From positions 1 through 36,367 of the forward strand of contig JAEUPI010000235.1 in the NCBI GenBank assembly GCA_016790175.1: a DNA stretch of 36,367 nucleotides, written 5' to 3'. The stretch comes from Burkholderiaceae bacterium. GTDB lineage: Bacteria > Pseudomonadota > Gammaproteobacteria > Burkholderiales > Burkholderiaceae_C. Positions 1 to 36,367 of the stretch are shown here, one piece after another. The position numbers and the translations under genes are program-made. The notes below the pieces were generated by a model. That model had not been told where the DNA came from and did not search any database. It saw only the letters and a program-made list of their open reading frames with translations. The first letter of the stretch is position 1, and the number at the start of each line of letters is the position of its first letter.

Positions 1-66
1 GGCACGCCCGAGCAGATCGAGGGCGACGCGCAGGTGCATGCGATCTACATGGGCGCGAAGCACTGA
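1..66 (+). CDS. ABC transporter ATP-binding protein, LivG type (C-terminal end only)
   Basis: Only the last 21 codons are present, ending in TGA; the rest lies left of the window. The final residues ([16 protein letters not shown]) resemble the usual tail of branched-chain amino acid ABC ATPases of the LivG family, where a short acidic stretch is followed by V..AYLG. A LivF-type ATPase gene follows 80 bases later on the same strand, the standard livG-livF order, which supports the call. Periplasmic-binding and permease genes would be expected upstream. The family name is inferred from a short tail plus context. Confidence 0.7.
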
Positions 67-67
67 A

Positions 68-146
68 ATGGCCCCCCAGCTCACCTCGTTCGCTGCCCCC
101 CGAGGGGGCGCTCAGTCTGCTCGGGAGCGGCCCAGCGCCGACTGAT
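68..146. repeat. GC-rich hairpin spacer, probable dispersed intergenic repeat
   Basis: The spacer between the two ABC ATPase genes contains a perfect hairpin (GCCCCC, loop CGA, GGGGGC at 95-109), flanked by a TCGTTCGCTG-like left part and a GGGAGCGGCCCAGCGCC right part. From memory, sequences of this make-up recur between genes in Burkholderiales genomes; this was not checked. No ribosome-binding site is visible next to the following start codons. The hairpin could attenuate transcription or protect the upstream mRNA end. Confidence 0.45.
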
Positions 147-2393
147 ATGTCTTGGTGGTCCCGCTCCTCCATGCCGCCCGACGAAGGCCCCGTGCTCGCC
201 GTCGAGGGCCTCGACGTGTACTACGGCCGCGCGCACGCGCTGCAGGGCGTGAGCTTCACGATCGAGCGCGGCGTGCTCGGCATCGTGGGCCGCAACGGCA
301 TGGGCAAGACCACGCTGTGCAACGCGATCACCGGCCTGGTGAGCGCCACCGGCAGCGTGCGCATGGCCGGCGAGCAGCTTCTCGGCCGCCCGCCGAACGA
401 GATCACGCGGCGCGGCATCGGCTACGTGCCGCAGGGCCGGCGTGTGTGGCCGAGCCTCACGGTCGACGAAACGCTGCGCCTGGTGGCGCGCGAACGCCGC
501 GAGATCGAGCGCATCTACACGATGTTTCCCCGCCTGGCCGAACGCAAGAGCCATGGCGGCGCGCAGCTTTCGGGCGGCGAACAGCAGATGCTGGCGATCG
601 GCCGCGCGCTGCTGCTGCAGCCGCGGCTGCTGGTGATGGACGAGCCCACCGAAGGGCTGGCCCCGGTGATCGTCGAGCAGGTGGCGCAGGCGCTGCGCCA
701 ACTCGCCGCCGACGGCCGCATCGCGGTGCTGCTGATCGAGCAGAACCTCGGCGTCGCGCTCGAGGTGGCCGATCGCATCGGCGTGATGGTCAATGGCCGC
801 ATTGCCGAGCTGTTGCCGGCGGCCGAGCTGGCCGCCGACCGCGACCTGCAGGAGCGGCTACTCGGCGTGAAGAGCGGCGCCGACGATTCGGCGGCACCAG
901 CGCCGTCGGGGCCCGAGCCGGCGGCCGCGAGCCCCGCGCCGGTCACGCAGGTGCTCACGGTGCAGCGCGCACACGGTGACGGCGCCGCGGCGCTCGACGC
1001 GCTGGCGCCGCGTGCGGTGCGAGGCTTCAACCGCTGGAATACCGGCGGCACCGCGGCACCGGTGATCGACGTGCCGCGCAGCGCAGAAGCGTCGCCCGTC
1101 GCCTCTCCTGTGCCTTCGGCGTCGGGCATCGCCACCGCATCGACGGTGCTGCCGTTCCCGGTGGCCGCCGGCAGCGGGCGCGCGGCCTACGTGGCCGGCA
1201 CCTTCGACACCAAGGGCCGCGAGCTCTTCTACCTGCGTCAATGCCTGGAGAAGATCGGCCTGCGCGTGGTGACGGTGGACCTGTCCACCAGCGGCCGCAC
1301 GAGCACGGCGAGCGTGCATCCGCGCGAGGTGGCACGCCACCATCCGCAAGGCGAAGCCGCGGTGTTCAGCGGCGACCGGGGCAGCGCGGTCACGGCGATG
1401 GCCGTCGCCTTCGAACGCTTCGTGCTGACGCGCCGCGACCTGGGCGGCCTGATCTCTGCCGGCGGATCGGGCGGCACCTCGCTGGCCACGCCGGCGATGC
1501 GCGCACTGCCGATCGGCGTGCCCAAGGTCATGGTCAGCACGATGGCCAGCGGCGACACCCGGCCCTACGTGGGGCCGAGCGACATCTGCATGATGTATTC
1601 GGTCACCGATGTGCAGGGCATCAACCGCATCAGCGAGCGCGTGCTCGCCAATGCCGCGCACGCGCTGGCCGGCATGATCGCGCACCCGGTGCACGTGGGC
1701 AGCGCCACCAAGCCGGCCGTCGGCCTCACCATGTTCGGCGTGACCACGCCTTGCGTGCAGCAGGTCACCCAGCGGCTGGCCGAAGACTTCGACTGCCTCG
1801 TCTTCCACGCCACCGGCGTCGGCGGCCAGAGCATGGAAAAGCTCGCCGACTCCGGGTTGCTGGCCGGCGTGATCGACGTGTCGACCACCGAGATCGCCGA
1901 CGAGATCGGCGGCGGTGTGCTCTCGGCGGGGCCGACGCGGCTCGATGTCTTCGCGCGCCACCCCCTGCCCTACGTGGGCAGCTGCGGCGCGCTCGACATG
2001 GTGAACTTCGGCGCCTGGGACACCGTGCCCGAGCGCTTCAAGGGCCGCCGGCTGTACCGGCACAACCCCACGGTCACGCTGATGCGCACCACCGTCGACG
2101 AATGCCGCGCCATCGGCGAATTCGTCGCCGGCAAGCTCAACGCGATGCGTGGGCCGGTGCGCTTCCTGATCCCCGAGGGCGGCGTGTCGGCGATCGACAA
2201 ACCCGGCGCGCCATTCCAAGATCCCGAGGCCGACCGCGTGCTGTTCGACACCATTGCCACACGTTTCCAAACCGGCCCGCAGCGCCAGTTGCTGCGCCTG
2301 CCGCTGCACATCAACGACGAGGCCTTTGCCGCCGCGCTGGTGGCCGCCTGGCGCGAGATCGCGCCTGCCGATGCCGCCGCGCGCCGCGCCTGA
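147..2393 (+). CDS. LivF-type ABC ATPase fused to a Tm-1-like (UPF0261) domain
   Basis: This 748-residue protein has two parts. Residues about 10-240 form a LivF-type ABC ATPase: Walker [10 protein letters not shown] near residue 48, signature LSGGEQQ near 141 and Walker [11 protein letters not shown] near 162. A low-complexity Ala/Pro linker (about 241-343) leads to a Tm-1-like ATP-binding domain (about 344-745) with GTFDTKG, the glycine-rich [26 protein letters not shown] and [15 protein letters not shown]. LivF proteins alone are about 235 residues and UPF0261 proteins about 400, so this is an in-frame fusion with both halves apparently intact. The ABC half should power import of an organic solute; the role of the Tm-1 half is unknown. 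The start may instead be the ATG at 171. The next gene encodes the usual partner domain of Tm-1 proteins. Confidence 0.9.
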
Positions 2394-2412
2394 AAGCCAC
2401 GGAGGACGCCGC

Positions 2413-3276
2413 ATGCCCCGCATCGCCCGCCAGGACATCCTGAACACGCTGCGCGCCAAGGTGGCCGCGGGCCGGCCGATCGTCGGCGGTGGAGCGGGCA
2501 CCGGCCTGTCGGCCAAATGCGAAGAGGCCGGCGGCATCGATCTGATCGTGATCTACAACTCCGGCCGCTATCGCATGGCCGGTCGCGGCTCGCTGGCCGG
2601 CCTGCTGGCCTACGGCAATGCCAACGAGATCGTCTGCGAGATGGCGCACGAGGTGCTGCCGGTCGTGAGGCACACGCCGGTGCTGGCCGGCGTGAATGGC
2701 ACCGACCCGTTCATGATCGGCGACGAGTTTCTGCGCCGGCTGATCGCGCTCGGCTTTTCGGGCGTGCAGAACTTCCCCACCGTCGGCCTGGTCGACGGCA
2801 CCTTCCGTGCCAACCTCGAGGAGACGGGCATGGGCTACGGCCTCGAGGTCGATCTGATCGCCGCGGCGCGGCGGCTGGATCTGCTGACGACGCCCTATGT
2901 GTTCAACGCCGACGAGGCGCGCGCGATGGCCGGCGCCGGCGCCGACATCGTGGTCTGCCACATGGGCCTGACCACCGGCGGGCGCATCGGCGCCGAGACG
3001 GCGCTGAAGCTGGCCGATTGCGTGGAGCCGATCAACGCCTGGGCCGCCGCTGCGAGGGCCGTGAACCCCGAGGTGCTGGTGCTGTGCCACGGCGGCCCGA
3101 TCGCGACGCCCGAGGACGCGCGGTTCATTCTCTCGCGCTGCCCAGGCTGCCACGGTTTCTATGGCGCCAGCTCGATGGAGCGGCTGCCCAGCGAGGTGGC
3201 GTTGACCGAGACCACACGCCGCTTCACCCAGATCACGAGATCGCACGACGGAAAGACAAACGGAGACGCATCATGA
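2413..3276 (+). CDS. TIM-barrel protein, phosphoenolpyruvate-hydrolase-like family
   Basis: The 287-residue product looks like a complete TIM barrel of the PEP hydrolase-like family (the family of the C-terminal half of tomato Tm-1). Visible family features are [11 protein letters not shown] near the N terminus, [53 protein letters not shown] and [13 protein letters not shown] near the C terminus. The start at 2413 has GGAGG just upstream; a longer reading from 2254 has no such support. Its last codons overlap the flotillin start (ATGA). In tomato Tm-1 a UPF0261 domain and this barrel form one chain; here they are adjacent genes, so they probably work together. The family resembles phosphonopyruvate/PEP-type enzymes, but the reaction has not been assigned. 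Confidence 0.9.
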
Positions 3277-4964
3277 CCGGCGCTCAATTCGGCCAGTTCA
3301 TCCTCGGCCTCATCGTGGCGGCGATCGTCGTCGCCATCGTCGTCTGGCTGCTGCACTGGCTGTATCTGCGCAGCAGCAAGGAGCGCGCCTTCGTGCGCAC
3401 AGGCCTCGGCGGCCAGAAGGTGGTGCTCGACGGCGGCGCCTTCGTGCTGCCGATCGTGCACGACGTGATTCCGGTGAACATGAACACGCTGCGGTTGGAA
3501 GTGGCGCGCGGCCGCGACAAGGCGCTGATCACCAAGGACCGCATGCGTGTCGACGTGATCGCCGAGTTCTACGTGCGCGTGGCGGCCCGCGCCGAGAGCG
3601 TGGCCGCCGCCGCCCAGACGCTGGGCCTGCGCACGATGGAGCCCGAGCAGCTGAAGGAGCTGGTCGAGGGCAAGTTCATCGACGCACTGCGCACGGCAGC
3701 CGCCGAGATGACGATGGAGGAGCTGCACGAAAAACGCGGCCAGTACGTGCGCCGTGTGCGCGAGACGGTGGCCGGCGACCTGACCAAGAACGGCCTCGAA
3801 CTCGAAGCCGCGTCGCTGACGCAGCTCGACCAGACCGGCATGGAGTTCTTCAACCCGAGCAACGCCTTCGACGCCGAGGGCCTGACGCGGCTGACCGAGC
3901 AGATCGAGCGCCGCAAGAAGCAGCGCAACGATGTCGAGCAGGACACGCTGGTGGCGATCCGCAACAAGAACCTCGAAGCCGAGAAGCTCTCGCTCGAGAT
4001 CGAGCGCGAAGCCGAATCCGCACGCCTGGCGCAGCAGCGCGAGGTGGAGATCGCCCGTGCGCGGCAGCGTGCCGAGGTGACGGCCGAGCGCGCGCAGCGC
4101 GAGCAGGCAGCCGAGCAGGCGCAGATCGGCGCCAAGCAGGCGATCGAGGTGGCGAAGATCCGCTCCGAGGAGAGCCTGGAGCAGGAACGCATCGAGAAGG
4201 AACGCGCCCTGCAGACGGCCGAAGTCGAGCGCCGCCAGGCGCTCGAGCTGGCCGAGCAGCAGCGCGCGATCGCGATCGCTCGCGAGAGCGAGAAGCAAAG
4301 CGAGGCCCAGGCCGCCGCCGAGGCGGCGCGCGCCAAGGCAGTGGCGGCGGAGGAGAAAGTGTTCACCGCTCGAGAGCTCGAGGCAGCCGAGCGCAAGAAG
4401 AGCATCGAGCTGATCGCTGCCGCGCAGGCCGCCGAGCGAGAGGCGCTGCGCCTGACGGTGGCCGCACGCGCCGAGAAGCAGGCCAGCGGCGACCGCGGCG
4501 AAGCCATCCGCGCGCAGGCCGAGGCCGATGCCGATGCGGAGAAGATCCGCGCCCTCGCCGCTCGGTTGCGCGCGGAGATCGAGGCCGAGGCCACGCGCAT
4601 GATGAACGAAGCGCAGAACGTGCTGTCGCCCGAGGCCCGCGCATCGGCGCTGCGCCTGAAGCTGGTGGAGAAGGCCGAGGCGATCATCCGCGAGGCCGTG
4701 CGGCCGATGGAGCGCATCGAAGGCATCAAGATCCTGCATGTCGAAGGCCTGGCCGGCGGCGGCGGCGCGAATGGCGACGCGGGCAGCGGCGGCTTCGCCG
4801 ACGGCGTGGTGAACTCGGCGCTGCGCTTCCGCGCGCAGGCGCCGATCGTCGACCAGCTGCTGCGCGAGATCGGCCTCGAGAGCGGCGACATCTCGCGCCT
4901 GACGGCGGGCGCCGCAGGCGGCACGGCGGCGCTGCCGCCGGCCACGCCACAGGAAAAATCGTGA
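3273..4964 (+). CDS. Flotillin-like SPFH membrane protein
   Basis: This 563-residue protein has one N-terminal membrane segment (about residues 8-30, rich in Val/Ile), an SPFH/band-7 domain (about 30-200; [24 protein letters not shown]) and a very long Glu/Ala/Arg-rich coiled coil (about 205-480). A Gly-rich C-terminal section follows. This is the flotillin (YqiK-like) architecture; such proteins form oligomeric membrane scaffolds. It overlaps the upstream barrel gene by four bases, so coupled translation is likely. Bacterial flotillins often sit beside an NfeD gene, but none is seen here. It may organise the transporter or the downstream enzymes at the membrane, which is inference from position only. 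A long in-frame extension to 2517 merely shadows the barrel gene. Confidence 0.92.
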
Positions 4965-4983
4965 GCGTGGGAGCACGGCCCAC

Positions 4984-5424
4984 ATGATCCGCATCTACGT
5001 CTCGTCGGTGATCGATGCCGCGGCCGACACCGTGTGGTCGCGCATCCGCGACTTCAACGCATTGCCGCTGTGGCATCCGGCCATTGCCGACAGCCGCATC
5101 GAGAACCAGGAGCCGAGCGACCGCGTCGGCTGCATCCGCCACTTCCACACGCGCGACGGCGGCATGATCCGCGAGCGGCTGCTGGCCCTGTCGGACTACG
5201 ACTACACCTGCACCTACGAGATCCTCGAAAGCCCGATGGGCGTGGCCAACTACGTGGCCACGCTGAAGCTGGCGCCGGTGACCGATGGCGGACGCACCTT
5301 CGCCGAATGGAGCGCCGAGTTCGATTGCGACGAAAGCCGCCAGCACGAGCTGACCGAGGGCATCGGGCAGGGCGTGTTCCAGGCCGGCTTCGACGCGCTG
5401 AAACGCCACTTCGCGAGGCGCTGA
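4984..5424 (+). CDS. SRPBCC (START/Bet v1-like) family protein
   Basis: A 146-residue, single-domain SRPBCC protein that binds small hydrophobic ligands in a helix-grip fold. Typical features are the N-terminal strand ending in DAAADTVWSRIRDF, the W-H-P motif after it, the DRVGCIRHF strand, and a C-terminal helix (GVFQAGFDALKRHF). It starts 20 bases after the flotillin stop. It is clearly paralogous to the first domain of the next gene: both share IRDFN, SRIE, VGC, YVAT and KPVTDG/APVTDG-type blocks at the same places. Ligand and reaction are unknown; this family includes aromatic-compound cyclases, hydratases and carriers. Confidence 0.88.
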   Translation: MIRIYVSSVIDAAADTVWSRIRDFNALPLWHPAIADSRIENQEPSDRVGCIRHFHTRDGGMIRERLLALSDYDYTCTYEILESPMGVANYVATLKLAPVTDGGRTFAEWSAEFDCDESRQHELTEGIGQGVFQAGFDALKRHFARR

Positions 5425-5430
5425 GGCTGC

Positions 5431-6906
5431 ATGCTCCAACGCGTGGTCCGCTCGACGATCATCGACGCGCCGATCGAGCGCGTCTGGGCGGTGATCCGCG
5501 ATTTCAACAGCCACGACCAATGGCACGCCGTGGTCGACAAGAGCCGCATCGAAAGCGGCGAGAAGAGCGACCAGGTCGGCTGCGTGCGCAACTTCACGCT
5601 GAAGGACGGCCACCGCATCCGCGAGCAGCTGCTCACGCTCGACGACCGCGAACACAAGAGCACCTACTGCATCGTCGAGGCCACGGTGCCGTTGCAGCGC
5701 TACGTGGCCACCGTGACGCTGAAGCCGGTGACCGACGGCAACCGCACCTTCTGGCATTGGGAGAGCACGTTTGCCACACCGGCCGGCATGGAGCGCGAGC
5801 TGCGCGAGATGGTGGCCCAGGGCGTTTACGAGGCCGGGTTCGACAACCTGCGACGGCATCTGCGCGAGGGCGGCGATCTGCGGCTTCCCGGCTCGCCCGG
5901 CGCGGCATCGAATCCGATGCCGCTCGCTCTGCTGGTGCCGTCGCGCCGCATCGTCGTGCGGCACTATGGCGGAGCTGACCAGCTGGTGGCCGAGGATCAC
6001 GATTGCCCGGCGCCCGGCCCCGGCGAGGTGCGCATCCGCCAGCGTGCGATTGGCGTCAACTTCATCGACGTCTACCTGCGCAGAGGCTGGATTCCGCCGA
6101 TGCTCGCCGAGGGCGGCACGCCCGGCATGGAGGCAGCCGGCAGCGTGCTCGATGTCGGCGAGAGCGTCAACGGCCTGCTGCCGGGCGACCGCGTGGCCTA
6201 CCTGGGCCCGGTGCCCGGCAGCTACTGCCGCGTGCGCAACGTGCCCGCCGATTGGGTGGTGCGTCTGCCGCCTTCCGTCGAGGACGACACCGCCGCGGCC
6301 CTGTTGCTCAAGGGCCTGACCGCCGACTATCTGGTGCACGACCTCGGTCGCGTCGGCCCCGGCACGAGGCTGCTGGTGCATGCGGCCGCCGGCGGCGTCG
6401 GGCTGCTGGTGTGTGCCTGGGCCCGCCGGCTGGGCGCCATCGTGATCGGCACCGTGTCGAGTGAAGACAAGGCCCGCCTGGCGCGCGAACACGGCTGCGA
6501 GCAGGTGATCGTGACGCGCGACTATCGATTTGCCGACGCGGTGCAGCGTCTCGGCGGCGCCGACGTGCTCATCGACGGCCTCGGCGACGCTGCCCGCGAC
6601 GAGAACCTGGCGGCGCTGGCGCGCCGCGGGCACTGGATCAGCCTGGGCCAGGCCACCGGTGCCCTGCAGCCGATCGATCCCAACGTCCTGGTGGCCAAGA
6701 GCATCACGTTTTCGCGGCCGGTGGTCTTCGACTACATGGCCACGCACGAGGCGCTCGCGATGCGCGCCGAGCGTGTCTGGCGGGCGCTGGCCGACGGCAC
6801 CCTGCGCACTCCGCGGGTGGAGCGCCACGCACTCGACGCCGCCGGCTCGGCGCACGCGCGGCTGGAGTCACGTGCAACCACCGGTGCCTTGGTGCTGGTG
6901 GCCTGA
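5431..6906 (+). CDS. SRPBCC domain fused to quinone-oxidoreductase-like MDR enzyme
   Basis: A 491-residue two-domain protein. Residues 1 to about 148 form an SRPBCC domain paralogous to the upstream gene. After a short linker, residues about 163-491 form a zinc-free medium-chain dehydrogenase/reductase of the NADPH:quinone oxidoreductase type: GVNFIDVYLRRG, GTPGMEAAGSV, the AAAGGVGLLV nucleotide loop and a Rossmann segment ending in LAREHGCEQVI. It begins seven bases after the previous stop. An internal ATG at 5917 sits exactly at the domain junction but has no visible ribosome-binding site, so one polypeptide is favoured. The fusion suggests the SRPBCC domain presents a hydrophobic or conjugated carbonyl substrate to the reductase; this is inference. 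Confidence 0.88.
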   Translation: MLQRVVRSTIIDAPIERVWAVIRDFNSHDQWHAVVDKSRIESGEKSDQVGCVRNFTLKDGHRIREQLLTLDDREHKSTYCIVEATVPLQRYVATVTLKPVTDGNRTFWHWESTFATPAGMERELREMVAQGVYEAGFDNLRRHLREGGDLRLPGSPGAASNPMPLALLVPSRRIVVRHYGGADQLVAEDHDCPAPGPGEVRIRQRAIGVNFIDVYLRRGWIPPMLAEGGTPGMEAAGSVLDVGESVNGLLPGDRVAYLGPVPGSYCRVRNVPADWVVRLPPSVEDDTAAALLLKGLTADYLVHDLGRVGPGTRLLVHAAAGGVGLLVCAWARRLGAIVIGTVSSEDKARLAREHGCEQVIVTRDYRFADAVQRLGGADVLIDGLGDAARDENLAALARRGHWISLGQATGALQPIDPNVLVAKSITFSRPVVFDYMATHEALAMRAERVWRALADGTLRTPRVERHALDAAGSAHARLESRATTGALVLVA

Positions 6907-6933
6907 GGGCCGAGTCAATCACGGAGAACGCCG

Positions 6934-7314
6934 ATGATCCAGGGCATGAACCACTTCACCATCACCGCCGAAGACCGCGAACGCACGCTCGACTTCTATT
7001 GCGGTCTGCTGGGTCTGGTGGAAGGTCCGCGCCCCGATCTCGGTTTTCCCGGGGCCTGGCTGTACCCGCCCGCTGGCGGAGCGGCCGTGCTGCACATCTA
7101 CTGGGACCGGCCGATGCCGAGCCTGCGCACCGGTGTGATCGATCACATGGCCTTCACCGCGTCGGGCCTGCGCGAGGTGAAGGCGCGCTTCGATGCCCGT
7201 GGCATCGGCTACGACCTGCGGCGCCAGGCCGGCGCGCAAACCTGGCAGCTCTTCAGCCTCGACCCGAACGGCGCGAAGGTCGAACTCGACTTCGACCCCG
7301 CGGAAAGCCTTTGA
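6934..7314 (+). CDS. VOC (glyoxalase/dioxygenase-fold) family protein
   Basis: The 126-residue product has the paired beta-alpha-beta-beta-beta plan of the vicinal oxygen chelate superfamily. Likely metal ligands are His in NHFTI near the start, His in VIDHMAF in the middle and Glu in KVELDFD at the end. The C-terminal DPNGAKVELDF block is typical of VOC proteins. A GGAG-containing sequence precedes the ATG at 6934; a second ATG lies five codons later. It is the last gene of the right-going cluster and meets sppA head-on. Members include glyoxalases, extradiol dioxygenases and epimerases, and the sequence does not decide between them. Confidence 0.88.
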   Translation: MIQGMNHFTITAEDRERTLDFYCGLLGLVEGPRPDLGFPGAWLYPPAGGAAVLHIYWDRPMPSLRTGVIDHMAFTASGLREVKARFDARGIGYDLRRQAGAQTWQLFSLDPNGAKVELDFDPAESL

Positions 7315-7316
7315 CG

Positions 7317-7331
7317 GCGCCGGCACGGCGC
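7317..7331. terminator. Short hairpin between convergent genes
   Basis: GCGCCG, loop GCA, CGGCGC forms a six-pair hairpin in the 22-base gap between the VOC gene and the sppA stop codon. There is no T-run on either side, so intrinsic termination would be weak; a role in 3'-end protection is equally possible. Confidence 0.25.
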
Positions 7332-7336
7332 ACCGT

Positions 7337-8368
7337 TCAGCGAATCGGCGACATCTCGCGCAAGGCCCGTGCCGCGCCCGCGCCGACCGCAGCGCCGAAA
7401 CGTTTGGCCAGTCGCTCGGCGACGTTCTCCTTCGGCGTGTAGTCGATCACCTCCTCGGCCTTGACGACCTCGCGCGCGACATAGTCGAGATTGCCGAACT
7501 TGTCGGCCAAGCCCTGGCGCAGCGCCTCCTCGCCGTTCCAGAACAGGCCCGAGAAGGTGTCGGGCGCCTCTTTCAGCCGCTTGCCGCGGCCGTCTTTCAC
7601 CGCCTTGATGAACTGCTGGTGAATCTGGTCGATCATCGCCTGCGCATAGGCCTTGTGCTTGTCGTTCTGAGGCGAAAACGGATCGAGCATGCCCTTGTTC
7701 TCGCCGGCAGTGAGCAGCCGGCGCTCGATGCCGAGCTTGTCCATCGTGCCGGCGAAGCCGAAGCCGTCCATCAGCACGCCGATCGAGCCGACCAGGCTCG
7801 CCTTGTCGACGTAGATCTCGTCGGCGGCCACGGCGATGTAGTACGCACCCGAGGCGCAGATCTCCTCCACCACCGCATACACCGGCTTCTTGTGCTTGGC
7901 CTTCAGCCGCTTGATCTCGTCGTTGATGATGCCGGCCTGCACCGGGCTGCCGCCCGGGCTGTTGATGCGCAAGACCACGGCCTGTGCACCGGCGTCCTCG
8001 AACGCCGTCTTCAATGCCGATACGAGCTGTTCGGCGTTGGCATCGGCCTCCGGCGCGATCTCGCCGCGCACCTCGACCAGCGCAGTGTGCGGACCGGTCG
8101 GCGCGGTGCCGTGGCCACGCTGCAACAGCAGTGCGTAGATCAGGAAGACGAACAGGGCCAGCCACGACAGCCGGAAGAAGATGCGCCAGCGACGCTCGCT
8201 GCGCCGGTCGCGCAGCAGCTCGCGCGTCAGGTGTTCGAGCCCGCGTTCGAAGCTCGACGGCCCGTGCGGCGCCGCGGGAGCGGATGCCGCGGCCTGTGCA
8301 TACGGCGGCGACGAGGGCGCATCGCCCGACCCGGACGATGGCGGCAGATAGGGTTCCTGGGGGTTCAT
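7337..8368 (-). CDS. sppA: S49 family signal peptide peptidase, SppA type
   Basis: A 343-residue membrane-anchored serine peptidase. A Pro/Ala-rich cytoplasmic N terminus is followed by one membrane segment (about residues 64-83) and the S49 peptidase domain (about 95-310). The likely nucleophile is Ser173 in ASGAYYIA and the likely general base is Lys225 in ENKGMLDPF, the Ser-Lys arrangement of short-form SppA. INSPGGSP near 136-142 is also typical. SppA degrades leftover signal peptides in the membrane. The start codon overlaps the stop of the Rieske gene (ATGA), so the two are probably translated together. Confidence 0.93.
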   Translation of the reverse strand: MNPQEPYLPPSSGSGDAPSSPPYAQAAASAPAAPHGPSSFERGLEHLTRELLRDRRSERRWRIFFRLSWLALFVFLIYALLLQRGHGTAPTGPHTALVEVRGEIAPEADANAEQLVSALKTAFEDAGAQAVVLRINSPGGSPVQAGIINDEIKRLKAKHKKPVYAVVEEICASGAYYIAVAADEIYVDKASLVGSIGVLMDGFGFAGTMDKLGIERRLLTAGENKGMLDPFSPQNDKHKAYAQAMIDQIHQQFIKAVKDGRGKRLKEAPDTFSGLFWNGEEALRQGLADKFGNLDYVAREVVKAEEVIDYTPKENVAERLAKRFGAAVGAGAARALREMSPIR

Positions 8369-8811
8369 GGTGCGCTTTCAGGAGGCGGCGAGTGCGTGGC
8401 CGCGGGCGGCGCGTCGTCGAAGGCGACGGGCTGGATGTCGGCGGAAGGATACCAATAGACCTCGCCGCCGCGCTCCTCGGTGCGAATGGCCATCAGCCGG
8501 CCCTGGCCGCAGGGCCCACCCACGCATCGGCCGTCGGCCGGCTCATAGGCCGCACCATGGATCGAGCAGAGGATCCAGCGCTTGTCCAGGTCGAGGAACT
8601 GTCCGGCCTGCCAGTCCATCTCGGTGGGCACATGGGCGCAGCGGTTCATGTAGGCCACCACCTGGCCGTCGAAACGCATCGCGAAGGCCCGCGCCGGCGC
8701 GCCCCACAGCGACACATCCCACACGAAGGCGAGTCCGCGTTCCCGCAGGTCGGCGCCCGCGCACAGATGCTGCGCCTCGGTGACGCGCTCACGTGGGGTC
8801 CCAGCGCTCAC
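8365..8811 (-). CDS. Rieske [2Fe-2S] domain protein
   Basis: A small protein (148 residues from a GTG start) made of one Rieske domain. Cluster ligands are CAH (Cys58, His60) and CSIH (Cys82, His85); the family's second Cys loop is followed here by another Cys-containing stretch (CVGGPCGQG). The GTG is chosen because it overlaps the TGA of the upstream phosphatase gene (GTGA); the in-frame sequence further upstream is only a shadow of that gene. It resembles NirD/BphF-type soluble Rieske proteins, which pass electrons to an oxygenase or reductase, but no such partner lies beside it. Its physiological role is unassigned. Confidence 0.88.
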   Translation of the reverse strand: MSAGTPRERVTEAQHLCAGADLRERGLAFVWDVSLWGAPARAFAMRFDGQVVAYMNRCAHVPTEMDWQAGQFLDLDKRWILCSIHGAAYEPADGRCVGGPCGQGRLMAIRTEERGGEVYWYPSADIQPVAFDDAPPAATHSPPPESAP

Positions 8812-9470
8812 GCGTTCACCATCAGCCAGTCGTGCAGCTCGCGTGTGCTGTGCGCCACGAACACCGGTGCGAACGCGTCGAAGGCCTCGTGGCCGTGCGC
8901 GCCGTAGCTGACGCCCACGCTCGCGGTGCCGGCGTTCACTGCCATCTGCAGATCGTGCGTGGTGTCGCCGATCATCAGCGTGCGTTCCGGCTCGGCGCCG
9001 AACTCGCGCATCAGCTCCAGCAGCATCGTCGGATCGGGCTTGCTCGCCGTCTCGTCGGCGGTACGGGTGGCGTCGAACACGCCCTTGAGCTGCGCCGCGG
9101 CCAGCGCCTCGTCGAGGCCGCGCCGGCTTTTTCCCGTGGCCACACCGAGCCAGTGGTTGCGCGTCTTGAGGGCCTGCAGCATCGCCAGCGTGCCGGGGAA
9201 GAGCGTCAGGTCGTGCTGGTGCGCAAAGTAGTGATGGCGATAACGCGCGCCGAGTTCCGGATAGCGCTCCGGCGGCAGGCCCGGGGCGGCATGCGCCAGC
9301 GCGTCGTGCAGGCCGAGGCCGATCACATAGGCTGCACGTTCGTCGTCGGGCTCGGGCACGCCGACGTCGCGGCACGCGGCCTGGATGCAACGCACGATCA
9401 GCGCGGTGGAATCGAACAGCGTACCGTCCCAGTCGAAGGCGATCAGATCGAAGCGGCGGGTTCGGGTCAT
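8808..9470 (-). CDS. HAD-family hydrolase, phosphoglycolate-phosphatase-like
   Basis: The 220-residue protein carries the HAD motifs: DWDGTLFDS near the N terminus (first Asp the likely nucleophile), TGKSRRGLDEAL in motif II, and Lys plus MIGDTTHD for the acidic motif. A helical cap inserted after motif I places it in the Gph/phosphoglycolate phosphatase-like subgroup. The ATG at 9470 fits homolog length; an ATG at 9482 overlapping the rluC stop (TGATG) is an alternative start. In Burkholderiales this gene commonly follows rluC. The exact substrate is unknown. Confidence 0.9.
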   Translation of the reverse strand: MTRTRRFDLIAFDWDGTLFDSTALIVRCIQAACRDVGVPEPDDERAAYVIGLGLHDALAHAAPGLPPERYPELGARYRHHYFAHQHDLTLFPGTLAMLQALKTRNHWLGVATGKSRRGLDEALAAAQLKGVFDATRTADETASKPDPTMLLELMREFGAEPERTLMIGDTTHDLQMAVNAGTASVGVSYGAHGHEAFDAFAPVFVAHSTRELHDWLMVNA

Positions 9471-9481
9471 CGGTCGGTGCA

Positions 9482-10462
9482 TCAATGCGCGTCGGACATC
9501 CGCCCCAGCAGTGTGACGCATTCGGCCGGCAGCGGCGCCTCGAGCACGATGCGTTCGCCGCTGGCCGGATGGTCGAATGCCAGCCGGCGCGCGTGCAGGA
9601 ACATGCGACCGAAGCGCGCGCCCTCGAGGCCCAGGCCGCGCGACAGGTCTCGATTGGCCGCAAAGTCGCCGTACTTGTCGTCGCCGACGATCGGATGCCC
9701 CTCGTGGGCCAGGTGCACGCGGATCTGGTGCGTGCGCCCGGTCTTGATCGTCACGTCGAGCAAGCTGTAGTCCTGGTAGTGGCGCACCACCCGGACCAGC
9801 GTGATCGCGCGCCGCGCATCGTCATGGCCCTCGGGCACCGCTCGCACATGCCGTTCGCCGTCGGCCGTGAGCGACTTGTGCAACGCCACGTCGATCACCT
9901 TGCGCGAGGCCGGCCAGGCCCCGAACACCAGCGCGGCATAGGTCTTGTCGGTGCCACGCTGGCGGAACTGGTCCTGCAGACCGGTCAGCGCACTGCGTTT
10001 CTTGGCCAACAGCAGAACGCCCGATGTCCGCTTGTCCAGGCGATGCACGAGTTCGAGGAACTTCGCTGCCGGCCGCGCCCGGCGCAGCTGCTCGATCACA
10101 CCGAAGCTCACGCCGCTGCCGCCGTGCACGGCCACGCCGGCCGGTTTGTCGATCGCGAGCAGATGCTCGTCTTCGAACAGGATCGGGAACTCCCTCGGCG
10201 GTGCCGGGGAATCGGCGGCCACCCGCTCGGACAGGCGCACCGGCGGCAGCCGCACTTCATCGCCCAGAGCCAGGCGGGTGTCGGCCGCTGCCCGGCCGCG
10301 GTTGACCCTCACCTCGCCGGATCGGATGACCCGGTACACGTGGGTCTTGGGCACGCCCTTGAACAGGCGAAGCAGGAAGTTGTCGAGCCGCTGGCCGGCG
10401 CTGCCCTCGTCAACCTGTACACGACGGACCGTGGCGCGAGGCGCATCGGCAGCATCGGCCAT
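9482..10462 (-). CDS. rluC: 23S rRNA pseudouridine synthase, RluC family
   Basis: A 326-residue RluA-family pseudouridine synthase: an N-terminal S4 RNA-binding domain (about residues 25-75; GQRLDNFLLRLFKGVPKTHVYR) followed by the catalytic domain with the HRLDKRTSGVLLLAKK motif and catalytic Asp143. RluC modifies three uridines of 23S rRNA in E. coli. The start at 10462 gives normal family length; an extension to 10495 would overlap the divergent rne promoter. It is the first gene of the chain rluC-HAD-Rieske-sppA and diverges from rne, the same rne/rluC arrangement as in E. coli. Confidence 0.95.
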   Translation of the reverse strand: MADAADAPRATVRRVQVDEGSAGQRLDNFLLRLFKGVPKTHVYRVIRSGEVRVNRGRAAADTRLALGDEVRLPPVRLSERVAADSPAPPREFPILFEDEHLLAIDKPAGVAVHGGSGVSFGVIEQLRRARPAAKFLELVHRLDKRTSGVLLLAKKRSALTGLQDQFRQRGTDKTYAALVFGAWPASRKVIDVALHKSLTADGERHVRAVPEGHDDARRAITLVRVVRHYQDYSLLDVTIKTGRTHQIRVHLAHEGHPIVGDDKYGDFAANRDLSRGLGLEGARFGRMFLHARRLAFDHPASGERIVLEAPLPAECVTLLGRMSDAH

Positions 10463-10477
10463 GGCCGCTTTGGCGTT

Positions 10478-10483
10478 TATAAT
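10478..10483 (+). promoter_or_regulatory. Candidate rne promoter -10 box (TATAAT)
   Basis: A perfect TATAAT lies upstream of rne on the + strand; no good -35 was found at 16-18 bases. The overlapping TTTATA (10476-10481) reads TATAAA on the - strand and could serve rluC. Both promoter elements sit between the rluC start and the rne leader. Confidence 0.5.
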
Positions 10484-11124
10484 CCGTCGGACCACGAACG
10501 AGCCGCAAGTGCTTGATTCTTCTGGAGTTTACCCGGGCATGCCCGGCGGGATCGTGGTGGTGCGCGCCGAAGCGGCGCGCCTTTGCAGTAAACGGTGATG
10601 CAACGTCTCGAGTCTGCGGTGGGCCGCGTCCCCAAGTGATGCGGCGGCCGGCGGATCGATGACGGAAGAACAACGTCGAACGAGCCTCCCGAGCGATCGG
10701 GAAAGAAAAGGTCCTTCGGCGGCAGACAGGAGACACCCGAGTCTGCCGCCTCGCCACGATGCGAATCGGTCTGCGCCTTGCGCTTGCCCCCTGGAGCCCG
10801 CTGAACGCCACCGCGTTCGTTGCCCGTCGGTCCCGGCCCGAGGGGGCCGGATACACCTCGGGCCGGAGCTTGCCCACGTGCCGCCTCCGGGCGGCCGGGC
10901 AGCGGCACAGCCCTCGCCTGACCGCACATGACGCGTGGCCTGTCGCTCTGCTGCAGCGCCCTGCGCCCGTCTGGGCGTAGCGCCGCAGCCCCGAGCAGTT
11001 TTCTTGCCCCAGGCTACTTCAGCGTCGTTCGTGCATCGAGTGGCCGGCCAACCCTAGCGGGGCGGCCGGTGGTCACGGTGCGCGGCTCCGTCCGGCGGAG
11101 CCCTGCACCGAGTTTGGAGTGCAC
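10484..11124 (+). promoter_or_regulatory. Long structured 5' leader of rne
   Basis: No convincing gene lies between rluC and rne. The interval holds many hairpins: the palindrome CCGGGCATGCCCGG (10533-10546); GCGCGCCG/CGGCGCGC with a three-base loop (10562-10580); TCCCGA/TCGGGA closed by a GCGA (GNRA-type) tetraloop (10687-10702); a perfect ten-pair stem GGCGGCAGAC/GTCTGCCGCC with a 13-base loop (10718-10750); CCGGCCC/GGGCCGG (10833-10850); and GGCTCCG/CGGAGCC (11084-11102) just before the ribosome-binding site. An A-rich stretch (10702-10710) separates two of these and could be a single-stranded cleavage site. In E. coli, RNase E limits its own synthesis through hairpins in a leader of about 360 nt; a similar role is inferred here. 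Confidence 0.6.
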
Positions 11125-13956
11125 ATGAAACGCATGCTGATCAACGCCACCCAGCAAGAGGAGCGGCGGCTGGCGATCGTCGACGGGCAGAAGCTGCTCG
11201 ACTTCGAAACCGAGATCGAAGGGCGCGAACAGCGCAAAGGCAACATCTACAAGGCCGTGATCACACGGGTCGAGCCATCGCTCGAAGCCTGCTTCGTCGA
11301 CTATGGGGAGGAGCGGCACGGCTTCCTGCCGTTCAAGGAGATTTCCAAGCAGTTCTTCCGCGAGGGTGTCGAGGCGCGCAGCGCGACCATCAAGGACGCC
11401 GTCAAGGAAGGCCAGGAGCTGCTGGTGCAGGTGGAGAAGGAGGAACGCGGCAACAAGGGCGCGGCGCTCACCACCTTCGTCTCGCTGGCCGGTCGCTACC
11501 TGGTGCTGATGCCCAACAACCCGCGCGGTGGCGGCGTGAGCCGGCGCATCGAGGGCGAGGACCGCGAAGAGCTGAAGGAGAACCTCGACCAGCTCGACTA
11601 CCCCAAGGGCATGAGCCTGATCGCCCGCACCGCCGGCATCGGCCGCAGCGCGGCCGAGCTGCAATGGGACCTGAACTACATGCTCAAGCTGTGGTCGGCC
11701 ATCGACGAGGCGAGCAAGGCCGGCAAGGGCGCGTTCCTGATCTACCAGGAGAGCTCGCTCGTCATCCGCGCGATCCGCGACTATTTCACCGCCGACATCG
11801 GTGAGATCCTGATCGACACCGACGACATCTACGATCAGGCGCAGCAGTTCATGAACCATGTGATGCCGGAGTCGGCATCCAAGGTCAAGCGATATCGCGA
11901 CGATGCGCCGCTGTTCTCGCGATTCCAGATCGAGCACCAGATCGAGACGGCGTTCAGCCGCACGGTGAACCTGCCGGCGGGTGGAGCGATCGTGATCGAC
12001 CACACCGAGGCGCTGGTGTCGATCGACGTGAACTCCGCGCGCGCTACCCGCGGCGGCGACATCGAGGAGACGGCCACGCGCACGAACCTCGAGGCCGCCG
12101 ACGAAATCGCGCGCCAGATGCGGCTGCGCGACCTGGGCGGCCTGATCGTCGTCGACTTCATCGACATGGAAGAGAGCAAGAACCGCCGCGAAGTGGAGCA
12201 GCGTCTGCGCGATGCGATGCGCTACGACCGCGCCCGTGTGCAGTTCAGCTCGATCAGCAAGTTCGGCCTGCTCGAGCTGAGCCGCCAGCGCCTGCGCCCG
12301 GCGCTCAGCGAGGGCAACCACATCACCTGCCCGCGCTGCAACGGCACGGGCCACATCCGCGACACTGAATCCTCTGCGCTGCAGATCCTGCGCATCATCC
12401 AGGAGGAGTCGATGAAGGACAACACCGCCGCCGTGCACGTGCAGGTGCCGGTGGAGGTGACCAGCTTCCTGCTCAACGAGAAGCGCCAGGAGATCAGCAA
12501 GATCGAGCTGAAGCAGCGTGTCACCGTGCTGCTGGTACCCAACAAACACCTCGAGACGCCGAACTACAAGCTCGAACGCCTGCGCCACGACGACCCGCGG
12601 CTGGAGAACCTGCAGGCCAGCTACACGATGATCGAGGAGCCCGACGACGAGGTGGCGATCAGCCGCCGAGAGAAGGCCAAGCCGAAGCAGGAACCGGTGA
12701 TCAAGGGCGTGCTGCCCGACCAGCCGGCACCCGTGGTGCCGGCGCCGGCACCGGCGCCCGTGGCGGCGCCAGCGGTCGCGCCGTTGCCCGCCAAGCCCAT
12801 GGCGTCGGCAGCGCCGCCCGTGCCCGCCGGCGGCGGCTTCGTGTCGTGGCTCAAGCGCCTCTTCGGCGGCGAGCCGGCACCTGCCATGCCAAGCACCGAG
12901 ATCGCGCCGCTGTCGAAGCCGGTGGCCGCTGGCAGCGAGGCCCAGCGTGCGCCGCGCGAAGGCCGAGACGGCCGCGGGCGAGGCGAACGCGGCGGGCGTG
13001 GTGGCCGGGGTCGAGATGGCCAGCGTGACGGTGGCCGCGAAGGCGGCCGTGAGGGCAGTCGCGAAGGCGTTCGCGGCGAGCGCGGCGCCCAGCAGCGCGG
13101 CGAACGCGGCGAGCGCGCCGACGAGGGCCGCCGCCGCGGCCGTGAGGTGCGAGACGGGCGCGAACCGCGCGGCGAGCGCGTCGAAGCGACCGGCCAGGCC
13201 GGCGCGACCGACGAGCGCGGCCGGCCGGAAACGCGCGGCGGAGCCGAAGGCGCGTCGCGCCGAGGCCCGCGTCCGCCGCGCGAGACACCGAGCACGACCG
13301 GCGCACCGCCGGTGGAGGCCGCGCCGCCGACCTTCGTCGACACGGTACCGGTGCCGGAGCCGACCGGCGCGGAGCCCCAGGCCGAGGGCGAGCGCGATGG
13401 GCGCCGCCGTCGTCGTCGTGGCGGCCGCGGCCGGGGCGGACGTAGCGAGGCAGGCGACTTCGAGTCGACCTACCTGCTCGAAGAGGGTCGCACGGCGTCC
13501 GACGCGGAAGCCCCAGGGGCGTCCATCGGCGCGGGGTCGTACGCCGAGCCGCGTCCGGAGATCGACGCCGCACGCCAGCCGCTGGGACTGGATCTCACGT
13601 TGGTCGAACCGCCGGCCTCGGCGTCACGCGACGAGGGCGCAGCCAGCACGACCGCTTCGGTGTCTCGTCCACCCGCGCCGCCAGCGCCATTGCCTCCGTT
13701 CGAACTGCCGCTTACCGAGCTGGAACAGCTCGCCGACGGCGCCGGCTTGCAGTGGGTGCACTCCGATGTCGACAAGGTCCGCAGCGTGCAGGCGGCCATT
13801 GCGGCGACGCCCAAGCCGATCCACGTGCCGCGCGAACGCAAACCGATCGTTGTCGTCGACGAAGGCCCCTTGGTGCTTGTCGAGACGCGCAAGGACCTCT
13901 CCCAGCTCAAGCTGCCGTTCGAGGTTCTGGCCAAGAAGGCCCAGCCGCACGAGTGA
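11125..13956 (+). CDS. rne: Ribonuclease E
   Basis: A 943-residue endoribonuclease. The catalytic half (about 1-500) has the S1 domain ([23 protein letters not shown]), the 5'-sensor/RNase H-like regions, the DNase I-like active-site segment with Asp in [10 protein letters not shown] and Asp in VVDFIDM, and the zinc-link CPRCNGTG (Cys402, Cys405). The non-catalytic half is disordered, with a short amphipathic helix ([11 protein letters not shown], residues 572-582), an Arg/Gly/Glu-rich block (about 610-690) and a conserved-looking C-terminal segment. It should nucleate mRNA decay and process rRNA/tRNA at the inner membrane. GGAG at 11115-11118 fixes the ATG at 11125; an in-frame GTG at 11119 overlaps that site and is unlikely. 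It is monocistronic. Confidence 0.96.
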
Positions 13957-13958
13957 CC

Positions 13959-13987
13959 AGCCCTCGCGGAAGAGTTGCTCGCGGGCT
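13959..13987. terminator. Hairpin between convergent rne and nagZ
   Basis: AGCCC and CGCG pair with CGCGGGCT across a short loop, with a two-base bulge. The stem fills the gap between the rne and nagZ stop codons. No T-run follows on either strand, so it is at best a weak bidirectional terminator. Confidence 0.35.
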
Positions 13988-15046
13988 CTAGCTCAGGCTG
14001 TCGAGCGCATGCCGGTAGGCGCCGGCATGCATCAGCTCGTCCCAAGGCAGCGGCGCGATCTGCGGCAACAGCGCCATGCGACGCGCCGCACTGTCGGCGT
14101 CAGGCCGCCACCGGCCGGCATCGCGGGCCCGATCGAGCTGCAACAGCAACTCGTCAACGGCCGCGCCGCCGTCGACCGACTGGTTGCACAGCAGCACCAT
14201 GTCGCAGCCGGCATTGAGCGCGACGATGGCCGCATCGGCATAGCCGACCGCGCGACCGTCGATCTCGCGGGCACCGGCCATGCTCAGGTCGTCGCTGAAC
14301 ACGGCGCCTTGAAAGCCGAGTTCGCCGCGCAGGATGTCGCGCAGCCAGCGCGACGAAAAGCCGGCGGGCCGCGAATCCACCTTCGGATAGATCACATGGG
14401 CGGGCATCACGCTGGCCAGACCGTTGGACAGCCAACGGTACGGCGCGGCGTCGTCGTCCAGCAACGCCCTGCGCCCGCGCCGATCCACCGGGATCGCAGT
14501 GTGGCTGTCGGCCCTGACGTAGCCGTGCCCTGGGAAATGCTTGCCGCAGTTGGCCATGCCAGCCAGCAACATCCCGTGCATCAGGCCACGCGCGAGAATT
14601 GACGTGACCCGCGCATCGCGATGAAAAGCACGGTCGCCGATGACGCCGGACTCGCCATGGTCGAGGTCGAGCACCGGCGTGAAGCTCAGATCCACACCGC
14701 AGGCACGCAGTTCGCTGGCAAGCACGAAGCCGGTGGCGCAGGCGGCGTCGGTGGCGGCCAATGGGTCTCGCATCCACTGTTGGCCCAGATGACGCATCGG
14801 CCCGAGGTGCGTGAAGCCATCACTCTTGAAGCGCTGCACCCGACCGCCTTCGTGATCCACGCAGATCAACACGTCGGGCCGCTCGGCCTTGATCGCGGCG
14901 GTCAGCTCGGTCAGTTGCCGTCGGCTGGCCCAGTTGCGCCCAAACAGGATCAGCCCGCCGGTGAGCGGGTGTCGCAGCCGCCGCCGGTCATCGTCGGTCA
15001 GTGCGGTGCCTGCGATGTCGAGCACCACCGGGGCGTGGTCGGTCAT
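13988..15046 (-). CDS. nagZ: Beta-N-acetylhexosaminidase NagZ
   Basis: A 352-residue glycoside hydrolase family 3 enzyme of the cytoplasmic cell-wall recycling pathway, removing N-acetylglucosamine from muropeptides. Visible signatures are [19 protein letters not shown], the [14 protein letters not shown] loop carrying the catalytic Asp-His pair, and [10 protein letters not shown] with the likely nucleophile Asp. Length matches single-domain NagZ. Its ATG overlaps the acpS stop (ATGA), making it the last gene of the lepA-to-nagZ block. In enterobacteria NagZ products can signal beta-lactamase induction; nothing here shows that link. Confidence 0.96.
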
Positions 15047-15444
15047 GGCGTGCCTTCCTGTTCAACCACCACGAACGTGGCGGCGTATGACGATTCGTCG
15101 GTCACGCTGACGTGCGCACACAGCCGGCGCTCGCGCATCCAGATCGCGAGCTCGCCGTGCAGGCGCAGCTCGGGCTTGCCGCTCGGGGCATTGAGGATCT
15201 CGCAGTCGCGCCAGGTCATCGGCAGGCGCATGCCCAGGCCGATGGCCTTCGAGAAGGCCTCCTTGGCGGAGAAGCGCGTGGCCAGGTAGCTGATGCCGCG
15301 GCGCTCGGCACGCCCGCGCCGGGCGGCGAACACGCGCTGTTCGTCGGGGCCGAGCACGCGCTCGACGAATCGCTGTCCCCGCCGCGCCAGCACCGCCTCG
15401 ATGCGGCGGATGTCGCAGATGTCGGTGCCGATGCCGTAGATCAT
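15043..15444 (-). CDS. acpS: Holo-[acyl-carrier-protein] synthase
   Basis: The 133-residue enzyme transfers 4'-phosphopantetheine from CoA to apo-ACP. It has the AcpS signatures GIGTDICDI (Asp8 binds Mg) and [13 protein letters not shown] (Glu62). Its substrate ACP is encoded in the same window (acpP, 28089-28328). It starts nine bases after the pdxJ stop and overlaps nagZ by four bases. The pdxJ-acpS pair matches the E. coli order. Confidence 0.96.
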
Positions 15445-15453
15445 GGCACGCGA

Positions 15454-16245
15454 TCAGACGGCTGCCGCGAAAGCGCGCTGGATGCAGCGCTGGTAGTCGC
15501 GCACGGTCTCGGCCATGCCGAGCTCGAGCGCGTCGGCGACCAGGGCATGCCCGATCGACACCTCGAGCACGCCGGGCACGGCCCGCAGGAAGTCGGCGAG
15601 GTTGGCGCGGTTGAGATCGTGCCCTGCATTCACGCCGAGGCCCGCGGCGAGCGCCGCGCGTGCGGCTTCGGCATACCGATTCAAGACCACGGCCTGATCC
15701 GGCCCGCCATGGGCGCGGGCATAGGCCTCGGTGTAGAGCTCCACGCGGTCGGCACCCACGGCCGCGGCATGCACCATCGCCTCGGGGTTCGGGTCCATGA
15801 ACAGGCTGACCCGCACGCCCAGCGCACGCGCCTCGGCCACCAGCGGTGCCAGCCGCGGTGCATCGGCGGGCAGATCCCAGCCGTGATCGCTGGTGAACTG
15901 TTCGACGCTGTCGGGCACCAGGGTGCACTGGTGCGGGCGCAGCTCGCGGACGAAGGCCATCAGGTTGTGCGTCGGATTGCCTTCGACGTTGTATTCGGCA
16001 TGGCGCCACTGAGCCACCAGCGCCGCGAGATCCCGCACGTCGTGAGCACGAATATGCCGCTCGTCGGGTCTCGGGTGCACGGTGATGCCCTGCGCGCCGG
16101 CCTCGAGCGCGACACGCGCGAGCGCCACCACGTCTGGAATGCCCAGATGGCGTGTGTTGCGCAGCAATGCGATCTTGTTGACGTTGACCGACAAGGCGGT
16201 ACGCGCGTGGCGGTCGAAGGCTTCGGAGGCAACCAGCGGATTCAT
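15454..16245 (-). CDS. pdxJ: Pyridoxine 5'-phosphate synthase
   Basis: A 263-residue TIM-barrel enzyme that condenses 3-amino-1-hydroxyacetone phosphate with 1-deoxyxylulose 5-phosphate to make vitamin B6. Recognisable segments are LSVNVNKIALLRNTR, GITVHPRPDERHI, EYNVEGNPT, CTLVPDS and VELYTEAYA, with an N-terminal region slightly longer than usual. It overlaps the recO stop by four bases (ATGA). Confidence 0.96.
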   Translation of the reverse strand: MNPLVASEAFDRHARTALSVNVNKIALLRNTRHLGIPDVVALARVALEAGAQGITVHPRPDERHIRAHDVRDLAALVAQWRHAEYNVEGNPTHNLMAFVRELRPHQCTLVPDSVEQFTSDHGWDLPADAPRLAPLVAEARALGVRVSLFMDPNPEAMVHAAAVGADRVELYTEAYARAHGGPDQAVVLNRYAEAARAALAAGLGVNAGHDLNRANLADFLRAVPGVLEVSIGHALVADALELGMAETVRDYQRCIQRAFAAAV

Positions 16246-17081
16246 CGGGCGGCGGCACCGGCGTCGAGGCCGAGCAGGCGGAAGGCATCGATCATCACCT
16301 GCCGCGTGCGCAACGCCGTGCCGGCCAGATGATAGTGAAGCTGCCGGCGCAGCTGCGATTTCAGTGCCGGCCCGGCCGCCGCCGCCGCGGCCAGCAGCTG
16401 TTCCAGTTGCTCGGTCCCCGGCTCCGATCGCATGGCACGCAGGGCCGCCTCCAGTTCGGCGCAGGCCCGTGCAGACAGCGACGACGGACCGGTCGTGGCC
16501 TCGACCACGCCGTCCTCCGGCCCCAGTTGATACACCGCGCCGACGGTCACGGGGTTCTGTGTCAGCGTCACGCGATCGAGTTCCGGCAGCACGCCGGTCT
16601 CGCGCAGCAGCACCAGTTCGAACGCGCGCAACGCCGCTTCGATGCGTGTCGCCGGGGCATGGCTCATGGCCAGCAGCGTGAGCGCGTAGAGGTCGAACAG
16701 CCGCGGGTGCGGGTCATCTCGCGGCAGCAGCCGCATCAGCAGCTCGTTCAGGTAGAAGCCGGCGAACCACTCGCCGCCCGACAACGCCACCCCCTGTCCC
16801 GCCCACTCGGCGGCACGCAGGTTGTGCACGTCAGCCGATTCGTCGCCACGCGTGCGGCCGAAGTGCACCACGACGCGCTGAAAGGGCATCAGCACCGATC
16901 GCAGCTGCGAGTAGGGCCGCTTGGCTCCCTTGGCGGCCACGGCGACGCGCCCGGATTCCCGGGTGAACAAGTCGAGGATCAGGCTGGATTCGCTCCAGTC
17001 CCAGCCGTGCAGCACGAAGGCGGCCTGCCCTGTCGCGGAGGCTCTGCGCGGCGAGCGCGAAGCGGCATGCGCCGTCGTCAT
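16242..17081 (-). CDS. recO: DNA repair protein RecO
   Basis: The 279-residue protein has the RecO layout: an N-terminal OB-fold ([32 protein letters not shown]), then a helical C-terminal domain with [21 protein letters not shown]. The ATG at 17081 is chosen because it overlaps the era stop (ATGA); an extension to 17144 lies inside era. RecO helps RecR load RecA on SSB-coated DNA. The family's zinc-finger cysteines are not evident, as in many proteobacterial RecO proteins. Confidence 0.95.
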
Positions 17082-18007
17082 TCGTAGCCGTAGGCTCGCA
17101 GATGCCGCTCGTCGTCGGCCCAGCCTGAGCGCACCTTGACCCACAGTTCCAGAAAGATGCGCGCGTCCATCAGACGCTCCAGTTCAGCGCGCGCTTCGCT
17201 GCCCACACGCTTGATGCGATCGCCGCCGTGTCCGATCACGATCGCCTTGTGGGCCTCGCGCTGCACCACGATCGAGGCGGCGATCCGCAGCTTGCGCGTG
17301 CCTTCGTCGTCGCCCGCCTCTTCGAAGCGGTCGATCACCACCGTCGAGGTGTAGGGCAGCTCGTCACCCGTGAGTCGGAAGAGCTTCTCCCGCACGATCT
17401 CGCTGGCCAGGAAGCGCTCGTTGCGATCGGTCAGCGCGTCGGGGTCGTGCAGCCAGGCCTGCTGCGGCAGGTAGGGTTCGACGATCCCGAGCAGTCGTTC
17501 GGCATCGTCGGCGTGCACGGCCGACAGCGGCGCGTACTGCGCGAAGTCGTGGCGCTGCGGCAGACCCTTGAGCCAGGGCAGCAGGTCCGTGCGGCGCTTC
17601 ACCAGATCGAGCTTGTTGGCCACGAGGATCACGGGCTTGCCCGGCGGGAGCAGCGCCAGCACGCGCTCGTCGTCGGCGTCGAATTTGCCGGCCTCGACCA
17701 CCAACAGCACCACGTCGACCTCGCTGAGCGATGCCGTGACGGTGCGATTGAGGTTCCGGTTCAGGGCCCCGCCGCGACGGATCTGGAAGCCCGGTGTGTC
17801 GACGAAGATGAACTGGGTGGCGCCGCGTGTGCACACGCCGGTGATGCGGTGGCGCGTGGTTTGTGCCTTGCGCGAGGTGATGCTGATCTTCTGCCCGACC
17901 AGTGCGTTGAGCAGTGTCGACTTGCCGACGTTCGGGCGGCCCACGATGGCGATCGTGCCGCAGCGCGGCACTGTGCCGGGCGTGTCAGTCGCCGATGACC
18001 CGCTCAC
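17078..18007 (-). CDS. era: GTPase Era
   Basis: A 309-residue GTPase needed for 30S ribosome maturation. The G domain has GRPNVGKST (G1), TTRHRITG (G2), DTPGFQ (G3) and NKLDLV (G4), followed by a C-terminal KH domain ([17 protein letters not shown]) that binds the 3' end of 16S rRNA. A GTG start at 18007 overlaps the rnc stop (GTGA) and gives the usual length plus a short N-terminal tail; in-frame sequence further upstream is inside rnc. Confidence 0.96.
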
Positions 18008-18708
18008 GTGCGCAGCGGGCCGCCCGGGCGGTCGCTGGCCTTCAGGACGCCGAGCAATCGGCGTGCCGCCTCTTGCTCGGCCGCGCGACGCGACCGCCCG
18101 CGCCCGGTCTCGGTGACCGATAGCGCCGGTACCGCGCATTCGACCTCGAAGGTCTGGGCATGAGCCTGTCCACTGGTGGCCACGATGCGGTAGCTGGGCA
18201 CCGCGATACGCCTGGCCTGGAGCCACTCCTGCAGTTCCGTCTTCGGATCCTTGCTCCAGCTGTCGGCTTCGCTGGCCGCGATGACCTCGCCGAACAGCCG
18301 GCGCACCAGCGCGGCGGCGCGATCGTAGCCCCCGTCGACGAAGACGGCGCCGATCAGCGCTTCGACCGCATCGGCAAGGATGGAAGGCCGTTGCGCGCCC
18401 CCGGCCCGCGCCTCGCCGTCAGACATCCGCATCACCTCAGGCAGACCCAGACCGAGTGCGACCCGGTGCAGGCTCTCCTCGCGCACCAGATGGGCCCGCA
18501 CGCGGGTCAGGTCACCTTCATCGGAGCCGCCGAAGCGCTCGAACAGCAGGCCGGAGACCGCCAGGTTGAGCACTGCATCGCCAAGGAACTCCAGCCGCTC
18601 GTTGTGGTCAGCGCCGAAACTGCGGTGCGTGAGCGCACGGTTCAGCAGCGAGCCCTCGGTGAACCGGTGACCGAGACGGCCCTGGAGCGCGTCGAGCCGG
18701 GTGTCCAT
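18004..18708 (-). CDS. rnc: Ribonuclease III
   Basis: A 234-residue double-strand-specific RNase. The N-terminal catalytic domain contains the signature [13 protein letters not shown] (Glu40 and Asp44) and [12 protein letters not shown]; the C-terminal dsRNA-binding domain begins near [11 protein letters not shown] and ends in [13 protein letters not shown]. The ATG at 18708 gives standard length; a GTG at 18738 is an alternative. Order lepB-DUF4845-rnc-era is as in Pseudomonas. RNase III processes the rRNA precursor. Confidence 0.96.
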
Positions 18709-18744
18709 GACCTTGTCGGCGGCGTCGGGGACGCACACGCGAAG

Positions 18745-19116
18745 CTAGCGCGAACGCCCTTCGTACTTGATCAGCAGATAGACCGGCGCGATCAGCTCGA
18801 CTTCCTTGTTGTAGGCAAAGCGGATCACGATCTTGTCGTTCTCCTTGGTGATGTCGAGGTCCTTGCCGGAGATCGATGCGATCGAATACTCGATCTCCTT
18901 CTGCTTCTCGAACGCGGTGCGGATCTCGCCGACCGTGGCGGGGCTCGACGCGGCGATCTTGTCGACCGCGCTCTTGATGGTGAAGTACTCGTTCAGCGTC
19001 GGCAACGTCCGAACCAGCACGTAACCGACGAAGCCGATGATGATCGCCCAGAACAGCAGGCCGATCAGGCTGAGGCCGCGCTGCGCCGATGCGGCCGGCC
19101 GCCGTGAGGTTCTCAT
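18745..19116 (-). CDS. DUF4845 family single-pass membrane protein
   Basis: A 123-residue protein found between lepB and rnc in many beta- and gammaproteobacteria. After a short basic tail comes RGLSLIGLLFWAIIIGFVGY (residues 13-32), a membrane segment that resembles a type IV prepilin processing site (Gly14 followed by a hydrophobic helix) but lacks Glu at position +5. The remainder is a small mixed domain with a charged centre. AAAGGGG just upstream selects the ATG at 19116 over a GTG at 19131. Function is unknown; its position suggests a link with signal peptidase or export. Confidence 0.88.
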   Translation of the reverse strand: MRTSRRPAASAQRGLSLIGLLFWAIIIGFVGYVLVRTLPTLNEYFTIKSAVDKIAASSPATVGEIRTAFEKQKEIEYSIASISGKDLDITKENDKIVIRFAYNKEVELIAPVYLLIKYEGRSR

Positions 19117-19138
19117 GCATGCCCCTTTCACGTCCGCG

Positions 19139-20107
19139 TCACTGGAACGAGCCGATGCGACGGAGATTTCCGAAGTTCATCCACACGAAAAATGCCTTGC
19201 CCACGATGTTCTCGTCGGGCACGAACCCCCAGAACCGGGAGTCCTGTGAATTGTCGCGGTTGTCGCCCATCATGAAATAGTGGCCGTCGGGAACCTTGCA
19301 CACCACACCCTCGGCCGTGTAGCGGCAGTTCTGTCCGTTCGGGAACGAGCGCGATTCGCCGCCATAGTAGACCTGCCGCTTGGGGTCGACGAGGATGCGA
19401 TGGTTGGCCGTGCCCAGGGTCTCGCTGAACTGCGGCGCATAGCGCAGCGAGTCCTCGTCGTAGTAGTCGCCCAGCGACTGCACGTCCACCGGCTTGCCGT
19501 TGATCGTGAGGCGCTGGTTGAGGTAGGCGACCTCGTCGCCCGGTACGCCGACGACGCGCTTGATGTAGTCCACCCGCGGATCCACCGGATATCGAAAGAC
19601 GACCACGTCGCCCCGCTGCGGATCGTTGTTGGCGACGATCTTCCTGTTGATCACGGGCAGCCGGATGCCGTAGTGGTACTTGTTCACCAGGATCAGGTCG
19701 CCCACGAGCAGCGTCGGCACCATCGAGCCCGACGGGATCTTGAACGGCTCGAACAGGAACGAACGCAGCAGAAACACGGCCAGGATCACCGGAAAGAGGC
19801 CCGCTGTCCAGTCCAGCCACCAGGGTTGCGTCAGGATCCGCTCGCGTGCACCGGCCAGATCGCCATCGACCTTGTCGATGCCCTTGCTGGCGAGATCGGC
19901 GCGGCGCTGCGCCTGTTGCCGCTCGAGCGCCATGGCCGCCGCCTCGCGCGCCGGCTTGAAATGCAACCGCTCCGCCAGCCAGTAGGCGAGCGTGACGACC
20001 GTGAGCACGAACAGCAACAGCGAGAAGTTGCCGATCCAGCGATCGACATACCAGCCACCGAGGTAGACGGCCAAGGCGATATAGAGAACCGCAGTCAGTG
20101 CACTCAT
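19139..20107 (-). CDS. lepB: Signal peptidase I
   Basis: The 322-residue enzyme cleaves signal peptides at the outer face of the inner membrane. Two N-terminal membrane segments flank a cytoplasmic loop (about 45-95). The catalytic Ser128 is in IPSGSMVPTLLVGD and the catalytic Lys183 in DYIKRVVGVPGD; GDVVVFRYP and the late MGDNRDNSQDSR box are also typical. It lies 70 bases after lepA and 22 bases before the DUF4845 gene. Confidence 0.96.
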   Translation of the reverse strand: MSALTAVLYIALAVYLGGWYVDRWIGNFSLLLFVLTVVTLAYWLAERLHFKPAREAAAMALERQQAQRRADLASKGIDKVDGDLAGARERILTQPWWLDWTAGLFPVILAVFLLRSFLFEPFKIPSGSMVPTLLVGDLILVNKYHYGIRLPVINRKIVANNDPQRGDVVVFRYPVDPRVDYIKRVVGVPGDEVAYLNQRLTINGKPVDVQSLGDYYDEDSLRYAPQFSETLGTANHRILVDPKRQVYYGGESRSFPNGQNCRYTAEGVVCKVPDGHYFMMGDNRDNSQDSRFWGFVPDENIVGKAFFVWMNFGNLRRIGSFQ

Positions 20108-20140
20108 CGGACGCTGTCGAGACTCCAGGTGGTCGTCGGC

Positions 20141-20158
20141 GCCGGTCCGCGGACCGGC
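20141..20158. repeat. Perfect palindrome between lepA and lepB
   Basis: GCCGGTCCGCGGACCGGC is an exact inverted repeat in the 70-base gap. It could form a hairpin in the mRNA between the two coding regions. No T-run follows, so it is not a clear terminator; it may tune lepB relative to lepA. Confidence 0.35.
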
Positions 20159-20177
20159 CGCTCGCAGATCGGCGGGT

Positions 20178-21986
20178 TCAATCGTCGACCTGAAGGATGG
20201 CCAGGAACGCCTCCTGCGGCACCTCGACGGTTCCGATCTGCTTCATGCGCTTCTTGCCCGCCTTCTGCTTCTCCAGCAGCTTGCGCTTGCGGGTGATATC
20301 ACCCCCATAGCATTTTGCCAGCACGTTCTTGCGCAACGCCTTGACGTTCTCGCGCGCGATGATGTTGGCACCAATAGCGGCCTGAATCGCCACGTCGTAC
20401 ATCTGCCGCGGGATGATCTGTCGCATCTTGGCCACGACCTCGCGACCCCGGTATTGGCTCTGGCTGCGATGCACGATGACCGACAGCGCGTCGATCCGGT
20501 CGCCGTTGATCAGCATGTCCACCTTCACGACGTCGGCCGCGCGGTACTCCTTGAACTCGTAGTCCATCGACGCATAGCCTCGGGACACGCTCTTGAGCTT
20601 GTCGAAGAAGTCGAGCACGATCTCTGCCAGGGGCAACTCGTAGGTGAGGTGGACCTGCCGCCCGTGGTAACTCATCTGGATCTGGACACCGCGCTTCTGG
20701 TTGGCCAGCGTCATCACCGGGCCGACGCTGTCCTGTGGCATGTACAAATGCACGGTGACGATCGGCTCCCGTATCTCGCGAATCCGCCCCGGGTCGGGCA
20801 TCTTTGACGGATTCTCGACGAGCAGCGTCGACCCGTCGTTCAGCTCGACCTCGTAGACCACCGACGGCGCGGTCGTGATCAAGTCCTGGTCGAACTCGCG
20901 CTCCAGGCGTTCCTGCACGATCTCCATGTGCAGCAGGCCAAGAAAGCCGCAGCGGAAGCCGAACCCCAGGGCCTGGCTCACCTCGGGTTCGAAGCGCAGT
21001 GAGCTGTCGTTGAGCTTGAGCTTGTCGAGCGCATCGCGAAGTGATTCGTACTCGCTGGCCTCGGTGGGGTACAGCCCCGCGAACACCTGTGGCTGGATCT
21101 CCTTGAAGCCCGGCAGCGGCTCGGTGGCTGGCCCGGCGTTGTTGGGCAGCTTCTTTTCCAGTGTGAGCGTATCGCCGACCTTGGCGTGGTGAAGTTCCTT
21201 GATGCCGGCGATCACGAAGCCCACCTCGCCAGCCCTGAGCACTTCGCGCGGCTGCGACTTCGGCGTGAAGACGCCGAGCTGCTCGATCCCATAGCAAGCG
21301 TCGGTGGCCATCAACCGGATGCGCTCGCCCTTGGCGAGCGAACCATCGACCACGCGCACCAGCATCACGACCCCGACGTAGTTGTCGAACCAGCTGTCGA
21401 TGATCATCGCCCGCGGCGGCCCGTCGGGATTGCCGCGCGGGGGTGGCATGCGATGGATCACGGCGTCCAGGATGTCGTCGATGCCCATGCCGGTCTTGGC
21501 CGAACAAGGGATGGCTTGGCTCGCGTCGATGCCGATCACGTCCTCGATTTCGGTCTTGGCCGTCTCGGGATCGGCCTGCGGCAGGTCCATCTTGTTGAGC
21601 ACTGGCACGACCTCCACGCCGAGGTCCAGTGCCGTATAGCAATTGGCCACCGTCTGCGCCTCGACGCCCTGGCTCGCATCGACAACCAGCAGGGCCCCCT
21701 CGCAGGCAGACAGCGACCGGCTGACTTCATAACTGAAGTCCACGTGGCCTGGGGTATCGATCAGATTGAGGTTGTAGACGCGACCGTCTCTGGCCTCGAA
21801 CTGCAGCGCCGCCGTCTGTGCCTTGATCGTGATGCCGCGCTCGCGCTCGAGATCCATCGAGTCGAGCACCTGTTCTTCCATCTCGCGATCGGTCAGCCCG
21901 CCGCAGCGCTGGATGATCCGGTCGGCCAGCGTGCTCTTGCCGTGGTCGATGTGCGCAATGATCGAGAAATTGCGGATGTGGTCCAT
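20178..21986 (-). CDS. lepA: Elongation factor 4 (LepA), back-translocating GTPase
   Basis: A 602-residue translational GTPase with [13 protein letters not shown] (G1), RGITIKAQT (G2), DTPGHVDF (G3) and NKMDLP (G4), the EF-G-like domains, and the LepA-specific C-terminal domain ending in [18 protein letters not shown] and KKRMKQIG. It acts on stalled or initiating ribosomes. No ribosome-binding site is visible before the ATG; a small hairpin (21987-21999) touches the start codon. It is followed by lepB, as in E. coli and Pseudomonas. Confidence 0.97.
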
Positions 21987-22078
21987 GCCGTCAGACGGCC
22001 TGCGCCGCGGAAGCTACAACGGCGGAGCCGTTGCGGCGGAGGCTCACATCGCACAGCGATGTGAAGGCGCGAAGCGCC
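21987..22078 (-). promoter_or_regulatory. Row of four hairpins in the lepA 5' region
   Basis: On the coding strand of lepA four hairpins follow each other: GGCGC/GCGCC (22066-22078), TCACATCG/CGATGTGA (22044-22064), AACGGC/GCCGTT (22018-22032) and GCCGT/ACGGC (21987-21999), the last ending one base before the ATG. No Shine-Dalgarno sequence is visible. The arrangement suggests structural control of lepA translation or a short hairpin-type intergenic repeat. Confidence 0.45.
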
Positions 22079-22089
22079 GTGCCGAAGTC

Positions 22090-22123
22090 AAAAAAAAGGC
22101 ACGTCGAAACATTGACGCGCCTT
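22090..22123 (-). terminator. Strong intrinsic terminator upstream of lepA
   Basis: On the - strand a ten-pair stem (AAGGCGCGTC with GACGTGCCTT, one G-U pair) and an eight-base loop are followed by eight T's (22090-22097). This is the clearest rho-independent terminator in the window. It lies 100 bases before lepA and about 430 bases after mucD, so it ends a short non-coding transcript or attenuates lepA. Confidence 0.8.
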
Positions 22124-22229
22124 CCAACAAAACGTATGGCAACTGCTTGTTGGGCTTTCATTGTAGCCAAAAGCACTTCGCCAGAACCCGCGCCAATGCT
22201 TGTTTTCCGCGCGTTGTCGTACTCCAACA
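22090..22229 (-). ncRNA. Candidate small RNA or lepA attenuator leader
   Basis: A sigma-70-like promoter at 22236-22264 would start a transcript near 22229 that ends at the terminator 22090-22123, giving about 140 nt. Inside it, CCAACAA/TTGTTGG (22124-22130 with 22147-22153) makes a hairpin directly abutting the terminator stem. A second -10-like TACAAT (22160-22165) could start a shorter form of about 64 nt made only of the two hairpins and the U-tail. No convincing peptide is encoded. I do not recognise it as a known RNA family. Confidence 0.45.
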
Positions 22230-22235
22230 GGGAAA

Positions 22236-22264
22236 TCTATACACAAGATATCAACAACTATCAA
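22236..22264 (-). promoter_or_regulatory. Sigma-70-like promoter, TTGATA-17-TATAGA
   Basis: Read on the - strand, TTGATA (22259-22264) and TATAGA (22236-22241) are separated by exactly 17 bases, in a locally AT-rich patch that stands out from the GC-rich surroundings. It points toward the terminator at 22090-22123 and lepA. Confidence 0.55.
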
Positions 22265-22549
22265 GAAGGTATGCGAGCGCCCACACAATGCTCTAGAGTG
22301 CAGTCAGAGAATGGCACTAAACACCTGCTCGCGCGACCGATTCTAGCCACGCAGCTACTCAATCTGATCCGTCAACGGGAGCGAGAACTCACTCCCCCTT
22401 CGATCGCTCGGAGCGGCATGTGCGTTGCGATCGTCGCGGCGGGTCAGGGAATCGCCCCAAGCTTCCGCCAAGCGGAAAGACCCCGAGTTTTCGTCCACTG
22501 ATGCGCGAACCCAGGCCAGGCTGCCTGTACCCACGAAAGCCAGGAGCCC
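22265..22549. other. Non-coding interval after mucD
   Basis: No gene is recognised here. Two hairpins are visible: GGGAGCGAG/CTCACTCCC with a G-U pair in the - strand form (22377-22396) and TTCCGC/GCGGAA (22463-22477). Neither is followed by a T-run. One of them may stabilise or end the mucD transcript. Composition is less GC-rich than the flanks. Confidence 0.4.
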
Positions 22550-24007
22550 TCAGCGTGCGCTGGGACGAATCACGAGATAGCTCACGAACTCGCCCCGCCG
22601 CACCATCACGCTGACCGCACGCTCCTTCTCGACGCGCGCCGCCAAAGACATGAACTGCTTGACGTCGGCAACCTCCGTGTTTTGCAGCGCCAGGATGACA
22701 TCGCCTTCGCGCAGTCCGGCCTTGGCGGCCGGACCTTCGACGGCGTCGACCCGCACGCCGTTGCGAATCTTGAGATCGCGCCGCTGGGCCTCGGTGAGAT
22801 CGCTGACCGAAAGCCCCAACGCCGTCTTTGCGGCCGGCGCAGACGAGCCGGGCTCCGCCTGCGCGCGGCGCACCGGTCGATCGGCCTCGAACTCGGCAAC
22901 CACGACGTTCACGTCCTTCGTCGCGCCGCGCCGGAACAGCTGCAGTGTCGTTCGGCTGCCGGGTTTGGCCGCACCGATGATGCGTGGCAAATCGACCGAC
23001 TTCTCCACCGCCTTGCCATCGACCTTGACGATGATGTCACCGGCCTCGATACCCGCTTTCTCGGCTGGTCCACCGCTCTCGACACCCTGCACGAGCGCAC
23101 CAGCGGGTTTGCCCAGACCGATCGACTCGGCGACCTCCTTGGTCACCGGTGCGATCGTCACGCCGATTCGTCCCCTGATCACGCGGCCGCTGGAGCGCAA
23201 CTGATCGGCCACACGCATCGCCTCGTCGATCGGAATGGCGAAGCTGATGCCCATGAAGCCGCCGGATCGGCTGTAGATCTGTGAGTTGATGCCGATCACC
23301 TCGCCACGCAGGTTCAGCAGCGGCCCTCCCGAGTTGCCGGGGTTGATGGCCACGTCGGTCTGGATGAACGGCAGGTAGTCGCCCGTGTCGCGCTGCTTGG
23401 CGCTGACGATGCCCGCGGTGACCGTGTTCTCGAGCCCGAACGGCGAGCCGATCGCCAGCACCCATTCGCCGACCTTCAGGCGACTGACATCGCCGATCTT
23501 CACCGCCGGCAAGCCAGCGGCCTCAATCTTCACGACGGCGACGTCGGTGCGCTTGTCGGAACCCACGATGCGCGCCTTGAACTCCCGCTTGTCGGTCAGG
23601 GTGACCATCACCTCGTCGGCACCTTCCACGACATGCGCATTGGTCATCACGAAGCCGTCGGGCGTGAGGATGAAGCCCGACCCCACGCCACGGGTCTGGG
23701 GCTCCTCGTCGCCGCCCCGGGGATTGCGCGGCTGGCCCGGACGACCGGGCAGCGGAATGCCGAAACGACGGAAGAACTCCTCCATGTTGGGATCCATCTC
23801 GGCGCCACTGGAGCCTCGCCCCCGTTCAAGTGTTCGGATGTTCACGACCGTCGGACTCCACTTCTCGGCCAGTTCGGTGAAGTCGGGCAGCTCGCGCGTC
23901 TGAGCCGTGACCGCCAACGGGGTCACGGCGCCCAGCAGGCCCGCCGCCACGGCCAAGGCAAGCACCATGCGCCGGCCGCAGCCAGCGCCCTCATTCACAT
24001 TCCGCAT
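22550..24007 (-). CDS. mucD: Periplasmic Do-family serine endoprotease (DegP/MucD)
   Basis: The 485-residue protein has a signal peptide (basic GCGRR, then a hydrophobic stretch to about residue 35), a trypsin-like protease domain with the triad His125 (TNAHVVEG), Asp155 (RTDVAVVK) and Ser226 (GNSGGP), and two PDZ domains (about 285-375 and 400-480). It degrades or refolds misfolded envelope proteins and is typically part of the sigma-E response. AGAGG upstream supports the ATG at 24007. It is the last gene of rpoE-rseA-rseB-mucD, as in Pseudomonas algU-mucABCD but without a mucC between. Confidence 0.95.
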   Translation of the reverse strand: MRNVNEGAGCGRRMVLALAVAAGLLGAVTPLAVTAQTRELPDFTELAEKWSPTVVNIRTLERGRGSSGAEMDPNMEEFFRRFGIPLPGRPGQPRNPRGGDEEPQTRGVGSGFILTPDGFVMTNAHVVEGADEVMVTLTDKREFKARIVGSDKRTDVAVVKIEAAGLPAVKIGDVSRLKVGEWVLAIGSPFGLENTVTAGIVSAKQRDTGDYLPFIQTDVAINPGNSGGPLLNLRGEVIGINSQIYSRSGGFMGISFAIPIDEAMRVADQLRSSGRVIRGRIGVTIAPVTKEVAESIGLGKPAGALVQGVESGGPAEKAGIEAGDIIVKVDGKAVEKSVDLPRIIGAAKPGSRTTLQLFRRGATKDVNVVVAEFEADRPVRRAQAEPGSSAPAAKTALGLSVSDLTEAQRRDLKIRNGVRVDAVEGPAAKAGLREGDVILALQNTEVADVKQFMSLAARVEKERAVSVMVRRGEFVSYLVIRPSAR

Positions 24008-24079
24008 GTCAAACCTCTTCTGTTTGCACTTCGAATTCTGGGGTCCGCGGCACCGACCCTGCCGCATCCGGTCGACGAT

Positions 24080-25099
24080 TCAGGGCCGACGCTCCAACGC
24101 GGAGGCGAACTGCTGCACCGTCGCCAACGGCACGTCGCCCATTGCCGTGATCCACCACGAGCCCGTGCGCTGCATCCAGGTATGCGTTGCGCCGAGACTG
24201 GTCGCCACGGGCTTGTGACGCTGCGCATCGAACGGCTCGACGAACACCGACACATGCGTCATGCCGTCGGAGAAGACGGCCTGGAGGACCTGTGAATCGC
24301 TGCCTGGCGCAGCCTCGTGCGCCGCGGCCAGCGGCCGCTTCACGCAGCTGACGAGCTGGAACCCAGGCACCGTTCGAGCCATCGTCCAGCCCTCGGCCTC
24401 GAGCTGCGTCTTGGCTATGGCCGGTCGCACGATGCGATAGCCGTCGAGGCGGCGCATCGGTCCGAGCACGCTTTCAGGGCGTGGTCTGCCGCCGATCGCG
24501 ACGTCGGAGAATGCCGCCGATTCCAGCAGTTCGCCCTTGCTGCCCAGGATGTCGGCACGCAGGAGCAGGCCGCTGGCCTGCTCGGCCCACAGCCGCTGCG
24601 CAAACCGATGCGGATCGCGCGGCTTGAGCAACAGCACCTGAGCCTCGTGCCCGGCCATTCGTTCGCGGCCGAGCAGGCGGAGTTCATACGAATCGAGCGA
24701 GTGACCGTCGACGCTGGGCAATGCCGGGAAATCGGCGAGTGCATCGCGCCGCTCGACGACCGCGACGCGGCTGCGAGGCCACAAGGTCTGCGTCGTGTCG
24801 TTGTGTCGATAGACCTGCCGCGTCTCGCCGTCGAGCACATCGATGCGCTCGTAGCGCTCCTTGCCCTCGCAGAAATGCACCACGCGCGAACTCGATACGA
24901 CGCCGCCGGCGTTGAACACCAACGTCCCCTGATAGTTGCTCGACAGCGCCGCCTGCTTGACGCGTGCAAGCCAAGCCATCGCGTCGACAGGGGCGGCTGC
25001 GGCCACCGAAGGGGGGGCCGCCAGCGCGCCCAGATGGGCGGCGGCCAGGCAACATCCGACGATCCGCAGCCAGGGTGCGATGGGCATCGGAGGGTTCAT
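24080..25099 (-). CDS. rseB: Sigma-E regulatory protein RseB/MucB
   Basis: A 339-residue periplasmic protein with an N-terminal signal peptide (hydrophobic to about residue 35) and the two MucB/RseB domains: a LolA-like N-terminal domain (WLARVKQAALSSNYQGTLVF) and a C-terminal domain with MTHVSVFVEP. RseB binds the anti-sigma factor and shields it from DegS-type cleavage, releasing it when lipid or LPS intermediates accumulate. It overlaps the rseA stop by four bases (ATGA). Confidence 0.93.
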   Translation of the reverse strand: MNPPMPIAPWLRIVGCCLAAAHLGALAAPPSVAAAAPVDAMAWLARVKQAALSSNYQGTLVFNAGGVVSSSRVVHFCEGKERYERIDVLDGETRQVYRHNDTTQTLWPRSRVAVVERRDALADFPALPSVDGHSLDSYELRLLGRERMAGHEAQVLLLKPRDPHRFAQRLWAEQASGLLLRADILGSKGELLESAAFSDVAIGGRPRPESVLGPMRRLDGYRIVRPAIAKTQLEAEGWTMARTVPGFQLVSCVKRPLAAAHEAAPGSDSQVLQAVFSDGMTHVSVFVEPFDAQRHKPVATSLGATHTWMQRTGSWWITAMGDVPLATVQQFASALERRP

Positions 25100-25695
25100 T
25101 TGTCGTCTAGTACGATGGTATCGACGCTACGCACAACCGCTCCCGGCATCTGCAGCGCGGCGCCATTGGCGACCTGCCGATGTGCGGCCAGGTAGCGGTC
25201 GAGGCGCGCATCCCGGATCAGCTGACCGTTGACCATCCTCACCGGTTGCTGCGCGCTCGGCGCGACGGCCGATGCAGGCAATTGGGAGCTTGTCGTCGAG
25301 GCCACCTCGACACGCTGCGGTGCCGACGCGGGCCAGAGGCTGCTCAGCGTGAGGGCCACCGCTGCCACGCCGGCGGCCATGGCCAGCGGCGCCATCCATC
25401 GCGGCGCTGCCGCCGGGGCGCGGGGGGCAGGCTGCTCATGCCGTGGCGGCTCCTGCGCCAAGCGGCCGCGGAGCGAATGCAAGAACGCCGCGTCGTCCTG
25501 TGCCCCTCTGGCCAGCTCTGCCGAACGCATCACGTCGCCAATCACCTGGTATTGGTGCCAGCGTTCACGCAGATCGCTGCGGCTGCCCCATGATGCGACG
25601 CACCTGCCCTGGGCGTCCGAATCGGCCTCGCCATCGGCCAGTGAGGACAGCGCCTGCCACAACTCGCCCGACTCTCGAGGATGTTGTTCTGCCAT
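25096..25695 (-). CDS. rseA: Anti-sigma-E factor RseA/MucA
   Basis: The 199-residue inner-membrane protein starts with the RseA N-terminal sigma-binding domain (LWQALSSLADGEAD, RWHQYQVIGDVMRS), has one membrane segment (about 100-122, APLAMAAGVAAVALTLSSLW) and a periplasmic tail. It should hold RpoE inactive at the membrane. GGAG upstream favours the ATG at 25695 over 25710. It follows rpoE by about 27 bases and overlaps rseB. Confidence 0.92.
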   Translation of the reverse strand: MAEQHPRESGELWQALSSLADGEADSDAQGRCVASWGSRSDLRERWHQYQVIGDVMRSAELARGAQDDAAFLHSLRGRLAQEPPRHEQPAPRAPAAAPRWMAPLAMAAGVAAVALTLSSLWPASAPQRVEVASTTSSQLPASAVAPSAQQPVRMVNGQLIRDARLDRYLAAHRQVANGAALQMPGAVVRSVDTIVLDDK

Positions 25696-25722
25696 GGGTT
25701 TCTCCAGCATCTGCCCGGTACG

Positions 25723-26331
25723 CTACCAGCGTTCGCCCTCGCGAGTACCCAGCAAGGGACGAAGCTTGAGTGCGATCGCCTCGCGCGCGCGAAAGATCCG
25801 CGAACGCACGGTCCCGATCGGGCAATTCATCACGTCGGCAATCTCTTCGTAGCTGAGTCCTTCGATTTCACGCAGCGTGACCGCCTGGCGCAACTCGTCG
25901 GACAGGCCGTTGATGGCCGCATTCACCGTCGCGGCAATCTCCTTGCTCGCAAGAACTGCATCCGGTGACGCAGCGTCGCTTAGTTCGTTCTCGAGCCGGG
26001 AAGTTTCGTCGTCATCGTCCCGGCCGATCCGGGCGGATTCGGTGACCAGCAGATCGCGCTTGAGTTCCAGCAGAGTCTTCTTCGCGGTGTTCACTGCAAT
26101 CCGGTAGAGCCAGGTGTAGAAGGCACTCTCCCCCCGAAACTGGGGCAGCGCGCGATAGGCCCGGATGAAGCTCTCCTGCGCAACATCCTGCACCAGGTCC
26201 GTGTCGCGCACCATGCGGCCGATCAGCCGCTCGATGCGACGCCGGTATTTGACGACCAGCATCTCGAAGGCCCGCGTGTCGCCGCGCTTGGCGCGCTCGA
26301 CCAGGGCCGCGTCGGTGTCTTCAGTGGCCAT
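25723..26331 (-). CDS. rpoE: RNA polymerase sigma factor RpoE (AlgU)
   Basis: A 202-residue group 4 (ECF) sigma factor. Region 2 (YRRRIERLIGRMVRDTDLVQDVAQESFIRAYR, with AFYTWLYRIAVNTAKK) and region 4 (LREIEGLSYEEIADVMNCPIGTVRSRIFRARE) are both complete. The ATG at 26331 overlaps the end of the preceding YgfX-like gene by 11 bases. With rseA, rseB and mucD downstream it forms the envelope stress module. No sigma-E-type promoter could be identified with confidence upstream. Confidence 0.96.
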   Translation of the reverse strand: MATEDTDAALVERAKRGDTRAFEMLVVKYRRRIERLIGRMVRDTDLVQDVAQESFIRAYRALPQFRGESAFYTWLYRIAVNTAKKTLLELKRDLLVTESARIGRDDDDETSRLENELSDAASPDAVLASKEIAATVNAAINGLSDELRQAVTLREIEGLSYEEIADVMNCPIGTVRSRIFRAREAIALKLRPLLGTREGERW

Positions 26332-26818
26332 CGAGCCGAGCCGGGCCGATCGCCGGGCCAGGTGTTTCTGATCGCGGCCAGAACAGCGCGGCACGCAGCG
26401 CATGCCATTCGCCACCGGTTGACCCGGCGCGTACGGCGAACCAGCGCACCGTGCCGCCCTGGTCCGGCTGGAAGCGCAAGAGCACCCAGGGACCCAGATC
26501 GATCATCGGGCGCACCTGCCCTGCCGACTCGATCGCCGGGTCGGACATTGAGGCCAGCCACCATTGATCGGGTCGCCAATGCATGTGCCATGTGTCGGAA
26601 GGAAGAAGCCATGCGCCATACGCCGCACCCGACACGCCCGCGATCGATGCCGCCAGCATCGGCCACGGCCACGACGGCGCCAGGCCCAGCCCCTGCAGCG
26701 CATGCGCCGCCACCCAGTGCACGCCCGCGAACGAGGCGACGCCGACCCAGGCGCCCAGTGCAGTCCGGGTCCGCCCGTCGTGCCGAAGCGTCCAGCCGGG
26801 CGTCGGCATCATGGGCAT
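26321..26818 (-). CDS. YgfX-like small inner-membrane protein
   Basis: A 165-residue protein with two adjacent membrane segments (about 21-41 and 50-72) and a C-terminal soluble part containing WRPDQWWL, GPWVLLRF and EWHALRAAL. This layout and the closing segment resemble YgfX/CptA proteins, which in gammaproteobacteria lie near sdhE, nadB and rpoE. The resemblance was judged by eye only. It sits 17 bases after fabF and overlaps rpoE by 11 bases, so it may be co-transcribed with either. Function here is unknown. Confidence 0.7.
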   Translation of the reverse strand: MPMMPTPGWTLRHDGRTRTALGAWVGVASFAGVHWVAAHALQGLGLAPSWPWPMLAASIAGVSGAAYGAWLLPSDTWHMHWRPDQWWLASMSDPAIESAGQVRPMIDLGPWVLLRFQPDQGGTVRWFAVRAGSTGGEWHALRAALFWPRSETPGPAIGPARLDGH

Positions 26819-26834
26819 CGGCCGCGCCGCGCCC

Positions 26835-28079
26835 TCAGACGCGGCGCAGCACCAGGGACCCGTTCGTGCCGCCGAAGCCGAAGTTGTTCTTCAAGGCGAC
26901 GTCGATGCGCATCTCGCGTGCCTGGTTGGCGCAGTAGTCCAGATCGCACTCAGGGTCCTGCTCGAAGATGTTGATCGTCGGCGGTGAAACCTGGTTGGCG
27001 ATGGCCAGAGTGGCGAATACCGTTTCGATGCCACCGGCGCCGCCGAGCAGGTGGCCCGTCATCGACTTGGTGGAGTTGACGACCATCTTGCGCGCATGAT
27101 CGCCGAAGGTGAGCTTGATCGCGTTGGTCTCGTTGATGTCACCCAGTGGCGTCGACGTGCCGTGTGCATTCAGGTAGTTGACCTGGGCCGCATCGATGCC
27201 GGCATTGCGCAAAGCGGCAACCATGGCCCGCCGCGGCCCCTCCTGGTTCGGCGCGGTGATGTGACCGGCATCGGCACTCATGCCGTAGCCCGCCAGCTCG
27301 GCATAGACCCTCGCCCCGCGTGCCCTGGCGTGCTCGTATTCCTCGAGCACCATCACGCCGGCGCCTTCGCCGAGCACGAATCCGTCGCGCCCTTTGTCGA
27401 ACGGCCGTGACGCCGTGGCCGGATCATCGTTTCGCGTCGACAGTGCACGCATCGCCGCAAAGCCGCCGACGCCCAGCGGCGAGACGGCCGCCTCGGTGCC
27501 GCCGGCGATCATGACGTCGGCATCGCCGTACTCGATGAGTCGGCCCGCCTCGCCGATGCAATGCAGACCCGTGGTGCATGCGGTCACCACCGACAGGTTC
27601 GGCCCCTTGAAGCCGAAGCGGATCGAGATCTGCCCGGCGACCATGTTGATGATCGATCCCGGAATGAAGAATGGCGAGATCCGCCGCGGCCCGCGCTGCG
27701 CGAGTTCGCCGTGCGTCTCCTCGATCAGCGGAAGGCCGCCGATCCCCGAACCGACCACGCAGCCGATGCGCTCGGCACGCTCCTCGCTCAGTTGTCCGTT
27801 CGTCGGCAGTCCGGCGTCCTGCACCGCCTGCACCGCGGCGGCGAGGCCGAACTGGATGAACGTGTCGACGTGCCGTGCCTCTTTGGCGGGGATGTACTGC
27901 TCGACGTTGAAGCCCTTGACCTCGCCGGCGAAGCGACAGGCAAAGGGTGTGGCGTCGAATCGCGTGATGTTGGCGATGCCCGATTCGCCGGCGAGCAGCC
28001 GGTTCCACGACTCGGCGACCGTGTTCCCGAGCGGCGTGACCAGCCCGAGACCCGTGATGACAACGCGCCGACGCGACAT
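26835..28079 (-). CDS. fabF: Beta-ketoacyl-ACP synthase II
   Basis: The 414-residue condensing enzyme elongates acyl-ACP with malonyl-ACP. The Cys-His-His triad is visible: Cys in VVTACTTGLH, His in NAHGTSTPLGD and His in KSMTGHLLGGAGG. GFGGTNGSL at the end is typical. It starts nine bases after the acpP stop, the same acpP-fabF order as in E. coli. Confidence 0.97.
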   Translation of the reverse strand: MSRRRVVITGLGLVTPLGNTVAESWNRLLAGESGIANITRFDATPFACRFAGEVKGFNVEQYIPAKEARHVDTFIQFGLAAAVQAVQDAGLPTNGQLSEERAERIGCVVGSGIGGLPLIEETHGELAQRGPRRISPFFIPGSIINMVAGQISIRFGFKGPNLSVVTACTTGLHCIGEAGRLIEYGDADVMIAGGTEAAVSPLGVGGFAAMRALSTRNDDPATASRPFDKGRDGFVLGEGAGVMVLEEYEHARARGARVYAELAGYGMSADAGHITAPNQEGPRRAMVAALRNAGIDAAQVNYLNAHGTSTPLGDINETNAIKLTFGDHARKMVVNSTKSMTGHLLGGAGGIETVFATLAIANQVSPPTINIFEQDPECDLDYCANQAREMRIDVALKNNFGFGGTNGSLVLRRV

Positions 28080-28088
28080 GATCGTCGA

Positions 28089-28328
28089 TCAGGCCTTCTG
28101 GTGCTTGGTGGCGTAGTCGACCGCAAGCTGCACGGTGGTGATCTTCTCGGCCTCTTCGTCGGGAATCTCGATCCCGAACTCGTCTTCGAGAGCCATCACC
28201 AGTTCGACGGTGTCAAGCGAGTCGGCGCCCAGGTCGGCCACGAAGGCCTTTTCGTTGGTGACATCCGACTCGGGCACGCCCAACTGCTCGGCGATGATCT
28301 TCTTGACACGCGCTTCAATATCGCTCAT
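28089..28328 (-). CDS. acpP: Acyl carrier protein
   Basis: A 79-residue acidic carrier protein. Ser37 in [12 protein letters not shown] is the 4'-phosphopantetheine site, added by AcpS (15043-15444). GGAGGAG lies just upstream of the ATG, a strong ribosome-binding site suiting one of the most abundant cell proteins. A 179-base gap with its own promoter candidate separates it from fabG. Confidence 0.97.
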
Positions 28329-28364
28329 GACTCCTCCAGGAGTGGCTTTGGCAAACAGCGCGCG

Positions 28365-28370
28365 ATTCTA
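28365..28370 (-). promoter_or_regulatory. Candidate acpP promoter -10 box (TAGAAT)
   Basis: Read on the - strand, GTAGAATCGCG places TAGAAT about 37 bases before the acpP start. A -35 match was not found. Separate promotion of acpP inside the fab cluster is known in E. coli and would explain the large gap here. Confidence 0.45.
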
Positions 28371-28469
28371 CGGCCTGGGGCCGGCCCAGCCGGGTGCGCG
28401 ACCGGGCCAGCCTTCTCCCACCAGCTAGCCCCAGCCGTCGCACGCGAGACACGCGACGTCGTTCGCCAG

Positions 28470-28501
28470 GCGCAAGCCCGTCCGCAGGGACGGGCTTGCG
28501 C
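28470..28501. other. Perfect 14-bp hairpin between fabG and acpP
   Basis: GCGCAAGCCCGTCC is followed by a four-base loop and its exact complement. It starts seven bases after the fabG stop in the direction of transcription. No T-run follows, so it is either a 3'-end stabiliser for the upstream fab mRNA or a rho-assisted stop. Confidence 0.6.
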
Positions 28502-28507
28502 GCGGGC

Positions 28508-29254
28508 TCACCCCATCCACATGCCGCCGTTGACGTGCAGCTCGGTGCCCGTGATGTAGCCTGCCTCGGCCGACGCCAGGAAAGCCACGGCATGCGCCAC
28601 ATCCTCCGGTGTGCCCAGACGCGCAAGCGGGATCTGTGCCATCAACGCCTGCCGCTGCGCATCGTTGAGGGCCTCGGTCATATCGGTGGCAATGAAGCCC
28701 GGTGCCACGCAGTTCACCGTGATCTGCCGGCTGGCCAGCTCGCGCGCCAGCGCTCGGGTGAGGCCGGCCACGCCGGCCTTGGCGGCCGCATAGTTGGCCT
28801 GCCCCGCGTTGCCGCTGGCGCCCACCACCGACGTGATGTTCACGATGCGGCCATGGCGCTGCTTCATCATCGGCCGCATCGCCGTGCGACACAGGCGGAA
28901 GACGGCACTCAGGTTCGTGTCCAGCACGGCCGCCCAGTCGTCGTCCTTCATTCGCATTGCCAGACCGTCTCGCGTGATGCCCGCGTTGTTGACCAGCACG
29001 TGAAGACCACCCTCTTGCTTGACGATGCCGTCGATCAGCGCATCGCCCGCCGCGCCGTCGTTGACATCGAGCACGGCTCCCCGGCAGCTCGGCCAGGCGG
29101 CCAGCGCGTCGGTGACCGCCGCTGCGCCGGCGTCACTCGTGGCCGTGCCGATCACGCGATGGCCGCGGGCGGCGAGCACCGCCGCAATGGCACGACCGAT
29201 GCCGCGCGAAGCGCCGGTGACGAGCGCTACGGTGTGGGTGTTGGCTGAGATCAC
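28508..29254 (-). CDS. fabG: 3-oxoacyl-ACP reductase
   Basis: A 248-residue short-chain dehydrogenase/reductase using NADPH to reduce 3-oxoacyl-ACP. TGASRGIG (nucleotide loop), NNAG, Ser in NITSVVGASG and YAAAK form the SDR set. A GTG start at 29254 overlaps the fabD stop (GTGA); much longer in-frame upstream sequence is a shadow of fabD. Confidence 0.96.
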   Translation of the reverse strand: MISANTHTVALVTGASRGIGRAIAAVLAARGHRVIGTATSDAGAAAVTDALAAWPSCRGAVLDVNDGAAGDALIDGIVKQEGGLHVLVNNAGITRDGLAMRMKDDDWAAVLDTNLSAVFRLCRTAMRPMMKQRHGRIVNITSVVGASGNAGQANYAAAKAGVAGLTRALARELASRQITVNCVAPGFIATDMTEALNDAQRQALMAQIPLARLGTPEDVAHAVAFLASAEAGYITGTELHVNGGMWMG

Positions 29255-30192
29255 GCCAGTGCCGCCTGCATCTCGGCAAGCGAGGCCGGGTCGAACACTG
29301 CGCCGCCCTGCAACTCGCCGTCGATGCGTTTGGTCATGCCGGCCAGCACCTTGCCCGGGCCGCACTCGATCACCTGCGACAAGCCGCGACCGCGCAGCGC
29401 GTTGATGACCTCGACCCAGCGCACCGGCCCGAACGCCTGCCTGTACAAGGCATCGCGAATCGCCTGCGGATCGCCGACGACGGCCACATCGACGTTGTTC
29501 ACCACCGGAATTCGGGGCGCGACGACCGGCACGCCGGCCAATCGCTGCTTCAAGGCCTCGGCTGCAGGCCGCATCAGTGCGCAATGGAACGGCGCCGACA
29601 CCGGCAACGGCAGCGTGCGCTTGGCGCCCATGCCCTTGAGCAGCTCGCAAGCCTTGTCGACGCCCGCCTTTGCGCCGGAGATGACCGTCTGTTTCGGATC
29701 GTTGAAGTTCGCTGCACTCACCACGGCACCGGCTTCGGCCGCCGCGCGCTGGCAGCCCTCGACCACGGCGGCCGCCTCCAAGCCGAGGATGGCGGCCATC
29801 GCGCCCTCGCCCACCGGCACGGCCGACTGCATCGCCTGCGCACGGAACCGCACCAGTGGCAAGGCATCGGCGAGCGTCAGCGCACCGGCTGCGACCAGCG
29901 CGCTGTATTCGCCCAGCGAATGCCCGGCCACGGCCGACGGTTCTGCACCGCCTTCCGCCCGCCAGGCGCGATAACAGGCGACGGCCGCCGCCAGCATGAC
30001 GGGCTGGGTGTTGGTGGTCAGGTCCAGCTGCTCCTTCGGGCCTTCGCGGATCAGGCGCGCCATGTCCTCGCCGAGGGCCTGCGAGGCCTCGTCGAGCGTC
30101 TGGCGCACCGCCGCGTGGTCGCCCCACGCATCGAGCATGCCCACGCTCTGCGAGCCCTGGCCAGGGAAGACAAATGCAAACGGCTTCATCAT
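29251..30192 (-). CDS. fabD: Malonyl-CoA:ACP transacylase
   Basis: The 313-residue enzyme loads malonyl groups on ACP. FPGQGSQSVGML is at the N terminus, the nucleophile Ser92 is in GHSLGEYS and the catalytic His is in SAPFHCALM. The adjacent ATGs at 30192 and 30189 are both possible; a GTG at 30225 would add 11 atypical residues. fabG overlaps its end. Confidence 0.96.
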   Translation of the reverse strand: MMKPFAFVFPGQGSQSVGMLDAWGDHAAVRQTLDEASQALGEDMARLIREGPKEQLDLTTNTQPVMLAAAVACYRAWRAEGGAEPSAVAGHSLGEYSALVAAGALTLADALPLVRFRAQAMQSAVPVGEGAMAAILGLEAAAVVEGCQRAAAEAGAVVSAANFNDPKQTVISGAKAGVDKACELLKGMGAKRTLPLPVSAPFHCALMRPAAEALKQRLAGVPVVAPRIPVVNNVDVAVVGDPQAIRDALYRQAFGPVRWVEVINALRGRGLSQVIECGPGKVLAGMTKRIDGELQGGAVFDPASLAEMQAALA

Positions 30193-30232
30193 CTTCGATT
30201 CGGGCGAGCGGCGAACACCGCTCACCGCTGCT

Positions 30233-31222
30233 TCACATGTCCAGCAAGACGGCGCCCCAGGTGAAGCCGCCGCCCACGCCCTCGAGCATCACGGTGTCGC
30301 CGGCGCGGACGCGACCTCCGCGCATCGCGACGTCGAGCGCCAGCGGAATCGACGCAGCCGACGTATTGCCATGCTCGTCGACGGTGACGATCAGCTTGTC
30401 CAGCGGGAGTTTCAGCTTGCGCGCCGTGCCCTGCATGATCCGGATATTGGCCTGATGCGGGATCAGCCAGTCGATGTCGGTATCGCTGCGACCGGCCTTC
30501 GCCAGCACGGCACGCGCCGACTCCTCCAGGACCTTCACCGCCAGTTTGAATACGGCGGGACCATCCATCTTCAGCGTCGGGTCGCCCAGCACCCGGCCCC
30601 CAGACACCGTGCCCGGCGTGCACAGGATGTCGCGGTACGCGCCGTCGGCATGCAGGTCGCTGGCCAGCAAGCCCGGCCGATCGCTCGCCTCGAGCACCAC
30701 GGCGCCGGCGCCGTCGCCGAACAAGACGCAGGTCGTACGGTCGTCGAAGTCGAGGATGCGCGAGAACACCTCCGCGCCGATCACGAGCGACCGGCGGGCG
30801 CTGCCGGTGCGGATCAGCGCATCGGCCACGGTGAGCGCATAGACGAAGCCCGAGCACACCGCCTGCACGTCGAAGGCTGGACATCCGGCCACGCCCAGCT
30901 TGTGCTGCACGATGGTGGCCGTCGAGGGAAACACCATGTCGGGCGTCGACGTGGCGACGATGATCAGATCGATCTCGCCGGCCTTTCGGCCGGCGGCCTC
31001 CAGCGCATGCCGTGCCGCCTCGAGCGCCAGATCGCTGGCGGTCTGCTCAGGAGCCGCGAAATGCCGGGCCCGAATACCGGTGCGCTCGATGATCCACTCG
31101 TCGCTGGTCTCGATGCCCCGCGCGGCCAGCTGGGCCGCCAGCTCCGCATTCGTCACGCGCCTGGCCGGCAGCATGCTGCCGGTACCGGTGATCCGTGAGA
31201 AGCGAGGTGCGACGCCGGTCAT
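30233..31222 (-). CDS. fabH: Beta-ketoacyl-ACP synthase III
   Basis: A 329-residue initiating condensing enzyme joining acetyl-CoA and malonyl-ACP. The triad Cys123 ([11 protein letters not shown]), His ([10 protein letters not shown]) and Asn (HGNTSAAS) is complete. The ATG overlaps the plsX stop (ATGA), as expected for coupled plsX-fabH translation. Confidence 0.97.
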
Positions 31223-32310
31223 CCCGCTTCGGCGCGCACTGGCTCGTCGCTCGCCGTGGCTGCCGGCAGCGCTTGCAGCGTTTCGAGGATGCGGTCGTGC
31301 ACGCGGTCGAGTAGTCGGTTGCGGGCGGCATCATACGCGCGCGCCAGCGCATGCTCGAAGGCAAAGGCATCGGCCGAACCGTGGCTCTTGAAGACCAACC
31401 CGCGCAGGCCGAGCAGCGCGGCACCGTTGTAGCGACGCGGGTCGACGCGGGCCTTGAAGCGATTGAGTACCGGCATCGCCATCAATGCCGCGAGCTTGGA
31501 GCCGAGTGTCCGCGTGAATTCCTCGCGGATGAACCCGCTCAGCATGCCGGCAAGCCCCTCGGCCGTCTTCAGCAGCACGTTGCCGACGAAACCATCGCAG
31601 ACCACGATGTCGGTGGTGCCCTTGAAGATGTCGTTGCCCTCCACGTTGCCGTGGAAGTTGAGGTGGCCGCCGTCGGCGGCCGCGCGCAGCAGCTCGGCGG
31701 CGCGCTTGATCGTCTCGCTGCCCTTGATGGCCTCCTCGCCGATGTTGAGCAGCCCGACGCCCGGGTTCTCCTTGCCTTCCACGGCTGTGACCAGCGCACT
31801 GCCCATCACCGCGAACTGCAGCAGATGCTCGGCCGTGCAATCGACGTTGGCACCGAGGTCGAGCACGGTGGTGTACCCGTTTCGCGCGTGCGGCAGCACG
31901 GTGGCAATCGCAGGCCGGTCGATGCCCTCGAGCGTCTTCAGCAGGTAACGCGCCACGGCCATCAGCGCGCCGGTATTGCCGGCCGACACGCAGGCGTCGG
32001 CCTGGACCTGGCCGGCTGCATCGGGCTTGAGCTGCGCGATGGCCACGCGCAACGACGAATCCTTCTTGCGCCGCAGGGCGACCTCCACCGGGTCGTCCAT
32101 CGTCACGACCTCGCTGGCGTGCACGACTCGCGTGCGCTCCCAGGTCTGGGCGCCTTGCAGTGCGTCGGCGGACCCCACGAGCACCAGCTCGGCGCTCGGG
32201 TGGGACTTCAGGAATGCCCGGCAGGCGGGCAGCGTCGTGCCCACACCATGGTCGCCGCCCATGCAATCGACGGCGATGCGCACACGCTCCAGCGGCTGGA
32301 TAGCACTCAC
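31219..32310 (-). CDS. plsX: Phosphate acyltransferase PlsX
   Basis: The 363-residue enzyme makes acyl-phosphate from acyl-ACP for phospholipid synthesis. [11 protein letters not shown] near the N terminus, [32 protein letters not shown] and [14 protein letters not shown] are PlsX landmarks. A GTG start at 32310 is used; no ATG fits. There is no obvious ribosome-binding site. Confidence 0.96.
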
Positions 32311-32357
32311 TCAGCGCGACGGCAACTCAAGCCAGGCAGGCCGGCATGCGGAACGAA

Positions 32358-32378
32358 CGTCCGGCGACGTGCCGGACG
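32358..32378. other. Eight-pair hairpin between rpmF and plsX
   Basis: CGTCCGGC, loop GACGT, GCCGGACG lies just after the rpmF stop. With no T-run it is a weak terminator or a processing/stability element that lets rpmF, whose product is abundant, be expressed above plsX. Confidence 0.4.
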
Positions 32379-32389
32379 CCGACAGCTCA

Positions 32390-32572
32390 TCACGCGTCGG
32401 ACTTCGACTTCAGCACCTTGCGGCCGCGGTAGAAGCCGGTCGGGCTGATGTGGTGCCGCAGATGCGTTTCGCCCGTCGTGGGCTCGATCGCGGTGCCGGG
32501 CGTGCCCAGCGCGTTGTGCGAGCGATGCATGCCGCGCTTGGACGGCGACTTCTTGTTCTGCTGAACGGCCAT
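32390..32572 (-). CDS. rpmF: 50S ribosomal protein L32
   Basis: A 60-residue basic ribosomal protein. [19 protein letters not shown] is the classic L32 N terminus, and the C terminus ([12 protein letters not shown]) is also typical. GGAGAA before the ATG provides the ribosome-binding site. An in-frame extension to 32800 has no support. The yceD-rpmF-plsX order matches E. coli. Confidence 0.97.
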
Positions 32573-32692
32573 GGGGTTCTCCGGTGTCGCCCCGGCACCG
32601 CGGCCACCGCCGCAACCACGTTGGGGGCGATCCGGCAGCCGTTCCCGGGGTTGCGGGCTGCGGGAGGGCCCGGCCCGGTTGGGAAACGGCGA

Positions 32693-32701
32693 AGTATACC
32701 A
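32693..32701 (-). promoter_or_regulatory. Extended -10 promoter candidate for rpmF
   Basis: On the - strand TGG precedes TATACT, an extended -10 element (TGnTATAAT type), about 120 bases before the rpmF start in the DUF177-rpmF gap. No good -35 is present, which extended -10 promoters can tolerate. Confidence 0.5.
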
Positions 32702-32723
32702 GCGACGCCCCTGCCGTCGGGGG

Positions 32724-33275
32724 TCACTCCCGCGTACGCAAGCGCAGATCCGCAAGAACCGAGAACGGGCTTTCGGTGGTCCGCACGGGCTGAGCGGCAT
32801 CCGACTGCGCGGCGGTCAGCGGTGCCGGACACTGGTCGTGTCGCGGCACGAGCGGCAGCGCCAGCAGGAGCTCGTCTTCCACAAGCTGGCGCAGATCGAT
32901 GCTCGGCACCAGCGCCAGCACGTCGAACTCGCTCTCGGCGTCCAGCGCCTCTGCCTCGGCCTCACCGCGCACGAAACGGATCGGTGAATCGGCTTCGAGC
33001 GGCAGGCGCAGCGGCGCCAGGCAGCGCTGGCAGGTCAGCCATACCGACGTCCGGGCGTGCAGATGCAGCCAGGTTTGTTGCTCTCGCTCCGCCACGGTAC
33101 GGCACTCGCCGCGCACCGCCCATTCCACGGGCTCCGGCACGGCGTCCTGCGGCGGCTGCTGCGACTGCCGCAACCGAGGCAGCTCGTCGATGGGCCAGAC
33201 GCCCTCGATGCGCCCGCCTTCCTGTGCAAACGCCGCCACGTCCAGGCGCATGGGATCGGGCACACGACGCGGCAT
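32724..33275 (-). CDS. yceD: DUF177 (YceD) family protein
   Basis: A 183-residue acidic protein of the YceD family, always near rpmF in proteobacteria and linked in plants and bacteria to 23S rRNA accumulation. CQRCL ([12 protein letters not shown]) is the family's CxxC region, followed by the acidic [16 protein letters not shown] and [16 protein letters not shown] segments. The ATG at 33275 is preferred over one at 33251; an extension to 33365 would run into the divergent maf gene. Confidence 0.9.
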
Positions 33276-33315
33276 CGGCGCAGTGTACGGGTGCCTTCGC
33301 CCGCAAGTCGGGTGG

Positions 33316-33321
33316 GACAAT
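33316..33321 (+). promoter_or_regulatory. Candidate maf -10 box (GACAAT), near-leaderless
   Basis: GGGACAATCGCGCC directly precedes the maf ATG, so a transcript would begin at or within a few bases of the start codon. No ribosome-binding site is seen, in line with leaderless or very short-leader mRNA. Confidence 0.35.
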
Positions 33322-33327
33322 CGCGCC

Positions 33328-33930
33328 ATGTCGGAAGCGCCGCTTCGGCTGATTCTCGCCTCCACATCGCGCTACCGCCGCGAGCTGCTGCAGCGCCTGC
33401 GCCTGCCGTTCGAGGTCCGCGCGCCGGAGGTCGACGAAACCGCTCGTGCAGGCGAAGAGCCGGCCCATCTGGCCGAGCGTCTGGCACTGGCCAAGGCGAG
33501 GGCCATCGCGCGGCTCGACCACGAGGCGGTCGTGATCGGGTCCGACCAGGTGGCCGATTTGGCGGGCCAGGCGATCGGCAAACCGGGCACCCACGAGAAC
33601 GCTACCGCCCAATTGCGCGCCATGAGCGGCCGCGAGGTGGTGTTCCACACCGCCGTGGCGGTGGTGCATGCCGGCGGCGGTTTCGAGCAGGTGCAGCGGG
33701 CACCGGTCGTGGTGCGCTTCCGCGCTCTCGACGACGCCGCGATCGAGCGCTATCTGCGCGCCGAGCAGCCGTACGACTGCGCCGGCGGCGCCAAGTGCGA
33801 GACGCTCGGCATCGCGCTCACCGAGGCGATCGAATCGGACGATCCCACCGCCCTCGTGGGTCTGCCGCTGATTCGCGCCTGTGCGCTGCTTCGAGCCGCC
33901 GGCTTCGACCCGTTGCGCCACGCGTCATGA
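33328..33930 (+). CDS. yceF: Maf/YceF family nucleotide pyrophosphatase
   Basis: The 200-residue protein has the Maf signatures LILASTSRYRRELLQRL, APEVDE, SDQVADL, and DCAGGAKCETLGIAL. The sequence and its position divergent from yceD match the YceF branch, whose E. coli member hydrolyses 7-methyl-GTP. It is followed by a methyltransferase gene with an ATGA overlap. Confidence 0.93.
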   Translation: MSEAPLRLILASTSRYRRELLQRLRLPFEVRAPEVDETARAGEEPAHLAERLALAKARAIARLDHEAVVIGSDQVADLAGQAIGKPGTHENATAQLRAMSGREVVFHTAVAVVHAGGGFEQVQRAPVVVRFRALDDAAIERYLRAEQPYDCAGGAKCETLGIALTEAIESDDPTALVGLPLIRACALLRAAGFDPLRHAS

Positions 33931-34718
33931 GCCGCGCGACGCAAACCACCGGCACGCTGGTGCTGGTGCCCAATGCGCTGGACTTCGGCGCCTCGGAGCT
34001 GGGCGATCTGACGGCGGCGCTGCCCCTGCCGGTGCTGCAGCGGGCGGCGACGATCGCACACTGGGTGGTGGAAGACGCCAAGTCGGCACGCGCCTTCCTG
34101 CGCCGGGTGGCAGCGGTGGCGCCGTTGCGATTGCCGATCCAACAGCTCGACATCCAGGAGCTGCCCAGGGCCGACAAGTCGGCCGAAAGAGCAGCCGCCA
34201 AGGCAACCGTGTCCACGGCCGAGATCCACCTGCTGCTGGCGCCAGCCCGCAATGGCGCCGACGTGGCCTTGCTCACCGAAGCCGGCCTGCCCGCGGTGGC
34301 CGACCCGGGTGCGGCGCTGGTGCGCGAGGCGCACACGCTCGGCCTGCGTGTCGAGCCGTTGCCCGGCCCCAGCGCCTTGATGCTGGCGCTCGCTGCCAGC
34401 GGGCTCAACGGGCAGCAATTCGCCTTCGTGGGCTATCTGCCGGTGAATGCCGAGGAGCGGGCGCATCGCATCCGCGAACTCGAAACGCAGTCGCGCCGCG
34501 CGCACCAGACCCAGATCGCGATCGAGACGCCCTACCGCAATCCCGCGATCCTCAAGGCGCTGGTCGACCATCTGCAGCCGGCCACACGGCTGGCCGTGGC
34601 CTGTGCGCTGACCTGGCCCCAGGGCTGGTGTCGAACACAATCCGTGAAAGCTTGGCGGACGAGCGAACTCGCCATCGACAACCGGCTACCGGCGGTCTAC
34701 CTCTGGCTCGCGGCCTGA
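33927..34718 (+). CDS. RsmI-like SAM-dependent methyltransferase (TP-methylase fold)
   Basis: A 263-residue protein of the tetrapyrrole-methylase fold. LLTEAGLPAVADPGAALVREA and VEPLPGPSALMLALAASGLNGQQFAFVGYLP match the SAM-binding loops of RsmI (16S rRNA 2'-O-methyltransferase). The N-terminal VATPIGNLGD box of true RsmI is replaced by LVPNALDFGAS and the C-terminal part is short, so it belongs to a divergent subgroup. It overlaps maf by four bases and its last 33 bases overlap the convergent VanZ-like gene. Confidence 0.85.
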   Translation: MSRATQTTGTLVLVPNALDFGASELGDLTAALPLPVLQRAATIAHWVVEDAKSARAFLRRVAAVAPLRLPIQQLDIQELPRADKSAERAAAKATVSTAEIHLLLAPARNGADVALLTEAGLPAVADPGAALVREAHTLGLRVEPLPGPSALMLALAASGLNGQQFAFVGYLPVNAEERAHRIRELETQSRRAHQTQIAIETPYRNPAILKALVDHLQPATRLAVACALTWPQGWCRTQSVKAWRTSELAIDNRLPAVYLWLAA

Positions 34719-35060
34719 GCGACGGCCGATCGCCTTGGCGGCTGCGAAGCCCAGCAACAGGCCGACGACATCAGCCCCGACATCGGCCCATTCGGCCGTG
34801 CGCGTGGCGGTGAATGACTGCAGCACCTCGATGCCGATGCCGAGCAACAGCAGCCCGACGAAGAGCTTGCGCTTCGACTCGAATTGCGCGAGTCGGCCCA
34901 GGCCCACCAGGACCGAGAAAGCCAGTGCATGCTGCACCTTGTCGGCGTGAGGGAACCACGCCTGCTTGTGCTCGGGCTCGGGCCACAGCGACAGCACCAG
35001 CCCTGCCAGCACGCAGAGCCAGAACAACCGCCGCCAAGCGGACCGCGACACCGAGATCAT
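34686..35060 (-). CDS. VanZ-like family membrane protein
   Basis: A 124-residue protein with three or four membrane segments (about 8-24, 43-57, 66-82 and 93-108). HADKVQHALAFSVLVGLG and EVLQSFTATRTAEWADVGADVVG are the VanZ-like family landmarks. Function of these short stand-alone members is unknown. It starts 26 bases after the helicase stop, so it is probably co-transcribed, and its 3' end overlaps the convergent methyltransferase gene. Confidence 0.85.
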   Translation of the reverse strand: MISVSRSAWRRLFWLCVLAGLVLSLWPEPEHKQAWFPHADKVQHALAFSVLVGLGRLAQFESKRKLFVGLLLLGIGIEVLQSFTATRTAEWADVGADVVGLLLGFAAAKAIGRRSGREPEVDRR

Positions 35061-35086
35061 CGACCGGATGGGCCGGCCGGCGCCCC

Positions 35087-36367
35087 TCAGCCGCGCCCGC
35101 CGCCGAGCAGCGAGGCCACCTTGCGCTTGGGCTTGATGTTCGGCGAAAGGCGTCGCTGGGCAGTCGCGGGCTCCGGCTTGGCCTGTTCCCAGGCCGGAGC
35201 CGCCGCGGCGGTCGGCTCGTAGGGTTGGTCGAACAGCGGATCCGTCGATGCCCGCGCAGGCGGCGGCGCACGGCGCGGCTCGCTGCGCTCGGCGGGCCGC
35301 TCGTCGTCGTCGTCGCGCACGCGGCGCGTGAAACGGCGCGGCCGCTCGTCGTCGAACTCGAACGGCTCGATCTCGAGCTTCTTCTTGATCAGCCGTTCGA
35401 TCTCGGCGACCAGGCGCGCATCGTCGCGGGTGACCAGCGTGACCGACAGGCCCGACGCGCCGGCGCGGCCGGTGCGGCCGATGCGGTGCACGTAGTCTTC
35501 GGCGTTGAACGGCACGTCGAAATTGAACACTGCCGGCAGATCGACGATGTCGAGGCCGCGCGCGGCCACGTCGGTGGCCACCAGCAGCTGCACTTCGCCG
35601 CGCTTGAACGCATCGAGTGCCTTCAGGCGCTCGTCCTGAGACTTGTCGCCGTGCAAGGCGGTGGTCTTCAGGCCGTCGCGCTCGAAGGCCCGCGCCAGCC
35701 GGGCCGCACCCAGCTTGGAGTTCACGAACACCAGCGCCTGCGACAGCTCTCGCTGCCGCAAGGTCTGGCGGACCGCGCGGCGCTTGTCGTCGTCGGTCAC
35801 GCTGAAGAAATGCTGCTCCACCGTGGAGGCCGTGGCATTGCGCTGGGCCACCTCGACCGTCACCGGATCCTGCAGGTAGCTCTGCGCCAGCCGTCGGATC
35901 TCGGGCGAGAAGGTGGCAGAAAACAACAGCGTCTGCCGCTGCTTGGGCAGGTACGAGAGGATGCGCTGCAGATCGGGCAGGAAGCCGATGTCAAGCATGC
36001 GGTCGGCCTCGTCGAGCACCACGTACTCCACCTGGTTGAGCACGCAGTTCTTGGCCTCGATATGGTCCAGCAACCGCCCTGGCGTGGCGATCAGCACCTC
36101 GACCCCCGCCTTCAACTCGGCGGCCTGCGGCTTGATGTCGATGCCGCCGAACACCACCGCCGACCGCAGCAGCGTATGGCGGGCATAGGCCTTCACGTTG
36201 GCGGCCACCTGGTCGGCCAGTTCGCGCGTGGGCGCCAGCACCAGCGCGCGCACGGGGTGGCGCGCCGGCGACATGGAGCTCGTCTCGTGCCGGATCATCT
36301 TCTGCAGCAGCGGGATCGAGAAGGCCGCCGTCTTGCCGGTGCCCGTCTGCGCCGCGCCCATCACGTC
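35087..36367 (-). CDS. rhlE: DEAD-box RNA helicase, RhlE type (N terminus cut by window edge)
   Basis: The 426 residues present contain the helicase motifs in order: AAQTGTGKT (I), PTRELADQ (Ia), TPGRLLD (Ib), DEADRMLD (II), SATF (III), FVNSKLGAARLA (IV), ATDVAARGLDI (V) and HRIGRTGRAG (VI). About 50 residues with the Q motif are missing beyond the right edge. The C-terminal tail is Arg/Glu/Pro-rich and ends in a basic KPKRKVASLLGGG. RhlE proteins act in ribosome assembly and RNA decay, sometimes with RNase E, which is also in this window. The RhlE assignment rests on overall similarity. Confidence 0.92.
   Translation of the reverse strand, partial: DVMGAAQTGTGKTAAFSIPLLQKMIRHETSSMSPARHPVRALVLAPTRELADQVAANVKAYARHTLLRSAVVFGGIDIKPQAAELKAGVEVLIATPGRLLDHIEAKNCVLNQVEYVVLDEADRMLDIGFLPDLQRILSYLPKQRQTLLFSATFSPEIRRLAQSYLQDPVTVEVAQRNATASTVEQHFFSVTDDDKRRAVRQTLRQRELSQALVFVNSKLGAARLARAFERDGLKTTALHGDKSQDERLKALDAFKRGEVQLLVATDVAARGLDIVDLPAVFNFDVPFNAEDYVHRIGRTGRAGASGLSVTLVTRDDARLVAEIERLIKKKLEIEPFEFDDERPRRFTRRVRDDDDERPAERSEPRRAPPPARASTDPLFDQPYEPTAAAAPAWEQAKPEPATAQRRLSPNIKPKRKVASLLGGGRG

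What the first reader, a model, noticed from the sequence alone, without database searches (positions are those of the whole stretch)
147..3276. LivF-type ABC ATPase fused in frame to a Tm-1-like domain, next to its TIM-barrel partner
The sequence shows a complete ABC ATPase, a 100-residue Ala/Pro linker and a complete Tm-1-like (UPF0261) domain in one reading frame. The next gene is the PEP-hydrolase-like barrel that forms the other half of tomato Tm-1. In the plant protein the two domains share a chain; here the UPF0261 half is tied to a transporter instead. This links the still unassigned Tm-1 family to solute import.
Basis: partly seen in the sequence, partly recalled or inferred. Interest (0 to 1): 0.75.

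Follow-up and report, generated by a model that had tools for sequence, protein, structure and literature searches.

The report
Importer ATPase fused to Tm-1-like protein
A bacterial nutrient importer's motor subunit is permanently tethered to a protein related to the tomato virus-resistance factor Tm-1, inside a conserved gene cluster that looks like a take-up-and-break-down pathway, which gives a concrete way to test what this poorly understood protein family does.

Summary
The fusion is real: window 147-2393 encodes one 748-aa chain of LivF/UrtE-like ABC ATPase, ~100-aa disordered linker and complete UPF0261 (Tm-1-like) domain; the next gene is the PF09370 barrel. It is no assembly error: the 80 best-scoring related loci all carry it, and evenly drawn samples add 8 of 300 (order), 2 of 369 (class) and 13 of 398 (phylum) genomes. 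The tree favours one origin (92/88). The barrel follows in 73/73 related loci with room and in 21 of 23 sampled fusions. The importer's other subunits lie on contig C278, which overlaps the window by 141 bases; the operon adds hydrolases, amidohydrolases, flotillin and SRPBCC proteins. The linker holds a conserved [TN]RW motif (75/84, and 13/13 in other classes). Relatives of a UPF0261 solved with acetovanillone sit beside a biotin carboxylase, carboxyltransferase and phosphatase, where the known pathway has its aryl-ketone kinase, so UPF0261 may be an ATP-dependent kinase. Best reading: an importer that carries its first, ATP-using enzyme half on a tether. Tether function, chemistry and substrate are unproven; the subunits score best, below cut-off, with urea-type transporter models.

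The parts
1..66 (+). 3' end of livG (first Liv ATPase); the rest is on contig C278
   Evidence: Reading frame ends ...MGAKH*; C278 ends with the identical 141 bases and encodes LivG at 81% identity to the Variovorax copy
147..2393 (+). LivF-like ATPase ~ linker ~ UPF0261 fusion gene, 748 aa
189..869 (+). ABC ATPase domain (Walker A, LSGGE signature and Walker B present)
   Evidence: Pfam ABC_tran; motif counts in 84 fused proteins: Walker A 81, signature 84, Walker B 84
873..1172 (+). disordered linker, residues 243-342
   Evidence: pLDDT under 50; aligned linker length 68-126 aa, median 95, in 84 fused proteins
951..971 (+). linker motif 1, VLTVQRA ((V/I)-F-T-V-x-R-A like)
   Evidence: R274 invariant and V272 nearly invariant in 42 aligned fusions
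1011..1046 (+). linker motif 2, [12 protein letters not shown]; core [TN]RW
   Evidence: 75 of 84 linkers against a shuffled mean of 0.56 and maximum of 3; 13 of 13 fusions from other classes of the phylum
1185..1682 (+). UPF0261 N-terminal domain
1710..2360 (+). UPF0261 C-terminal domain
   Evidence: the model matches Tm-1 3wrx_A, TM-score 0.82
2413..3276 (+). PEP_hydrolase-like TIM-barrel protein, 287 aa; the only copy found in this assembly (82% complete)
   Evidence: GGAGG lies just upstream
3273..4964 (+). flotillin (SPFH/Band_7 + Flot)
   Evidence: present in 68 of 68 loci with room
4984..5424 (+). SRPBCC protein 1 (Polyketide_cyc2)
   Evidence: 65 of 65
5431..6906 (+). SRPBCC protein 2 fused to a quinone-oxidoreductase-like (ADH_N/ADH_zinc_N) domain
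   Evidence: 62 of 62 and 60 of 60
6934..7314 (+). VOC/glyoxalase-like protein (variable member of the operon)
   Evidence: orthologous to the V. paradoxus VOC gene, 73% identity, which is Pfam Glyoxalase; 31 of 54

Best explanation
The gene is the second ATPase of a Liv-type importer that carries, on a ~100-aa flexible tether, the UPF0261 half of a two-part catabolic enzyme. The other half is the PF09370 barrel encoded next door, which plants fuse to UPF0261 directly as Tm-1. SHOWN HERE: the fusion, its conservation and most likely single origin, the barrel pairing, the complete importer, the operon of hydrolases and SRPBCC proteins, the disordered linker with a conserved RW motif, and candidate catalytic residues kept in close operon barrels but lost in regulator barrels. 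INFERRED: LivG pairs with the LivF domain on LivH/LivM; the tether holds UPF0261, and through it the barrel, at the cytoplasmic mouth of the permease, so the imported compound meets its first enzyme at once; the flotillin, and UPF0261 dimers if they form as in the Tm-1 crystals (recalled), may cluster such units. GUESSED (about 0.3): UPF0261 is an ATP-dependent kinase that phosphorylates, and so traps, the incoming compound, and the PEP-hydrolase-like barrel then acts on the phosphorylated or enol product. The substrate is unknown; a hydrophobic, aromatic or amide-linked compound is my best guess (about 0.4).
For: Fused frame in 80/80 best-scoring loci and in 23 sampled genomes other than the own one. 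One origin, 92/88, in 93% of 200 bootstrap trees. k/n with room in the 80 loci: LivG 74/74, SBP 71/71, LivM 67/67, LivH 61/61, barrel 73/73, flotillin 68/68, SRPBCC1 65/65. Same gene order but unfused in Thermomicrobium and L156. Purifying selection on both halves in 7 of 7 pairs. K35, E38, R58, E80, E137, H183 and H226 are kept (98% or more) in 101 barrels over 55% identical to the window's; all seven differ in the three sigma-54-activator barrels. Kinase idea: the two held UPF0261 proteins closest to 9mpy (69% and 54%) each lie directly beside a biotin carboxylase, a carboxyltransferase and a HAD phosphatase, homologous between the two loci (46-60%), and no PPDK_N or PEP-utilizer kinase probe hits either 18-kb locus. 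In the published acetovanillone pathway a kinase comes first, the carboxylase takes only the phosphorylated substrate and a NagD-like phosphatase follows (PMC9618137, passages).
Against: No activity is known for the barrel, and none was tested. The kinase clue comes from a branch 31-38% identical to the window's UPF0261 whose two held genomes have no PF09370 gene at all, so it may not transfer. Two clusters hold UPF0261 AND a PPDK_N/PEP-utilizer kinase (L154, L123), so UPF0261 is not simply a substitute for that kinase; G418 also has a stand-alone PPDK_N frame elsewhere. No biotin-carboxylase, carboxyltransferase or HAD probe hit the importer operons L120, L153, L189 or L191. Two genomes (L195, L201) carry the fusion without a barrel beside it; their only barrel sits with another, unfused UPF0261. 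The distant operon barrel L126 keeps K35, E80 and both histidines but not E38, R58 and E137, so part of the residue contrast is distance. All five importer subunits score best with urea-transporter models, all below cut-off, which does not favour an aromatic substrate. [TN]RW is missing in 9 of 84 linkers. Nothing here shows that the tether changes transport or catalysis.
Confidence: 0.55

Rival explanations
1. UPF0261 is a regulatory tail, as on MalK, ModC, MetN or NrtC (recalled): it binds an intracellular ligand or ATP and throttles the importer; the barrel is an accessory sensor.
For: Barrels of the same family are domains of sigma-54 activators beside unfused UPF0261 genes. UPF0261 in a solved structure holds a small aromatic ligand. 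NBD tails in other importers are regulatory (recalled).
Against: The ~100-aa disordered linker differs from the short joins of the known regulatory tails (recalled). Close operon barrels keep candidate catalytic residues that the activator barrels lose. UPF0261+barrel pairs without an adjacent ABC ATPase are common.
Confidence: 0.2
2. The fusion only fixes 1:1 expression of neighbouring genes; the linker is passive and there is no physical coupling of transport and catalysis.
For: Unfused LivF and UPF0261 genes lie next to each other in the same order in Thermomicrobium and L156. The linker evolves faster than both domains (pN/pS 0.33-0.57 against 0.07-0.36). Two genomes do without a barrel beside the fusion.
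Against: No unfused row falls inside the fused group of the tree (34 rows). The linker contains conserved motifs well above shuffled expectation.
Confidence: 0.17
3. The chain is cut or re-initiated inside the linker, so separate LivF and UPF0261 proteins are made.
For: The linker is predicted disordered, hence protease-accessible. One in-frame GTG (codon 241) has an SD-like stretch upstream in the window.
Against: No in-frame ATG in the window's linker, and 51 of 84 aligned linker regions have no methionine at all. That GTG lies at the very end of the ATPase domain.
Confidence: 0.05
4. Assembly or frameshift artefact joining two genes.
For: The source is a fragmented assembly of 283 contigs, and the contig ends 146 bases before the gene.
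Against: The same open frame is found in other genomes, including a named isolate's plasmid of Variovorax paradoxus.
Confidence: 0.005

Closest known systems
Plant Tm-1 / Tm-1-like proteins (UPF0261 + TIM barrel in one chain)
   Same: Same UPF0261 fold (3wrx_A: Foldseek E 3.7e-42, TM-score 0.82) and the same barrel partner family; [quoted passage not shown]
   Different: Here UPF0261 is fused to an importer ATPase and the barrel is a separate gene. Tm-1's known role is inhibiting a virus helicase/replication protein.
Saro_1862 of Novosphingobium aromaticivorans (PDB 9mpy, acetovanillone bound)
   Same: UPF0261 domain, 34% identity in the Foldseek match; shared motifs such as DTK, STMASGxTxPYxG, HNP and ND.
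   Different: Not fused. The window domain scores higher with Tm-1 (319 bits) than with 9mpy (214 bits). The two held proteins nearest to 9mpy lie in genomes without any PF09370 barrel. The paper on 9mpy was not found in the held library.
Hpe/Acv hydroxyphenylethanone pathway (kinase HpeHI, carboxylase HpeCBA, phosphatase HpeD)
   Same: 9mpy-like UPF0261 genes sit beside a biotin carboxylase, carboxyltransferase and HAD phosphatase.
   Different: No HpeHI-type kinase in those two 18-kb loci; the window's importer operon has none of the carboxylase or phosphatase genes by the same probes. Whether those carboxylases are HpeCBA orthologues was not tested.
Liv/HAAT importers for aromatics such as CouPSTU; urea importers UrtABCDE
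   Same: LivHMGF + Peripla_BP_6 architecture; ABC binding proteins for lignin aromatics are proven (PMC3610893, PMC3223731, passages seen). Urt models are the best curated hits for all five subunits.
   Different: No enzyme domain on the ATPase there (recalled); every Urt score is below its cut-off; substrate unknown here.
ABC ATPases with C-terminal regulatory domains (MalK, ModC, MetN, NrtC; recalled)
   Same: An extra domain C-terminal to the NBD.
   Different: UPF0261 plus a long disordered, motif-bearing linker; the partner barrel is encoded next door.
Mll9387 (PDB 2p10), PEP_hydrolase family
   Same: The barrel aligns over residues 3-276, 419 bits; a Mesorhizobium japonicum plasmid locus also pairs such a barrel with UPF0261.
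   Different: That locus has a cupin, a Gfo/Idh/MocA oxidoreductase and a sigma-54 activator next to it, and no Liv importer in the stretch seen.

Membership tests
UPF0261 / Tm-1-like family | both Pfam domains (PF06792, PF23189) over their cut-offs | tested here: met
   210 and 298 bits against cut-offs of 27
UPF0261 / Tm-1-like family | same fold as solved Tm-1 | tested here: met
   model pLDDT 82.7; Foldseek E 3.7e-42 with 3wrx_A
UPF0261 / Tm-1-like family | ATP binding | not testable with these tools
   the name 'Tm-1-like ATP-binding domain' is an annotation; no ligand docking available
Plant Tm-1 architecture | UPF0261 and TIM barrel in one chain | tested here: not met
   the barrel is a separate gene, 2413-3276
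LivF / UrtE ATPases | functional NBD motifs | tested here: met
   Walker A 81/84, signature 84/84, Walker B 84/84 fused proteins
LivF / UrtE ATPases | score over the NCBIfam equivalog cut-off | tested here: not met
   LivF 156 of 441; UrtE 213 of 286: LivF/UrtE-like, not a filed LivF or UrtE
Liv-type importer | cognate LivH, LivM, LivG and binding protein in the operon | tested here: met
   C278 carries them and overlaps the window start by 141 bases; conserved in all loci with room
PEP_hydrolase (PF09370) | Pfam profile over cut-off and 2p10 homology | tested here: met
   433 bits against 33.8; 2p10 419 bits
PEP_hydrolase (PF09370) | phosphoenolpyruvate or phosphonopyruvate hydrolysis | not testable with these tools
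   the family name rests on similarity
Acetovanillone-binding UPF0261 (Saro_1862 type) | same subfamily (nearest relatives, neighbours) | tested here: not met
   window 38% over 338 aa against 69% and 54% for L186 and L134; those genomes lack the barrel and carry other neighbours
Hpe/Acv aryl-ketone pathway | biotin carboxylase, carboxyltransferase and phosphatase in the operon | tested here: not met
   no probe hit in L120, L153 (own C278), L189 or L191; the window itself was not in that search, but none of the 5 window genes from 147 to 6906 scanned is of these families
Regulatory-tail ABC ATPases | tail binds ligand and inhibits transport | not tested
   needs biochemistry

The most novel reading that the evidence does not exclude
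Import-coupled phosphorylation: the importer's ATPase carries a Tm-1-like small-molecule kinase on a disordered arm whose conserved RW motif docks a partner (barrel, flotillin or SRPBCC), so a compound is phosphorylated and trapped as it enters and is then cleaved by the barrel. ATP-dependent activation of plant-derived small molecules would be the ancestral role of the family from which plants made Tm-1.
Probability: 0.2. Interest if true: 0.85.

Novelty: new variant of a known kind. Interest (0 to 1): 0.64.

Why it matters
Tm-1 is a tomato resistance protein whose cellular job is unknown. The bacterial fusion ties one branch of its family to a defined importer with a binding protein that can be purified and screened for ligands, and the neighbours of the acetovanillone-binding branch suggest a specific, testable activity (ATP-dependent phosphorylation). 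It would also be a rare case (as far as I recall) of a metabolic-enzyme-like domain fixed to an importer ATPase, with a conserved linker motif.

Tried and rejected
Assembly or frameshift error: rejected. UPF0261 and barrel as the known SYK-6 VceA/VceB enzymes: not shown. VceB is described as a thioesterase, and N. aromaticivorans F199 is said to lack VceA/VceB homologues (PMC11837543, passages). HpeE and HpeF of Rhodococcus are a CoA synthetase and a CoA hydrolase (PMC9618137, passages). The library searches for UPF0261, Tm-1-like names, 9MPY/Mll9387/y4oU (first 15 of 34 listed) and Saro_1862 listed no paper on this fusion or on the 9mpy structure; a six-term search for ABC-enzyme fusions returned nothing. 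Separate UPF0261 translation from an internal ATG: none in the window's linker. GC-based gene calling was unreliable in this GC-rich DNA; the operon was therefore labelled by homology.

Rows dropped and limits. One search kept the best 80 of at least 579 relatives. L023 (no usable UPF0261 hit) was left out. In one search loci too short to show a gene were left out of that gene's n, a gene counted if within 2.5 kb of its expected place, and the two amidohydrolases were not told apart; counted apart, 53 of 58 loci have two and 5 have one. Near-identical loci were not removed from the 80 or the 84. One search used 92 fused proteins; searches used 84 of them (L001, L040-L122). One search left out barrels of 40-55% identity; its five low-identity barrels are three sigma-54 activators (L124, L125, L127; L125 by its record's annotation only), one unclassified (L156) and one distant operon barrel (L126). 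Why 3 of 84 fused proteins miss the Walker A pattern was not examined. The 13 fusions are all 13 frames over 700 aa other than the own; of the unfused copies only those given a locus were looked at. Unfused neighbourhoods were only partly annotated.

They placed 9mpy, showed the carboxylase/phosphatase neighbours, and led me to add the kinase idea and the urea-type scores. The confidence of the main statement was left at 0.55; the novel case was rewritten, its probability lowered from 0.22 to 0.20 because it is more specific, and interest raised from 0.58 to 0.64.
Full report
OBSERVATION. Window 147-2393 is one open frame of 748 aa. Pfam gives ABC_tran at 32-168, UPF0261 at 347-512 and UPF0261_C at 522-738. 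The next gene, 2413-3276, is PEP_hydrolase PF09370 (433 bits) and matches the solved Mll9387 barrel 2p10 over residues 3-276. AlphaFold2 on 42 aligned fusions gives two ordered ends and a linker, 243-342, with pLDDT under 50. The ATPase is LivF/UrtE-like, but under both curated cut-offs.

NOT AN ARTEFACT. A scan of GTDB genomes with the fusion protein found at least 579 relatives and kept the best 80; all 80 carry the same uninterrupted fused frame. These were selected by similarity, so evenly drawn samples matter more. UPF0261 was found in 21 of 300 genomes of the order, 13 of 369 of the class and 38 of 398 of the phylum, the own genome counted each time. Besides the own genome, fused forms were confirmed in 8, 2 and 13 of these. 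Five of the eight order-sample copies are identical in the tree to members of the 80, so they are not independent of them. Of the 23 sampled fused copies, 21 have the barrel directly downstream. The two without it (L195, L201) lie in genomes whose only PF09370 gene sits beside a second, unfused UPF0261. Seven pairs show purifying selection on the ATPase (pN/pS 0.07-0.36) and UPF0261 (0.12-0.34), and a weaker but still sub-neutral value on the linker (0.33-0.57).

ONE FUSION EVENT. In a UPF0261 tree of 60 rows (55 different) the 34 fused rows form one side of a branch (support 92/88; 93% of 200 bootstrap trees), although several long branches make the deep part unsure. Thermomicrobium and L156 keep the order LivH, LivM, binding protein, LivG, LivF, UPF0261, barrel with LivF and UPF0261 as separate genes. 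The neighbourhood therefore exists without the fusion.

THE BARREL GOES WITH THE TM-1-LIKE BRANCH. Unfused UPF0261 copies at least 44% identical to the window's have the barrel next door in 7 of 7 cases in the order sample and 16 of 16 of the phylum copies given a locus. Copies of at most 36% identity lack it in those short loci in 7 of 7 and 3 of 3. In the class loci the picture is mixed: L132 (37%) and L133 (52%) have it, L129 (56%) and L131 (54%, a shorter locus) show none, and L134-L136 (30-37%) show none. Among 14 control genomes both families were found only in Haloferax volcanii.

THE OPERON. The window is a whole contig that begins inside livG. Contig C278 of the same assembly ends with the identical 141 bases and carries, in order, FAA hydrolase, alpha/beta hydrolase, two amidohydrolases, LivH, LivM, binding protein and LivG. 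In the 80 loci, counting only loci with room: LivG 74/74, binding protein 71/71, LivM 67/67, LivH 61/61, alpha/beta hydrolase 55/55, FAA 41/55, barrel 73/73, flotillin 68/68, SRPBCC1 65/65, SRPBCC2 62/62, quinone oxidoreductase 60/60, VOC 31/54. Two amidohydrolases in 53 of 58 loci with 7.6 kb upstream, one in the other 5. A second operon type (Shinella, Yoonia and 10 of the 13 fusions) has CoxM/CoxL-type molybdenum hydroxylase genes downstream, with MoxR labelled in 9 of those 10; three of the 13 (L191, L195, L201) carry FAA, alpha/beta hydrolase and amidohydrolase.

THE LINKER IS NOT PASSIVE FILLER. Of 84 aligned linkers, 75 contain [TN]RW; composition-preserving shuffles give a mean of 0.56 and at most 3. 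The rows are related and near-copies were kept, so the number of independent cases is smaller. The nine exceptions are L106 and L093-L101 without L096. All 13 fusions of the phylum sample, from outside the window's class, also have it, in a different context (such as PTRWSQPVP or PNRWNVPV). It survives although the rest of the linker diverges.

ENZYME OR SENSOR. Barrels fused to sigma-54 activators occur beside unfused UPF0261 genes. In 101 barrels more than 55% identical to the window's, K35, E38, R58, E80, E137, H183 and H226 are kept in at least 98%; all seven differ in the three activator barrels. A control weakens this: the distant operon barrel L126, about as far from the window's, keeps K35, E80 and both histidines but not E38, R58 and E137. 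H183 is kept in both operon sets and is N in the three activators. That these residues are catalytic is inferred.

WHAT UPF0261 MAY DO. The solved UPF0261 9mpy (Saro_1862) holds acetovanillone. Its nearest held relatives are L186/L202 (69%) and L134/L203 (54%). Both lie in genomes with no PF09370 gene, and both lie beside a biotin carboxylase, an HMGL/PYC_OADA-type carboxyltransferase and a HAD phosphatase; L203 also has an acyl-CoA-synthetase-like AMP-binding protein and an XylR_N sigma-54 activator of the aromatic-catabolism type. The carboxylase and phosphatase genes of the two loci are homologous (46-60%), and no probe for the two-part PPDK_N/PEP-utilizer kinase hits either 18-kb locus. 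The published acetovanillone pathway runs kinase HpeHI, carboxylase HpeCBA (only on the phosphorylated compound), NagD-like phosphatase HpeD, CoA synthetase HpeE (PMC9618137, passages). UPF0261 thus stands where the kinase would be, next to an otherwise pointless phosphatase. An ATP-dependent kinase is the simplest reading. Against it: in this genome a UPF0261 lies in a cluster that also has PPDK_N and PEP-utilizer kinase genes and a phenylphosphate-carboxylase-beta UbiD (576 bits against 469), Thermomicrobium has both too, and G418 has a stand-alone PPDK_N frame on another contig.

SUBSTRATE OF THE WINDOW'S OPERON. Clues only. The binding protein scores 161 bits with 4zpj, 98 with 4evq and 85 with 4ey3, against 25 for the Leu/Ile/Val-binding protein; that 4evq/4ey3-type proteins bind aromatics is recalled. 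ABC binding proteins for lignin aromatics are established (PMC3610893, PMC3223731, passages). One amidohydrolase searched in the PDB resembles an arginine carboxypeptidase (137 bits), an Xaa-Pro dipeptidase (136) and ochratoxinase (112). Against an aromatic: the best curated models of all five importer subunits are urea-transporter ones, each below its cut-off.

MECHANISM AND NOVELTY. The best-supported reading is an importer that carries half of its first enzyme, possibly a kinase that traps the compound on entry; the Hpe authors themselves suggest that phosphorylation may aid uptake and stop loss (PMC9618137, passage). Rivals are a regulatory tail and a passive co-expression fusion. The plant-evolution paper (PMC5028733: first of five parts and passages seen) says that the two domains are generally encoded apart outside plants, and its main text holds no 'ABC' or 'transporter'. 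No listed paper describes the ABC fusion. Databases already carry such proteins under names like 'ABC transporter permease', so the sequence is known while the architecture and its meaning appear undescribed in what I could search.

Noticed in passing
L202:8960-14287; L203:4008-12283: UPF0261 proteins close to the acetovanillone-bound 9mpy form a conserved cluster with biotin carboxylase, carboxyltransferase and HAD phosphatase, without the usual two-part kinase: UPF0261 may be the missing aryl-ketone kinase.
   Followed up: partly
L154:4832-11991 (contig C190 of the same genome): A second, unfused UPF0261 sits between a phenylphosphate-carboxylase-beta UbiD gene and a CBS/UbiX pair in a phenylphosphate synthase-like cluster.
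   Followed up: partly
L155:8326-11587 (contig C167): A third UPF0261 lies beside a class-III aminotransferase and a HAD hydrolase.
   Followed up: no
L124:15623-17452; L127:6120-7901: Sigma-54 activators with an N-terminal PEP_hydrolase barrel: the fold reused, probably as a sensor, with the seven candidate catalytic residues replaced.
   Followed up: partly
L120:10527-14947 and window 147-869: All five importer subunits score best with UrtA-E urea-transporter models, each below its cut-off, rather than with Liv models.
   Followed up: no
window 5431-6906: SRPBCC domain fused to a quinone-oxidoreductase-like domain, conserved across the operon.
   Followed up: no
window 67-146: The livG-fusion gap holds a GC inverted repeat (GCCCCCCGAGGGGGC) at the point where both contigs end with a 141-base overlap, perhaps a dispersed repeat that broke the assembly.
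   Followed up: no
L106, fusion linker: The Ramlibacter linker carries an in-frame insert reading FPRRRESR...LRGDD that looks like a dispersed repeat (recalled motif); it reads NQWN where others read [TN]RWN.
   Followed up: no
L058 and L093 record titles: Contigs titled Bordetella parapertussis and Rickettsia typhi MAGs encode proteins that nest among Comamonadaceae/Sphaerotilaceae fusions; the labels look wrong.
   Followed up: no
L121:13034-15661: The flotillin of the molybdenum-hydroxylase-type operon is 876 aa, with a ~500-aa region between Band_7 and Flot matched by no Pfam family at E 0.001.
   Followed up: no
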